55,278 nt of DNA from Rhodospirillales bacterium (GTDB taxonomy: Bacteria; Pseudomonadota; Alphaproteobacteria; JAJFIK01). The stretch is from NCBI GenBank assembly GCA_021775005.1, contig JAJFIK010000085.1:1-55278 (forward strand), given 5' to 3'. Positions 1 to 55,278 of this stretch are shown piece by piece. Both the position numbers and the translations under genes were made by a program. How positions within the stretch are numbered: position 1 is the stretch's first letter; the number at the start of each line of letters is the position of its first letter. The notes beneath the pieces are model-generated. The model had not been told where the DNA came from. It saw nothing but the letters and a program-made list of their open reading frames with translations, and did no database searches.

Positions 1-399
<399 letters not shown>

Positions 400-566
400 T
401 CTCGTCCTCTTCCTCGTGTGAACATGAGGGGTGAGGCGAAAGTGTTAAGCCGGCACCTATAATACTGATAAAAGTACTTCACGCATTTCGGCTTCGGCCG
501 GGGCGCGGTGAAGGAACACGTCGGAACACCCTCCTTGTATGAGCTTTTCAATAGAGCCTCTTTGCC
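400..566 (+). other. 23S-5S internal transcribed spacer
   Basis: About 165 bases without a gene. A long inverted repeat pairs CTTCAC near 478-483 with GTGAAG near 508-513 around a G+C-rich loop. It probably helps process the 23S and 5S precursors. No tRNA is found here. Confidence 0.6.
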
Positions 567-684
567 GGCCTGGTGGTCTTAGCGAAGTGGCTGCACCCGA
601 TCCCATCCCGAACTCGGAAGTGAAACGCTTCAGCGCCGATGGTACTGCATCTTAAGGTGTGGGAGAGTAGGTCGCTGCCAGGCC
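567..684 (+). rRNA. rrf: 5S rRNA
   Basis: The terminal helix is clear: GGCCTGG at the 5' end pairs with CCAGGCC at 678-684. Between them lie the conserved loop-A and loop-B sequences (CCCGATCCCATCCCGAACTC at about 597-616) and the GGGAGAGTAGGTCGCTGCC 3' arm. The length, about 118 nt, is normal. It is the last RNA of the rRNA operon here: no tRNA-fMet follows directly, unlike many alphaproteobacterial operons. Confidence 0.95.
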
Positions 685-710
685 TGCTAAGCGGCTCTGT
701 TGAAAGTAAT

Positions 711-768
711 TACAAGGTAATCCCTCCAAACACGCGATTTCAGATCCAGAAAACCGCCGATGGCTCAC
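711..768 (+). repeat. 58-bp rRNA-tail repeat, copy 1
   Basis: This stretch, from TACAAGGTAATCCC to the left arm of the terminator, recurs at 2845-2902 with one mismatch (T at 761, C in the other copy). It begins 26 bases after the 5S gene. The two copies bracket the metal-related gene cassette. The similarity stops abruptly at both ends, and the terminator loops differ. Confidence 0.95.
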
Positions 769-786
769 GCCTCGGCGGTTTTTTTG
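751..786 (+). terminator. rRNA operon terminator
   Basis: The stem AACCGCCGA (752-760) pairs with TCGGCGGTT (772-780), and the transcript continues into a run of seven T on the plus strand. This is a strong Rho-independent terminator for the rRNA operon. From here to 968 no gene is seen. Confidence 0.9.
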
Positions 787-968
787 TAATCGAAACCAAC
801 GGGGAAAACCACTGCGTGACGCCATTTCAGCACGCCCTCCAAGCGGTCAGACCTTGCTTGGTCACGATGAATTCGTCCGGCTTGATGAAGACAGCTTCCG
901 ATCCATTGCCTCCCTCAACCCCGGAGCGGGGAGTGGCAGGTCGTAGGGGACGACATTTATCGGCGTAT

Positions 969-1376
969 TTAAGACGACCCCTGAAGCCAAAGATAAATCG
1001 GAAGCGCGAGATAGGCGGCACTCAGGCTGATGAGCCAGATGCCAAAAGACGCAGATAATATCCACGTGTTCCAGCGGTGGGCGGAGGCGCATTGGGCGGC
1101 GAGCTTGGGGTCCGTGGGGCAAAAGCGTCCAGGCCGGAATAAAAGCCATGCGGCAAGCGCCATGGCAACGCCGCTAATGCCGAACAAGATCAGTTTGTTT
1201 TCTGCCAACACCGTCAATAAAGGCAGGTTGGCAAATAGTGCCGCGGAAACCGCGCCAAAGCCAAGCGTTACCAAAGCGATGGGAAGCGCGCAGCAAACAA
1301 GTGTGGTGGCCGAAGTGAACAAAACCAACCATCCCCACGACCGCCGCTCAACAAACGGGATAGCGTCTTTGCTCAA
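969..1376 (-). CDS. MerT-like heavy-metal transport membrane protein
   Basis: Probable inner-membrane metal importer of the MerT type, about 135 residues with three hydrophobic segments. Seen: a vicinal Cys pair in the first membrane segment (VCCALP) and a second Cys pair in the loop after membrane segment two (FCPTDP and QCASAH), the pattern used by MerT to pass Hg(II) from MerP to the cytosol. The start chosen is a TTG at 1376 that overlaps the upstream stop as TTGA, with AGAGG nine bases before it; another TTG at 1394 is possible. It is the last gene of a three-gene minus-strand operon. No MerA reductase is present, and the operator is copper-type, so the metal may not be mercury. Confidence 0.75.
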   Translation of the reverse strand: MSKDAIPFVERRSWGWLVLFTSATTLVCCALPIALVTLGFGAVSAALFANLPLLTVLAENKLILFGISGVAMALAAWLLFRPGRFCPTDPKLAAQCASAHRWNTWILSASFGIWLISLSAAYLALPIYLWLQGSS

Positions 1377-1696
1377 CTGTCGTTGCCTCTGCAAGTCTCC
1401 TCGCCGGTGCTGACCTCGGCCATACTGCGATAGGTAAAGCCGCGATCAAGAAACAGTTCGGTAAGCTGCTCGTCGGTGAAAACAACATCACGACTAGCGC
1501 AAACAGAAATCAGTCCGGCGTCAAGATCAGCATTGGCGGAAGATACGCCGTCAATATTACGCAAGGCGGATTCAGATGTCGCCGCACAGAAGGGGCAGGT
1601 CATGCCGTCAACGCGAAACTCATAGCCCACTTCCTCGGCTAGTGACGGTGCGATGCCACCAAGAATCAGGGCCACTGCCAAAACCATTCGTCTCAT
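1373..1696 (-). CDS. MerP-like periplasmic metal-binding protein (HMA domain)
   Basis: A 107-residue exported protein. Residues 1-20 form a signal peptide ending in SLA. The mature part is one heavy-metal-associated domain with the metal site GMTCPFC (Cys34 and Cys37), followed by the usual pattern of the fold. Two extra cysteines (about 67 and 103) are atypical for MerP. It would bind a soft metal ion in the periplasm and hand it to the MerT-like protein encoded next, whose start overlaps this stop. The ATG has AAGGA eight bases upstream. It begins 21 bases after the outer-membrane protein gene, so it is most likely co-transcribed. Confidence 0.82.
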   Translation of the reverse strand: MRRMVLAVALILGGIAPSLAEEVGYEFRVDGMTCPFCAATSESALRNIDGVSSANADLDAGLISVCASRDVVFTDEQLTELFLDRGFTYRSMAEVSTGEETCRGNDS

Positions 1697-1717
1697 TGTC
1701 GTATTCCTTTCACGCTC

Positions 1718-2596
1718 TCAAAAGTTTACCCGAAGCCCGGCTCTTACGCTAAAATCTTTTTCCAGCCCGGTGCCATTCATGGATTGAGCTATCGGCACCA
1801 AAAGCGCTACATCGGCAATCCAGCGCCGTGCCGCCAATTGGAACGTTGGACCCGCCACCAGAAACTGCCCGCCTGAATTAGGGTTGGTGACGCTGAGAAC
1901 CTCGGCTTCCCCCATGGTTACTGCCGCGCCTTCAATCCCGGCATAGACAAATACCGGGTTGTCGCGATCCCATGCTGCCACCGTAATCCGCCGTTGGTAG
2001 GAGACCTCCAAGCGCGCCGCGCTGCCCGCCTGAAATCCGTTCGCTTCGCCATTATGGCGATAGCTGATCTGGCCGTCCAAATTCATCCGTGTCGTGGCAT
2101 AGGTCGCCACCACACCGCCGAACGTATCCCAGCCGCCGCTTCCCAACTGGAGCGGTTGCGGTAGGCGGCCCAAACTGTCGCGCACATTGTCATCACCGGT
2201 GGGGGCTTCAAACCCGAGAAAAGGCGCGATGCGAAAGGTGCGGCCCGGGCCATCCCGCTGATAGATTGAATAGCGCGCAAAAAATCGTGCATCGCTAAAC
2301 CCGCTGGACGATCTCGCTCCGCCGGGCATCTCCAGGCGCTTGGTGCTGAACGGCACTATCCCGAAGACCGCTAGGCGAGGGCTGATGCCGTAGACGCCAA
2401 CAGCGGTATATGAGTGCGCGGTGAATGTGGTGCCGCCAAGGCTGGCTTCATCATAACCGGCCACCAAGCGGGTTATCGCCTCGCCCTCGCTGATGGGAAG
2501 CGCGGTGTTGAATGTCACCGGCGCGGCAAACGTGGGCGCTGCTCCCAACAAGGCCATGAGCACGGTGAGCGCTACTTTTTGATACTTCAAGTTCAT
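1718..2596 (-). CDS. Predicted outer-membrane beta-barrel protein of a metal operon
   Basis: A 292-residue protein with a signal peptide (to about residue 24, TFAA). The rest is made of alternating amphipathic strands and ends in an aromatic residue (GLRVNF), typical of outer-membrane barrels. It resembles the transporter-like barrels (phenol-degradation MetA type) often seen beside metal genes; that family assignment is by general pattern only. As first gene of the operon it may serve as the entry or exit channel for the metal handled by the MerP/MerT-like pair. The start is uncertain: AGGAG lies one base from the ATG at 2596 but seven bases from a TTG at codon 3. Confidence 0.65.
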   Translation of the reverse strand: MNLKYQKVALTVLMALLGAAPTFAAPVTFNTALPISEGEAITRLVAGYDEASLGGTTFTAHSYTAVGVYGISPRLAVFGIVPFSTKRLEMPGGARSSSGFSDARFFARYSIYQRDGPGRTFRIAPFLGFEAPTGDDNVRDSLGRLPQPLQLGSGGWDTFGGVVATYATTRMNLDGQISYRHNGEANGFQAGSAARLEVSYQRRITVAAWDRDNPVFVYAGIEGAAVTMGEAEVLSVTNPNSGGQFLVAGPTFQLAARRWIADVALLVPIAQSMNGTGLEKDFSVRAGLRVNF

Positions 2597-2719
2597 GCTC
2601 CTATGATGCAGCCTGTAGTCCCTACAGGTACAAGGAACCTGTGTCTGAACCGCAAATTTCGCAGCAGGTCTGAGTACAAAACAACGACTGGATGCTTACC
2701 TGCGGCCCATAGTCCTGAT

Positions 2720-2750
2720 TACCTAGACCTTCCAGTAGGGGTAAGGTCAA
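2720..2750 (-). promoter_or_regulatory. CueR/MerR-family metal-responsive promoter
   Basis: Read on the minus strand: -35 TTGACC (2750-2745), a 19-base spacer and -10 TAGGTA (2725-2720). The spacer contains an imperfect dyad, ACCTTAC and GGAAGGT, almost the ACCTTCC/GGAAGGT operator of copper-sensing CueR/HmrR regulators. The overlong 19-base spacer is the hallmark of promoters activated by DNA twisting by a MerR-family protein. It faces the barrel-MerP-MerT operon starting at 2596. No MerR-family gene is found in the window. Confidence 0.8.
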
Positions 2751-2792
2751 GATACCGATGCGAAGGCGTCGATTTCACCTCCCGCCTTCTGC

Positions 2793-2854
2793 TATGATGC
2801 CTGCATCAACTGGAGGGGCCAATGATCAGATTTCTGATGGCACATACAAGGTAA
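2793..2854 (+). other. Divergent -10, RBS and 10-codon micro-ORF ending in the repeat
   Basis: On the plus strand beyond the metal operator there is a TATGAT box (2793-2798), a strong ribosome site TGGAGGGG (2811-2818) and an ATG at 2822. The frame reads 10 codons and stops at 2852-2854, inside repeat copy 2, which begins at 2845. In CueR/MerR loci the regulator gene usually starts at this place. The residues do not match a MerR N-terminus, so this may be a leader peptide, or the beginning of a gene cut by the recombination that created the repeat. Confidence 0.4.
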
Positions 2855-2902
2855 TCCCTCCAAACACGCGATTTCAGATCCAGAAAACCGCCGACGGCTC
2901 AC
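2845..2902 (+). repeat. 58-bp rRNA-tail repeat, copy 2
   Basis: Identical to 711-768 except for one base. It again leads into a terminator stem but is preceded by no 5S gene. The upstream similarity starts exactly at TACAAGG, which points to a recombination or insertion junction. The 397 bases from 2597 to 2993 hold only this repeat, the metal promoter, the micro-ORF and the terminator. Confidence 0.95.
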
Positions 2903-2931
2903 TACTCTTGAGTGGCCACGGCGGTTTTTTT
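2884..2931 (+). terminator. Terminator in repeat copy 2
   Basis: AACCGCC (2886-2892) pairs with GGCGGTT (2920-2926), followed by seven T. The loop contains its own stem (CACT/AGTG), unlike the loop of copy 1. It would terminate plus-strand transcription before the HNH gene. Confidence 0.85.
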
Positions 2932-2993
2932 GCGTTTTGCCGCTGCATGGTGGTAGCGTTTATAACTAGGTTGCAACCGGCAAGAGACATGTT

Positions 2994-3740
2994 GTGGACG
3001 AAATTATTGCGCAGATGCGAGAACTTCTTACCCAGCTAGAAGCAAATACAGACCGGGGCGTGGCCGCGACACAAACAGGTGCACTGACGGGACTGGAGTT
3101 GCCTGACATTATCTGCGACGTAGTAGACCTTCTACTACCTGAGCTAAAGCCTTATGAAGCCGCATTCTATCTATACATGCTACGACACTCGATTGTCCGG
3201 ACAGGAAAACCGTTCTGCAAGATCAGTCGGCGGGGAATGCAGGGCATTGTGCAATCGGCATACTCAGGATCTAAAAAGGGAATCACAAAAGAAAGTTCAA
3301 AGGGCGGGCCAAAAACAGTGGGAGTGATGAGCTACAACACAGTTCAAGTCACATTGAAGCAACTGCAAGAAATTGGAGCCGTTCGGCAAGACGGTGAGCC
3401 AAACAATGACGGTACGCTATATCGAGTGTTTCTTCCCGCGGAGATTGAAGTCTGTGAACGCCGACGCGCCTCTAGAACGCGTCGAGCGGATAGTCGTCCA
3501 CTGGATACGAACGTGGATTTTTACAACATCAAAGAAAACCGTTTAAAGGTATATGAGCGCGATGATTATAAGTGCAATTACTGCGACAAGCAGCTTACAC
3601 AATATACCGCAACGCTCGATCATGTAGTGCCGGTCAAAGAAGGTGGCGATAACTCCGCAGGCAATCTTGTTACATCTTGCCTCCAATGCAATTCGAGAAA
3701 GAATTCAAGGCCTGTTGGTGAATTCCTGGCTGACAAGTGA
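2994..3740 (+). CDS. Winged-helix / HNH endonuclease fusion protein
   Basis: A 248-residue predicted DNA-binding nuclease. Residues about 35-150 resemble the winged-helix domain common in mobile-element replication and regulatory proteins (KPYEAAFYLYMLRHS, then NTVQVTLKQLQEIGAV as recognition helix and wing). The C-terminal part is a complete HNH domain: CxxC at 194/197, DH at 209-210 with Asn224, and CLQCN with Cys229, Cys232 and Lys236. The start is GTG; an ATG five bases upstream is out of frame. Its codons are visibly richer in A and T than those of the neighbours, suggesting transfer. It stands alone directly after the second rRNA-tail terminator. Specificity and role (defence, homing, mobile-element maintenance) are unknown. 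Confidence 0.8.
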   Translation: MDEIIAQMRELLTQLEANTDRGVAATQTGALTGLELPDIICDVVDLLLPELKPYEAAFYLYMLRHSIVRTGKPFCKISRRGMQGIVQSAYSGSKKGITKESSKGGPKTVGVMSYNTVQVTLKQLQEIGAVRQDGEPNNDGTLYRVFLPAEIEVCERRRASRTRRADSRPLDTNVDFYNIKENRLKVYERDDYKCNYCDKQLTQYTATLDHVVPVKEGGDNSAGNLVTSCLQCNSRKNSRPVGEFLADK

Positions 3741-3792
3741 ACCGAGCTAAGAGCGTACAACAAATACGCTCACCCCGAGGAAGCCTTCCCCC

Positions 3793-4103
3793 ATGCCGAA
3801 ATTTATTCTTACCTATCACGGTGGCACTCCGCCCGCGACGCCGGAAGACGGCAAAGCCATGATGGCGCGCTGGCAGGAATGGGTCGCCGCCAACAGCGCC
3901 GCGCTGGTTGAGCCGCAGAACCCTTTGGGCAAAACCTGGACCTGGACGCCAATGGCGCGCGCGAAGGCAGCGCCAATCCATGCAATGGCTACTCCATATT
4001 AGAGGCCGCCGATCTGGAAGCCGCGCTCGCTATTGCAAAATCCTGCCCCTTTGCTGAAATGGGCACCATGGAAGTATCGCCGATCATGCAAATGCCGGGT
4101 TAG
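3793..4103 (+). pseudogene. YCII-family protein, frameshifted
   Basis: The N-terminal half (MPKFILTYHGGTPP to NPLGKTWT) and the C-terminal half (LDANGAREGSANPCNGYSIL to EVSPIMQMPG) of a YCII-related domain of about 103 residues lie in two different frames. The switch occurs near 3930-3950, within a TGGACCTGGACG repeat, and equals loss of one base. The first frame alone would give 69 residues with an unrelated tail. Both halves keep full family-like coding character, so the lesion is recent or a sequencing error. Intact members are small proteins of unclear function, some enzymatic, with a conserved His (His9 here). Confidence 0.8.
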
Positions 4104-4149
4104 GGAGCAGAGCGATGAGACTTAGCGTAAGACTTAGCGAAATACCCGC

Positions 4150-4986
4150 ATGGATCAGGCTGTGACCGCATCGGGGCGCATTGAAACCAGCTTCGGGGCC
4201 ATTGCTTATGAGGATAGCGGCGGCGATGGCCCAGTTGTTGTCTTGATCCACGGCAATTCGGGAAGCCGGCGCATCTATGCCAAGCAATTTCAAAGCGACC
4301 TAGTCCAATCCCATCGCCTCATCGCATTTGATCTGCCCGGCCACGGCGAAAGCGACAATGCTGTTGACCCGCAGGCGACCTATTATATCGCCGGGTTCGC
4401 CACAGCGCTCATGGAGGCGCTCGCTGGCCTGGGCGTGAAACAAGCCGCGCTGGTGGGCTGGTCGCTTGGCGGGCATATCGCGCTGGAGTTGATGGCGCGC
4501 TGGCCCGGTGCAAGCGGCGCATTCATTTTTGGCGCGCCCCCCATTCCCAATGATGTTGAGCGGGCCATGAGTGCCTTTCTGCCCGGCGATCATGCGGGCC
4601 TGCCGTTTGAAGAACATTTTGATGCGGCTATGGCAACGCAGTTTGCCCAAATGAGTTTTGCAGATCCGGCATCCGTTGAGCCGTGGATGGTTGAAGACGC
4701 CTTGCGCACTGACGGGCGCTTTCGGCCCTTGTCGCTGCAAGGGGCCATGGCGGGGCGCAATCTTGATGAAGAGAAAATCGTCGGCGAATCTGCGCTCCCC
4801 CTCGCTGTTCTCCATGGCGAGCACGACAGCTTTGTCAGCCTGGCATTCCTTCGCAGCGTGACCTATCGCAACCTGTGGCGCGGCGAGGTGCAGGTGCTCA
4901 AAGGGGCCGGGCACACCCCGCAGTGGGAAGCGCCCGGCGAATTTAACGCACTGCTCCAAGAATTCCTGGGCGAGACCTCCAGTTAG
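4150..4986 (+). CDS. Alpha/beta hydrolase
   Basis: A 278-residue cytoplasmic hydrolase without a signal peptide. The fold's landmarks are present: oxyanion region LIHGNSGS (33-39), the nucleophile elbow GWSLGG with Ser105, acid Asp226 (HGEHDSF) and His255 (GAGHTPQWE), so the triad is complete. The lid region (about 130-205) differs from well-known families, and the substrate cannot be named. Close relatives are annotated as hydrolases of esters or ring-cleavage products. It follows the broken YCII gene by 46 bases, which contain a 12-base tandem duplication. Its stop is only three bases from the stop of the convergent gene. Confidence 0.85.
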   Translation: MDQAVTASGRIETSFGAIAYEDSGGDGPVVVLIHGNSGSRRIYAKQFQSDLVQSHRLIAFDLPGHGESDNAVDPQATYYIAGFATALMEALAGLGVKQAALVGWSLGGHIALELMARWPGASGAFIFGAPPIPNDVERAMSAFLPGDHAGLPFEEHFDAAMATQFAQMSFADPASVEPWMVEDALRTDGRFRPLSLQGAMAGRNLDEEKIVGESALPLAVLHGEHDSFVSLAFLRSVTYRNLWRGEVQVLKGAGHTPQWEAPGEFNALLQEFLGETSS

Positions 4987-4989
4987 GAC

Positions 4990-5817
4990 CTAGTGCGCCA
5001 CCAGTGGAATATCGATCGTATCACCCAGGTAGCCGACACTTAGTCTATGCGGATCGGGCTGCCCTGGGGCAATGCGGAAGCTTAAATGCGTTGTGCGTTT
5101 GAGGGAATCCCCAAGCTCCCGAACCTGTCCGCCAGCGCCGGAATCAAAGCCCAGTTTATTGCCGGATGCGTCATAGGCAATGATATTTACATCTGGTGTC
5201 CCGTCCGGCAGGTCGCCAACCCGGCGCGCGAAGGTAAGTGATCCGGACCAACCGCCTTCCACATCAAGGGCCAGTCGTGCGCGAATGCCTTCGCCACGGC
5301 TGGTCTTAATGGTCCGTTCAGATTCAAGAGCATTGGGCACGGTATACTGTCCTCTCACTCGCCAAGTATGCTCGGCAAGTACTTCGGCGCTTTCAGTATT
5401 AATCAGTACGCCCCTAAACTCCAAGTCAAGCTCAAGCGTTTCGCCAGGAAACCCTTGTAAGGCGGGCTCATCCTCCATGTGATAGTGGCAGCCGGTGGGG
5501 CGGTCTGGTGTGTACCTATTTTTCGGATTGTCGGCGCAAACGCGGTATCCGTAGGCGGTGCAGACCGGCGGCGGACATCCATCCTGTTGAAATTCATCCT
5601 GACTGATAATGATGTCGCCGCACAGGACGTGGTCGTGACGGGCACCATTAACGAGGTAGCTGCCGCGGATATATTGTCGATACTCACCATTGGCACAGGT
5701 ACCATCATCATTGGCAAAATCGGCTTCAAGCACAAAACGACCTTCCAACATGTTGCCGTTCCATTGGGCGTCCACAACATCAGGGGGAAGTGAGGTAAAT
5801 TGGCCGGTTAGGGGCAT
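4990..5817 (-). CDS. Uncharacterised Cys-containing protein of the DUF2589 operon
   Basis: No family recognised. A 275-residue soluble protein with no signal peptide (start MPLTGQ, GGAG eight bases upstream; an upstream in-frame ATG at 5835 lacks a ribosome site). The N-terminal half carries several cysteines (CANG, VLCGD, GCPPPVC, RVCAD, TGCHYH) and repeated polar strands. The C-terminal half looks like a beta-sandwich (WSGSLTFARRVGD, HLSFRIAPG). It is the last gene of a minus-strand operon behind two DUF2589-type genes, 80 bases after the second. A structural or ligand-binding partner of those proteins is a guess from context only. Confidence 0.6.
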   Translation of the reverse strand: MPLTGQFTSLPPDVVDAQWNGNMLEGRFVLEADFANDDGTCANGEYRQYIRGSYLVNGARHDHVLCGDIIISQDEFQQDGCPPPVCTAYGYRVCADNPKNRYTPDRPTGCHYHMEDEPALQGFPGETLELDLEFRGVLINTESAEVLAEHTWRVRGQYTVPNALESERTIKTSRGEGIRARLALDVEGGWSGSLTFARRVGDLPDGTPDVNIIAYDASGNKLGFDSGAGGQVRELGDSLKRTTHLSFRIAPGQPDPHRLSVGYLGDTIDIPLVAH

Positions 5818-5897
5818 GTCACATCTCCATCGCATTGGAAAAATATGGAGACGGCCATTGTGGCCGCCTCCAGTTGGGGGACGAGAAAGAACGCCCG

Positions 5898-6686
5898 CTA
5901 TGCGGCATTGAGTAGGCCGGTTGCGCCGGCTGGAACTTGGGCGCTGAAGCTCTGGCCACTGGCACCGCCGCTTTGTTGCAGTTGCGGATTGGCCAGCTCA
6001 TCATCTTTTTCCGGCCCATCAGGCATGAGCCAGGGGCCCATGTTTTGCGCAAAGGCATCCAAAATGACGCCAAGGCCCTTCGGCATTGCTTGTTGGGTCG
6101 CTTGCACTTGCACGTGGTATTTTGCCGAGTTGCTCTTTTCGAATTTGGAGCTTGCGGACGACTTGTTGGTTTCGTCGTATGAGACGTTGCCTTTGACGGA
6201 GACGGAAAATGGACCAACGCTGAGCTTTGATTCAAAACTTGTTTCCACGCCCAGCTTGGTTTCGGATTCTTGGCTAGTTTCCTCGCCATAGGCGGATTTG
6301 ACTTCCATATCGAAGGTAATGTCGACCAGATCAATGCCCAATGTCGGTATGGGGATGACGGAAATAAGGGGCACTTTGACGATGGAAAGGACTTCTTCAA
6401 TAACGGTCTTTGAGGGGTCCGGATTTCCATTTTCATCTGTACCGGGAAGGATGACGGGCCGGGCCATCTCCATACTGATTTCGATCGGTTTGTAGATCCG
6501 GATCTTTACACCCTTATCTTCCTTCTCAAGGTAGCTGAATCCAGTCTTCAAGATGTAGTCGGCCTGCGTCATGGCCATCTTATTGTTGGCCTCGCAAGCC
6601 GCCATCAACGGCCCACTGATAAGATCTGTCATGGGCAGTCCGGTAAATTGTTGCGCCATGGATACAAGTGCTTTTTCGTCGGCCAT
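5898..6686 (-). CDS. DUF2589 domain-containing protein
   Basis: A 262-residue protein matching the DUF2589 family by pattern. The N-terminal helix motif is AQQFTGLPMTDLISGPLMAA, followed by ADYILKTGF, and the central hallmark is VPLISVIPIPTLGIDLVDI with TFDMEVKS at about residues 103-133. A long beta-rich stretch with many Ser/Thr/Glu residues follows, then a Gln/Gly-rich tail (from about 225) that looks disordered. No signal peptide or membrane segment. Function of the family is unknown; members often occur as adjacent paralogues, as here. AAGGAG precedes the ATG by seven bases. Middle gene of a three-gene operon, 20 bases after the first. Confidence 0.8.
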   Translation of the reverse strand: MADEKALVSMAQQFTGLPMTDLISGPLMAACEANNKMAMTQADYILKTGFSYLEKEDKGVKIRIYKPIEISMEMARPVILPGTDENGNPDPSKTVIEEVLSIVKVPLISVIPIPTLGIDLVDITFDMEVKSAYGEETSQESETKLGVETSFESKLSVGPFSVSVKGNVSYDETNKSSASSKFEKSNSAKYHVQVQATQQAMPKGLGVILDAFAQNMGPWLMPDGPEKDDELANPQLQQSGGASGQSFSAQVPAGATGLLNAA

Positions 6687-6706
6687 TGCCGTCTCCTTCG
6701 GTTTGA

Positions 6707-7255
6707 TTAGCCTGGAATTTCTGCTCTCAACGCACGCTCATATCCGAAGACAACTTCGGCCAACCCCTTTGGAGGGCCTTCATCGGTGATGAGGATTTCG
6801 ACTGTGACGATGTCTTCGTGCAGCTCGTCAGTCTCGGTGTCTTTGCTTTGCTGGCGTTTTGGGGAAACTTTGATGAGGGGGCCCTTTTCTTCGTCGATCA
6901 TGACTTCCATGGTGAAGCGTGCGCGAAGTTCGCTGATCAGAAGGCCTTGGTGCGGCACGAGCGCAATAAGGGGGACGTGGACTGTGTGCGAGACCGGCCC
7001 GTCCTTGGTTTCGCGAGGGAATTCCATCGCGACGGTCTTGGGCACGAGGGGGCGAGGGGTCTCATCTGCGGGCGGCTCAGCTCCATCGCCCGATTCTTGG
7101 GCAATGCCGGTGTTGTCATTGGAAAGCCAGCCAGCAAGATCTTCAGGATGCTCAAAGAACTCAGCAAATATTTCTATATTGCGTTTGCGCACCTGGTCGC
7201 CTGCTTGCACAACAGCGGCTTGGATAGCGGCGACAAAATCATCAAGTGCGATCAC
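6707..7255 (-). CDS. DUF2589-like protein (shorter paralogue)
   Basis: A 182-residue protein, probably starting at GTG (7255). The N-terminal helix (DDFVAAIQAAVVQAGDQV) is followed by an acidic linker and a core VPLIALVPHQGLLISELRAR with FTMEVMIDEE at about 102-130, equivalent to the VPLISVIPIPTL core of the next gene product. It therefore looks like a compact second member of the DUF2589 group. It lacks a signal peptide. It heads the three-gene operon; the 235 bases between it and the tRNA hold the likely promoter, but no clear -35/-10 pair could be chosen. Confidence 0.65.
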   Translation of the reverse strand: MIALDDFVAAIQAAVVQAGDQVRKRNIEIFAEFFEHPEDLAGWLSNDNTGIAQESGDGAEPPADETPRPLVPKTVAMEFPRETKDGPVSHTVHVPLIALVPHQGLLISELRARFTMEVMIDEEKGPLIKVSPKRQQSKDTETDELHEDIVTVEILITDEGPPKGLAEVVFGYERALRAEIPG

Positions 7256-7446
7256 GAGTTGGCCTGCTTTCTAACTCGGAATACGCGCTAAAGTAGCAAT
7301 CCGTCGGAATACTCCCAGCTGGACTCATAAACGAGCACCATGGCAATTCAACTGCCTATAGGTTGTAGATCGAGATTTGAAAATGAGAGAGGCGCCGGTC
7401 AAATTGTGCCGCCGAAGACCAAATACATGTCGCGCGAAGTGAGTGC

Positions 7447-7475
7447 TTGCTTCTGTTCCGCCGAGGGTCTACATA
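7447..7475 (+). promoter_or_regulatory. Promoter of tRNA-fMet
   Basis: TTGCTT (7447-7452), a 17-base spacer and TACATA (7470-7475) lie 15 bases before the tRNA. This fits a housekeeping sigma-70 promoter placing the start of transcription about nine bases upstream of the mature tRNA. Identification is by consensus only. Confidence 0.5.
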
Positions 7476-7490
7476 CCGCTTTCGCTTTGG

Positions 7491-7567
<77 letters not shown>

Positions 7568-7750
7568 AAGCATTCCCAACTAGATCAATGAGTTACGCGC
7601 CGCGCAGTTTTTTTGGGCACCGTGGCAGACGCATGGATCCTGAACCTGGCTATGCCACATCTCGCTCGTCCTTTCTGGTCGGGGATCCGGACCCAAGATG
7701 CGGCTCACGAATATTTTGTGAGCAGGATGGCTACCAATGGCGCCGCCGAC

Positions 7751-8980
7751 CTAGCTCGCCTCAGCTTCTTGCTCACGATAGGTGCGCTGCAAGTCCGTAA
7801 TGTAGTCGCGCACTATGGGCACAGCATCACGCTGGCGCGCTAGCTGCATGTGGAAGACAAGCTGGCTGCCGGTGCGGAACATCATTTCAGCGCTGATGAG
7901 ATAAAATTCAAACATTCGAACAAAGCGCGCGTCATACATGGCCTCGACTTTATCGCGGTTGGCATCAAAGCGCTCCATCCAGTGGGCTAATGTCTTGGCA
8001 TAGTGCACGCGCAGGAATTCCAAGTCCGTTACCCACAGACTGTTTTGCTCAACTACGTCGAGTACCTCTGAAAGGGCCGGCGAGTAGGCTCCGGGAAATA
8101 TGTACTTCCGTAGCCAGGGGCTTGCGGTTCCAGGGGGGCTCATGTGCCCGATGGAATGGATAAGGGCGACACCATCATCCTTCATCAGGTCGTTAATTTT
8201 ACCAAAGAACTCGCCGTAGTGGTGCACGCCTACGTGTTCAAACATGCCCACTGAAACAATGCGGTCGAAGGTTTCATCCACGTCGCGATAGTCTTTGAGC
8301 TCAAAGCGCACGCGATCTGCCAACCCAGCTTCTGCCGCACGGGCTTGGGCTTTCTCGTGCTGTTCTTTGGAAAGAGTGACGCCAACAACTTCCACGTCGC
8401 TCATTTTCGCGAGATAGAGCGCAAGTTCGCCCCACCCGCAGCCGATATCCAAAATCTTTAAGCCCGGCGAAAGGTTGAGCTTGGCCGCCAACAACCGTAA
8501 TTTGTTGCGCTGTGCCTGCTCCAGGGTCTCATCATCAGTGGTGAAATAAGCGCAGGAGTATTGCATGCCTTCGTCGAGAAACAGCCGATAGAAGTCGTTT
8601 CCCAAGTCATAGTGGTGCGCCACATTCTTTTGCGCTTGGCCAACAGCATTGGCCTGCTGAGAGCGCCGAAACATGTGCGAAATTCTGCGCAGGACTTGCT
8701 GCAGCGGGTACGATCCAAGTGACAGGCGATTGATGGAAAAAAGCGTGAGAAAGTCGCGCAGACTGGAATCCTCAAAACTCAGGCGACCATCCATATAGGC
8801 TTCACCGGCGCTCAATTCAGGATTGAAGACAAGCTTGTGATAAAGCGACTTGTCCGTGAGCCGCATGGTGACATTGGGGCCGGGTTCCCCAGCAAAGACG
8901 TGCGGCTTGCCGTCGGCGTCAATCACCGTCAGCGACCCTTTTTGAATGAACGACTTCATCATATGAGACAAAGGGAACAT
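7751..8980 (-). CDS. cfa: Cyclopropane-fatty-acyl-phospholipid synthase family methyltransferase
   Basis: A 409-residue SAM-dependent enzyme that would transfer a methylene group from SAM to unsaturated acyl chains of membrane phospholipids. The Mycolic_PCS/CFAS domain shows the entry motif HHYDLGNDFYRLFLD, SAM motif I LDIGCGWGELALYLA (about 180-195), VGVTLSKEQ, and the active-site segments VGMFEHVG and SIGHMSPPG. The start at 8980 is set by GAGGAG a few bases upstream; 31 further codons upstream are in frame but lack a ribosome site. It lies 119 bases after the lysine operon on the same strand and is likely transcribed separately. Related enzymes that desaturate or methylate lipids cannot be excluded. 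Confidence 0.85.
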   Translation of the reverse strand: MFPLSHMMKSFIQKGSLTVIDADGKPHVFAGEPGPNVTMRLTDKSLYHKLVFNPELSAGEAYMDGRLSFEDSSLRDFLTLFSINRLSLGSYPLQQVLRRISHMFRRSQQANAVGQAQKNVAHHYDLGNDFYRLFLDEGMQYSCAYFTTDDETLEQAQRNKLRLLAAKLNLSPGLKILDIGCGWGELALYLAKMSDVEVVGVTLSKEQHEKAQARAAEAGLADRVRFELKDYRDVDETFDRIVSVGMFEHVGVHHYGEFFGKINDLMKDDGVALIHSIGHMSPPGTASPWLRKYIFPGAYSPALSEVLDVVEQNSLWVTDLEFLRVHYAKTLAHWMERFDANRDKVEAMYDARFVRMFEFYLISAEMMFRTGSQLVFHMQLARQRDAVPIVRDYITDLQRTYREQEAEAS

Positions 8981-9099
8981 TTTTGCACTCCTCGCTGCGC
9001 CATCTCGCCCGCCGGGAAGCCCTTGGATGTTGCTTTCGTACAGTATGTTACCACAGGGAGGTGCCGACGGCACCCTCGCTGCCCTTCCGCGGCTCAGAA

Positions 9100-10599
9100 T
9101 TAGTTCACGTCGAACTTGACGCCTTGGGCCAGCGGCAACTCAGTGGAGTAATTCACCGTCTGGGTTTGTCGGCGCATGTAAGCCTTCCAGGCATCGGAGC
9201 CACTTTCGCGCCCGCCGCCGGTGTGCTTCTCGCCGCCAAACGCGCCGCCGATTTCAGCGCCAGACGGGCCGATGTTCACATTGGCAATGCCGCAATCTGA
9301 TCCAACAGCGGACAGAAACGTTTCCGCTTCGAGAACGTTGGTCGTGAAAATGCAGGAAGAAAGACCCTGATCAACCGCGTTCTGGGTTTCGATGGCATCG
9401 TCCAGGTTTTCATATGACATGGCATATAGAATGGGAGCGAAGGTTTCTTTCAGCACTACGCCGGTTTGATCCTTCATTTCAACAAGAGCAGGTTTGGCAT
9501 AGTAGCCCCCATCGCCAACGATCATTTGGTCGCCGCCAGTGATTGTGCCGCCTTGCGCTTTGGCTTCGCCGAGGGCGGCCTGCATGCCGTCAAAAGATGC
9601 CTGGTCAATCAGCGGCCCAACCAGCACGCCGTCTTCCAATGGATTACCCACAGGAAGCGAAGCGTAGGCTTTCTTGAGACGTTCCATCAGTTCAGGATAG
9701 ATATCCTTGTGCACGATGATCCGGCGCAAAGTGGTGCAGCGCTGTCCGGCGGTGCCAGCAGCAGAAAAACAAATGCCGCGCACGGCAAGATCAAGATCAG
9801 CCGATGGCGTGATGATCGCCGCGTTGTTACCGCCAAGCTCAAGCAACGATCTGCCAAAGCGCGCCGCAACCCGTTCACCGACGATACGCCCCATGGCGCA
9901 GGAGCCTGTGGCCGAGATTAACGGCACGCGGGTGTCATCAACCATTTTAGCGCCAACGTCGCGGCCCCCTTGGATGACAAATGAAAGGCCCGCAGGCGCA
10001 TCATCGCCAAAGGCTTTGACGGCGCGCTCAAAAAGCGACTGCACGGCGAGGGCCGTCAGCGGCGTTTTCTCAGATGGCTTCCACAACACCGTATCGCCGC
10101 AAACCAGCGCCAATGCTGCGTTCCATGCCCAAACGGCCACAGGAAAGTTAAACGCTGTGACAATGCCCACAGCTCCCAGCGGTTGCCAACGCTCCATCAT
10201 GTGGTGGCCGGGGCGTTCAGACGCAATTGTCAGCCCATAGAGTTGTCGTGACAGCCCGACTGCAAAGTCGCAAATGTCGATCATCTCTTGTACTTCGCCA
10301 AGGCCCTCAGAATAGAGCTTGCCGCACTCAATGGTGACGAGCTTGCCGAGGGCTTCTTTTTCCTTGCGCAGCTCTTCCCCCAAAAGACGGATTAACTCAC
10401 CGCGGCGGGGCGCGGGCACTTTGCGCCAGGCGCGGAACGCCGCTGTGCTGGCGGCGATCATGGCATCCGCCTCGCTGGGGTGAGTGGAGGCCACGCGGCC
10501 GATTTCGCTGCCATCAATGGGCGAGTGGACAATTAGGTCGCCAGCGGAAAATTTGCTGGCGTCAACGCCAAGCGACCCCATGAGTTCAGTAATGTTCAT
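9100..10599 (-). CDS. amaB: ALDH7-family aldehyde dehydrogenase (2-aminoadipate semialdehyde / P6C dehydrogenase)
   Basis: A 499-residue NAD-dependent dehydrogenase of the antiquitin type. It would oxidise 2-aminoadipate 6-semialdehyde (in equilibrium with piperideine-6-carboxylate) to 2-aminoadipate in lysine degradation. Seen: AFNFPVAVWAWN, WKPSEKTPLTA, the glycine motif SATGSCAMGR, the general base in LLELGGNNAA, the nucleophile Cys in AAGTAGQRCTTLRR, and KETFAPILY. The signature INIGPSGAEIGGAFGGEKHT-like C-terminal segment supports ALDH7. AGGAAGGA nine bases before the ATG at 10599 decides the start. The gene follows the lysine dehydrogenase-like gene by 32 bases and supplies the next step of the same pathway. 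Confidence 0.88.
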   Translation of the reverse strand: MNITELMGSLGVDASKFSAGDLIVHSPIDGSEIGRVASTHPSEADAMIAASTAAFRAWRKVPAPRRGELIRLLGEELRKEKEALGKLVTIECGKLYSEGLGEVQEMIDICDFAVGLSRQLYGLTIASERPGHHMMERWQPLGAVGIVTAFNFPVAVWAWNAALALVCGDTVLWKPSEKTPLTALAVQSLFERAVKAFGDDAPAGLSFVIQGGRDVGAKMVDDTRVPLISATGSCAMGRIVGERVAARFGRSLLELGGNNAAIITPSADLDLAVRGICFSAAGTAGQRCTTLRRIIVHKDIYPELMERLKKAYASLPVGNPLEDGVLVGPLIDQASFDGMQAALGEAKAQGGTITGGDQMIVGDGGYYAKPALVEMKDQTGVVLKETFAPILYAMSYENLDDAIETQNAVDQGLSSCIFTTNVLEAETFLSAVGSDCGIANVNIGPSGAEIGGAFGGEKHTGGGRESGSDAWKAYMRRQTQTVNYSTELPLAQGVKFDVN

Positions 10600-10631
10600 T
10601 GGTCTGATCCTTCCTGGATGCAAGCTGCTGA

Positions 10632-11717
10632 CTAGGCTTGGCCGGTCGCGTAGGCTTTGCCAAAGCGGTTGTCAAGAAATGCCTGAAGCGGGATGTCTTC
10701 CTGCTTGGTGAGGCCCCTTTCCGGCAAATCGCCATTGGCAAGCATATCAAGCACAGTACAGATCGCGGTAGCCGTCGTGATCTGAATGGCGGTCCAATGG
10801 CGGCCATCCATGACCGCATTGTCAACTTTGTTGACGTAGCTTTCTTCCACAAGTTTGCCGTCGCGCCAGCCTTTGGCGGTGACCATAATTAACACCAAAT
10901 CCTGCGGCGTTGCGGGAAGCGCGCTTTCAAGCACTTGTTTAAACAGGTCGCGCTGTTCGCCAAGGCGCAGATCCTTGATCAACATCTTCATGGCGTCGCG
11001 GTGACCGGGATAGCGGATGGTCTTGTAGTTCAAGATGTGCGCCCTGTCGGCCATGGTTTCGCCAAGGGAACCCAATCCGCCGGAGGTGTTGAAGCACTCG
11101 TACTTCACGCCATCGAGGATAAAGTGCTCAAGTTCTTCCAGAGGGGGCACGGTGACAAACTTGCCATCCAGGACCACCTCGCACGGCATGATGTATTCGT
11201 TGATGACGCCATCGGTGGACCAATTGAGATTGTAACCCAAGCTGTTGGTGGGGTAGAGCGGCAGAGCCCCGACGCGCAGCCCAAGGGTATCGATTTTGTC
11301 AAAACGCTTTGCAAGATCGGCGGCCACGATGGAAATGAAACCCGGTGCCAAACCACATTGGGGGATGAGTGCGCACTCGGTGTTTTCCGCCAGATCATAA
11401 ACAAGCTTGGTGGTTGCCACATCTTCGGTCAGGTCGAGATAGTGGACGCCAAGCCCGTGCGCTGCTTTGGCCACAAGCCCGGTAATATTGTAGGGCGCAG
11501 CACTCAGCACAGCGTATTTGCCGGTGAGGAATGCGCGTAGCGCGGCGTTGTCTGAGACGTCCAGCTGCTGGGTTTGAAGGGCCTCATGGGGGGGCACTGT
11601 GGACAGGGTTTCAGCGCTAAAGTCCGCCAATGTGACTTTGTAATCGCCGGATCGGCTGAGCAGATGGGCAATCATATCGCCAATGTTTCCTGCTCCAATG
11701 ACTGCAATCTCGCGCAT
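10632..11717 (-). CDS. Lysine 6-dehydrogenase / saccharopine dehydrogenase-family protein
   Basis: A 361-residue NAD(P)-dependent oxidoreductase. It starts with a Rossmann motif (VIGAGNIGDMIAHLL), followed by an acidic ADFS at the end of strand two, and the family segments YLDLTEDV and IPQCGLAPGF. Lysine 6-dehydrogenases of this family deaminate L-lysine to 2-aminoadipate semialdehyde. That reading is favoured over saccharopine dehydrogenase because no lysine-ketoglutarate reductase is nearby and the ALDH7 gene that consumes the product lies directly downstream. Start ATG at 11717. The divergent Lrp/AsnC gene is its probable regulator. Confidence 0.8.
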   Translation of the reverse strand: MREIAVIGAGNIGDMIAHLLSRSGDYKVTLADFSAETLSTVPPHEALQTQQLDVSDNAALRAFLTGKYAVLSAAPYNITGLVAKAAHGLGVHYLDLTEDVATTKLVYDLAENTECALIPQCGLAPGFISIVAADLAKRFDKIDTLGLRVGALPLYPTNSLGYNLNWSTDGVINEYIMPCEVVLDGKFVTVPPLEELEHFILDGVKYECFNTSGGLGSLGETMADRAHILNYKTIRYPGHRDAMKMLIKDLRLGEQRDLFKQVLESALPATPQDLVLIMVTAKGWRDGKLVEESYVNKVDNAVMDGRHWTAIQITTATAICTVLDMLANGDLPERGLTKQEDIPLQAFLDNRFGKAYATGQA

Positions 11718-11785
11718 AATATAGCCCTTTGTGTATCTGGTTGATTGCGCTCGATTTTCCGGATTTTTCTTGCTATCAACAGCCC

Positions 11786-11827
11786 GCAAATTGCCGGGAC
11801 CTCTGGTAATTTTGAGCAAATCGCCGG
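11786..11827. promoter_or_regulatory. Direct repeats in the lysDH-like / lrp-like intergenic region
   Basis: GCAAATTGCCGG (11786-11797) and GCAAATCGCCGG (11816-11827) differ at one base and are spaced 30 bases apart, about three helical turns. A weaker relative (GATTTTCCGG) ends at 11762. All lie between the divergent starts at 11717 and 11841. This phased arrangement suits an Lrp-type octamer that wraps DNA. Assignment as the regulator's sites is an inference. Confidence 0.4.
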
Positions 11828-11840
11828 ATTGTCCGCCACA

Positions 11841-12278
11841 ATGACTTTATCGGATCTTGATCGCCGCCTCTTGGCTCTTTTGAAAGCCAATGCGCGTGCC
11901 TCCGTGACCTCGCTGGCGAGTGGGCTGGGCGTGTCCCGTTCCACCGTTCAAGACCGCATGGCGCGACTTGAACGGCGCGGCGTGATCACGCGCTATACCA
12001 TCGAAACCACAGCCGAAGGCGACACAGAGTCTTTTCGTGCCCAGGTCTTTATTTCCTTATCGCCAAAACATGACAAAGCATTTGAAAAGAGTGCCCAACG
12101 CATAAATGGCGTGCGTTCCCTGCTCACAGTGAGCGGTGAATACGACTACATCATACAAGTGGTATCAGACAGCTCAGAGCGCTTGGAAGCATCCATTGAT
12201 GCCGTGCGAAATCTTGAAGGGGTGGAGCGCACCAATTCGCTATTTGTTTTGTCAGAAAAATTCGGACCACTATCCTGA
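11841..12278 (+). CDS. Lrp/AsnC family transcriptional regulator
   Basis: A 145-residue regulator. The N-terminal HTH (LSDLDRRLLALLKANARASV to VSRSTVQDRMARLERRG) is followed by the short linker strand GVITRYTIE and the RAM ligand-binding domain (RAQVFISLSP, VSGEYDYIIQVVSD, NSLFVLSEKF). The start MTLSDL is chosen because it matches the family N-terminus; 32 in-frame codons further upstream would run into the operator region. Divergent from the lysine catabolic pair, it probably senses lysine or a breakdown product. Two downstream genes follow by 20 and 25 bases and may be co-transcribed. Confidence 0.9.
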   Translation: MTLSDLDRRLLALLKANARASVTSLASGLGVSRSTVQDRMARLERRGVITRYTIETTAEGDTESFRAQVFISLSPKHDKAFEKSAQRINGVRSLLTVSGEYDYIIQVVSDSSERLEASIDAVRNLEGVERTNSLFVLSEKFGPLS

Positions 12279-12298
12279 AACGAAAGAAGGCGATTGCT

Positions 12299-12910
12299 GT
12301 GGCAGCCGTTCAATCCATCGAAGATCTTGAAACCCTTTATGGGGCACCCGTTGCTGCGGCGACCAAGAAAGAACTTGATTACATCGCCCCGGTCTATGCC
12401 AAGTTGATTGAGGCCTCTCCTTTTGTCGCCCTCGCCACCGAAGGACCAGAGGGATTGGATTGTTCACCGCGCGGAGACGGTGCCGGATTTGTGCGCATCC
12501 ACGACGAGAAAACACTATTGATGCCTGATCGACGCGGCAATAATCGGATAGACTCACTGCGCAATATCGTGCGGACCGGGCGGGCGGCACTACTCTTTCT
12601 AATCCCAGGCTCTGGCACAACATTGCGGGTCAATGGGCGCGCCATAGTGGAGACGGATGTGGCGCTTTGCGACTCATTTGCGGTTGAGGGCAAGCCGCCT
12701 CGTTCTGTCATTGTGATATCCGTGGAAAGCATCTATTTTCAATGCGCGCGGGCCATAATGCGATCAAGCCTTTGGGACTTGGACGCTCACATTGATCCCA
12801 AATCGCTGCCCACACCGGGACAAATTCTCGCAGCTCTGACAGATGACCGCGTCGGCGGCGCAGACTATGATGCAGCGTGGCCCGAGCGGGCAAAATCGTC
12901 ACTTTGGTGA
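12299..12910 (+). CDS. Pyridoxamine 5'-phosphate oxidase-family FMN-binding protein
   Basis: A 203-residue split-barrel flavoprotein of the pyridoxamine phosphate oxidase superfamily. Typical segments: FVALATEGPEGLDCSPRGDG, a barrel entry that contacts FMN, MPDRRGNNRIDSLRNIV and LFLIPGSGTTLRVNGRA. It resembles the group annotated as MSMEG_1061-type enzymes rather than true PdxH, so its substrate is open. The GTG start at 12299 has AGAAGG about ten bases upstream. It lies 20 bases after the Lrp-type regulator and 25 bases before the dioxygenase gene. Confidence 0.8.
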   Translation: MAAVQSIEDLETLYGAPVAAATKKELDYIAPVYAKLIEASPFVALATEGPEGLDCSPRGDGAGFVRIHDEKTLLMPDRRGNNRIDSLRNIVRTGRAALLFLIPGSGTTLRVNGRAIVETDVALCDSFAVEGKPPRSVIVISVESIYFQCARAIMRSSLWDLDAHIDPKSLPTPGQILAALTDDRVGGADYDAAWPERAKSSLW

Positions 12911-12935
12911 GATACGAAGAACAAGAGGGCAAAAC

Positions 12936-13601
12936 ATGTTTCGGATGATCCGCGGACTTTTGGCGCCTGACGAAGTGCGCGCCCTCTTGGAAATTGCCAG
13001 AACGGCGAAATTCCAGGACGGCAAGATCTCCAATCCCAACACCAGCGTGAAGGATAATCTGCAGCTCGATGCCGGTGATGCACAGTATCAGCGCTCAGTA
13101 CAGATCATGGGGGCGGCCTATGCTCGCAGCGAGGAGTTTCAGAACTTTGCCTTTCCGCGTGTCATGTGCCCGCCCATGCTTTGCAAATACGACCCCGGCC
13201 ATCACTACGGCCCGCACCCGGATCGCGGCATCATTACCGTTGGCCAGATGAAATTGCGCTCAGATGTATCAAGCACAATTTTTTTGGCGGAGCCCGATAG
13301 CTACGATGGGGGTGAGCTTTCCGTGCAGGTGGGTGAACGCAAGATTGACTTCAAGGGCTACCCTGGAGACGCAATAGTTTATCCGTCATGGACCATGCAT
13401 GAAGTAAAAGAAGTGACGCGCGGGCAACGTATTGTCGCAATCACCTTCATCCAGAGTTTCATTCCCGATCATACCAAGCGCGAGATGCTCTATGAACTTG
13501 GCGAAGTGTCCGCCCTTGAAGGCAATACCATGAAATTTGAGAATCGCTCGCGGCTTGAAATGGTGCGCCAGAATCTTGTGCGTATGTGGTCGGACTGCTG
13601 A
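12936..13601 (+). CDS. PKHD-type Fe(II)/2-oxoglutarate dioxygenase (PiuC/YbiX-like)
   Basis: A 221-residue prolyl-4-hydroxylase-like dioxygenase. Iron ligands are visible as HxD in YGPHPDRGI and the distal His in SWTMHEVKEV; the Arg of TRGQRIVAI would bind 2-oxoglutarate. The C-terminal FIQSFIPDHTKREMLYEL matches the PiuC/YbiX group, often linked to iron-siderophore uptake in other bacteria. No TonB receptor is nearby, so the role is open. The start at 12936 has AGAGGG upstream; a longer in-frame ORF overlaps the previous gene and is unlikely. Confidence 0.88.
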   Translation: MFRMIRGLLAPDEVRALLEIARTAKFQDGKISNPNTSVKDNLQLDAGDAQYQRSVQIMGAAYARSEEFQNFAFPRVMCPPMLCKYDPGHHYGPHPDRGIITVGQMKLRSDVSSTIFLAEPDSYDGGELSVQVGERKIDFKGYPGDAIVYPSWTMHEVKEVTRGQRIVAITFIQSFIPDHTKREMLYELGEVSALEGNTMKFENRSRLEMVRQNLVRMWSDC

Positions 13602-13747
13602 AACCCTACGTGTGATAGGGAATTAAGCGCGTTCCAGTCTGGATTGCTTGCAGGATTGCAGGTCAATTCTCGCAATTTGTATGGTGTGGAAAAGGTCGCT
13701 CCGTCGCGCCATATATCTGGTATCGCAACCGGTAACAGGATGACCCC

Positions 13748-14155
13748 ATGAGTGATCTTGGCCTTACGCACATCGCCCTTACCTGTACGGACATGGACAA
13801 GACCATCGCGTTCTATCGTGACTACGCTGACATGGAGGTGGTTCATGACCGCACCTCGGACGGCACGCGCGTTGCCTGGATTTCCGACCTGTCGCGGGCA
13901 TTCGTCATTGTGTTTCTGCAAACCGAAACTGTTGCGCGACCTCTCGGACCCTTTGCTCATCTGGGAGTGGGGCTCAAAAGCCGCGCCGAAGTGGACGCTC
14001 GTGTGGCCAAGGCCCGTGCCGCGGGAGTGGAGATCAACGGCCCGACAGATTCTGGCCCGCCTGTAGGATACTGGGTCTTTTTGCAGGATCCCGATGGCCA
14101 CACTTTGGAGCTTTCCTATGGCCAGGAGGTCGAGTTCACGGTGCAATCGGCCTAA
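13748..14155 (+). CDS. VOC-family (glyoxalase/dioxygenase superfamily) protein
   Basis: A 135-residue vicinal-oxygen-chelate protein with two beta-alpha-beta-beta-beta modules. Potential metal ligands are His8 (GLTHIALTCTD), the central His in PFAHLGVGL, and the Glu in HTLELSYGQ. Substrate unknown; similar small proteins include glyoxalases and fosfomycin/bleomycin-resistance relatives. It is a single gene preceded by 146 bases without other features and converges on the sulfotransferase gene. Confidence 0.82.
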   Translation: MSDLGLTHIALTCTDMDKTIAFYRDYADMEVVHDRTSDGTRVAWISDLSRAFVIVFLQTETVARPLGPFAHLGVGLKSRAEVDARVAKARAAGVEINGPTDSGPPVGYWVFLQDPDGHTLELSYGQEVEFTVQSA

Positions 14156-14166
14156 TCCGCCTGGCC

Positions 14167-14982
14167 TTAAATGTTATAGGCATATCCAAGGTCACGCTTG
14201 AGATTGGCGGCGAGTGTTTCGGCAATAAAGACGCGGTCATCATTGCTATAAACCGGCGCATCGACATCATCATCCGGACGCACAATGCGAAGGCGAACGT
14301 TGGGGTCGCGGGCGAGTTTCATGGCATCTTTGGTGGATTTTTCGACTGCAAACTGGATGGCCTCATCGCCCAATTCCAATCCGAAGTGCGTGCAGATGCT
14401 CCGCAATGCCGCCTCTGGATCAGCGCGGAGATCCTCGTAGTGAAAGATCTTCACTTCGTCGGGATATTGCTCAGCAAGGGCGCTCCAGCGATTTTGAAAA
14501 TGAATATACCACCAGATGTCATTGCGAAAGCGCTTCTTTACCGGATCGCTGCGGATATATTCAGCGAAATTCACGCCCTTATTTTCCCGATAGTCTTGCC
14601 CGTGCTTGGCATAGTGAGACACTAGAACATCGCGAATATCACGCACCACAACGGCATAGGGGGGGAATTTCAACACCGACCGCAATGGCTTCATATCAAG
14701 CACGTAACAGGGAATGGAATGCGCCGAGGCAATACGCGGTAAGCCCTGGTATTTCGGTTTGTGCTTGGGATTGCCGATGATGTCATTGGAAGAAGAGTTG
14801 TTGAAATACTTGGGCGGCGGCACGTCATAGTGCTTAGCGATAGCCAAGGACAGCATGAATTTGATCCACTGCGTACCGGAATTTTGTCCAGTCACGAGGA
14901 AGCCCTGGAAATCACGTGATTTTACCAACGCCCAGTTCGAAAGATCACGCTGTACGCAGTGCCACAAAAATCTTCCGTCCAC
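14167..14982 (-). CDS. Sulfotransferase-domain protein
   Basis: A 271-residue PAPS-dependent sulfotransferase. The 5'-phosphosulfate loop is VTGQNSGTQWIKFML, a variant of the PKSGTTW motif. The 3'-phosphate site is VVRDIRDVLVSHYAKH with the conserved Arg and a Ser about eight residues on. The segment IFHYEDLRADPEAALRSI is typical of the family. The N-terminus is soluble, and the acceptor (a carbohydrate, lipid or other small molecule) is unknown. It is a single gene; the 160 bases upstream separate it from the divergent exported-protein operon. Confidence 0.85.
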   Translation of the reverse strand: MDGRFLWHCVQRDLSNWALVKSRDFQGFLVTGQNSGTQWIKFMLSLAIAKHYDVPPPKYFNNSSSNDIIGNPKHKPKYQGLPRIASAHSIPCYVLDMKPLRSVLKFPPYAVVVRDIRDVLVSHYAKHGQDYRENKGVNFAEYIRSDPVKKRFRNDIWWYIHFQNRWSALAEQYPDEVKIFHYEDLRADPEAALRSICTHFGLELGDEAIQFAVEKSTKDAMKLARDPNVRLRIVRPDDDVDAPVYSNDDRVFIAETLAANLKRDLGYAYNI

Positions 14983-15143
14983 ATCGCACCCATTTGATTG
15001 ATTTGCGGTACGCTTCTAGCACAGGCCTGCGCCTCGCCTCAAATTGCGAATGCTGTGGATACCCCCGCTACCGCACTGCGACATAGGTTTGCTTGTCTTG
15101 CTGGACAAATCCGGCGAGGACCGTTAGCCATTTGGGGGTGACT

Positions 15144-15737
15144 ATGGAGGGCAAGAACTTGTCCGACGATGCGCAGAACGAGCCAAAACCGGACGATGCC
15201 GATGGCGGGCAGGCTGCCTCCAAGGCGACGGGTAGCCTCACTTTGCTAATGGTGGCTGGCATTGGTGTTGCTATCGTCACCCTGGCCGTCCTGATTTTTT
15301 ATCTCCTGTTTATGCGCGATACGCGGCCATACGTCTGGGCGGAGCCAACACAGCCATACAATGCAGAGCGTTGCGCCGTTGAGGGGGCTTGTGAGGAGAT
15401 CAATCTTGCGGGCACGGGGCATGGCTCCCACGGCGAAGAAGGTGCCTCTCTGTTCGTCTATGACCCCACAATTGATGACGAAATTGCGCAATGGGGGGAC
15501 TGCCTTGATCAGGTTTTGGTGTGCGTCCAAGACGGTATGGCAGAGGAAGATGCGAGCCCTGATGGACCCGATGTGGTGCGCAATTGTGTCGCCGCCGCCG
15601 ACCTGTGCCCCGGTGAATGCCGCGAGCGCTTTGCGAATCGCGCCGCAAATCTGGAGCTTGAGGCGATTGAGCAATTGTTCTTTGCGACATTTGTAGATGA
15701 GCGCGGCTATTGCGTGCCGCGGGAGGCGGACCGATGA
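15144..15737 (+). CDS. Single-pass membrane protein, first gene of the vWA operon
   Basis: A 197-residue protein of no recognised family. A charged 35-residue cytoplasmic N-terminus (MEGKNLSDDAQ) is followed by one membrane segment (about 34-58, LTLLMVAGIGVAIV to FYLLF) and an extracytoplasmic domain of about 135 residues. That domain contains regularly spaced cysteines (RCAVEGAC, DCLDQVLVC, NCVAAADLCPGEC, YCV), which suggests several disulfides. GGGGGTGACT before the ATG fixes the start. Its stop overlaps the start of the next gene (ATGA), so translation is probably coupled. It may be a membrane anchor or assembly partner of the large exported protein. Confidence 0.75.
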   Translation: MEGKNLSDDAQNEPKPDDADGGQAASKATGSLTLLMVAGIGVAIVTLAVLIFYLLFMRDTRPYVWAEPTQPYNAERCAVEGACEEINLAGTGHGSHGEEGASLFVYDPTIDDEIAQWGDCLDQVLVCVQDGMAEEDASPDGPDVVRNCVAAADLCPGECRERFANRAANLELEAIEQLFFATFVDERGYCVPREADR

Positions 15738-18700
15738 TTCGATGGCGCTCCGGCTTCACCGTGCTCATGCTGATGGGCTTCGCCGTTTGGGGTCCAACAG
15801 CTTCCGCGTGGGATACTAAGGAAACCGCCTCGGAAGCATCCAAATGGCGCTCCATTTACCTTTGTGCCACGTCAAGTTCCACAAATCGTATGTCGCTTTG
15901 TGGCGGCAATGAACATGAGCGTTTGGCAGATCGCGCTTTGGGCATGGTCATCTCCGGCAGCAATCCCTATTCCATCGCGGCGGGATCAGATCTTCATGTG
16001 ATCGATCTCAACGCGAGCTACTTCCGCTATGATTTCTTTGGCCCGCCGGACGAAGACAACCCGGTAATGTATGAACGCCAACCGGGCACCTGGGCGGGTC
16101 CGCTTGAAGAACGCACGCTGCCCAATCCACCGCATTTCTCGGGCGTCGCGGATTTCACATATACAATTTACGATTGGATCAACAAAAACCGTCTTTGCCC
16201 GGCCATAAGCAGTGGCGAGTTGGCCCATTGCCATAACTACTCTATCTGGATGGGCGCAGGTTTTAACTCATCTCACTTCGGCTCGCAGGCGAGCGCATCC
16301 TATTTGCAGCTCCATCGAACGGCATTATCGCTAGCGGGCGATGCGCGCGATTTACGCGAGGCAATCAACGGCGAGGGCGACGCAACTCGCCTTGCCCATG
16401 AAGATGCAATCCGCGAAGCAGAACGCATGGCGCTGGCCTATGAAGCTGCGGCGCAGCACTTTTTGCAGGATCGTTGGTCTACGGGGCACATGTGGGAGCG
16501 ATGGAATTCACCGGACCATGCCAGCAATCCCTATCGAAATGACATCGGCCAGGCAGCGGTGATCGGTGCCATCACTGGTATTATTCACGGCTCTGAGGCC
16601 GTACTGGGCCAGCCGCTTCATTTGTCTTCCCCGCGCCCCACCATCGGGCTTTTGGGTCGCGACGGGGTTTCGCCGGCAAGATGGGCCCGCGCGAGTGGTG
16701 GAGAGCTTTACACCGGGGTTGGTGACTATCGCGCCAATGACATGTTCCGCGGTCGCGTTGGCGCGGAATACTCCCTTTATGCCAGCACAGATTGGCCCCT
16801 AAACGTCACCTCCCAGCGTACGATGATGATGCGCTGTCTGGCGGGTGGTTTCCGGGAAGTCATTTCTGCGTTTGGAACCGACCCGAATTCTGGTGGCTAT
16901 GGCATTGAAGGGGTGCAGCTTAGCGGCGCGGGTTCAGGCGGCGTGCCTGGAAGCTGTTTTGATAGTTGGGCCACCAACCGGTCCATTCAAATCGCCTGGG
17001 GCCCGTTAGCGATCTCCGACGACTTCACCGGCACGATCATCCCGCTATTTGTGCGCATGATGCTGCCTACACAGGCGCGAATTGATTCATCTGAAGTCGA
17101 TACAAATACTTTGGCAAACTTGGGTGAGTTACTGGCATCTTACTATGGGGCCAACATTTCCCTGACCGTTGATCGCACCGCGCTCACACGGATATCGTCC
17201 AGCATCTCCTGGCAAGGGACATTCCATGGTGATGATACGGATTTGGCGCGAGGCGGTCTTGGGCCCTTTGGCCGCGCGCTCACCGGAAACGGGTATAGCG
17301 CCCCTGACTATCTTGAGCCCGCAAATATCAGCTCCCTGCCCGATTCTGACCCACGCGGTCGCGACACCAATACGATCTTCGGGTTCTTTAATCGCGCGCA
17401 CGCGGGCGAATACTGCCAAGGGGCCCAGCGCCGCCTTGAGGAGCTTCGACTTGAAATTCGCATTGCCGAAACGCCAGAGGAAAGAGATCGATATCGCGGT
17501 GTGTGTCAGGTGTTGGCCCAGCGTATTTTCTCAGAAACGCGGCCAAACTATGAAGGGCGCATGAGGTCGTTTCAGGTGGCATCTAGCATATCTGCCGGGG
17601 CCACCAATGTGTCGCAAGCGCGCCCGCTTTGTTATGTTCAGCCGCGCGGCGCGATAACCACGGGCCCGACCGACGATACGCTGCCGTTCTATCTTCACCA
17701 GGGTTATGTGCCGTTCAACACCAGCTCTGAACAACCGAACCTGAGCGCTTGGTCTGACACCTTCAACAGCTGGGGGTATGCGCAGCAATCGGTCGCCAAT
17801 TGGTGTGATCAAACGCCTGTCATCAACACCATGGAAGAACCGGAACACGCGACCGCGGACGTAGTCGCTGTCGTGCGTGAAGCTGAAGCGCGGATAGAGC
17901 TTTATGGCCTTAATTTTGGTGCCGGGCGGGGCCGCGTTCTTGTGGGCCGGTCATGGGATAACGCCGTCGTCGTTGAAGACGTGATCCGCTGGTATGATGA
18001 CCGCATCACGTTTGCTCTTGGCGACCAATTCGATGATGTGTCGTTCCTTGAAGACAAGGCATATATTTTCATTGAGAAGGAGCCAGGTGATGACGGGTCG
18101 GAGCGCCCGGGTTATCGCAGCGTGGGGCGATTTGTGCTTTTAAGCGAAGTCCCGCGCCCGCAAATCACATCCATGCGTATTTCGCGGGGGGATGAGGTTT
18201 TCTACGCCTACCGTCCGCCAGCTGAAGACGTTGATGTCGGCCCCTTTGGCTTTGGCGAAGAGGAAGACATTGATGACGACGATGAGGATCGTTTCCGCCC
18301 CATTTCGCCCGGTGAAGTGACCATCGATATTCAGTTCAATATGGATATTGATCGCGGCGCTGAAGGCACGTCTGTACAACTGGGCAACCAGGAGGTCGAC
18401 GGCGAATTTCGCAATCGGCGGCGCTGGCGCGGCACGGTTGATATCGACGACACAACGATTTACCAGTCCTTGCGCGGGGTGCAGGACGTTGTTGTGAACG
18501 TCAAAGCCGACGACGGGGAATGGATTGATGGCGAGCCCGCCACGCCCGGTGCCCAGCCTGATCGATCCAACAAGGTTGTTGTCGATGTCATTCCTGTGAT
18601 TGTGGAGCGTATTCAAGTTCGTGGCGGCGGTCGCATGCTCTATGACGCTGAATGGACCGGCGGCCCCGATTTGGATGAAGCGCCCAGTCTGCTGACCACG

Positions 18701-19969
18701 GCATTTGATGACCCTGAGCGGATGCTGCGGGTCTCTACCGCTCGGGCGGCACCAGCAGACGGGGAGGGGCGCTTGCGGTTTGAACTATCCGTGCCCGTTG
18801 ATGATGCGCCCGTTGTAACTGTGGGCGGCGTCGCTGTGGAGCTAACCGGACGCGACGAGCGCTGGCAGGGCACTTTTGATTTTGAACAGGCCGCAAACGG
18901 TGCCGTTGATGGGGACCTGCCGATCCACATTTCCGCAATTGATCAGGCGCTGAAGGGCCTGGATGCTGACCCGCAATCCGTCGCGCAAATGTTTCCCGTC
19001 CATTTGATAAACGGTTCGAATATCTGGGCGCGGTATGAGGCCAATCGCGGCGCTGAGAATAGCTCAGAAAGAGGCGGCACCGACACCTGGCACCGTATTG
19101 GCGAACCGCCCGCATTGTCTATGGTCATTGTGCTCGATGCGTCGGGCAGCATGGGTGAGCAAGGGCGCATCGAGAATGCACGGGCGGGCATTCAGCAAAC
19201 CTTGAGTGGCCTGCCTGCGGATCAGCGCATCGAGCTTGGTGCTATTGTGTTTTATAACTGCAATAATATTGAAACGATCCCCTTCACCCGTGATGTGGAG
19301 GCGATACGCAATCGCCTGATCGCTGTCGTCCCTTCAGGAGGAACGCCGCTTGCGGGGGCCTATCTGAGCGCAAGGCGGCTGCTGGCATCGGCGGCTAATC
19401 CCGGTGCATTGGAGTGGCGCTATGTGACGTTCTCTGACGGGGCAGAGACGTGCGATGGCAATGCGGCGGGGGCGGCGCAGGAACTTGAGCAACTATTGCG
19501 GGATCACCGCAATGTGGTCCGCGGTGAAGAGCCCGAAGAGGAGCCGCCAGTGCGGCGTGCGCCGTTGCCGGTTGTGGCCTGCACACCAGCGTCCTGGCGC
19601 GCCTATACGGTGGAAATCGATGACAATGGCTCTGGGTTTGACGACATCCGCTTGATCAACCATTGGTTCATTGAGCGGGTGCTGCCCGATGGGCGCTGTT
19701 TCAATCGCTTGGAATCAAAGACCTACAATGTCTATTACGGCTCGTCGCGAAACCGCCGCGGCGGCGGGGCGCGATCTGGCTGGGGCATCAATTCGCGTGC
19801 CAGCGACGAGGCTGTGGAATTTGGTACCTCGCGCAATGGGGCCGCCGATCTTGATCGCGTGCGCGGCATTGCGCAGACGGCGCGCGGGCAATCAGTATCG
19901 CTGCAAGACGCGCGCGGACAAATTGCGACAGCGGTGGCCGCCGCCCTTCTTGAGCAGGAGGGTTCATGA
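15734..19969 (+). CDS. Large exported protein: Zn-PLC/P1-nuclease-like domain plus IPT-like and vWA domains
   Basis: A 1411-residue exported protein. Signal peptide 1-25 ends in ASA, so the mature chain would begin with Trp26, as in zinc phospholipase C and P1 nuclease, where that Trp binds zinc. Candidate ligands follow: His61 (NEHERLADRAL), His134 (PPHFSG), and the motif His242-x3-Asp246-x5-His252 (HFLQDRWSTGH), which has the exact spacing of those enzymes. The distal His-Glu pair is unclear (His285/Glu288). Residues about 705-760 resemble an IPT/TIG fold (YGLNFGAGRGRVLVG) and later parts look Ig-like. A von Willebrand A domain begins near 1127 with a MIDAS DASGS at about 1134, then a Thr in GGTPLAG and FSDG. 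Substrate and role are unknown. Confidence 0.8.
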   Translation: MIRWRSGFTVLMLMGFAVWGPTASAWDTKETASEASKWRSIYLCATSSSTNRMSLCGGNEHERLADRALGMVISGSNPYSIAAGSDLHVIDLNASYFRYDFFGPPDEDNPVMYERQPGTWAGPLEERTLPNPPHFSGVADFTYTIYDWINKNRLCPAISSGELAHCHNYSIWMGAGFNSSHFGSQASASYLQLHRTALSLAGDARDLREAINGEGDATRLAHEDAIREAERMALAYEAAAQHFLQDRWSTGHMWERWNSPDHASNPYRNDIGQAAVIGAITGIIHGSEAVLGQPLHLSSPRPTIGLLGRDGVSPARWARASGGELYTGVGDYRANDMFRGRVGAEYSLYASTDWPLNVTSQRTMMMRCLAGGFREVISAFGTDPNSGGYGIEGVQLSGAGSGGVPGSCFDSWATNRSIQIAWGPLAISDDFTGTIIPLFVRMMLPTQARIDSSEVDTNTLANLGELLASYYGANISLTVDRTALTRISSSISWQGTFHGDDTDLARGGLGPFGRALTGNGYSAPDYLEPANISSLPDSDPRGRDTNTIFGFFNRAHAGEYCQGAQRRLEELRLEIRIAETPEERDRYRGVCQVLAQRIFSETRPNYEGRMRSFQVASSISAGATNVSQARPLCYVQPRGAITTGPTDDTLPFYLHQGYVPFNTSSEQPNLSAWSDTFNSWGYAQQSVANWCDQTPVINTMEEPEHATADVVAVVREAEARIELYGLNFGAGRGRVLVGRSWDNAVVVEDVIRWYDDRITFALGDQFDDVSFLEDKAYIFIEKEPGDDGSERPGYRSVGRFVLLSEVPRPQITSMRISRGDEVFYAYRPPAEDVDVGPFGFGEEEDIDDDDEDRFRPISPGEVTIDIQFNMDIDRGAEGTSVQLGNQEVDGEFRNRRRWRGTVDIDDTTIYQSLRGVQDVVVNVKADDGEWIDGEPATPGAQPDRSNKVVVDVIPVIVERIQVRGGGRMLYDAEWTGGPDLDEAPSLLTTAFDDPERMLRVSTARAAPADGEGRLRFELSVPVDDAPVVTVGGVAVELTGRDERWQGTFDFEQAANGAVDGDLPIHISAIDQALKGLDADPQSVAQMFPVHLINGSNIWARYEANRGAENSSERGGTDTWHRIGEPPALSMVIVLDASGSMGEQGRIENARAGIQQTLSGLPADQRIELGAIVFYNCNNIETIPFTRDVEAIRNRLIAVVPSGGTPLAGAYLSARRLLASAANPGALEWRYVTFSDGAETCDGNAAGAAQELEQLLRDHRNVVRGEEPEEEPPVRRAPLPVVACTPASWRAYTVEIDDNGSGFDDIRLINHWFIERVLPDGRCFNRLESKTYNVYYGSSRNRRGGGARSGWGINSRASDEAVEFGTSRNGAADLDRVRGIAQTARGQSVSLQDARGQIATAVAAALLEQEGS

Positions 19970-21000
19970 TGCGGTTAATGCTTATACTTATACTGCTTCT
20001 TGCCTTTCCCGTTGCAGCCCAGGCGCAAGGCCGTGTTCTGACCATCGACGTGGACACCATTGAGGATGTCACCCTTGGCGACGAAGGCCGCCGTGTCGTG
20101 CGCTTTCGCACCGAACACACCGGCCGCTTGCGCGCGGATTTGTTCTCCCATGCCGATAGCACCGGGGTCATCAGTTTTACCTTCCAAGAGGCCGGAGGCA
20201 GCGACGACGAAAAGGATGCCCTGCCTGCAGTCGTAGGGCCAGGCAGATATGAAGCCATCATCCAAGCGGTCAACCCGGGGGCTGCAACAATTCAGGTTCG
20301 GATCTGGCTTGATATTCCGCTCGATGAATTTGAAACAAACGACAGTCGCGAAACCGCGCGCCGTATTGATATTCCATTTGACGGGGTCATTAGCCTAAGC
20401 GGCACAGATCGCGATTGGTTCCGCGTTGACACTGCGTCGGGCGGTGTCCTCGGCATTCAACTCTATACTGGTGGGGCGTCTACGACCGCGCGGATCGCGG
20501 TCTATGATCACGCCGGCACAGAAGTCTTTTTGTCTGACGATAATCCATGGGGCACCACGGGTATGCGCTATGTGCGCTCGACGGGTCGGGCAATGTACAT
20601 TCTGGTGTGGGATCAGACCGAATGGGGTGACACAGACGCCGCAAACTATAAGACGCTTAATGTGCGTCAATACCGCCCCGAAGGAACGCCTGCCTCCGAC
20701 AATGCATTGGTGACCTTGAGCGTTGAAGGCGATTCTACGGCTTCGTTTCAGCTTGATCTGATTGGCGACGCGATCGGTGTGAACACCGTTGCAGCGAATG
20801 AGGCCGATGCCGTTGCCCGCGAATTGCGTACGGCCATTGAAGGTCAAAACAACTCGATTTGGCGCTCGGTGCTGGCATTGCTTGTGTTGATCGTGCTGGG
20901 CGTTGGCGGTTTTTTTGGCCGGCGCTATTGGCAGCAGCGATCTGGCAAGGCACCTGAATCGTCTCCCACGCCGCCTCCAACTAGCGAAAGCGACACCTAG
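19966..21000 (+). CDS. PPC-domain protein with C-terminal membrane anchor
   Basis: A 344-residue exported protein: signal peptide (to about residue 21, AQAQG), an N-terminal beta domain, a bacterial pre-peptidase C-terminal (PPC)-type domain (FETNDSRETARRI, then GTDRDWFRVDT and RYVRSTGRAMYILVW), a linker, and one membrane helix near 292-312 (SVLALLVLIVLGVGGFFG), followed by a short basic, Pro/Ser-rich cytosolic tail. The start overlaps the previous stop by four bases, with AGGAGG just upstream; a second ATG follows directly. PPC domains usually bind or present protein partners, so this may dock the large vWA protein at the membrane. Its stop TAG is shared with the convergent gene in a CTAG palindrome. 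Confidence 0.78.
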   Translation: MMRLMLILILLLAFPVAAQAQGRVLTIDVDTIEDVTLGDEGRRVVRFRTEHTGRLRADLFSHADSTGVISFTFQEAGGSDDEKDALPAVVGPGRYEAIIQAVNPGAATIQVRIWLDIPLDEFETNDSRETARRIDIPFDGVISLSGTDRDWFRVDTASGGVLGIQLYTGGASTTARIAVYDHAGTEVFLSDDNPWGTTGMRYVRSTGRAMYILVWDQTEWGDTDAANYKTLNVRQYRPEGTPASDNALVTLSVEGDSTASFQLDLIGDAIGVNTVAANEADAVARELRTAIEGQNNSIWRSVLALLVLIVLGVGGFFGRRYWQQRSGKAPESSPTPPPTSESDT

Positions 21001-21773
21001 CTAAATAGTGGAAAGCGCTGAACTGCCCAGAAAAGCGCAACGGCGGCGATACCAATTGAAACGGGGATGGCAATCCGCTGGCGGTACCACGGCTTGTTGT
21101 AGAACCAATGGACCAGCGCCCAGGCCGCCAATATCACCGTTAGTTGGCCAAATTCTACGCCCACGTTGAACGTCACCAAGCCGGTAATAAACTGCCCCTG
21201 CGGCATACCGATACTTTGCAGCACGCCAGCAAACCCAAGCCCATGCAAGAGCCCAAATCCAAAAACGACAAAGGGTCGCCATGGCGTCAATCGATCAAAG
21301 AACATGTTTTCAATGGCAACGAAGGCGATGGACGCAGCGATAAGAAACTCAACCCAAATTGTCGGCACAGCGATGAGCCCCAGAACGGCAAGGGCCAGTG
21401 TCACGGAGTGAGCGACGGTGAAGGTCGTTACTTGCAGAAGAAGCGGTCGCAGCCTTGTGCTCGCGAAGAAAAGCCCCAGCACAAACAAAATGTGGTCAAG
21501 GCCTTTGGGAAGGATATGCACATAGCCAAGCCCCAGATATTGCCATGCCGCTTCAAACAGGGTCGGCGGCTCAGCAGCTGCCCGCGCCGCTTCAATTTCC
21601 TCCGGCGTCTGCTGATCGGCATCGTCTGACGGTCGAGGGCGTCCGTATTGCTCTTGAAGCTGTTGGATAAGCTCGTCTTCGGATGGGTGCGCGGACGTGT
21701 CACGTAAGGGGACGATGACAAGCAACGCCAAAACCACGCAGAAAATCGCCCAAAACTTTGTACTTGTCTGCAA
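20997..21773 (-). CDS. HupE/UreJ-family membrane protein
   Basis: A protein of about 258 residues with an N-terminal hydrophobic export segment, a Glu/Gln-rich extracytoplasmic stretch (30-75) and about six membrane helices. The HupE/UreJ_2 hallmark GYVHILPKGLDHILFVLGLF is clear, as are FTVAHSVTLALA, GLLHGLGFAG and NVGVEFGQL. Family members are linked to nickel or other metal permeation; this longer form with an extracytoplasmic domain is common in genomes without urease or hydrogenase, and its substrate is unknown. No ATG start is available: TTG at 21773 with GGAG six bases upstream is best, TTG at 21785 is the alternative. Confidence 0.85.
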   Translation of the reverse strand: MQTSTKFWAIFCVVLALLVIVPLRDTSAHPSEDELIQQLQEQYGRPRPSDDADQQTPEEIEAARAAAEPPTLFEAAWQYLGLGYVHILPKGLDHILFVLGLFFASTRLRPLLLQVTTFTVAHSVTLALAVLGLIAVPTIWVEFLIAASIAFVAIENMFFDRLTPWRPFVVFGFGLLHGLGFAGVLQSIGMPQGQFITGLVTFNVGVEFGQLTVILAAWALVHWFYNKPWYRQRIAIPVSIGIAAVALFWAVQRFPLFS

Positions 21774-21891
21774 TTGGAGCTCCAAAAAGCTGCTTTGAAG
21801 GGGTCATATTGCTTGTAGATCAGGGGGGGTCAACCGATATGAATAAGGCTAACCTACTAGTGATCAAGTTTGATTACCCGCCAGAGAGCCA

Positions 21892-22608
21892 ATGACTGAA
21901 TCGCGCGACATCTGCTTTCGAACTCGCGACCTGACCAAGGTCTATCAAACCGGCGAGACCGAGGTCTTCGCCCTGCGCGGGGTCTCCATCGATATTTATG
22001 ACCAAGAGATGATGGTGCTGTTGGGCCCGTCTGGCAGCGGGAAGTCAACACTTCTCAACATTTTGGGCGGGCTGGATCACGCCTCCAGTGGTGAGGTGTG
22101 GTTTCATGGCGATGTGCTAACCGCATCAGACGACACCACGCTAACCCAGTTCCGCCGCGACCATGTGGGCTTCATATTTCAGTTTTACAATCTGATCCCC
22201 AGCCTGACCGCGCGAGAAAACGTCGCTTTGGTGACGGAGATCGCGCGGGACCCTATGAGCGCGGAAGAGGCCCTGGCACTCGTGGGGCTTGAAGACCGCA
22301 TGGATCATTTCCCCTCGCAGCTTTCGGGAGGACAGCAACAGCGCGTCGCCGTGGCGCGCGCCGTGGCCAAACGCCCGGGCGTGCTTTTGTGTGATGAGCC
22401 CACTGGCGCCTTGGACAGTTCCACCGGGGTGCAAGTGCTTGAGGCCCTTGAGCAAGTCAACAAAGAGCTCGGCACGACAACAATTGTGATCACCCACAAC
22501 GCAGGCATTTCCGACATGTCAGACCGGGTCGTCTATCTCGCCGACGGGCAGGTTTCGCATATTGAGGAACACGCGACGCGCAAACCAGCGAAGGAGCTGA
22601 GCTGGTAG
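21892..22608 (+). CDS. ABC transporter ATP-binding protein (MacB/LolD type)
   Basis: A 238-residue ATPase for the downstream FtsX-like permease. Walker A is [11 protein letters not shown] (about 44-54), the Q-loop is in [16 protein letters not shown], the signature LSGGQQQR is near 140, Walker B is [12 protein letters not shown], and the H-loop is IVITHN. The DEPTGALD and the NLIP segments place it in the MacB/LolD/DevA group, which powers mechanotransmission rather than transport through the permease. It is the first gene of a three-gene operon; the permease start is two bases after its stop. Confidence 0.93.
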
Positions 22609-22610
22609 CC

Positions 22611-24974
22611 ATGGCGATTCTCGATCGCAAATTGAGGCGAGATCTGTGGCGCATCAAAGGCCAGGTTCTGGCCATTGGATTCGTCATCGCCGCGGGGATC
22701 GCCATTTTAATTGTGATGCAAGGCTCGCTTACTTCGCTTCAAGAAACACGCAACGCTTACTATGATCGATACCGCTTTGCTGATGTCTTTGCCTCAGCAA
22801 GGCGGGCTCCAGAAAGCCTCGCAGCGCGCGTTGCAGCTATTCCAGGCGTCTCACGCGTAGATACCCGCATTGCGCAGGATGTCATTCTTGACATGCCGTC
22901 AATGATTGAACCGGCACGCGGGCGGATTCTTTCGCTGCCGGAGGGGCGCGAACCTAATCTCAATTGGATATCAAGGCGCCTCAATCGTGACTTTGAATTT
23001 GGCCGGCCTGATGAGGTTATTGTCAATGAAACCTTTGCCAACGCGCACGAGCTTTTCCCAGGTGATCAGATTGTTGCGAACATCAACGGTCGCCGCCGCA
23101 CGCTGACAATTATCGACGTGGCCATGTCGCCGGAGTTCATTTATGCCATCTCCCCTGGCGAGTTGGTACCGGATAAGCGACGGTTCGGTATTCTTTGGAT
23201 GGGCCGCCAATCGCTCGAGGCCGTCTTCGGACTTGACGGCGCTTTCAATCAAATATCCATGTCTCTCACGAGGGATGCGAACGAGCAATTTGTCATAGAC
23301 CAAACGGATGCTCTGCTTGCACCCTATGGCGGAATTGGCGCTTACGGTCGCTCTGATCACCAGTCAGATGCGTTTCTTGAGAGCGAGTTCATGCAACTCC
23401 AAACCATGTCGCAGATTCTGCCGCCCATTTTTATTCTTGTGGCGGCGTTTCTTTTGAACATTGTCATCAATCGTCTGATCGACACGGAGCGCGAACAAAT
23501 CGGTTTGATGAAAGCCTTCGGCTATCACGACTACTCGGTGGGATGGCACTATATGAAATTCGTCTTGGCCATTGCCGGGATTGGCGTCGTTTTGGGGTGG
23601 GCTCTTGGTTATCTTCTTGGCGGCATGATGACAGATCTTTATGGAACGTTTTTCAAATTCCCCTTCCTTCTCTATCAACCCAACCCAGCGACATTTGTTG
23701 TGTCAGGTGCTCTTTCACTGGGAGTTGCCGCGGGCGCGGCCTGGTTTGCTGTGCGTCGCGCGGTGCGGCTTGATCCGGCGGTTGCCATGACGCCGCCGTC
23801 CCCGCCAGTTTATCGCCGTAGCATCGCAGAGCGGTTTGGATTTGCCAAACATCTCGGCGCGCCTTCCCGCATGATCATGCGCAATTTGTCACGGTGGCCG
23901 ATACGTGCAGGCCTCACCAGTTTGGGGGTTTCGTTCTCGGTGGGCATGTTGATCATGTCGCTTTTCATGGTGGATTCAATTGACGAAATGCTGGACACAT
24001 TTTTCTTCAACACCCAGCGCCAGGATGTCACGCTTACTTTCACCAACCCAACTCACGACATTTCGCGAGAGGACGTGCAAAACATTCCTGGCGTCTTGCG
24101 GGCCGAGATGTTTCGCGCCGTTCCTGTTCGATTGCGCAATGGTGTGAATTCCGAGCGTGTCGGCATTATCGGTGTGGATGATGGAGCGGATCTAACCCGA
24201 CTTCTTGACGTTAATAATCGGGAAGTGACCCTGCCCCTCGATGGGTTGATGTTAACCGATCAACTGGCTGCGCAACTGTCAGTCCAAGTTGGTGACGTAA
24301 TTGATGTGGAAATTATGGAGGGCCGCCGCCCGCATTTGCGCATCCCAGTGAACGGGATCAGCCAGGAATATGTCGGCCTTTCTGCCTATATGAATCGCGA
24401 AGCTCTTGCCCGCGTGATGGAGGAGGCACCGTCGGCTTCGGGGGCTTATGTCAGAGTGGATGCCAATTCAATGGCACAATTTTTCCAAGAGGTGAAAAAG
24501 ACCCCGGCCCTCCAAGGCGTCACACTCCGCAGTGCAGCGTTGGAAGAGTTTAGAAGGATCATGGACGAAACAATGATCAGCGCCATCTCGTTCTATATAT
24601 TCTTTGCCTCGCTCATTGCAGTTGGCGTGATCTACAATAGCGCTCGCATTTCGCTTTCTGAGCGGGCGAGGGAGTTGGCGAGCATGCGTGTCCTTGGTTT
24701 TACCAAGTCTGAGGTCGCCGGGGTTTTGCTAGGTGAATTGGCAGTGATCACACTGGTCTCGCTGCCAATCGGCTGCCTGCTTGGGTATGGCATGGCGGCA
24801 AGTATTGTGGATCAATTCGGAACTGAACTGTTTCGTCTTCCGTTTGTCATTCAGCCGTCCACATTCGGGTGGGCGGTTCTCATAATCATTACGGCGAGTG
24901 TTGCCACCGGTGCTATTGTTGCGCGCCGGGTCAATAATCTTGATCTGGTCGCTGTTTTGAAAACAAGGGAATAG
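22611..24974 (+). CDS. ABC transporter permease with two FtsX domains
   Basis: A 787-residue inner-membrane permease. A first membrane helix (about 20-40) is followed by a periplasmic domain and three helices (about 265-380) forming one FtsX domain. The pattern then repeats: a helix near 435-450 (VSFSVGMLIMSLFMV), a second periplasmic domain and three helices at about 645-775. The short signature ERAREL-ASMRVLGFT is typical of FtsX permeases. The full-length double form works as a single chain or dimer with the upstream ATPase. The stop is six bases before the adaptor gene. Probable role: export of a lipid, peptide or other amphiphile from the periplasm. Confidence 0.9.
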   Translation: MAILDRKLRRDLWRIKGQVLAIGFVIAAGIAILIVMQGSLTSLQETRNAYYDRYRFADVFASARRAPESLAARVAAIPGVSRVDTRIAQDVILDMPSMIEPARGRILSLPEGREPNLNWISRRLNRDFEFGRPDEVIVNETFANAHELFPGDQIVANINGRRRTLTIIDVAMSPEFIYAISPGELVPDKRRFGILWMGRQSLEAVFGLDGAFNQISMSLTRDANEQFVIDQTDALLAPYGGIGAYGRSDHQSDAFLESEFMQLQTMSQILPPIFILVAAFLLNIVINRLIDTEREQIGLMKAFGYHDYSVGWHYMKFVLAIAGIGVVLGWALGYLLGGMMTDLYGTFFKFPFLLYQPNPATFVVSGALSLGVAAGAAWFAVRRAVRLDPAVAMTPPSPPVYRRSIAERFGFAKHLGAPSRMIMRNLSRWPIRAGLTSLGVSFSVGMLIMSLFMVDSIDEMLDTFFFNTQRQDVTLTFTNPTHDISREDVQNIPGVLRAEMFRAVPVRLRNGVNSERVGIIGVDDGADLTRLLDVNNREVTLPLDGLMLTDQLAAQLSVQVGDVIDVEIMEGRRPHLRIPVNGISQEYVGLSAYMNREALARVMEEAPSASGAYVRVDANSMAQFFQEVKKTPALQGVTLRSAALEEFRRIMDETMISAISFYIFFASLIAVGVIYNSARISLSERARELASMRVLGFTKSEVAGVLLGELAVITLVSLPIGCLLGYGMAASIVDQFGTELFRLPFVIQPSTFGWAVLIIITASVATGAIVARRVNNLDLVAVLKTRE

Positions 24975-24980
24975 AGAGCC

Positions 24981-26207
24981 ATGCGCAGCACGCGAGTTTG
25001 GATCTTTCGAGGCATCGTCGGCTTTGTCATTTTGGTGGCACTCGTTCTTGCCTTCATGCCGAAGGCCGTTCCGGTGGATATCACCCAGGTTACGCGTGGA
25101 TCATTTGAGGTCTCTGTGCGCGATGATGGGCATACGCGGGTGCGAGAGATTTACACGGTCTCATCGCCGCTGACCGGTCGCGTGCTGCGGTTCAGTGGGG
25201 AGGTTGGTGACTATGTCGAAGCGGGGGAGACAGTGCTTGCTACCATACTCCCTGCGGACCCCGCTATTTTGGACGTGCGCACTCGTTCAGAATTGGAGGG
25301 GGCCGTGCGGGCATCGGAAGCGGCGCTTTCGCTTGCAGAGGCTGAGGTCGCGCGGGCGCTCGCGGCGCGGGACTTTGCCCTTTCGGAGTTTCAACGCACA
25401 GAAGAACTTGCCCGGCGCGGCGCGGTTTCTGAGGCGGCGCTTGATCGAGCGCGATTGAATTTGAGAACCCAAAACGCGGCCCGAGCTGAAACCGATGCCG
25501 CGCTGCGCGTACGGCAGTATGAGTTGGAGACGGCGCAGGCGGCCCTCATCGGTCCAGAGGATCGCGATGATGCCAGTGGTGAGGGTGGCGAGGGCGTTGA
25601 TTGCTGTATTGCTGTTCGCGCCCCGGTGTCTGGTCGCATCTTACGTATCTATCAGGAAAGTGAGGCCGTGGTTGCGGCAGGATCACCCCTTGTGGAGCTT
25701 GGCGATCCGCAGGACCTGGAAATTGTCATTGATTTGCTCTCCACCGATGCGGTGCGAGTTGAAGTGGGAGCGCTTGTTGCCATTGAACGTTGGGGGGGTG
25801 AGGGCACCCTGAATGGGGAGGTCGAGCGGGTTGAACCCTATGGTTTCACGAAAGTGTCGTCGCTGGGCATAGAAGAGCAGCGGGTTAACGTGATCATCCG
25901 GCTGACGGATTCACCGGAATTATGGACTAGGCTTGGTCATGGCTATCGCGTGGAAGGGCGTGTGATCTTGTGGCGTGGTGATGGGATCCTGCAGGTGCCT
26001 TTGAGCGCGCTTTTTCGAGACGGTGAGGATTGGGCTGTGTTTCGGGTGCGCGGTGGTCGGGCACGGCTTCAAGTGGTGGAAGTGGGGCGTTTCAATACAT
26101 CAGCGACGGAAATCACGGCGGGTCTGGAGGAAGGCGACACGGTTCTCACCCACCCAAGTGACCGCGTCAGCAATGGCACACTGGTTGAGCAACGTGGCGG
26201 CAATTGA
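24981..26207 (+). CDS. HlyD-family periplasmic adaptor (membrane fusion protein)
   Basis: A 408-residue membrane fusion protein: N-terminal membrane anchor (about 8-28, IFRGIVGFVILVALVLAFMP), lipoyl half (SSPLTGRVLRFSGEVGDYVE, 55-75), an alpha-helical hairpin rich in Ala/Arg/Glu (about 95-185), the second lipoyl half (RAPVSGRILRIYQESEAVVA), and beta-barrel and membrane-proximal domains. It would bridge the FtsX-type permease to an outer-membrane channel; none is encoded here, so a distant TolC would be needed. Third gene of the operon. Confidence 0.9.
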   Translation: MRSTRVWIFRGIVGFVILVALVLAFMPKAVPVDITQVTRGSFEVSVRDDGHTRVREIYTVSSPLTGRVLRFSGEVGDYVEAGETVLATILPADPAILDVRTRSELEGAVRASEAALSLAEAEVARALAARDFALSEFQRTEELARRGAVSEAALDRARLNLRTQNAARAETDAALRVRQYELETAQAALIGPEDRDDASGEGGEGVDCCIAVRAPVSGRILRIYQESEAVVAAGSPLVELGDPQDLEIVIDLLSTDAVRVEVGALVAIERWGGEGTLNGEVERVEPYGFTKVSSLGIEEQRVNVIIRLTDSPELWTRLGHGYRVEGRVILWRGDGILQVPLSALFRDGEDWAVFRVRGGRARLQVVEVGRFNTSATEITAGLEEGDTVLTHPSDRVSNGTLVEQRGGN

Positions 26208-26314
26208 CATCACTTGTTGTCAATACACACACCTTCATTAGGGTAGACTTGCGCTTTGGCTGGTTTATGGTCGCGCGTTAGAGTTACGATTCGCGAGTTG
26301 GGCGGGAGATATTG

Positions 26315-27058
26315 ATGGTCGCCAAGGCGAAGCATTACGCCAAAATGCATTCCATGTTTGAAGCCTCGATCTCCACGCGGGTCGATTGCGGCAAGATGTG
26401 CGCGCCATTGAACGGCGGCATGCCGGTCTGCTGTACAGCAGACCACGCGGTGCCCGTTGTCACCAAAGGCGAGTGGCGTCAACTCAAGAAAACCACCGAG
26501 GCTTGGAAGAAGTTCAAGCCCCGCGACAAAGCCGGCCGCGAGATCGTCGATGAGCTCCATGACGACTGCCTTGCCATTGAGTGCAAGATCGCTCCCATGT
26601 GCGATCGGGTCAGCCGCACCATCGCGTGCCGGTCCTTTCCATTCTTCCCTTATTTCACCAAGGATGAGGAGCTGGTGGGGCTGTCCTATTATTGGATATT
26701 TGAAGACCGCTGTTGGGTGATTTCAAATCTTCAGGTGGCGGAACCGGCCTTTGTTGATCAGATGATCACCACTTATGAGTACCTCTTCAAGAAAGACGAA
26801 GAAGAATACGAAGCCTTCCTGGATCAATCAAAATCCATGCGGCGGGTTTTCTCCAAGAAAAACAAAGTCATTCCCATCGTTGCCAGAGACGGCAAGTACT
26901 TCAAAATATTGCCCAAAACCAAAGGCGAAGTGATCCCCGCCGAAGCCTCAGACTTTTTGGCCCTTGGGCCCTATAAGTCCGAAAAAGCCTATGCCAAGGC
27001 GATCAAAGACGAAGGCGGGGACCCAGAAGGGCATTCGCTGGCGGATTCGGGGCTCTAG
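26315..27058 (+). CDS. YkgJ-like cysteine-cluster protein
   Basis: A 247-residue soluble protein. Cysteines occur as CGKMC, VCC, DCLAIECKIAPMC and the end motif RTIACRSFPFFPY, which matches the closing R-x2-CRxFPF element of the YkgJ/CxxCxxCC family of putative zinc or iron binders. The spacing of the first cluster is longer than in classical members. The C-terminal half is Lys/Glu-rich without known motifs. The ATG at 26315 with GGGAGA eight bases upstream is preferred to the TTG directly before it. It lies 107 bases after the ABC operon and 33 bases before the rhomboid gene. Confidence 0.6.
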   Translation: MVAKAKHYAKMHSMFEASISTRVDCGKMCAPLNGGMPVCCTADHAVPVVTKGEWRQLKKTTEAWKKFKPRDKAGREIVDELHDDCLAIECKIAPMCDRVSRTIACRSFPFFPYFTKDEELVGLSYYWIFEDRCWVISNLQVAEPAFVDQMITTYEYLFKKDEEEYEAFLDQSKSMRRVFSKKNKVIPIVARDGKYFKILPKTKGEVIPAEASDFLALGPYKSEKAYAKAIKDEGGDPEGHSLADSGL

Positions 27059-27091
27059 GCAGAGCCGTCCAAATCAGCCAAACTTGGCCGT

Positions 27092-27841
27092 ATGTTTCCA
27101 ATTGCGGACCATAACCCTCACGGCAAGTTTCCCCTCGTCACCTGGACGATCATTGCCGTTTGCGTTGTGGTGTTTCTTTATCAAGTCAGCTTGCCGGAAC
27201 AAAGTATCTACTACCTGTTTGAATCATACGGCATGATCCCATCGCAGTTTTTGGGGCAAGCGGGCGGCGCGGCCCAGAACGCCAAGGGTGTGGCGATCCC
27301 CCCCGGCGCGGTGGGCCCACCTGAGGTGCTGACCCTGTTCAGCTCTATGTTCCTTCATGGGGGCTGGCTCCACCTTGGCGGCAACATGCTTTACCTGTGG
27401 ATTTTTGGTGACAATGTTGAGGTTGCGCTGGGGCGCTTCAAATTCCTCCTCTTTTACCTCGCGTGCGGCGTGGCGGCGGCCGTAGCGCAAGCGCTTTCCG
27501 CGCCGTTCTCTGATGTGCCAATGATCGGTGCCAGCGGCGCCATTTCCGGCGTGCTTGGGGCGTATCTTTTGCTGTTTCCCCGCGCGCGCATTCGGATACT
27601 GATCATTTTCTTGCCGTTTTGGCGCTTGATGATTCCAGCAGTGATCGTGCTCGGGCTCTATTTCGCCATGCAGATTTATTCGGCCTACATCACTCCCAGC
27701 AATGAAGCAGGAGGCGTTGCCTTCTGGGCCCATGTAGGCGGTTTTGTGGCCGGGATGGCCCTGGTGCCGTTTATGAAGAACCGTGATGTATCGCTTTTTC
27801 AACGCGGTCACTTCTCGGGGCCCTGGAGTTCGCGACAGTGA
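27092..27841 (+). CDS. Rhomboid-family intramembrane serine protease
   Basis: A 249-residue membrane protein with about six to seven helices. The rhomboid dyad is visible as Ser in GASGAISGVLGAYL and His in FWAHVGGFVAGM. The loop-1 signature is replaced by a long insertion (about 50-78) before TLFSSMFLHGGWLHLGGNML, whose HxxxN supplies the oxyanion site. It would cleave membrane-protein helices. It may be co-transcribed with the preceding YkgJ-like gene. Its stop is one base from the stop of the convergent BNR gene. Confidence 0.92.
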   Translation: MFPIADHNPHGKFPLVTWTIIAVCVVVFLYQVSLPEQSIYYLFESYGMIPSQFLGQAGGAAQNAKGVAIPPGAVGPPEVLTLFSSMFLHGGWLHLGGNMLYLWIFGDNVEVALGRFKFLLFYLACGVAAAVAQALSAPFSDVPMIGASGAISGVLGAYLLLFPRARIRILIIFLPFWRLMIPAVIVLGLYFAMQIYSAYITPSNEAGGVAFWAHVGGFVAGMALVPFMKNRDVSLFQRGHFSGPWSSRQ

Positions 27842-27842
27842 C

Positions 27843-28910
27843 TTAAACGTAAGTCACAGCCGCGACAGGTGGAAAACGCTCCGGCAGTTCCGACCACTCA
27901 TCGCCGCCGTTTTCTGTCACCCAAACACCGCCGGTGGTTGACCCCATGGCAAGGCGATTGCCTGTCTTGTCAATGCTGAGGGCATGGCGATAGACGATGT
28001 CATATGACGCTGCTTGGGGCAGTCCCTTGTCGAGCACATCAAAACTTTGCCCCCCGTCGCGAGTGCGGGTTACGACAAATTTCCCATCCTTGGGGTAGCG
28101 ATATTCGTCCTTCACGCCGGGCACGAACCACGCGGTGTCCGGGTCGCTGGGGTGGACCGCTACCGGAAAGCCAAAGGTTGAGGGGCCAGCTTGTTTGATT
28201 TCTGTCCAGTTGCCGCCCAAATTGTCGCTTTTGAAAATGCCGTTGTGGTGTTGCATCCAAAGGTGATCCGGCGCGGCGGCGCACTGCGACACGCAATGGG
28301 GGTCTTGTTGATCGGGATCTTCCGCCAAGTCTGGCGGGGTGTAGTCCGCCCGCATGCCGTTGCATGTGGATCGCCAACTGGCCCCGCCATCTTCTGAGCG
28401 CCAGACACCGCCGATGGAGATCGCAACAGAGACATGATCTGGATTGCGCGGATCAATGCAGATGGAATGAACACCGGAATCATCAAAGCCGCCGCCCATC
28501 CATTTTGGGCGACCCTCAATGGCCCAGAACGCCTCATTCATGTGCCAGGTGTCTCCCAGGTCGTCGGAATGAAAGACGCCCGCTGGAATGGTTCCCAGCC
28601 AAAGCCGGCCATTGGCCCCCATGAACATCGACCAGAAGACCATGATGGATTTCGCGTCATCACCCCCATCCGGGAAAGCAGGAGCATTGAGTTCTTCCCA
28701 GGTATTGCCGTCATCATTTGAGCGATGCAGCTTTGGCCCGAAATGGCCTTCGGTGATGGACACGAATAATGTGCCGGTCTTGGGGTCGCGCATGGTGAAG
28801 GTCGCTGGTCGACCCTCGAATTGGAAACTGTCAATGCTCCAGGCATTGGTGCTGGACCGGCGCAAATCAAAAAGACCTTTGCGCGTGCTGATTAGCAATC
28901 GATCTGACAT
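27843..28910 (-). CDS. BNR/sialidase-like beta-propeller protein
   Basis: A 355-residue protein with repeated BNR boxes (S-x-D-x-G-x-T-W): RSNDDGNTWEEL, HSDDLGDTWHMN, RSEDGGASWRST, KSDNLGGNWTEI, RTRDGGQSFDVL and TENGGDEWSEL. It therefore forms a beta-propeller similar to sialidases or photosystem-assembly factor YCF48. It lacks a signal peptide and a recognisable sialidase catalytic set, so it may be non-enzymatic. The start MSDRLL has GGAGGACAG upstream. It follows the MoaD-like gene by 14 bases in the same operon. Confidence 0.8.
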   Translation of the reverse strand: MSDRLLISTRKGLFDLRRSSTNAWSIDSFQFEGRPATFTMRDPKTGTLFVSITEGHFGPKLHRSNDDGNTWEELNAPAFPDGGDDAKSIMVFWSMFMGANGRLWLGTIPAGVFHSDDLGDTWHMNEAFWAIEGRPKWMGGGFDDSGVHSICIDPRNPDHVSVAISIGGVWRSEDGGASWRSTCNGMRADYTPPDLAEDPDQQDPHCVSQCAAAPDHLWMQHHNGIFKSDNLGGNWTEIKQAGPSTFGFPVAVHPSDPDTAWFVPGVKDEYRYPKDGKFVVTRTRDGGQSFDVLDKGLPQAASYDIVYRHALSIDKTGNRLAMGSTTGGVWVTENGGDEWSELPERFPPVAAVTYV

Positions 28911-28924
28911 AGATTCTGTCCTCC

Positions 28925-29194
28925 CTATCCGCCTGAGAGCGCTTGCATGACGAATATCTCGCATGTCTCGCTAACCGACGTTTCCAATATTGTGGCGGGG
29001 TCGCCGCGGCTGTTGTTGAGAAAGATGGCCACGTGTTTGCGAAGCCGGCCCTGATCATCCAGCACATAGCCCCGCGCAGCGGGGCTCTCCTCAAAGCAAG
29101 CCTCAAGTGCGTCGCGTACCGTTGCCCCAGCGACTGGGCGAGGGGTCGGGTCGATCACATTGCGCAAGTGGGGCGTGAAAGCGAGGCTGGCCAT
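28925..29194 (-). CDS. MoaD/ThiS-family ubiquitin-like protein
   Basis: An 89-residue beta-grasp protein ending in the diagnostic Gly-Gly (QALSGG). The segments TVRDALEACFEE, LRKHVAIFLNN and the following ETCEIFVMQALSGG match the MoaD/ThiS fold, where the C-terminal glycine is activated as a thiocarboxylate sulfur carrier. No MoaE, MoeB or ThiG gene is nearby; instead it is paired with the BNR propeller gene 14 bases downstream. The start at 29194 is preceded by GGAG. Its real pathway (molybdopterin, thiamine or another sulfur transfer) is open. Confidence 0.82.
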   Translation of the reverse strand: MASLAFTPHLRNVIDPTPRPVAGATVRDALEACFEESPAARGYVLDDQGRLRKHVAIFLNNSRGDPATILETSVSETCEIFVMQALSGG

Positions 29195-29310
29195 GGGGGT
29201 CTCCAATAGGCGGCAAGATAACACAGCTTGGCCTACTTCGTCAGCCTTGGCCCGCGCCCGCGCCGCTGATAGGATGCGCCTGCAATTTTCAGGATTTATT
29301 GGGGGGTTTC

Positions 29311-31452
29311 ATGCGGCAGTTGATATCAGTTCTAGGTCTTTCAGTTTTGCTGGTGGCTTGCGGCCAAGGCCAACAAGCAGAAAACCCGCCCCCGGTGGCG
29401 GAGCAACGCCCCTTTACCCTCAGCGCCCATGGGGACGACCGCTCTGATCCCTATTACTGGATGCGCGACCGTGAAGACCCTGCCGTGATCGAATATCTGG
29501 AAGCTGAGAACGCCTATGCCGAGACTTTCTTTGGCCCATTGGCTGAAGCGCGGGAAGCTGTTTTTCAAGAGCTTGTGGGGTATCAATCTGAAACGCGCGA
29601 ATCTGTGCCCTATGCATGGAACGGGTATGTCTATGAGACGCGCTTCGATGAAGGGGCGGAATACGCCGTCATCAGCCGCACCTCCAGAAGCGGGGGTGAC
29701 GCGCAGGTTTTGGTGGATGGTCCGGCACTTGCTGAACCTCATGAATATTTTGCCCTTGGGGATTGGGATGTGGCGCTTTCCAACAACCGTGTAGCCTATT
29801 CCATCGATACCACTGGCCGTGAGCTTTATGACATCACCTCCGTTGATCTGGAAACCGGCGAGGTGCTCGATACCATTGCGGAAACCGACGGCACAATCAT
29901 CTGGATGAACGATGGCAGCGGATTTTACTATGTGCGCAACGAAGAAGAGACGCTGCGGCCTTATCAAGTTTGGCGGCACCTCATCGGCGCGCCTGAAGCT
30001 GATGATGTCTTGATTTTTCAGGAGGATGATTCTGAGTTCTTTATGTATATTGAGCGCACCACCTCGTCGCGCTATATGCTGATTTATTCATATTTGCGGA
30101 ACTCCACCGAAGTGCAGTTGGTCAATTTGAATGACCCTGCGGCCACAGCTGTGATGTTTGAACCTCGCCGCACGCCGCATCAGTATTTTGTCGATCACGT
30201 AGGTGACACATTCGTCATCCGCTCCGACGAAGATGCATATAACTTCCAAGTCTTTGCGGCAGGTGACCTCGGCGGTCGCCCCGGGGATTGGCAGATTTCA
30301 GTGCCCCACCGGACCGATACCCTCATCGAGGGCATGGCGTTGTTCGCTAACTTCATGGTGCTTGAAGAACGCACGGGCGGGACTGTGCAGATGCATGTCT
30401 ATGACCGTCGCAGCGGGCAAGACTACCTCATTGATGTGGGCGAAGAAGTTGGCATGGCCACCTTCACCGGCGGACCGAGCGATGTGGTCAATCCCGACCC
30501 GGCGACAAACCTTTTTCGCTTTTCCTATTCCTCCCATCGCACCCCCACCACGGTTTATGGCTATGACATGGCGGCGCGGGAGCTTTCCACCCTTCGTCAA
30601 GATGATGTGCAAGGGGGCTTTAGTTCAGATAATTATGAGCAAGCGCGGGTTTGGGCGACAGCCGATGATGGAACTTTAGTTCCTATCTCTCTGGCATGGC
30701 GCACAGATGCGGGCCCCGCTGATGGTCCGCGACCGCTTATGCTGCGCGGATATGGCGCTTATGGCAGTTCTTACGATCCCACCTTCACCTATGCTTGGCT
30801 GCCGCTTATGGACCATGGCTACGTTCTTGCCACCGCCCACATTCGCGGCGGCACAGAGATGGGCCGCCAGTGGTATTTCGATGGCAGTCTGCTGAACAAG
30901 ATCAACACGTTCACAGACTACATTGCTGCAGCTGAATATCTTGTGGCAGAAGGCTGGACTACCAATGATCAGATGTTCGCCCGCGGCGGCTCTGCAGGCG
31001 GTTTGCTGCTGGGCGCGGTTGTCAATATGGAGCCTGACCTATTTGTAGGCATATTGAATCACGTTCCGTTTGTGGATGTGGTGACGACCATGTCGGACGC
31101 CACCATACCGCTCACGACCTATGAGTGGGTGGAGTGGGGTAATCCTATTGAGAGCGAAGAATCCTATAATTACATGCTCTCCTATTCGCCCTACGACAAT
31201 CTCTCGGCGCAGGATTATCCCCATATGTTCATTACGGCGGGGCTCAATGATCCGCGGGTGCAGTATTGGGAGCCTGCAAAATATGTCGCGCGCCTGCGTA
31301 CCTTGGATACGGGCGACAACCAAACAGTGTTTCGGGTCAATATGGGATCAGGTCACTTCGGCACCACCGGGCGGTTTGCCCAGTATCGCGATATTGCCGA
31401 CGAGATTGTCTATATGGATGAGATTCTGCGACGGGTCGGCGGGGATGAGTAA
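29311..31452 (+). CDS. S9 prolyl oligopeptidase / oligopeptidase B-like lipoprotein
   Basis: A 713-residue serine peptidase with a lipoprotein signal (LSVLLVAC, lipobox Cys17), so it is probably anchored in the envelope. The N-terminal seven-bladed propeller (about 30-430) starts with the family opening RSDPYYWMRDRED. The catalytic domain contains YGAYGSS, HIRGGTEMGRQWY, Ser in RGGSAGGLLLG, Asp in LNDPRVQYWEPAK and His in GSGHFGTTGR. The RGGSAGG and EMGR elements point to oligopeptidase B/protease II relatives. The ATG at 29311 with GGGGGG upstream is used; a TTG four codons earlier is unlikely. Confidence 0.9.
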   Translation: MRQLISVLGLSVLLVACGQGQQAENPPPVAEQRPFTLSAHGDDRSDPYYWMRDREDPAVIEYLEAENAYAETFFGPLAEAREAVFQELVGYQSETRESVPYAWNGYVYETRFDEGAEYAVISRTSRSGGDAQVLVDGPALAEPHEYFALGDWDVALSNNRVAYSIDTTGRELYDITSVDLETGEVLDTIAETDGTIIWMNDGSGFYYVRNEEETLRPYQVWRHLIGAPEADDVLIFQEDDSEFFMYIERTTSSRYMLIYSYLRNSTEVQLVNLNDPAATAVMFEPRRTPHQYFVDHVGDTFVIRSDEDAYNFQVFAAGDLGGRPGDWQISVPHRTDTLIEGMALFANFMVLEERTGGTVQMHVYDRRSGQDYLIDVGEEVGMATFTGGPSDVVNPDPATNLFRFSYSSHRTPTTVYGYDMAARELSTLRQDDVQGGFSSDNYEQARVWATADDGTLVPISLAWRTDAGPADGPRPLMLRGYGAYGSSYDPTFTYAWLPLMDHGYVLATAHIRGGTEMGRQWYFDGSLLNKINTFTDYIAAAEYLVAEGWTTNDQMFARGGSAGGLLLGAVVNMEPDLFVGILNHVPFVDVVTTMSDATIPLTTYEWVEWGNPIESEESYNYMLSYSPYDNLSAQDYPHMFITAGLNDPRVQYWEPAKYVARLRTLDTGDNQTVFRVNMGSGHFGTTGRFAQYRDIADEIVYMDEILRRVGGDE

Positions 31453-31458
31453 GCGCGT

Positions 31459-32526
31459 CTAGGCGCTTGCCGTCACCCCCTCTTTGTTGTCCGCGTAGGC
31501 CTTAACGCGCTCATAGAATGCAAGACTGTCGCGGTTGAAGACCTCTTTGGTAAAGAGCTCGTTGAAGCTACGGGTCCCCCCGGCAACGCAGCGCGCGCGC
31601 AAGTCCGGCTCGTTGATCATGCGTTGCATGGCCGTGGTCAGAGCTTCCACATCATTGATGGGGATCAATAGCCCGTTTTCGCCGTCCTTCACAAACGCGC
31701 CCGGCCCCTGGCTTGCAGCAGCGATGAGCGGTTTCTTGGCTGCCCACGCGTCTACGGTCACGGTGCCAAAGGGCTCATAGCGTGACGGGAACGCCACGAT
31801 ATCACAGGCCGCAAGCAGGCGATCGCGATCATCGCGCCAACCCAAAAAGCGCACCCGGTCTTCAATACCGTTAAGGCGCGCTTGGGCTTCCAGCTCTTTG
31901 CGAATGGGGCCATCGCCCGCAATCCAGCAATAGGCCTCTGGCACATCGCGCAAAGCATCAAGCAGAACGTCGAGACCTTTTTTCACGTGGAGCCGCGCAA
32001 GGGCCAAAAACACCGGGCGATCTGCAGGCGTATCCAATGTGCTTCGAGCGGTGGGCTTGGCGTTCAGGAAATCGGCATAGGTGTGGATGATCGTTGCGTG
32101 ATCATCCGGCACGCCTTGTTCGACAATGTGCCGCAACAGATCTGGCGTCAGGCCCACATGCCAATCGCAATGTTTGAAGCGGCTGAGTTTATAGTAGCCG
32201 CCATACCAGGCCACATTGCGCGCTTGAGACCTAGCCGGGGCAAAGGTGCCGGCGCGGCCCATCCAATATTCAATGACATCAGGTTTGAACCGCTCAATAG
32301 AGGACGCAATGGCTTTGTTCGTTGCGCCGCGCAGATAGGTGTGAAAATTCGCCACGCTCACCGGGATGCTGAGCTTGCCAAAGGTTTGCAGGCGGAAATC
32401 ATTGTTGGGGCGCGTGACCACATATTGATCCACGCCCGCGTCTGCGAGGCCGACAACCGATTCCAAAAATATGTTCTCTGCACCGCCGGTATCTGCACCG
32501 GCCATTACATGCATGACTTTCATCAT
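31459..32526 (-). CDS. Glycosyltransferase family 4 protein
   Basis: A 355-residue GT-B fold transferase. N-terminal motif HVMAGADTGGAENIFLE; C-terminal nucleotide-sugar domain with LALARLHVKKGLDVLLDAL, WIAGDGPIRKELE, VRFLGWRDD and the E-x7-E-like segment PSRYEPFGTVTVDAWAAKKP. It would transfer a sugar from an NDP-sugar to a lipid or polysaccharide acceptor on the cytoplasmic side. No other envelope-sugar gene adjoins it, so the product cannot be named. Its stop is six bases from that of the convergent peptidase gene. Confidence 0.9.
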   Translation of the reverse strand: MMKVMHVMAGADTGGAENIFLESVVGLADAGVDQYVVTRPNNDFRLQTFGKLSIPVSVANFHTYLRGATNKAIASSIERFKPDVIEYWMGRAGTFAPARSQARNVAWYGGYYKLSRFKHCDWHVGLTPDLLRHIVEQGVPDDHATIIHTYADFLNAKPTARSTLDTPADRPVFLALARLHVKKGLDVLLDALRDVPEAYCWIAGDGPIRKELEAQARLNGIEDRVRFLGWRDDRDRLLAACDIVAFPSRYEPFGTVTVDAWAAKKPLIAAASQGPGAFVKDGENGLLIPINDVEALTTAMQRMINEPDLRARCVAGGTRSFNELFTKEVFNRDSLAFYERVKAYADNKEGVTASA

Positions 32527-32596
32527 TGCCCCCGAGACATTGAACCTTCATGTGACATGCACAAGAGACGGGGGCAAGGCCCCGCTATCACAAGTC

Positions 32597-33037
32597 CTAC
32601 CACTCGCCAGTATTTTCCATAGAGGCCCATGGTTCTGCTGCCTCTTGGGCTTTGCCCTTTTGCAACAGCTCTATGGAGATATCATCGGGGGAGCGCACAA
32701 ATGCCATACGGCCATCCCGCGGCGGGCGGTTGATGGTGACGCCGCTGTCCTTGAGGTGTTGGCAGGTGGCATAAATGTCTTCGACCTCATAGGCCAGATG
32801 GCCAAAATTGCGTGCGCTGCCGTAATCCTCAGAATCCCAATTATATGTGAGCTCTACCATGGCGGTATTTTTCTCTGTCGCCACGGCTTCGTCCTCTGGG
32901 GCCGCCAAATAGACCAGCGTAAAGCGCCCGGCCTCGCTCTCGTAGCGGAACATCTCCTTGAGCCCCAGCTTTGCCACATAAAAATCAAGCGATGCGTCAA
33001 GGTCGCGAACGCGAACCATGGTGTGTAGAAAGCGCAT
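32597..33037 (-). CDS. gloA: Glyoxalase I (lactoylglutathione lyase)
   Basis: A 146-residue VOC enzyme that would convert the methylglyoxal-glutathione hemithioacetal to S-lactoylglutathione. The GloA signature FLHTMVRVRDLDASLDFYV opens the protein; metal ligands are His5, the Glu of AMVELTYNWD, the His of NFGHLAYEV and the Glu of ISIELLQ. The start at 33037 is chosen because CGGAGG lies six bases upstream; ATG at 33043 is too close to it. It is divergent from a GST gene, consistent with glutathione-dependent detoxification. Confidence 0.92.
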   Translation of the reverse strand: MRFLHTMVRVRDLDASLDFYVAKLGLKEMFRYESEAGRFTLVYLAAPEDEAVATEKNTAMVELTYNWDSEDYGSARNFGHLAYEVEDIYATCQHLKDSGVTINRPPRDGRMAFVRSPDDISIELLQKGKAQEAAEPWASMENTGEW

Positions 33038-33165
33038 ATCCATCCTCCGAAAGTGTTCCAGAAGATGTGGCATGGGGAGGCGGTGGGGACAAGACCACCC
33101 ATCCAAGAGTTGAAAGCGGGCAAAGACGCCCCTAGGCTTTGTCTGAGCAGCGGGAGCTAATTTAT

Positions 33166-34164
33166 ATGACCAAGCCCTATCGCATTTTTGGCGCAGAAAT
33201 GTCGCCTTACTCAGTCAAAGTCAGGTCCTACATGCGCTACAAAGGCATCCCCCATGAGTGGATCCCGCGCACCGTTGATCGGATGGAGGAATTCAAGAAA
33301 TATGCCCGCCTGCCACTGATTCCGTGTGTTGTCGCGCCTGACGATACGGCGATGCAGGATTCAACGCCGATCATCGAGGATTTTGAGGCAAAGTTTCCAA
33401 ACCCAAGCATTATCCCAGGCGATCCTGCCACTGCATTTCTGTCTGCCTTAATCGAAGAATATGCCGATGAGTGGGCCAATAAATACATGTTCCATTATCG
33501 CTGGACCCGGGAAGTTGACCAGCTCGCCTCAGCAGAGGCATTGGCGTCGCAGGCAATGCCGGATGGGGATGATGAGGCGCGCGCGGGCTTAAAGGCGATG
33601 ATACTTGAGCGCATGGCGAACCGCCTTTGGTTCGTGGGCTCAAGTAAGCAAACCGCCCCCCAACTGGAGGCATCCTGCAAGCGTTTGTTGGGATTGCTTG
33701 AAGACCATTTCCGTAACCGGGAATATTTGTTTGGCGGGCGTCCGGCGCTGGCAGATTTTGGCCTCTGGGCACAGCTCTTTGAGCTCTACACCGACCCAAC
33801 GCCAAGATCGATTATGCGCTCGGGATACCCTGCCGTAATTGAATATGTCGAGCGCGGCTTGTTTCCAGAAGCCATTGGTGAGTTCGAGCCGCTGGAGTCT
33901 CTGCTCCCGACCCTCGAACACTTCTTGCGAGAAGAAGTGGGTGGGCTGTTCTTGCCTTGGTCCGACGCCAATGCCAAAGCGCAGGATGCTCCTGATGAAG
34001 AGTTCTCAGTCCAGCTGCAAGGGCAGACGTTTGCGCAGAAACCACAGAAGTATCACGCGCGATCTCTAAAAGTGCTTCGCGCGCGTTATGGTCAAATGAC
34101 AAGAAACGGCGTGCTTGATGACCTGCTCCAACGCACTGATTGTCTGCAATGGCTGAGGGCATAG
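33166..34164 (+). CDS. Glutathione S-transferase-family protein
   Basis: A 332-residue protein, longer than the usual 200-230 residues. The thioredoxin-like N-terminal domain shows GAEMSPYSVKVRSYMRYKGI with Ser/Tyr at the active-site region, LPLIPCVV with the cis-proline and QDSTPIIEDFEAKFP as glutathione-binding segment. An all-helical C-terminal domain follows (YLFGGRPALADFGLWAQLFE), then an extra 80-residue tail. ATG at 33166 with GGGAG upstream. The stop lies five bases before the chosen threonine aldolase start, so both are likely co-transcribed. Confidence 0.88.
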   Translation: MTKPYRIFGAEMSPYSVKVRSYMRYKGIPHEWIPRTVDRMEEFKKYARLPLIPCVVAPDDTAMQDSTPIIEDFEAKFPNPSIIPGDPATAFLSALIEEYADEWANKYMFHYRWTREVDQLASAEALASQAMPDGDDEARAGLKAMILERMANRLWFVGSSKQTAPQLEASCKRLLGLLEDHFRNREYLFGGRPALADFGLWAQLFELYTDPTPRSIMRSGYPAVIEYVERGLFPEAIGEFEPLESLLPTLEHFLREEVGGLFLPWSDANAKAQDAPDEEFSVQLQGQTFAQKPQKYHARSLKVLRARYGQMTRNGVLDDLLQRTDCLQWLRA

Positions 34165-34169
34165 TGCCA

Positions 34170-35216
34170 ATGAATTTTGCATCGGACAACGCGGAAGGAT
34201 GGGCACCGGAAATCCTTGAGGCACTGGCAGCGGCAAATGAAGGCGCGATGGCATCCTATGGTGACGATAATCTGACCGCCGAAGTCACAAAAGTATTCTC
34301 TAAATTATTTGAGCGTGATGTGGCGGTTTTCCTTGTCCCCACGGGCACGGCCGCAAATGGGCTTGCCTTTGGCGCTTTGGCACCGCGCTACGGCGCCATA
34401 TTTGTTCATGAGGCGAGCCATGTGCAGATGGACGAGTGTGCTGCGCCGGAATTTTTCACCGGCGGTGCCAAGCTCATCCCTCTTGCGGGGGACGATGGCA
34501 AAATTGCGCCGGAGACATTTGAGCGCTCCCTCTCCTATATCCACGATGGATTTGTGCATCATGCTCCGCCGAAAATTCTCTCGCTGACGCAAGCAAGCGA
34601 ATGCGGCACGGTTTATTCTGTTGACGAGATTGCCGCGCTGTCGGGCCTTGCGAAGGCGCGGCATTTGGCCGTTCATATGGATGGGGCGCGGTTCGCGAAC
34701 GCCCTGGTGCACTTGGGCTGTAGCCCAGCGGAGGCAACCTGGAAAGCCGGCGTTGATGTGCTTTCTTTTGGGGCCACCAAAAACGGCTGCATCGCTGCCG
34801 AAGCACTCGTGTTCTTTGATCCCGGCCAGGTTGGCGACGTTGAATTTTTGCGCAAACGGGCTGGGCATTTATTTTCCAAGCACCGTTTTTTGTCAGCACA
34901 AATGCTTGCCTATCTCAAAGATGATTTATGGCTGCGGTTGGCGACGCACGCCAATACTTGTGCTCAGGCTTTAGGAAATGGTCTGGCAAGCACGGCTGGT
35001 GCCACGCTTTGGTACGCCGTAGAGGCAAATGAGGTTTTTGTTAGTTTGGACGAAGGTGCGATCGAACGTCTAAAGGCCGCAGGTGCTGCATTTCATCCCT
35101 GGGTCGTACCCGGCGATCCCGCCAATGGTCGCATTCTGCGCTTTGTTACATCGTTCCGCACGGATATGGCGGATGTGGCCGAAGCCATCAGGGTAGCCGC
35201 CGCGCCCAGTTTTTAG
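34170..35216 (+). CDS. ltaE: Low-specificity L-threonine aldolase
   Basis: A 348-residue PLP enzyme (fold type I) cleaving threonine or allo-threonine to glycine and acetaldehyde. The opening NFASDNAEGWAPEILEAL, the PLP-phosphate loop VPTGTAANGLAFGAL, the His stacking region FVHEASHV, HMDGARFANALV and the Schiff-base Lys in SFGATKNGCIAAEA are all family landmarks. ATG at 34170 has GAGGG ten bases upstream; an in-frame ATG at 34149 would overlap the GST gene. The last base triplet of the stop overlaps that of the convergent kinase gene. Confidence 0.92.
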   Translation: MNFASDNAEGWAPEILEALAAANEGAMASYGDDNLTAEVTKVFSKLFERDVAVFLVPTGTAANGLAFGALAPRYGAIFVHEASHVQMDECAAPEFFTGGAKLIPLAGDDGKIAPETFERSLSYIHDGFVHHAPPKILSLTQASECGTVYSVDEIAALSGLAKARHLAVHMDGARFANALVHLGCSPAEATWKAGVDVLSFGATKNGCIAAEALVFFDPGQVGDVEFLRKRAGHLFSKHRFLSAQMLAYLKDDLWLRLATHANTCAQALGNGLASTAGATLWYAVEANEVFVSLDEGAIERLKAAGAAFHPWVVPGDPANGRILRFVTSFRTDMADVAEAIRVAAAPSF

Positions 35217-37609
35217 GAGGCGCGCTTTTCCGCTACGGTGGTTTGCTCTGCTTCCACTTCGGTATCTGCGGCGTCCGCTTCTACGGTTGCCATGACCCGT
35301 TCGATTTCTTCCTGCAAGGTGACAAGCTGTACAGGCTTGCTCACGTATCCGTTCATCCCGGCGCTAAGGTAATGCTCGCGCTGACCGGCCATCGCGTGGG
35401 CCGTGACTGCAATGATCGGGACATTTGCAGCATCAGTTTCCAAACTACGAATGACTTTTGTAGTCATAACACCGTCCATACGCGGCATTTGAATGTCCAT
35501 CAGGATTAAATCGAAGGTTCTGTCGCGCACCACCTTGACGGCATCCACGCCGTCGTCAGCGATCTCCAATTGATGGCCTAATTTTGAGACAAAGGCTTTC
35601 ATCAGCGACTGATTAACGGGATGATCCTCGACGAGAAGAATGCACAAGGGCTGCGCGTTTTCTTGCGGTTCTGAATCCGATTGCATTGTCGTTGTCTCCC
35701 CAACGTTTTCTGAGGTGGCAAGCGGCACCTCGAACCAAAATGTACTGCCAACATTTTCCTGGCTTGTGACGCCTATGCGGCCCCCCATCAGCAGTACGAG
35801 CTCTTGGCTGATTGAGAGCCCCAGGCCCGTACCGGGTCGATCGGCTTCGCCTGCTGCGCCCTGCTTATATCGCTGAAATATCCGTTCTTGGACATGGGCC
35901 GCAATACCGTGTCCAGTATCTTCCACCTCGACTCGTATTCCCACGGCGTCTGCTTTTGTGACGCGAATGTCTATGTGGCCTTTGCCTGTGAACTTCACTG
36001 CGTTGCCCACAAGGTTCGTCAAAATTTGCCGCAGCCGACCATCGTCGCCGATATGTTGAACCGGGACGTCATCTGAAACGGTACAGTCAAGCGTGAGGCC
36101 TTTTTCAACTGCGCGGGGGGACAGAAGGCGCACCACCGCATCCGTTATCTGGCGGATGTCGATTTGTCTCTCGTCGAGTTCAATCTTGCCGGCCTCTAGT
36201 TTGGAAAGGTCAAGAATCTCGTTGATGATGGCGAGAAGTGCTTTGCCTGACTCTTGGATTGTTTCGACATAGCTCTGTTGGTCTTCCGTCAGCTCGCTCG
36301 ACATCAACACATCGGCCATACCCAATACACCATTCATGGGCGTGCGAATTTCGTGGCTCATATTGGCAAGGAAGTCAGATTTTGACTGATTGACCGCTTC
36401 GGCGTGTTGCTTGGCGTCCTGGAGTTGCTTGGTAAGCTCAGCTTGCTCCAATCGAAGGCGCTCAAGCTCGTCGACGCGCGCGGCGAGCTCTTCGGCCGTG
36501 GCTTTTTGCTCGGTGATATCTGTATTGATGCCCGTCCACCCGACAACGCGCCCGTCGTCATTATGAACCGGCTGCAGTTCCGCAACGATCCAACGATTGC
36601 TTCCGTCTTTGCAAAGGATAAGAATTTCTTCGGTGTGGGCCTCGCCTACCCTTAAAGCCTGGCGAAAACGCATTGAGGCATCTTTGTTGACGTCCCCTCG
36701 CATCATCAGGCTGCCAAGAGTGCGGCCCTCCATCTCCGAAATACTGTAGCCACATAGCGTCTCGAACGCTTGGTTGGCCCATTGAATCTTAAGCGAGCGT
36801 GTTAATATGAGCGCAGCATTGTCAGTTCGGTCGACAATCAGCGCCATGCGCCTTAGTTCAGCTTGAGCGGAATTCAGGCGCTCCAACCAAGTCGCAATTC
36901 GCGTCGCGAGCTGGCCAAGTTCGTTGTTTGGCAGGGCCGGGTCCAACGTCAATATTCGCGTTGTCTCTGCCTCGGCAATTGCCTGGCTTAGTTGAGTGAT
37001 GGGGCGCTGGATTAAAAAGTGCACGGCGGCAAGCAAGGATATGCTCGCTAACGCGAGGGTCAGAAGACCCACGACCCACCGCGCAATGGGCGGCGCGATA
37101 ATCATCGCTGACAAGCGAGCGCGATCATAAACGATCAGCACCGCACGATCAGCAGCAATGCTGCGGGCAGTCAGAATATGGCCGTTTGAGTTTACTACTG
37201 CGACTTGGTTCGGAGCAGCTCTCATGGCATTCAGCAATCTGAAGACACTTTCGGGAGTAGCGCCGGATTCAGCTACGATCTCCTCCATGGCGCCATATTG
37301 CTGATAAGAATCAATAGGGACGATATTTGCCCAGGCAATCGCGCCGTCTGATTCGAATGCACCCAGGAACGATCGCCCCGCGGCGTAAACGTCGGCATCC
37401 GACTGCACGTGGTGCGCAATAACCTGAGCGATGGAATGGGTCTGAGCTGCGGCATCGCGTAGCGGCATCTGCCCGCGGTCGCGAAGAGCGAAAAAAGCAT
37501 TTGAGGCAATAATAACGATAGCGAAGACCGCAAGGGTAGCCGCCCCAACCGCCATAACACTATGGTGCGGATTTAGTTTGCTTACCGCGTCTAATGGTTT
37601 GAAAGGCAT
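35213..37609 (-). CDS. Hybrid sensor histidine kinase / response regulator
   Basis: A 798-residue membrane sensor. Two membrane helices (about 18-40 and 175-195) flank an extracytoplasmic sensor domain. A HAMP-like region, a PAS/PAC domain (about 255-380, ending WTGINTDITEQ) and a coiled coil (380-410) follow. The HisKA motif is MSHEIRTPMNGVLGMA with His near 418, the N box is LTNLVGNAVKF, and the G boxes are DTGHGIAAHV and GTGLGLSISQELV. The C-terminal receiver domain has the phospho-acceptor Asp in LILMDIQMPRMDG near 705 and the Lys in GYVSKPVQL. A separate Hpt protein would normally be needed. Divergent from the pentapeptide-repeat gene. Confidence 0.93.
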   Translation of the reverse strand: MPFKPLDAVSKLNPHHSVMAVGAATLAVFAIVIIASNAFFALRDRGQMPLRDAAAQTHSIAQVIAHHVQSDADVYAAGRSFLGAFESDGAIAWANIVPIDSYQQYGAMEEIVAESGATPESVFRLLNAMRAAPNQVAVVNSNGHILTARSIAADRAVLIVYDRARLSAMIIAPPIARWVVGLLTLALASISLLAAVHFLIQRPITQLSQAIAEAETTRILTLDPALPNNELGQLATRIATWLERLNSAQAELRRMALIVDRTDNAALILTRSLKIQWANQAFETLCGYSISEMEGRTLGSLMMRGDVNKDASMRFRQALRVGEAHTEEILILCKDGSNRWIVAELQPVHNDDGRVVGWTGINTDITEQKATAEELAARVDELERLRLEQAELTKQLQDAKQHAEAVNQSKSDFLANMSHEIRTPMNGVLGMADVLMSSELTEDQQSYVETIQESGKALLAIINEILDLSKLEAGKIELDERQIDIRQITDAVVRLLSPRAVEKGLTLDCTVSDDVPVQHIGDDGRLRQILTNLVGNAVKFTGKGHIDIRVTKADAVGIRVEVEDTGHGIAAHVQERIFQRYKQGAAGEADRPGTGLGLSISQELVLLMGGRIGVTSQENVGSTFWFEVPLATSENVGETTTMQSDSEPQENAQPLCILLVEDHPVNQSLMKAFVSKLGHQLEIADDGVDAVKVVRDRTFDLILMDIQMPRMDGVMTTKVIRSLETDAANVPIIAVTAHAMAGQREHYLSAGMNGYVSKPVQLVTLQEEIERVMATVEADAADTEVEAEQTTVAEKRAS

Positions 37610-37819
37610 GATCCCCGAAGCCTCAGCTACCACCCCTGCTCTATCAGGGTGTCCCAAATTCTAAGGTAATCTTAGCGCCAGTTTACCAAACAAACGATTA
37701 ATCGGCGGTGCCAAGCGCGATTTGGCTTGTGGACGCCACAAAAATTCGGTGGTTAAGACATCCTTCGGGATTTTCAGAGAAACTTCCGATAAGTGAACCT
37801 AATGGACCTTGGGCGGTAA

Positions 37820-39130
37820 ATGAGCGCGGATCTCGCCAAACAGATTGACCGGATTACCTATCGTCGCCTCACTCAAGAGGTGGCATCGCGTATTGCACGG
37901 CGCCACGAAATGTTTCTGTCCAGTCGGCTTGGCGGCACGCGAGCCAATTTCCGCTATATGGATCTCTCGGGTCTTGATTTATCGGGCATGAGGTTGTCGG
38001 GGGCCGATTTTACTGGAGCGATCCTTAGTGAAGCGCGCTTTGAAGGTTCCTATCTAAATGAGGCAATATTTTTTGCCGCAGACCTGCGCCGCGCGTGCCT
38101 ACGCCGTGCGTCACTAATAAATGCGGACCTGCGCGGCATCTGTCTACGGGGTGCCGATCTCAGCGGTGCGGAATTGCGTGAGGCAGACTTACGTGAGTGC
38201 ATGAATGCGGAGCGGACCCATTCATCGGGTGCTTGGGTTTCACCAACAAATTCAGAGCTCTCCGTCGTTGCAAATGTTCAATCGCGCTTGTCTGAAGCGT
38301 CTCTGGGCGGCGCTATTGCCATGCAAGTTGACCTAACTGACTCCATAATGAGGGATTGTTGTCTTGCCCACGCGAAATTGCACAACGCTTCAATGCGGGG
38401 GGCAATTCTGCAAGGGGCAGATTTGGAAGGCGCGGACTTAACCGGCGCGGATTTGGAAGGCGCAGTCATAGCCGGCGCTCGCCTTAGGGATACTATTTTT
38501 GAAGGCGCGAATCAGACGCGATTGCTAACCGATGAGGTTGTCGGTCGAGGTACCACCGAATTGCCTGCATCTATTGAACATATACTTGATCGCCATTTAC
38601 GTTGGGTTCAGTCCGATGGTGCCGACGGCCAAGTAGCTTTGTTGGGGGATTTTGATTTCCGTTGTGTAGGTGGGCTCGGCACAAGAGACCTCAGTGCCTT
38701 GGTTGCACCCGGCGCAACGTTTTTCGGATTAGATCTTTCTGGTGCGCGACTTTGCGGTGCACAGCTTAATGGCGCGGATTTGCGATGTGCCAATTTGCGC
38801 GGTGCGGATATGCGCGGCGTCAATCTCAGTAATGCGCAGCTTACAGGTGCCGATCTTCGTGATGCGGATTTCGGTCCATTGAGTGTTGGTAAAAAACGTG
38901 TACTGCCTGCTCAACTACGGCGCGCGACGGTGCGGTATTGCCAGGCGGAAGGCGCAGATTTTACTTATGCCGATCTCAAAGATGCAGACTTAAGCCACAC
39001 AAATCTTGTTGGCGCGAGTTTGCGCAATGCCAGCCTCTCTGATGCGACCCTGACAGGGGCAACAATAACCCATGCTGCCTTCCGCGATGTTTTTGCGGTT
39101 GGTGTGGTAGGCGTCAAACTTCTTCCTTAG
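37820..39130 (+). CDS. Pentapeptide-repeat protein
   Basis: A 436-residue soluble protein with three blocks of A(D/N)LxG-type repeats: about 47-127, 160-235 and 300-425. The N-terminal 35 residues are helical and basic (RRLTQEVASRIARRHEMFLS), and a non-repeat insertion with DFDFRCVGG lies at about 245-300. Each block would form a right-handed quadrilateral beta-helix. Some relatives mimic DNA or scaffold proteins, but no function can be assigned. The start is preceded by GGGCGG. It shares a 210-base intergenic region with the hybrid kinase and may belong to the same signalling unit. Confidence 0.85.
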   Translation: MSADLAKQIDRITYRRLTQEVASRIARRHEMFLSSRLGGTRANFRYMDLSGLDLSGMRLSGADFTGAILSEARFEGSYLNEAIFFAADLRRACLRRASLINADLRGICLRGADLSGAELREADLRECMNAERTHSSGAWVSPTNSELSVVANVQSRLSEASLGGAIAMQVDLTDSIMRDCCLAHAKLHNASMRGAILQGADLEGADLTGADLEGAVIAGARLRDTIFEGANQTRLLTDEVVGRGTTELPASIEHILDRHLRWVQSDGADGQVALLGDFDFRCVGGLGTRDLSALVAPGATFFGLDLSGARLCGAQLNGADLRCANLRGADMRGVNLSNAQLTGADLRDADFGPLSVGKKRVLPAQLRRATVRYCQAEGADFTYADLKDADLSHTNLVGASLRNASLSDATLTGATITHAAFRDVFAVGVVGVKLLP

Positions 39131-39135
39131 AGTAA

Positions 39136-40068
39136 TTATTGCGCAGCGGGCTTTGCGATAGCTGACAGCACCGTGCGTGAGCGGATGAATGATCCCAGTC
39201 GCGCAAGGGCTGCGTCCGCCTCTTTCACTGGCAATGCATGAAATACATGAATCATGCCATCCCATATTTCAACGCTCACATCGACGCCTTGGGTTTCAGC
39301 CTTGTTTGCAAGGCGGATGGCGTCATCTTTCAGCACCTCACGGGACCCGGCATGAACCAACATGGAAGGCAGGCCATGAAAGTCGCCATAAAGGGGCGAG
39401 GCGTAGGGGTTCGTGGGTAGTTCACCATTGAGATAGTGATGCGCGAAGCCGGCAAGAGAGACCATATCAATCCAGGGATCTTCTTTGGCAAGGGCGAGGA
39501 GTGAGCGGCCAGTTTGCGCCAGATCCACCCAAGGTGAAATGCAGACCAGGGCTGCGGGCAGCGTCAATCCTTCGTCACGGGCTGCCATTGCCGTGGCCAC
39601 TGCCAGGCCGCCGCCTGCGGAATCTCCCGCAAAAACAATTCCCGCTGGATCAAGACCGCTGGCCAATAGCCAACGATAACACGCCAAACCATCTTCAACT
39701 GCGGCGGGGAAAGGGTGCTCCGGTGCCAGGCGATAGTCAGGGACGAGCGCGCGCGCGTGGGCTTCGTGGCACAGCCTCGATATCATCGGGCGATGGGTTT
39801 CCGGTGATCCGGAGCAGTAGCCTCCGCCATGAAAGTACAAAATGACCCGATGGGTGCGACTGGCTTTACGCTCAATCCATTCCGCGGGAATATCGTCGAT
39901 GCGAACGGTGGATAAACGCGCATCCCGATCAAGCTTGCTTTGGCGTTTTACGGTCTTTGCAAATTGGTCGCGCGATACCTTGACCATGCCATCAATGCCA
40001 GCATTGTGCAGCTTCTGCCTTAAGCTTCGAAGCATGACATCCATTACTCGACTTTTCAGCCCGGCCAT
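39136..40068 (-). CDS. Alpha/beta hydrolase, HSL-type esterase
   Basis: A 310-residue cytoplasmic esterase of the hormone-sensitive-lipase family. The oxyanion-hole motif is YFHGGGYCSGS (about residue 73-83), the nucleophile is Ser in GDSAGGGLA, the acid Asp is expected near SREVLKDDA and the His is in MIHVFHALP. Acts on acyl esters such as acetyl esters or short-chain lipids. It lies behind the Hsp20 gene on the same strand, but a hairpin in the 178-base gap suggests separate transcription. Five bases separate its stop from that of the pentapeptide gene. Confidence 0.9.
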   Translation of the reverse strand: MAGLKSRVMDVMLRSLRQKLHNAGIDGMVKVSRDQFAKTVKRQSKLDRDARLSTVRIDDIPAEWIERKASRTHRVILYFHGGGYCSGSPETHRPMISRLCHEAHARALVPDYRLAPEHPFPAAVEDGLACYRWLLASGLDPAGIVFAGDSAGGGLAVATAMAARDEGLTLPAALVCISPWVDLAQTGRSLLALAKEDPWIDMVSLAGFAHHYLNGELPTNPYASPLYGDFHGLPSMLVHAGSREVLKDDAIRLANKAETQGVDVSVEIWDGMIHVFHALPVKEADAALARLGSFIRSRTVLSAIAKPAAQ

Positions 40069-40161
40069 TTCTAGTTCCGAATTTGAATATGCGCCAACCC
40101 CGCGCGAGCTATCAATCTAAACCGCAGGCGAGGCAGACGCAATCGGAGGAGGTTAATACGG

Positions 40162-40198
40162 CAAAGCGCGCCCGAATTCATCGTCCGAGCGCGCTCCG
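40162..40198 (-). terminator. Hairpin terminator after the Hsp20 gene
   Basis: On the minus strand AGCGCGCTCG pairs with CGGGCGCGCT (ten pairs including one T-G), followed by TTTG and an A+T-rich stretch. The T run is short, so termination may be partial. Confidence 0.5.
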
Positions 40199-40246
40199 CA
40201 TCACCGCGTAGGCGATTGGGGGCCTTCTTGGGGGAGAGGAAGGAAA

Positions 40247-40696
40247 CTACGCGGCTTTGTTTGGTATCCGTTTGGGCGAGGTGCCTGCCTGGATTTCGAT
40301 ACGCCTGGGCTTCAGGCTCTCGGGGATGAGTCGCTCCAACTTGATGGTCAAAAGACCATTTTCAAGAGCTGCGCCACGAACCTCTACGTGATCGGCTACC
40401 TGGAACTGGCGCTCAAAAGCGCGCGTGGCAATACCGCGATGGAGAAACTTCACTTCAGTAGCCTCTTCGTCTCTGTTGCCAGAAACGGTCAGCGCGTTTT
40501 CCTTCACTTCGATAGAGATATCGTCCTCGCCAAAGCCAGCAACAGCCATGGTAATTGTGTAGTCGTTCTCATCGACCCGCTCAATATTGTAAGGCGGATA
40601 GCCGTTTCCGGCACCTTCAACGCCGTCAAGCAAGTTGAAGACACGGTCATAACCAATGGTTGAGCGATAGAGAGGGGAAAGATCAAACGTACGCAT
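40247..40696 (-). CDS. Small heat-shock protein, Hsp20/IbpA family
   Basis: A 149-residue holdase chaperone that binds unfolding proteins. The alpha-crystallin domain (about 38-128) contains NIERVDENDYTITMAVAGF, EDDISIEVKENALTVSG and the C-terminal GLLTIKLERLIPE; the tail has the I-x-I/V-like element PRRIEI. The N-terminal arm RTFDLSPLYRSTIGYDRVF matches the class A small Hsps of alphaproteobacteria (HspA/HspH) and E. coli IbpA. AGGAGG eight bases before the ATG is the ribosome site held in a ROSE-like hairpin, and a RpoH-type promoter lies about 130 bases upstream. Confidence 0.95.
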   Translation of the reverse strand: MRTFDLSPLYRSTIGYDRVFNLLDGVEGAGNGYPPYNIERVDENDYTITMAVAGFGEDDISIEVKENALTVSGNRDEEATEVKFLHRGIATRAFERQFQVADHVEVRGAALENGLLTIKLERLIPESLKPRRIEIQAGTSPKRIPNKAA

Positions 40697-40797
40697 GGAT
40701 ACATCCTCCTTTGAGCAATGTTGATGTGGACCCCCCGATTATTGGGGCAGGTCGTTTTGCGTTACTTCTCTTTGCGGACCTCTTAGGAGCACCCGCA
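40697..40797 (-). promoter_or_regulatory. ROSE-like RNA thermometer in the Hsp20 leader
   Basis: The 100-base 5' leader folds, by eye, into three hairpins: a GCGG/CCGC stem, a GACC-CCCC/GGGG-GGTC stem and a 3' hairpin. In the last, CATC pairs with GATG and TTGCT faces AGGAG of the ribosome site. The U(U/C)GCU element opposite the Shine-Dalgarno sequence is the conserved core of ROSE thermometers of alpha- and gammaproteobacterial small heat-shock genes. Heat would melt it and allow translation. Confidence 0.6.
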
Positions 40798-40803
40798 TTA
40801 TTT

Positions 40804-40833
40804 TAAGTGGGAACGGTTTTATTGGATTTCAAG
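40804..40833 (-). promoter_or_regulatory. RpoH (sigma-32) heat-shock promoter
   Basis: Minus strand: -35 CTTGAA (40833-40828), 16-base spacer, -10 CCCACTTA (40811-40804). This agrees with the CTTGAA...CCCCATnT heat-shock consensus. It lies about 107 bases before the Hsp20 start codon, leaving room for the ROSE-like leader. Confidence 0.7.
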
Positions 40834-40840
40834 ACCCTTC

Positions 40841-42946
40841 TTATTGCAGGCGCAATTTTGTGATTTGCGCACGAAAAAGAAGCGCCAGGGCCAGTGCCCC
40901 ACCAACTGCTGAGATCCAAGCAATCGGCCAAACAGGCAAAGCGATCAGGCCAGCAACCACGAGAGCAGCGCGCGCAGCCGACGACAAGCGCCCTTCCAGC
41001 CAGCCCTCCAGCGCGCCAGCGATGGCAACAAACGAAAGCCCGGCACAGATGGTGATCCAAAGCAGCGTAAGCGGCGGTGCCGAGACGATTGATGTGTAGG
41101 CAAAAAGGAGCGGGACGAGATAGAGCCCCTTGGCCAACTTCCAAGACATTAACCCTGTGCGCATGGGCGGGCTTTCAGCAATGGTTGCGGCAGCGAACGC
41201 GGCCAAGGCAACGGGCGGCGTGACGTTTGAATCCTGACTGAGCCAAAAGATGATGAGATGCGCAGACAGAACCGTGGCGGTGATCGCCTCGGCCGGCATC
41301 AAGCTTGTTGTCAGCATAGGCCGCATTTCCGCTGGCAGACTTTCGAGCACGGATCGCGCCAGTTCCGCACTCATGGGCAGCGACGGGTCCAGCTCGGGCG
41401 CAACCAAGCTGAGCATTGCTTGAGCGTCCGGCGCGCTCACGCCAGCCATGAGCATGCGGATGATCTCGCCATCCTGGATTAGTGACGTGAGGGCGGGGGC
41501 TGCAAGGGTCGCCAGAACGATATAGGCTGCCGTTACGGGAAGCCCCATGCCGATCACAAGCGAGGCCAGGGCAATGAGCAATATGGTGAGGAGGAGGCTT
41601 CCCCCGGCCCATCCTGTAATCATCAGCGAGAAGGTATTTCCCACCCCGGTCATACCAATGACGTTGACCACCAGCCCGATGGCAATGAGCAAGATGGCGG
41701 TCTGTGTCATGGTTCGCAGGGCGCGGGTGGTCGCTTTGACAATCGCGGCTGATCCCATGCGCGTGCCACTTGCCCATGAGAGTGCAACCACAGAAAGCGT
41801 AGCCACCCCTGCAGCGAACGTTGGTGTTCGGCCCCAAGCGAGCATGAGGATGAGGACAAGAATGGGAAGCAAATAGGTCCAGCCCTCTTTCAGAACGTGC
41901 ACAAGCTTTTCACTGTCATTGGGGTGCGGAACAAGGCCCTGTTTCTGGGCTTCAATACGCACGAATATCCCGACCGAGAAAAAATACAAAAATGCTGGAA
42001 TGATCGAGACCGCAACAATATGGAGGTAGGAAATCTGCGTAAATGTGGCCATGACGAACGCGCCAGCCCCCATCACCGGCGGCATCAATTGCCCTCCGGT
42101 GGAGGCGGCGGCTTCGACCCCGCCAGCAAAGCGCGGCGGAAAGCCCGAGCGTTTCATGAGCGGAATGGTAACGGAGCCCGTGGACACCGTGTTTGCCACT
42201 GCCGAGCCGGTGACTGATCCCATAAGGCCAGATGCCAGCACGGCGATAAGACCGGGGCCGCCTGTAAGCCGTCCCGCAGCGGCGCGAGCCAAGCGGACGA
42301 TAAATGCACTGGCGCCGGATTGCATCAAAAATGCACCAAACAGAATGAACATGAAAACAAATGACCACGAGATACGGGCTATGGGTCCGAACATGCCTTC
42401 TTCGCCAAAATAGCTTCGGCGCAGCAACGTCTCCCAACTCAAACCGGGAAAATGAAACACGCCTTCAATCCAGGCCCCCCAAATCACAACATAGCTCAGC
42501 GCAATAATGATCAGCGCCGGTATGAACCACCCAGCGCAGCGGCGGGCAAGTTCCAAAATGATGAGGATGGCGAGCCCAGCGGCAATCCAGTCGCTGGTCA
42601 CAAACGATGCGTTACGATCGTAAAGCGCGGTTTCACCGAAAATGAGGTAGATGGCAACGCCGACACTGGCAAAACCCAGCAACACATCCAGGATCAGGAC
42701 GCCGCGCCGCAGCGTGGGCGATTTGGGCCGTGCCAGCGGGTAGAGCAGTGCCGCCACCAGCCCAAACATGCCGAAGTGCAATGCCGAGCGCCAAATATCC
42801 GACATTACTGAGAGCGTGTTGAAGTAAAGATGTATTACGCCAATAAGGAGCGCCAGGGCCCCGAATACGAGAGCAAAGCGCCCCTCCAAAGGCCGTTCGC
42901 GCGCTGATTGTAGGTCCGTCAGGGCGTCGCTTGGGTCGCTCGTCAT
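40841..42946 (-). CDS. TRAP transporter permease, 4TM/12TM fusion
   Basis: A 701-residue membrane protein joining the small (DctQ-like, about residues 1-170) and large (DctM-like) TRAP subunits, the form that partners TAXI-type binding proteins. The DctM landmarks are GLMGSVTGSAVANTVSTGSV, EAAASTGGQLMPPVMGAGAF and IGMGLPVTAAYIVLATL, typical of the TIGR02123 group. About 18 hydrophobic helices are visible. It uses a sodium or proton gradient to import the substrate delivered by the periplasmic protein encoded seven bases upstream. Substrate unknown; organic acids are typical. Confidence 0.93.
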   Translation of the reverse strand: MTSDPSDALTDLQSARERPLEGRFALVFGALALLIGVIHLYFNTLSVMSDIWRSALHFGMFGLVAALLYPLARPKSPTLRRGVLILDVLLGFASVGVAIYLIFGETALYDRNASFVTSDWIAAGLAILIILELARRCAGWFIPALIIIALSYVVIWGAWIEGVFHFPGLSWETLLRRSYFGEEGMFGPIARISWSFVFMFILFGAFLMQSGASAFIVRLARAAAGRLTGGPGLIAVLASGLMGSVTGSAVANTVSTGSVTIPLMKRSGFPPRFAGGVEAAASTGGQLMPPVMGAGAFVMATFTQISYLHIVAVSIIPAFLYFFSVGIFVRIEAQKQGLVPHPNDSEKLVHVLKEGWTYLLPILVLILMLAWGRTPTFAAGVATLSVVALSWASGTRMGSAAIVKATTRALRTMTQTAILLIAIGLVVNVIGMTGVGNTFSLMITGWAGGSLLLTILLIALASLVIGMGLPVTAAYIVLATLAAPALTSLIQDGEIIRMLMAGVSAPDAQAMLSLVAPELDPSLPMSAELARSVLESLPAEMRPMLTTSLMPAEAITATVLSAHLIIFWLSQDSNVTPPVALAAFAAATIAESPPMRTGLMSWKLAKGLYLVPLLFAYTSIVSAPPLTLLWITICAGLSFVAIAGALEGWLEGRLSSAARAALVVAGLIALPVWPIAWISAVGGALALALLFRAQITKLRLQ

Positions 42947-42953
42947 TCAGACA

Positions 42954-43964
42954 TCAAGGGCGAAGGCTGTCGGGAATCTCCACGCCCGCTTCTTCATAGT
43001 AACGGATCGCACCTGGGTGCAACGGCACCGGCAATCCAGTTATTGATCCCTCAAGAGACATCTCGGATGTGGCGCGGTGAATGGCAGCAAGGAATGGCAG
43101 GTTTTCAAAGATGGTCTTGGTAATCTCATAAACCGCGTCTTCGTCAACATCCGCCCGCACGGCGAGAATATTGGGATGCGCGATGGATTGCACGTCCGCG
43201 TCCTGGCCAGGATAGGTGCCTGCCGGAATGACATAGCGCGTGAACAGCGGATAGGCGGCGTTCACCGCAGCCATGTCTTCATCTGTGAAAGAAAGCAGCG
43301 TCGCTGCATCGCCAGCTGCCGCGAAGGCGCGGGTCACTGCGGCAACTGGTGCGCCCGCGGGCGTGTTCATGCCGTCAATAACGCCGTTCTGAAACGAATC
43401 TGCGCTGGGGCCATAGCCCTGGAACACGAGATCGAAGTGCTCATCAGCGTCAATGCCAAGCGCTGCCAAGACATGCCGCCCAGACCCTTCCGCGCCGGAG
43501 TTGCGCGCGCCAATGGAAAAACGCCGCCCGTCCATGCTTGCCAGGTCAGAGACATATCCTGTGGGGGCAAAGCGCGCGCGCACGAGCAAGTGCTCGGCAT
43601 TGGGCCAAAGCATAGTCACCGAGCGCAGCATCTCTTGCGGGCCTTCCTCGCTAAGGGGTCCTTCACCATTCCACGCCCAGGCGGCATAGAGCCCTTGCAG
43701 GATGGCAAATTGCACCTCGCCATTGCGGAGCAGCGTCACGTTTTCGGCTGATCCCGCGGAACTTATGGCGGAAAGCGAAATGCCTGTTGAAGGCTCTAGC
43801 CGTACTTTGGTCAGGGTCGCGATCGCTACACCGACAGGGTAGTAGGTGCCGGCGGTGGTAGCTGTGGAAAGAATGTATGAGCGATCTTCAACCTCTTGCG
43901 CGAGTGTTGGAATAACGCCTGCGCAAATTGATAGAGCAAATAACGCTGCCAATACTCTTAACAT
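42954..43964 (-). CDS. TAXI-family TRAP transporter solute-binding protein
   Basis: A 336-residue exported periplasmic binding protein: signal peptide to about residue 23 (PTLAQ), then YILSTATTAGTYYPVGVAIA, the TAXI opening motif, and FSIGARNSGAEGSGRHVLAA and GVIDGMNTPAGAPVAAV as ligand-cleft segments. It delivers its solute to the fused TRAP permease. The start ATG is 43964; a longer in-frame start at 43997 would overlap the MaoC gene. It sits 11 bases after that gene, so the three genes form an operon. Confidence 0.92.
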   Translation of the reverse strand: MLRVLAALFALSICAGVIPTLAQEVEDRSYILSTATTAGTYYPVGVAIATLTKVRLEPSTGISLSAISSAGSAENVTLLRNGEVQFAILQGLYAAWAWNGEGPLSEEGPQEMLRSVTMLWPNAEHLLVRARFAPTGYVSDLASMDGRRFSIGARNSGAEGSGRHVLAALGIDADEHFDLVFQGYGPSADSFQNGVIDGMNTPAGAPVAAVTRAFAAAGDAATLLSFTDEDMAAVNAAYPLFTRYVIPAGTYPGQDADVQSIAHPNILAVRADVDEDAVYEITKTIFENLPFLAAIHRATSEMSLEGSITGLPVPLHPGAIRYYEEAGVEIPDSLRP

Positions 43965-43975
43965 GCAACTTGTTC

Positions 43976-44431
43976 CTAAACTGGTGATCGGCCGCAAAGT
44001 ATCTTCGTTGAAAAGACGCAGACCGTTTCATTATTTTGATTCACCACATGATTGTTAGTGGTCACAACACCGCGCGAGGCATCTTTTTCCTCGAGCTGGG
44101 CAATTTCTGTTTCCAGATGAATTGTATCGCCAATCACGACCGGCGCGGTGAAGCGCACGCTCTCCATGCCATAAAATGCGATGAAGGATTGCGGCAAGGC
44201 TTCATATGGCCCGAGACGAAAAGCCAGCGACATGCCAATGGAAAGCACCAGCATGCCATGGGCAATACGCTCCCCGAACGCGCTTTCGGCGGCAAAAGTG
44301 GTATCGGTGTGTATAGGGTGCCAGTCGCCGGTTAGTCCGGCAAAATTCACGATATCGGCTTCGGTGATAGTGCGCCCCGGTGTGGTTCGTTTTTCGCCGA
44401 TTTCATAGTCTTCATAATAGGCTCGCGCCAT
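43976..44431 (-). CDS. MaoC-like hot-dog dehydratase
   Basis: A 151-residue hot-dog protein of the MaoC family. The hydratase-2 motif appears as TGDWHPIHTDTTFAAESAFGERIAHGML, with catalytic-type Asp and His (broken here only for listing: DWHPIHTD). It would hydrate enoyl-CoA or act on a similar CoA ester. The start at 44431 (MARAYYEDYEIGE) matches the family N-terminus; the longer ORF does not. First gene of the MaoC-TAXI-TRAP operon, which suggests that the imported compound is metabolised as a CoA thioester. Confidence 0.88.
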   Translation of the reverse strand: MARAYYEDYEIGEKRTTPGRTITEADIVNFAGLTGDWHPIHTDTTFAAESAFGERIAHGMLVLSIGMSLAFRLGPYEALPQSFIAFYGMESVRFTAPVVIGDTIHLETEIAQLEEKDASRGVVTTNNHVVNQNNETVCVFSTKILCGRSPV

Positions 44432-44513
44432 TGGCACTTTCTCCACATCTTTCGACCACAATACAGTGCTTATATGTTGGCGCAACGGCCCTAACCACCG
44501 GCGGGAGAGCTTC

Positions 44514-45101
44514 ATGAGAACCCATTGCATCAGACTCCTTGGCGCGGTCGTGTTGGCACTCATAAGTGGGCCGGCGCTGGGCCAATCTCATGAAAGCAAT
44601 ATCCGCGATGCCTTGGTTGAGGCCATTCCAACCTGGTGGCAGGTGGTCACGCTTGAGAGCAATGAAATTGATCTCAACGCGCTTGACGACGCGAGTGAGC
44701 CTAAAAACCCAGCCGCTGAAACAAGTGTTGTGACCGGCAGCCCAAAGCCTGGTGCAATGAGCGCGGAAATGATGGCATCACATATCTTTTCCGCCGAGAT
44801 CGAATTAACAGAGGATCTGTTTGAGCCGATACGGTCTGAAGGCGGGGCTGCCCTCGTGAACGCTATCATGTCAGCGGGCACCCGACTGCAAGTGTCGGGT
44901 AGGTTTGGCGGCGATGATGGGGAACCGGTCCTGCTGGACCAAAGCGGCCTTGAAAGTCTGGGGCGGCCAATCGATGAATTTGAAACGGTTGCCTATGTGC
45001 TTGGCAGTGTGGAGGCCGACGCCTTTCTGGAAAGCCTCAGCGCAGCACGGGCAGATGGCACACTATCCAAACTCATGAATGATGAAGGCGACGAGCTTTA
45101 G
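44514..45101 (+). CDS. Exported hypothetical protein
   Basis: No family recognised. A 195-residue protein with a signal peptide (1-22, GPALGQ) and a mature part of mixed alpha/beta pattern, acidic and without cysteines in the mature chain. Segments such as SHIFSAEIELTEDLFEPI and FETVAYVLGSVEADAF are unremarkable. ATG at 44514 has GGGAGA upstream. Divergent from the MaoC gene and convergent with the carboxyltransferase gene; the two stop codons overlap in TTAG (45098-45101). Confidence 0.7.
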   Translation: MRTHCIRLLGAVVLALISGPALGQSHESNIRDALVEAIPTWWQVVTLESNEIDLNALDDASEPKNPAAETSVVTGSPKPGAMSAEMMASHIFSAEIELTEDLFEPIRSEGGAALVNAIMSAGTRLQVSGRFGGDDGEPVLLDQSGLESLGRPIDEFETVAYVLGSVEADAFLESLSAARADGTLSKLMNDEGDEL

Positions 45102-46645
45102 GGCCTAATGGCAAACAATACCGGTCCTGCTTTGCGCAACGGGGCCGCCAACGCGGCAAATTCACAAAGAAGCGGTCTGGTCTTGCGTGGGTCGATAATG
45201 TCTTCCACCAAAAACGCCTCGGCTGTACGAAATGGTGAGCGCACGGCGTTCATAGTGCGTTCAATCTCCGCACGCAAAGCTTCTGGATCATCTGACTTTT
45301 CAAGGTCATAGCGAAACGCCGCTTCAATCCCGCCTTCCACGGGAAGCGAGCCCCAATCCCCTGACGGCCAGGCAAAGCGATAATTAAAGCGCGAGTGATT
45401 GAGGTTTGCTGCCCCGGCAACGCCAAAGGCCTTGCGGATAAGGACAGAGCACCACGGCACGCGTGCTTGATAGACAGCGGCCAAGGCGCGCGCACCGTGG
45501 CGTATGGTTCCGGCTTTTTCGCCTTCAATGCCAATGACAAAGCCCGGATTGTCCACCAAATGGACCACAGGCAAATGGAATGTTTCGGCAAGGTCGATAA
45601 AGCGCACGATTTTCTGCGCCGCATCCGCCGTCCATCCGCCGCCGAAGTGATAGGGGTCGTTCGCCAGCACAGCCACCGGCCAACCATCAAGGCGCGCGAG
45701 CCCCGTGATGGCAGAGCGCCCCCACAGTTTGCCCATCTCAAAGAAACTGCCCTGATCGACCACGCGTTCGATGATCGACCGCATTTTGTAAACCTTGCGG
45801 CGGTCTTCGGGCACGATGCCGAGCAAGGCGTCGTCTTCGCGGGCTGGATCATCATGAGGCTCTGTGCGGGGCGGCAACTCATCCACCGAGGACGGCAGGT
45901 AGGAAAGAAACCGACGTGCCATGGCGATGGCTTCATCTTCGCTTTCCGCGACGGCATCGACAACGCCGTTTGGCCCGTGAATATGCGCGCCGCCAAGACC
46001 CTCTTTGTCCACATCTTCGCCGAGGCGTTTCACAACCGGTGGTCCAGCCACAAAAACTTGGCTGAGCTCTTTCACCATGACTGAGAAATGGCTGGTCACA
46101 AGCCGCGCCGCGCCAAGTCCCGCAACCGGGCCCAGCGCCAAGGCCACCACAGGCACTGTCGCCAAGTTGGCGACGACCCACTCCCACCCTGGGTTGGCCG
46201 GCACATAGGTGCGGGCGTTGGTGGTGAGTTGTTTCACCGAGCCACCGCCGCCGGTGCCATCAATCATGCGGATGAGGGGGAGGCGGTACTCATGGGCCAT
46301 TTGCTCAGCGGCGACCATCTTTTGCCAGATGGCCGCGTCGGCAGCCCCACCGCGGACGGTGAAATCGTCACCGGTAGCCACAACGGGACGGCCATTTACA
46401 TTCGCGCGTCCGAAGAGGAAATTCGCCGCCATAAATGACTTGAGTTTGCCGTTTTCGTCGTATTCGCCTTTGCCCGCCAGCTTGCCGATCTCGCGAAAGC
46501 TTCCCTCATCTACAAGGCGGGCCAGGCGTTCACGAACGTTTAGCTTACCGCGCTCACGTTGGCGCGTGACTTTATCGGCGCCACCCATTTTTTCGGCCAG
46601 GGCCGCGCGACGTTTGATATCTTCAAGCTCACGATCCCAAGCCAT
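45098..46645 (-). CDS. Acyl-CoA carboxylase carboxyltransferase subunit (PccB/MccB-like), copy A
   Basis: A 515-residue carboxyltransferase with both crotonase-like halves: N-terminal half with GKLNVRERLARLVDEGSFRE and MIDGTGGGGSVKQL, ALGPVAGLGAARL; C-terminal half with AFGVAGAANLNH and PSGDWGSLPVEGGIEAAF. It would transfer CO2 from biotin to an acyl-CoA such as propionyl-, methylcrotonyl- or geranyl-CoA. The catalytic oxyanion glycine pairs (GGGG, FGVAG) are present. No biotin carboxylase or biotin carrier gene is in the window, so a distant partner is needed. Similar overall layout to copy B, two genes upstream on the same strand. Confidence 0.9.
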   Translation of the reverse strand: MAWDRELEDIKRRAALAEKMGGADKVTRQRERGKLNVRERLARLVDEGSFREIGKLAGKGEYDENGKLKSFMAANFLFGRANVNGRPVVATGDDFTVRGGAADAAIWQKMVAAEQMAHEYRLPLIRMIDGTGGGGSVKQLTTNARTYVPANPGWEWVVANLATVPVVALALGPVAGLGAARLVTSHFSVMVKELSQVFVAGPPVVKRLGEDVDKEGLGGAHIHGPNGVVDAVAESEDEAIAMARRFLSYLPSSVDELPPRTEPHDDPAREDDALLGIVPEDRRKVYKMRSIIERVVDQGSFFEMGKLWGRSAITGLARLDGWPVAVLANDPYHFGGGWTADAAQKIVRFIDLAETFHLPVVHLVDNPGFVIGIEGEKAGTIRHGARALAAVYQARVPWCSVLIRKAFGVAGAANLNHSRFNYRFAWPSGDWGSLPVEGGIEAAFRYDLEKSDDPEALRAEIERTMNAVRSPFRTAEAFLVEDIIDPRKTRPLLCEFAALAAPLRKAGPVLFAIRP

Positions 46646-46654
46646 GGTAACTGC

Positions 46655-47146
46655 CTATTGAGTGGTTTCTGCGCCGACCCAAACGCCAAAGTCTTGCGCT
46701 TCCACAAGATAGGTATTGATCAAAATCTGGAGGGCGTCAGGTCCAATGCCGCCGGTGGCATTGATGTTCATAACCAAGATGACATCGCCTTCATCATCAA
46801 TGTAGGCGCGAGACCAATTCCGGGTGCTCTGGAATATATCGTTCCATGTGTTGATTTGGGCGGCAGTGACCGGTGTTGCGGGCTCATACCAGCTATAGAG
46901 GGTAATGTCCTCGCAACCCTCTGGCACACAGCCATAGAAAAAGACGTTGATATTCTCGGCATGAATTAACCCACCGGTTTCAACCTGAATCAACGGGTAG
47001 CCCCGATTGTCCGCCGATTCCAGAAAACGAAACCCGTTGGTGGCAAACGTGGCCCCAACGTTCTCGGCGGTCAGCTTGGTGATGGACTGCGCGTTGGCGG
47101 AGGTGGCAAGCAAGATTGAGAACACGAAGGCTGTTACAATACGCAT
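46655..47146 (-). CDS. Exported YbjN-like protein
   Basis: A 163-residue protein with signal peptide (1-19, SANA|QS). The mature part resembles YbjN/type III chaperone-like folds: LTAENVGATFATNGFRFLES, then IQVETGGLIHAENINVFFYG, NTWNDIFQSTRNWSRAYID and DEGDVILVMNINATGG. Two cysteines lie in FYGCVPEGCED and could form a disulfide. Function unknown. Nine bases separate it from the start of copy A of the carboxyltransferase and it lies 95 bases from copy B, so all three may be one transcript. Confidence 0.6.
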   Translation of the reverse strand: MRIVTAFVFSILLATSANAQSITKLTAENVGATFATNGFRFLESADNRGYPLIQVETGGLIHAENINVFFYGCVPEGCEDITLYSWYEPATPVTAAQINTWNDIFQSTRNWSRAYIDDEGDVILVMNINATGGIGPDALQILINTYLVEAQDFGVWVGAETTQ

Positions 47147-47241
47147 CGGGGGAGATCCTTTATATGAGCGGGTGGCGGAGCATACTGACCAATATCGCGG
47201 AGTCCAATGCATGCCGGGCGACAAAAATACCGCCGAAGTGA

Positions 47242-48774
47242 TCAGGGCCGCATTGTGGGTTGATAGGGCCCCCGGCAGTCCTCAAGCTGAAGTCGGGCAT
47301 ATTTGAGCCAATCCCAAAGCGCTGGGCGGGTTTCACGCGGATCGATGAGATCATGCACCGAAAACGTCTCAGCGCGCGGGAAGGGCGACTGGGCGGCAGC
47401 AAGGGCGTCTTCCAGTTCCTTGCGGCGCGCCTCCGGGTCCGGGGCTTGTTCGATTTCCCTCGCAAAGGCCACCGCAACGCCGCCTTCCAAGGGCAACGCG
47501 CCAGTTTCTGCGCTGGGCCAGGAAAGAACGTACCCGCCCGGGCCAAAATGGGCGGCAGCGGCCACCCCGAAGGCCTTGTGCACAATCACGCTGGCCCAAG
47601 GCACGCGGCTTTGCACCACGGCCATCACGGCAGCGGTACCATGGCGAATGGTACCTGCCGCTTCAGCGTCGGGCCCGATCATGAACCCCGGCTCGTCGAC
47701 GAACGAGATAATAGGCAGGCGAAAGGTATTACACATATCCACAAAGCGGCGAACTTTTTGCGAGCCCTCAGCCGTCATGGCACCTGCGTAGTAGCGACAG
47801 TCGTTCCCAAGAATGCCCACAGGCTGCCCACAAAGGCGCGCCAGGCCGGTAACCTGTCCAGGTCCAAAGGTGCGGGTCATTTCAAAAAAACTGCCATCAT
47901 CAAGCACAACATTGATGACTTTTCGGATATTGAACGCCTTGCGCCGGTTGCGCGGTACAATGTCCAGCAAGGCGTCTTCGCGGCGATCCGCCGGGTCAGT
48001 AATGTCAAACACCGGCAGGTCGGCGTAAACGTTTTGCGGCAAGTAACTCAAGAAGGAGCGCATTTGCGCCAGCGCTTCCGCTTCATCCTTGGCGATGTTG
48101 TCCACAGCGCCCGATTTGCCATGAACACTGGCGCCGCCAAGTTCCTCTTTAGTTAGGGTGCGCCCAAGTGCCCGTTCCACCACTTTGGGGCCGGCGATGA
48201 GCAGTTGAGCCGTTGCTTCGCTCATCACAGAAAAATGCGATGCCGCCAGCCGGGCTGCGGGAAAGCCCGCAACAGGGCCGAGCGCTGCTGAGGCCACGGG
48301 CACGAGGCCCATCACCTGAGCAATGGACAAAAATCGCGGCACGGAAAACACCGGGTCGCCTGAGGGGCGCTTGCCGCTGGAGCCGCGCACCGATCCGCCG
48401 CCGCCCTCGAGCAATCGAACTAGGGGCAATTTGTGTGACAGGGCAAGTTCTTCGGCGTAGACGCTTTTGCGCAGGCCCGCCGCGTTGGGGGAGCCGCCTT
48501 TAAGGGTGAAGTCTTCACCGCCAATGACCACGGGCCGCCCGTCAATCTCGCCAATGCCGACGACATAATTGGCCGGCGTAAAGCCATCGTCTTCCTCCGT
48601 GCCGGCAATGGGACCATGTTCCACAAAGCTAGCTGGGTCAGCGACCTGGCCGATGCGCTCCCGAACCGTCAAGCGGCCTTTTTCGTGATGACGGGCAACC
48701 GAGGTCTCCCCGCCCATTTCAAGCGCCTCAGCGCGGCGGCGGGCAATCTCGTCAGCTTCTTTTTTCCATGACAT
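47242..48774 (-). CDS. Acyl-CoA carboxylase carboxyltransferase subunit, copy B
   Basis: A 510-residue paralogue of the downstream carboxyltransferase, only moderately similar. The N-terminal half contains GRLTVRERIGQVADPASFVE, LLEGGGGSVRG and ALGPVAGFPAARLA; the C-terminal half has FVDEPGFMIGPDAEAAGTIR, AFGVAAAAHFG and SAETGALPLEGGVAVAF. Substrate unknown; propionyl-CoA- or methylcrotonyl-CoA-type acyl groups are likely. The start MSWKKEAD at 48774 matches the family; an upstream in-frame ATG at 48819 would only lengthen the N-terminus. It lies divergent from the SCP2-like gene. Confidence 0.9.
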   Translation of the reverse strand: MSWKKEADEIARRRAEALEMGGETSVARHHEKGRLTVRERIGQVADPASFVEHGPIAGTEEDDGFTPANYVVGIGEIDGRPVVIGGEDFTLKGGSPNAAGLRKSVYAEELALSHKLPLVRLLEGGGGSVRGSSGKRPSGDPVFSVPRFLSIAQVMGLVPVASAALGPVAGFPAARLAASHFSVMSEATAQLLIAGPKVVERALGRTLTKEELGGASVHGKSGAVDNIAKDEAEALAQMRSFLSYLPQNVYADLPVFDITDPADRREDALLDIVPRNRRKAFNIRKVINVVLDDGSFFEMTRTFGPGQVTGLARLCGQPVGILGNDCRYYAGAMTAEGSQKVRRFVDMCNTFRLPIISFVDEPGFMIGPDAEAAGTIRHGTAAVMAVVQSRVPWASVIVHKAFGVAAAAHFGPGGYVLSWPSAETGALPLEGGVAVAFAREIEQAPDPEARRKELEDALAAAQSPFPRAETFSVHDLIDPRETRPALWDWLKYARLQLEDCRGPYQPTMRP

Positions 48775-48860
48775 GGCCGTCACCATAGGCGAGCTCGATT
48801 GCCTTGGCGAGACCAACAAGTGAAGCTGACGGATGGAGCGGGCTTTGCTATAAGAATCAG

Positions 48861-49178
48861 ATGAGCGCCTTTGAAGAAATCAAATCCCTCCTCCATCGCT
48901 CCCTTGATGGGGCCGAAAGTTTTGGCGCCGATGTGCTATTTGAATTTGGCAATGACGGCGCGATTTTGGTTCAGGGGCGGGGGAGCCAAATTTCCCTTAC
49001 GGAAAGCCGGGGACAGGCCGACTGCGAAATCATTATGAGTGCAGCCGTATTTCGCCGCATCATGGCCGGTGAGATCAATGAGACCACCGCCTTTATGGAG
49101 GGCGAGATGCGCATTGTGGGGGACATCGCTTTGGCTACCAAAGTCAGCAATTTGATTCGTATGGGGGCGGTCGCTTGA
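48861..49178 (+). CDS. SCP2-type sterol/lipid-carrier family protein
   Basis: A 105-residue protein of the SCP2 fold. Visible are DVLFEFGNDGAILVQG, the segment QADCEIIMSAAVFRRIMAG and GEMRIVGDIALATKVSNL, the standard C-terminal part of the hydrophobic tunnel. It probably binds fatty acyl or other lipid ligands. Start ATG at 48861. The stop TGA overlaps the start of the hydrolase gene by one base (TGATG), so translational coupling is likely. Confidence 0.82.
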   Translation: MSAFEEIKSLLHRSLDGAESFGADVLFEFGNDGAILVQGRGSQISLTESRGQADCEIIMSAAVFRRIMAGEINETTAFMEGEMRIVGDIALATKVSNLIRMGAVA

Positions 49179-50122
49179 TGGATGCACCGCTCACTTCGCT
49201 TGCCGATTATCCCGCACCAGAGGGCGGACAGGCGATTTTTTTTGAACGGGATAATGTCAAACTGCGCCTGGCCAAGTGGTTGCCGACGAGCGAGGCCCCC
49301 GCGCGCGGGACCATTGTGCTGCTCCATGGCCGCACGGAATTCATTGCGAAATACTACGAGGTGATATCCGATCTGCGCCGCCGCGGATTTGCCGTCCTGA
49401 CGTTTGATTGGCGTGGTCAAGGGCTCTCCACTCGTGAACTTGTCGATTGGCAGCGCGGTTATGTGCGCTCGTTCCATGATTTTCTGGATGACTTCAAAGC
49501 GATTGTTGCAAGTGAATTTGCCGCTGATATGCCTAAGCCCTGGGGCCTGATGAGCCATTCCATGGGCGGGCCGGTGGCACTTCGGTTTCTTCAAGAAGAC
49601 GACGCGACGTTTCAACGGGCGGTTCTATGCGCCCCCATGTTTGGCATGCAGACAGGTTTGCCTGCGCCGGTCTTCAACGCTCTTTTACTTGGTGCCATGG
49701 CGTTGGGGCGAGGGGGCAAGGAACCTTTTGCCAGCAAGCCGGTCGACCCGGCCACACAAAGGTTTGAGACCAATCCCGTCACTACTGACCGCAAAAGATT
49801 TGAGCAGGCGCAAGCTTTTGTGCGGGCGGAACCGCGCCTAGGGGTTTCAGGTATTAGCTGGTCTTGGATCAACGCGGCGCAGGCATTTTTGAAAGAACTT
49901 TGGGCACCTGAGAATGTCGCACGTATAAAAACACCCTGCTTGTTCATTCAAGCGGCGGAAGAGCTGTTGGTGGAACGTGATGCCGCGGCGCATCTGGCGG
50001 AACTTTCACCGCAATGCGATGCCTTGATGATTGAAGGCGCGCGTCATGAGCTGCTTATGGAGCAAGACATCTATCGCGATCAGTTCTTCAAAGCGTTCGA
50101 TGACTTCATGGCGAAGCTCTAA
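49178..50122 (+). CDS. Lysophospholipase-like alpha/beta hydrolase
   Basis: A 314-residue serine hydrolase of the PldB/monoacylglycerol lipase group. Landmarks: VLLHGRTEFIAKYYEV, LTFDWRGQGLSTRE, the nucleophile in LMSHSMGGPVALRF, the acid region IQAAEELLVERDA and His in EGARHELLMEQD. The acidic residue is Glu or the later Asp, less standard than in relatives. It would cleave an acyl chain from lysophospholipids or monoacylglycerols. Coupled with the SCP2-like gene, which could carry the lipid ligand. Its stop shares bases with the stop of the convergent HisN-type gene. Confidence 0.88.
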   Translation: MDAPLTSLADYPAPEGGQAIFFERDNVKLRLAKWLPTSEAPARGTIVLLHGRTEFIAKYYEVISDLRRRGFAVLTFDWRGQGLSTRELVDWQRGYVRSFHDFLDDFKAIVASEFAADMPKPWGLMSHSMGGPVALRFLQEDDATFQRAVLCAPMFGMQTGLPAPVFNALLLGAMALGRGGKEPFASKPVDPATQRFETNPVTTDRKRFEQAQAFVRAEPRLGVSGISWSWINAAQAFLKELWAPENVARIKTPCLFIQAAEELLVERDAAAHLAELSPQCDALMIEGARHELLMEQDIYRDQFFKAFDDFMAKL

Positions 50123-50937
50123 TCATTTAGCTCCCGAAGCACTTGGTCATGGAGTCGTGCATCGCCGGTCGCGAGCACCTGGCCGCCGTCTTCCGCGGGG
50201 CCACCGGCCCAATCTGTGACCGTGCCGCCGGCGCCTTCCACGATGGGAATGAGCGCCTGAATATCGAACGGTTTCAGACCTGCTTCCAGGACAATGTCGA
50301 TGAGCCCATGTGCCAGCAAGCAATAGGCATAACAGTCTGTGCCCAGGCGCAGCATTTTGGTTTCGCGTAGTAAATATTCATAGGCGGATTGCTCAATAGG
50401 AGTTTTGAACAGTTCCGGCGTGGTACAGGCGAAAATCGCATCGCTAATGCCGGCGCAGGCGCGCGTTTTGAGCGTCGTGGTTTTGCCTTCACGCATCAAA
50501 GCAGCCCCGCCGGGCCAGCCGATAAACCGCTCCCCGACAAAGGGCTGATCCATAATGCCGACCACCGGCTTGGTGCCATCATGGTAGCCGATGAGCGTGC
50601 CCCACGTTGGCATTCCGGAAATAAACGCTCGCGTACCATCAATGGGATCAATGACCCACTTGGTACCATTGGCGCTTTCCTTGTCGCCGAATTCTTCACC
50701 CAGAATTCCGTCATCAGGCCGCTTAGCTTCTATGAGCGCCCGAATGGCCTGTTCGGCGCCCTTGTCGGCAAGGGTGACGGGATCAAACTGCCCCGCCGCA
50801 TCGCCGGTTTTGTCATCTGTGCCGGTGGCGGCGTGGCGGAAGTGAGGGCGGATCACCGCGCCTGAGGCGTCTGCGAGGTCTGACGCAAATGCCGCGATCT
50901 CATCGAACGGGGCTGGGATGGTGCTTGGGAGTTTCAT
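50119..50937 (-). CDS. hisN: Inositol-monophosphatase-family histidinol-phosphatase
   Basis: A 272-residue Mg-dependent phosphatase. The metal-site motifs are GILGEEFG, WVIDPIDGTRAFISGMP and, near the C-terminus, LKPFDIQALIPIVEGAGG (the conserved WDxxA replaced by FDIQA). The pattern GTRAFISGMPTWGTLIG matches HisN enzymes of alphaproteobacteria, which perform the penultimate step of histidine synthesis; inositol- or fructose-bisphosphatase activity cannot be excluded. It lies apart from other his genes. Convergent overlap of four bases with the lysophospholipase gene. Confidence 0.85.
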   Translation of the reverse strand: MKLPSTIPAPFDEIAAFASDLADASGAVIRPHFRHAATGTDDKTGDAAGQFDPVTLADKGAEQAIRALIEAKRPDDGILGEEFGDKESANGTKWVIDPIDGTRAFISGMPTWGTLIGYHDGTKPVVGIMDQPFVGERFIGWPGGAALMREGKTTTLKTRACAGISDAIFACTTPELFKTPIEQSAYEYLLRETKMLRLGTDCYAYCLLAHGLIDIVLEAGLKPFDIQALIPIVEGAGGTVTDWAGGPAEDGGQVLATGDARLHDQVLRELND

Positions 50938-50957
50938 GGGCAGGGCTTTAGCATAGG

Positions 50958-50991
50958 AAAAACCCCCTGGCCATTGGGGCCAGAGGGTCTT
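50958..50991 (-). terminator. Terminator of the PraR-like gene
   Basis: On the minus strand ACCCTCTGGCC pairs with GGCCAGGGGGT (one mismatch), followed by TTTTTCC. It lies 36 bases after the regulator's stop and just upstream of the HisN gene start. Confidence 0.85.
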
Positions 50992-51026
50992 TCATTTAGG
51001 ACCGGTGCTGAATCGGTACTGAAATG

Positions 51027-51443
51027 TTAGGCGGCGGCGGTGTGCCCATCGCTGTCTGATTGGCTAAGCGCTTTGGTCAGTTCCAAAAGACGGCGACGCG
51101 GTGTTTCTTCCAGCGCGTAATAGGCGCGGACAAGCTCCAGCGTCTCTTTGTCGGTAAAGAGGTCCGGCTTGAGGCCGGTTTGGCCATTGACCTCTTTGTC
51201 TTCATTGAGGCCTTCGAAGAAGAACGACACTTCAATGTCGAGAGCCTGCGACAGATCATAAAGGCGACTGGCGCTAATACGGTTCGCACCGCTTTCATAT
51301 TTTTGAATTTGTTGAAATTTAATTCCAACGGCATTTGCCAGTTGCTGCTGGGTCATGCCGGTCATCCAACGGCGATGCCGTAGACGCTTACCAACATGCA
51401 AGTCGACGGGGTGTTTCCCCTTGGGGCGACTGGGAGTCTCCAT
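51027..51443 (-). CDS. XRE-family HTH regulator, PraR-like
   Basis: A 138-residue repressor-type protein. The Cro/CI-type HTH spans about 14-75: HVGKRLRHRRWMTGMTQQQL, then VGIKFQQIQKYESGANRISA. The C-terminal part (LVRAYYALEETPRRRLLELT) is helical and typical of the alphaproteobacterial group that includes PraR, a regulator of colonisation and symbiosis-related genes in rhizobia and Azorhizobium. The assignment to that group is from sequence character. The gene has a GGAG ribosome site, a structured leader at 51471-51508 and its own terminator. Confidence 0.88.
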   Translation of the reverse strand: METPSRPKGKHPVDLHVGKRLRHRRWMTGMTQQQLANAVGIKFQQIQKYESGANRISASRLYDLSQALDIEVSFFFEGLNEDKEVNGQTGLKPDLFTDKETLELVRAYYALEETPRRRLLELTKALSQSDSDGHTAAA

Positions 51444-51470
51444 TACGCATGCTCCACTTCATTAACACTT

Positions 51471-51508
51471 GCCGTCACCCGGTGCCCCTCCCTGTTGGTG
51501 GGGACGGC
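51471..51508 (-). promoter_or_regulatory. Structured leader hairpin upstream of the PraR-like gene
   Basis: GCCGTC at 51471-51476 pairs with GACGGC at 51503-51508; inside, CACC can pair with GGTG (51497-51500) and further C and G runs. The element ends 28 bases before the start codon, in the direction of that gene. No T run follows on either strand, so it is not a simple terminator. Possibly a regulatory leader or part of a small RNA. Confidence 0.4.
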
Positions 51509-51611
51509 GATACAAACGCCTGTGTATTCTCAAATCGACACAGATCACTTGCTTGGCGAAATGGTATTCGCAATTCCCGTGCCGCGGGCGGCCTTCACAG
51601 ACATGTGATAT

Positions 51612-51645
51612 GGAAAAGGGCGGAAACCCTAGGCTCTTACCGCCC
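51612..51645 (-). terminator. Terminator overlapping the end of typA
   Basis: GGGCGG (minus strand 51645-51640) pairs with CCGCCC (51623-51618), followed by TTTTCC. The loop contains the typA stop codon (51631-51629), so the terminator overlaps the coding end. Confidence 0.55.
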
Positions 51646-53449
51646 GGCGCTTGCGCTCAATGGGGTCTAAGTCCCGTTTTCGCAAGCGAATCGACGCTGG
51701 AGTGACCTCCACAAGCTCATCATCCTCAACATAGGCGATGGCCTGTTCCAAGGTGAGAATGACCGGCGGCGTCAAACGAATGGCATCGTCTTTGCCCGAC
51801 GCGCGCATATTGGTGAGCTGTTTACCCTTCAATGGGTTCACGATGAGATCGTTCTCCCGAGCGTGCTCACCGATGATCATGCCCTCATAGACTTGGGTAT
51901 TGTGCTTGATGAACATTTTGCCGCGCTCTTCAAGATTGGCGAGGGCGAAGGCAACAGCAGGTCCGCTGCCATTTGAAATGAGCACACCACGATGGCGGCC
52001 TTCGATCGACCCCTTGTGAGGAGCATAGCCGTGAAACACGCGGTTAAGGACGCCGGTGCCGCGCGTGTCTGTCAGAAACTCCCCCTGATAGCCGACCAGT
52101 GCGCGGGTAGGGCAATGAAGCGTGATGCGCGATTTACCCGCGCCCGCTTCTCGCATGTCCACAAGCTCAGCTTTGCGGCCGGTTAGCTTTTCGATCACGA
52201 CGCCGGTGTGCTCTTGATCCACATCGATGACGACTTCCTCAATGGGCTCGAGGGTTTGCCCGGTTTCGGGATCAGTCTGGAACAACACACGCGGGCGGCT
52301 GATGGAGAGTTCAAAGTCTTCCCGGCGCAATGTTTCCACGAGCACGCCCAATTGCAGCTCACCGCGGCCGGCCAGCTCAAAAGCATCCTTGTCGGCGGTG
52401 TCGGTCACGCGGATGGCGACATTGCCTTCTGCTTCACGCATGAGCCGTTCGCGAATAACGCGGCTTTGCACCTTACCGCCTTCGCGGCCCGCCAATGGGG
52501 ATGAGTTAATGGATACCGTAACCGCCAGCGTTGGCGGGTCGATAGGTGTCGCAATAATGGGCTCGCTGAGGTCTGCGTCGCCAAGGGTGTCGGCAACAGT
52601 TGCAGATTGAAGCCCGGCAATAGCGATGATATCGCCTGCGGCGGCTTCTTCCACGGGGACCTTGGTGAGGCCGCGGAAGGCCAGAATTTTTGTGACTTTG
52701 GCGCGCTCGATCAATTTGCCGTCGAGGCCGATGGCTTTGATGGGCATGTTGACGGTGACCCGGCCGCTCTCAATGCGTCCAGTGAGCAGGCGCCCCAGAT
52801 AGGGGTTTGCCTCAATCGTCGTGGCCAGCATGGAAAATGGTTCGTTTCGGCGCGCCACAACAGCAGGTTCGGGCACATGAGACATGATCACGTCAAACAA
52901 CGGGATCAGGTTCTCACGCGGGTCATCAAGATCATTGACGGCCCAGCCGTCGCGGCCCGAAGCGAAGAGGGTTGGGAAGTCCAACTGCTCATCACTAGCT
53001 TCAAGGGCAGCAAAGAGATCAAACACCGCGTCATGGACAAAGTCCGGGCGGCCATCGGGGCGGTCAATTTTGTTGATCACATCAATGGGTTTGAGGCCAA
53101 GGGCAAGGGCCTTGGAGAGCACAAACTTTGTTTGCGGCATGGGGCCTTCAGCGGCATCCACTAGCAGCACAACACCGTCCACCATGGAAAGGATGCGCTC
53201 TACCTCACCGCCAAAATCGGCATGGCCGGGAGTGTCGACGATGTTGATACGGTGGTCGCCATATTCAACGCTGGTGCACTTGGCAAGAATGGTAATGCCG
53301 CGTTCGCGCTCAAGGTCGCCAGAGTCCATGGCCCGTTCGGCCACTTGCTCATTTTCACGGAAGACGCCGGACTGCTTGAGAAGTTCATCCACAAGCGTGG
53401 TTTTTCCATGGTCGACGTGCGCGATGATCGCGATATTTCGGAGTGTCAT
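51629..53449 (-). CDS. typA: Translational GTPase TypA/BipA
   Basis: A 606-residue ribosome-binding GTPase of the elongation-factor family, complete. G1 is [16 protein letters not shown]3 is [15 protein letters not shown]4 is NKIDRPD; domain II, the EF-G-like domains III/V ([20 protein letters not shown]) and the C-terminal domain with [20 protein letters not shown] follow. TypA assists 50S subunit assembly and growth under stress or cold. The gene starts 20 bases after the stop of the glycosyltransferase gene and is likely co-transcribed with it. Confidence 0.97.
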
Positions 53450-53469
53450 TTTACTAAAGGCCTTAGGGC

Positions 53470-54687
53470 TCAGTCAGGCAGTCGCGCGACTTCGAGCCAA
53501 TAGCTCTCGTCAAAGCCGGGGAGGTCAAGGTTGGAAAGAAACTGGCGCGTGCAGGCTTCCCAGGAAAATTTTTCAGCGTGGGCGCGGCATTCTTCGGGGG
53601 TCGCACAGCCCAAGGCTGCCTTGCAAGCGACTTCCAGATCTTCATCTACCGCGCCAACGGTGGTGCCTTCTAGGATGTCAGCGGGCCCTTGTACAGGGTA
53701 GGCCGCTACGGGCGTGCCGCTGGCCAGGGCTTCCACGACCACAAGTCCAAAAGTATCAGTCTTACTGGGGAAAACAAAGACATCTGCCGCCGCATAGAGG
53801 CTGGCAAGTTCCTCGGCGAATTTGGGCCCAAGAAAGTGTACTTCATCATATTTGGTCGAAAGCTCACTAAGTTGGGGGCCACTGCCCACCACAACTTTGC
53901 TGCCTTCAAGGTTAAGATCCAAGAACGCCTGAATGTTCTTTTCCACCGCCACCCGGCCGACATAGATCCATACAGGGCGGGGCAAGTCAGCAAAGGTGTC
54001 GTCACTTTTATGAGCGGGGCTGAATAGCTCCAGATCCACACCGCGCGACCATATGCGCAAATTGTTGAATCCCTTACCCTCAAGCTCGCGCTGTAGTGTC
54101 GGTGTCGCCACCATCACGGCGGACGCCGGCTTGTGATACCAGCGCAAGAATTTGTAACCCCAACTGACCGGGATGCCCGTGCGGGCGTTTACATACTCGG
54201 GGAAGCGGGTGTGGAACGACGTGGTAAAGGGATGCTCATGGCGGACACAGAAGCGCCGCGCTGCCATGCCCAGTGTTCCTTCTGTCGCGATATGGATCGC
54301 ATCAGGCTGAAACACATTGATAATCCGCGCGATTTGCCGGTATGGCGCCATTGCCAGTTTGATTTCAGAATAAGTCGGCAGCGGAAACGTGCGGAACATG
54401 TCCGGCGTGATGTAGTAAACCGAGTTGCCAAATTTTTCCAAGTACGTACCGAGGGTGTCCAACGTCCGCACCACACCATTAACCTGGGGCTTCCAGGCGT
54501 CAGTAACAATGAGAACGCGCAATCCCGTGCTTGGATTGGGAATGTCGGGCCGTGGTTTCTTGCGTCGCCCGATACGCCTTAGCCGCCCGCCAACGCGCTT
54601 AAACCAACGCAAGCGACCGCCGCGCTCCTTTTCAGGGGCGGTGTCAGATATTGTCGGCAAATTTGGTGTCGTCGCGGGGCCGGTCAA
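53470..54687 (-). CDS. Glycosyltransferase family 4 (Mgs/GDP-mannose-type)
   Basis: A 405-residue GT-B transferase. A basic N-terminal segment (about 20-45, [18 protein letters not shown]) precedes the catalytic fold: [47 protein letters not shown] and, in the donor domain, [19 protein letters not shown] and [19 protein letters not shown]. This resembles bacterial glycolipid and mannosyl transferases (PimB/GT4 type), probably acting on membrane lipids. The ORF extends further upstream, but that part overlaps the region before the next gene; TTG at 54687 with AAGGAG six bases upstream is the best start. Confidence 0.85.
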
Positions 54688-54763
54688 AAGAGCACTCCTT
54701 GGCAAAGTCGCGCCCTGATACCGAATTTCATTGCCCCCGTCGAGGGGATCTAGAAAGCCAATT

Positions 54764-55278
54764 CTAACTGTCGGTTTCCGGCCCGGAGATTTGACGCAAT
54801 ATGGCCTCACCGCGGGGCATGCTGGCAGGGATCGGGGAAATAAGAGGGAGGTCATCCTGCAAAATGGCAAATGCCGGCGCAGGGGCCAATGGAATGAAGG
54901 CCGTATCCAAAGTCACGCGCCCCAGAACAGGCGGCGCCCCGCGGCGACTTGGCTCAACAAGATCCAACCCGGCATACGCCGGGGCCACGGGATCCAGCAG
55001 GTCCGCATTCATAACCCGATATTGTTGTGGGCCTTCATAGAGTTCCACCGGGTCCAGCTCAATCATCGCGCGCCGACGGGCGACACCGATGAATGTCTCC
55101 ACACGGTCTGTGTAGAGAATATTGTATTCTTCTGTATACGAATGGTAGAGGCCCACAGCGCGTGTCCAATCATTGTGGCGATTGGCCAAGCGCTCGAGAA
55201 AATCTGCGGCATAGCGAATATTGGCGCGAGGCTCAAATGCCTCTTCCAAGCTGGTAAACGCGCGCGGGTGATAGCGCA
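54764..55278 (-). CDS. Lytic transglycosylase (C-terminal part, 5' end outside window)
   Basis: A partial gene whose first codons lie beyond the window. The visible start RYHPRAFTSLEEAFEPRANIRY and the following AADFLERL, WTRAVGLYHS are the C-terminal third of an SLT-type (family 1) domain that cleaves murein; the catalytic Glu would be upstream. A Pro-rich, probably disordered C-terminal tail of about 90 residues follows (IPLAPAPAFA, ISPIPASMPRGE). An internal ATG at 55249 is not a true start because the domain continues beyond it. Its stop lies 76 bases upstream of the glycosyltransferase start. Confidence 0.8.
   Translation of the reverse strand, partial: RYHPRAFTSLEEAFEPRANIRYAADFLERLANRHNDWTRAVGLYHSYTEEYNILYTDRVETFIGVARRRAMIELDPVELYEGPQQYRVMNADLLDPVAPAYAGLDLVEPSRRGAPPVLGRVTLDTAFIPLAPAPAFAILQDDLPLISPIPASMPRGEAILRQISGPETDS

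What the first reader, a model, noticed from the sequence alone, without database searches (positions are those of the whole stretch)
15144..21000. Three-gene operon built around a giant exported vWA protein: candidate new envelope system
Three genes overlap by four bases each (ATGA/TGATG type), so they are made together. Products: a single-pass, Cys-rich membrane protein; a 1411-residue exported protein with a metalloenzyme-like N-terminus, IPT-like and Ig-like modules and a C-terminal vWA domain with an intact MIDAS; and a PPC-domain protein with a C-terminal membrane helix. The layout suggests a membrane-docked, secreted enzyme held by two anchor proteins. I know no described system with this composition. 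Base use and codons resemble the neighbours, so it is not obviously recent foreign DNA.
Basis: partly seen in the sequence, partly recalled or inferred. Interest (0 to 1): 0.8.

Follow-up and report, generated by a model that had tools for sequence, protein, structure and literature searches.

The report
Conserved zinc-phospholipase-like envelope operon
Three overlapping genes encode a very large exported protein, probably a zinc enzyme of the phospholipase C type, with a small cysteine-rich membrane partner that sits beside it in every relative found across several groups of bacteria, plus a membrane docking protein added only in one branch of marine Alphaproteobacteria; the pair has no entry in the family libraries searched.

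Summary
The operon is real: A (15144-15737), B (15734-19969) and C (19966-21000) overlap by ATGA at both joints.

The vWA domain is not the core. B's constant part is its N-terminal domain of about 560 residues. It matches no Pfam or NCBIfam model. By profile-profile comparison it is homologous to a family I recognise (from memory) as PlcC-like zinc phospholipases C (97.8%; reversed control 0.1%). Both share a ligand-like set EH-D-HF-H-HxxxDxxxxxH-H-GD. In every relative with a complete N-terminus the predicted mature protein starts with W, Y, F or H, as expected where residue 1 binds zinc.

A, with six invariant cysteines, lies directly upstream in every relative whose 5' end is held, across Alpha-, Gamma- and Zetaproteobacteria and Myxococcota. 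The vWA tail and C were gained together once, in one alphaproteobacterial clade.

Best reading: an exported tri-zinc hydrolase, most likely a phospholipase C, made with a dedicated membrane-anchored disulfide-rich partner (foldase, inhibitor or tether); in this clade vWA plus C dock it. Activity and A's role are inferred. Foldseek found no structural match.

The parts
15144..15737 (+). Gene A: 197 aa, cytosolic N-terminus, one TM helix (31-56), periplasmic helical domain with six invariant Cys (C120, C127, C148, C155, C159, C190) and invariant D112
   Evidence: directly upstream of B in every B locus with its 5' end held
15734..19969 (+). Gene B: 1411 aa exported protein
15734..15808 (+). B residues 1-25: signal peptide; predicted mature N-terminus W26
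   Evidence: inspection; aromatic or His first mature residue in all complete relatives
15809..17600 (+). B residues 26 to about 620: conserved zinc-phospholipase-like core; invariant E60 H61 D140 H181 F182 H194 E230 E237 H242 D246 H252 H285 G330 D331
   Evidence: profile match to PlcC-like family; Myxococcota members end near here
17860..18015 (+). B residues about 710-760: possible IPT/TIG-like segment (weak)
   Evidence: non-significant match to cyclodextrin glucanotransferases (E 1.4)
19112..19500 (+). B residues about 1127-1255: vWA domain with intact MIDAS
   Evidence: PF13519 E 8.5e-8; MIDAS residues conserved in 8 orthologues
19966..21000 (+). Gene C: 344 aa, signal peptide, PPC-like domain, C-terminal TM helix with basic tail
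   Evidence: only in the vWA-bearing clade
15734..15737 (+). ATGA stop/start overlap A-B
19966..19969 (+). ATGA stop/start overlap B-C

Best explanation
A and B form an old two-gene envelope module. B is exported by a cleaved signal peptide and carries at its new N-terminus a tri-zinc hydrolase domain of the phospholipase C/P1-nuclease type, most likely a phospholipase C. A is made first from the overlapping upstream gene, stays anchored at the inner membrane (or as a lipoprotein), folds with three disulfides, and acts as B's dedicated partner: a foldase, inhibitor or tether that receives the enzyme as it emerges and keeps it inactive or in place. In one alphaproteobacterial clade B also gained a MIDAS-bearing vWA tail and the operon gained C, an inner-membrane PPC-like protein; together these dock or position the enzyme. 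Shown: operon, conservation, homology to the PlcC-like family, ligand pattern, A-B linkage, single co-gain of vWA and C. Inferred: zinc binding, phospholipase activity, A's role, vWA-C contact. Rough likelihoods: zinc hydrolase 0.85; phospholipids as substrate 0.6; A as foldase/inhibitor/tether of B 0.6; vWA-C docking 0.45.
For: Invariant E60-H61, D140, H181-F182, H194, H242-x3-D246-x5-H252, H285, G330-D331 in 17 divergent B domains. hhalign to a PlcC-like family with the same ordered residues and local spacings: 97.7-97.8%, E about 1e-12; reversed control 0.1%. Two members of that family touch Pfam Zn_dep_PLPC at the matching motif (E 0.018, 0.024). First mature residue W/Y/F/H in all complete B proteins, as in S1/P1 nucleases and exported PlcC-like proteins. 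A upstream on the same strand in every locus with the 5' end held; A and B shared by 16 genomes of 193 Myxococcota, one further genome with A alone. vWA and C only in one clade, support 97.
Against: No Pfam or NCBIfam match for the N-domain. Foldseek of the AF2 model (pLDDT 72, pTM 0.82) finds no PLC/P1 fold in PDB, and the mature N-terminus, where the third zinc would bind, is modelled with low confidence. Small S1/P1 and Zn_dep_PLPC profiles do not match B directly. That the bridging family is the characterised PlcC family rests on my memory, not on a sequence test. No functional data; A matches no known fold.
Confidence: 0.55

Rival explanations
1. B is a zinc hydrolase of the same superfamily but acts on nucleic acid, nucleotides or another phosphoester (nutrient scavenging, S1/P1-like), not on phospholipids; A is still its partner.
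For: The ligand pattern and aromatic first residue are equally those of S1/P1 nucleases.
Against: The only significant profile relative is the PlcC-like family; S1/P1 profiles gave nothing, though from three sequences only.
Confidence: 0.2
2. A-B is a toxin-immunity pair: B is a membrane-degrading weapon against competitors or prey, A the cell's own antidote.
For: Strict linkage, A made first, A membrane-anchored, presence in predatory Myxococcota, varied C-terminal modules.
Against: In the polymorphic toxins known to me the toxin end varies and the delivery part is constant; here the enzyme part is constant and the tail varies. No secretion-system gene is a conserved neighbour, and the window's genome has no type II secretin above cut-off.
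Confidence: 0.12
3. The whole is a surface adhesion or sensing device centred on vWA; the N-domain is a structural or sugar/lipid-binding relic without catalysis.
For: vWA with intact MIDAS; a weak phmmer hit to the fimbrial vWA protein Mfa5 (E 0.067).
Against: vWA is absent outside one clade, while the putative ligands of the N-domain are invariant from Alphaproteobacteria to Myxococcota.
Confidence: 0.08

Closest known systems
PlcC/PlcA/PlcB zinc metallophospholipase C family (Legionella, Pseudomonas fluorescens; Aurass et al. 2013, cited in PMC7025538)
   Same: The bridging family that I assign here shares with B the ordered residues EH, GD, N-x2-HF, H, H-x3-D-x5-H, H, GD and a 97.8% profile match.
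   Different: B is 600-1600 aa instead of about 370-400, has about 35 residues between the first mature residue and the EH pair in the window's B, and is always paired with A; no A was found near the bridging genes. Assignment of the bridging family to PlcC is from memory.
Zn_dep_PLPC (PF00882) and S1-P1 nuclease (PF02265)
   Same: H-x3-D-x5-H motif and an aromatic first mature residue followed by a His.
   Different: No Pfam match, no direct profile match, no Foldseek match.
Lipase-specific foldases (Lif/LipH) and PlcH accessory PlcR (known from the literature, not compared here)
   Same: Small envelope partner encoded beside an exported lipolytic enzyme; membrane-anchored periplasmic domain (Lif).
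   Different: A lies upstream, is built on six conserved Cys and matches no known family or fold.
VWA_2 domain (PF13519)
   Same: Full Pfam match with intact MIDAS.
   Different: Only the tail of one clade of B proteins; not the defining part.

Membership tests
PlcC-like zinc metallophospholipase C family (bridging family L059, L078-L092) | Significant profile-profile match over the active-site region | tested here: met
   Prob 97.7-97.8, E about 1e-12, reversed control 0.1
PlcC-like zinc metallophospholipase C family (bridging family L059, L078-L092) | Ordered ligand set EH, D, HF, H, HxxxDxxxxxH, H, GD | tested here: met
PlcC-like zinc metallophospholipase C family (bridging family L059, L078-L092) | Sequence match to a biochemically characterised PlcC | not tested
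   Characterised members are pathogen effectors or secreted enzymes; not fetched
PlcC-like zinc metallophospholipase C family (bridging family L059, L078-L092) | Zinc-dependent phospholipase C activity | not testable with these tools
   needs purified protein
Zn_dep_PLPC (PF00882) | Match above the curated cut-off | tested here: not met
   No match for B or any of 17 family members; bridging members only E 0.018
S1-P1 nuclease (PF02265) | Match above the curated cut-off or profile match | tested here: not met
Zinc PLC / P1 fold | Structural similarity to solved members | tested here: not met
   Foldseek of the AF2 model: best E 1.8, none of them PLC or P1
Zinc PLC / P1 fold | First residue of the mature protein is an aromatic (or His) zinc ligand | tested here: inconclusive
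   Present by predicted cleavage in all complete members; binding not shown
vWA (PF13519) | Profile match above cut-off and intact MIDAS | tested here: met
PPC (PF04151) | Match above cut-off | tested here: not met
   17.7 bits against 25.9, in 1 of 8 orthologues; the EPNDS...DWF pattern fits by inspection

The most novel reading that the evidence does not exclude
A-B is an undescribed, phylum-crossing envelope system in which a tri-zinc phospholipase-like enzyme is obligately paired with a new type of six-cysteine membrane partner (a foldase or inhibitor of unknown fold), and in which swappable C-terminal modules (vWA with C, and other unrelated tails) retarget the enzyme in different lineages.
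Probability: 0.4. Interest if true: 0.75.

Novelty: new variant of a known kind. Interest (0 to 1): 0.58.

Why it matters
It would add a large family of envelope zinc enzymes, present from marine Alphaproteobacteria to Myxococcota and invisible to Pfam and NCBIfam, with an obligate small partner. If A is a foldase or inhibitor, it is a new solution to the problem of making a membrane-degrading enzyme inside a cell that it could harm, and A plus a B core is small enough to test directly. It also gives two uncatalogued families (A and the B N-domain) a common context.

Tried and rejected
Foldseek of the B N-domain against PDB and viral models, and of A against PDB: no significant match. Direct profile comparison of B with small S1/P1 and Zn_dep_PLPC sets: nothing, but those sets hold only three divergent sequences each. 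PDB sequence searches with P0002, the B alignment and the bridging alignment: no usable hit. Defence-system library: none. Plasmid collection: no B relative; the one PlcC-like relative there is annotated 'hypothetical protein'. Literature: no paper found that describes the pair (one search failed on its terms). A broader conserved neighbourhood was looked for and not found; only A, B and C are shared beyond the genus. Promoter and terminator scans were uninformative. Recent foreign origin was not pursued beyond GC. The paper defining the PlcC family is not held.

Full report
Observation. They form an isolated + strand unit between two - strand genes (14167-14982, sulfotransferase-like, and 20997-21785, HupE/UreJ-like, both by inspection).

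Conservation of the operon. A protein search of nearby genomes found one orthologue in the same genus (64% identity), with A and C beside it. A scan of genome contigs with the B alignment found 16 loci. In seven of them (L005-L011: same genus as the window, Parvularculaceae, Hyphobacterium, a 'Rhodobacteraceae' MAG, Maricaulis, an unnamed alphaproteobacterium, Robiginitomaculum) A, B and C are all present in the same order, with full-length B at 39-63% identity. In the more distant loci (Gammaproteobacteria, Mariprofundaceae, 'Deltaproteobacteria', Myxococcaceae and others) only A and the N-terminal part of B are shared. No other neighbour is conserved beyond the genus.

What the conserved unit is. 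The B N-domain profile finds 18 of 193 Myxococcota genomes, 16 of them strongly. An HMM of A built from 17 loci finds A directly upstream, on the same strand, in every B locus whose 5' end is held, including the Myxococcota loci not used to build it. A separate whole-genome search with A returns 17 of the 193 genomes: the same 16 plus one with an orphan A-like lipoprotein and no B on the stretch held. A is a single-TM protein here and in most Proteobacteria, and a lipoprotein (lipobox cysteine, by inspection) in Myxococcota; its outer domain keeps six cysteines and one aspartate in all 17 sequences. Its AF2 model is confident in that domain (pLDDT mostly above 90) but matches no solved fold.

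What B does. Neither Pfam nor NCBIfam recognises the N-domain. Its invariant residues include E60-H61, D140, H181-F182, H194, H242-x3-D246-x5-H252, H285 and G330-D331. The residue after the predicted signal peptide is W, Y, F or H in every complete member; in zinc phospholipases C and P1 nuclease the first residue of the mature protein binds zinc (established knowledge). Two weak hits in the Myxococcota search (L058, L059) led to a bridging family of about 370 residues, L059 and L078-L092. It has the same ordered set of residues with the same local spacings, and the profile-profile match is 97.7-97.8% probable, E about 1e-12, against 0.1% for a reversed control. I recognise this family as PlcC-like zinc metallophospholipases C; Legionella PlcC hydrolyses PC, PG and PI (PMC7025538), and P. 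fluorescens PlcC shows no significant similarity to the Gram-positive zinc enzymes (PMC2613904). That recognition is from memory: the only tested link is a sub-threshold Zn_dep_PLPC hit at the right motif in two members. Four exported members of the bridging family also start with F or Y and have the EH pair close behind (His at residue 6 or 7), as the S1/P1 nucleases here have W or Y and a His at residue 6. Against this, Foldseek finds no PLC or P1 structure for the B model, and three-sequence S1/P1 and PLPC profiles do not match B. I therefore file B as a remote relative of the PlcC-like family, not as a member of Zn_dep_PLPC.

The vWA tail and C. vWA (MIDAS intact in all 8) and C occur only in the eight alphaproteobacterial members, which form one clade (support 97). 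Other clades carry different or no tails: a DUF1349/concanavalin-A-like tail in L012, a weak DUF4412-like end in L015, and no tail in many Myxococcota proteins of about 600 aa. So vWA and C look like an accessory docking module and not the heart of the system. C is a signal-peptide protein with a PPC-like domain (below cut-off) and a C-terminal TM helix. The window's genome shows no type II secretin above cut-off, while the Maricaulis, Hyphobacterium, Robiginitomaculum, Mariprofundaceae and myxobacterial genomes do; B may act in the periplasm here or leave by another route.

Mechanism and status. Shown: gene structure, conservation, A-B linkage, homology to the bridging family, ligand pattern, single co-gain of vWA and C. 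Inferred: zinc binding, phospholipase activity, A as membrane-held foldase, inhibitor or tether, and vWA-C docking. A toxin-immunity reading is not excluded but is less likely, because the enzyme part and A are constant while the tail varies.

Verdict. A real, conserved and uncatalogued system; a new variant of a known enzyme kind with an obligate new partner; moderate to high interest because the central claims can be tested with two small proteins.

Noticed in passing
L070 (G725, C3:59470-61443): An alphaproteobacterial B relative with lipoprotein-type A upstream has one in-frame TAG between the signal peptide and the domain: a broken gene or an assembly error.
   Followed up: partly
L109:1168-1860 (G340): An orphan A-like lipoprotein without a B relative on the stretch held, with an internally repeated segment.
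   Followed up: partly
L017 (CAMAWH010000012.1): A contig titled Klebsiella pneumoniae MAG carries a B relative that groups with Myxococcota in the tree and proteins with long TD repeats; the label looks wrong.
   Followed up: partly
window:20997-27058: A HupE/UreJ-like gene (- strand), then an ABC ATPase, a large two-module permease (MacB/FtsX type by inspection), a 408-aa and a 248-aa protein; this block is kept beside the operon in the same genus (L005) but not elsewhere.
   Followed up: no
G469, G483, G410, G300: Several Myxococcota genomes carry two or three A-B pairs, so the module has been duplicated there.
   Followed up: no
L058:523-2877, L059 and L078-L092: A broad family of PlcC-like proteins in Myxococcota with the HxxxDxxxxxH motif that Pfam and NCBIfam do not catch.
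   Followed up: partly
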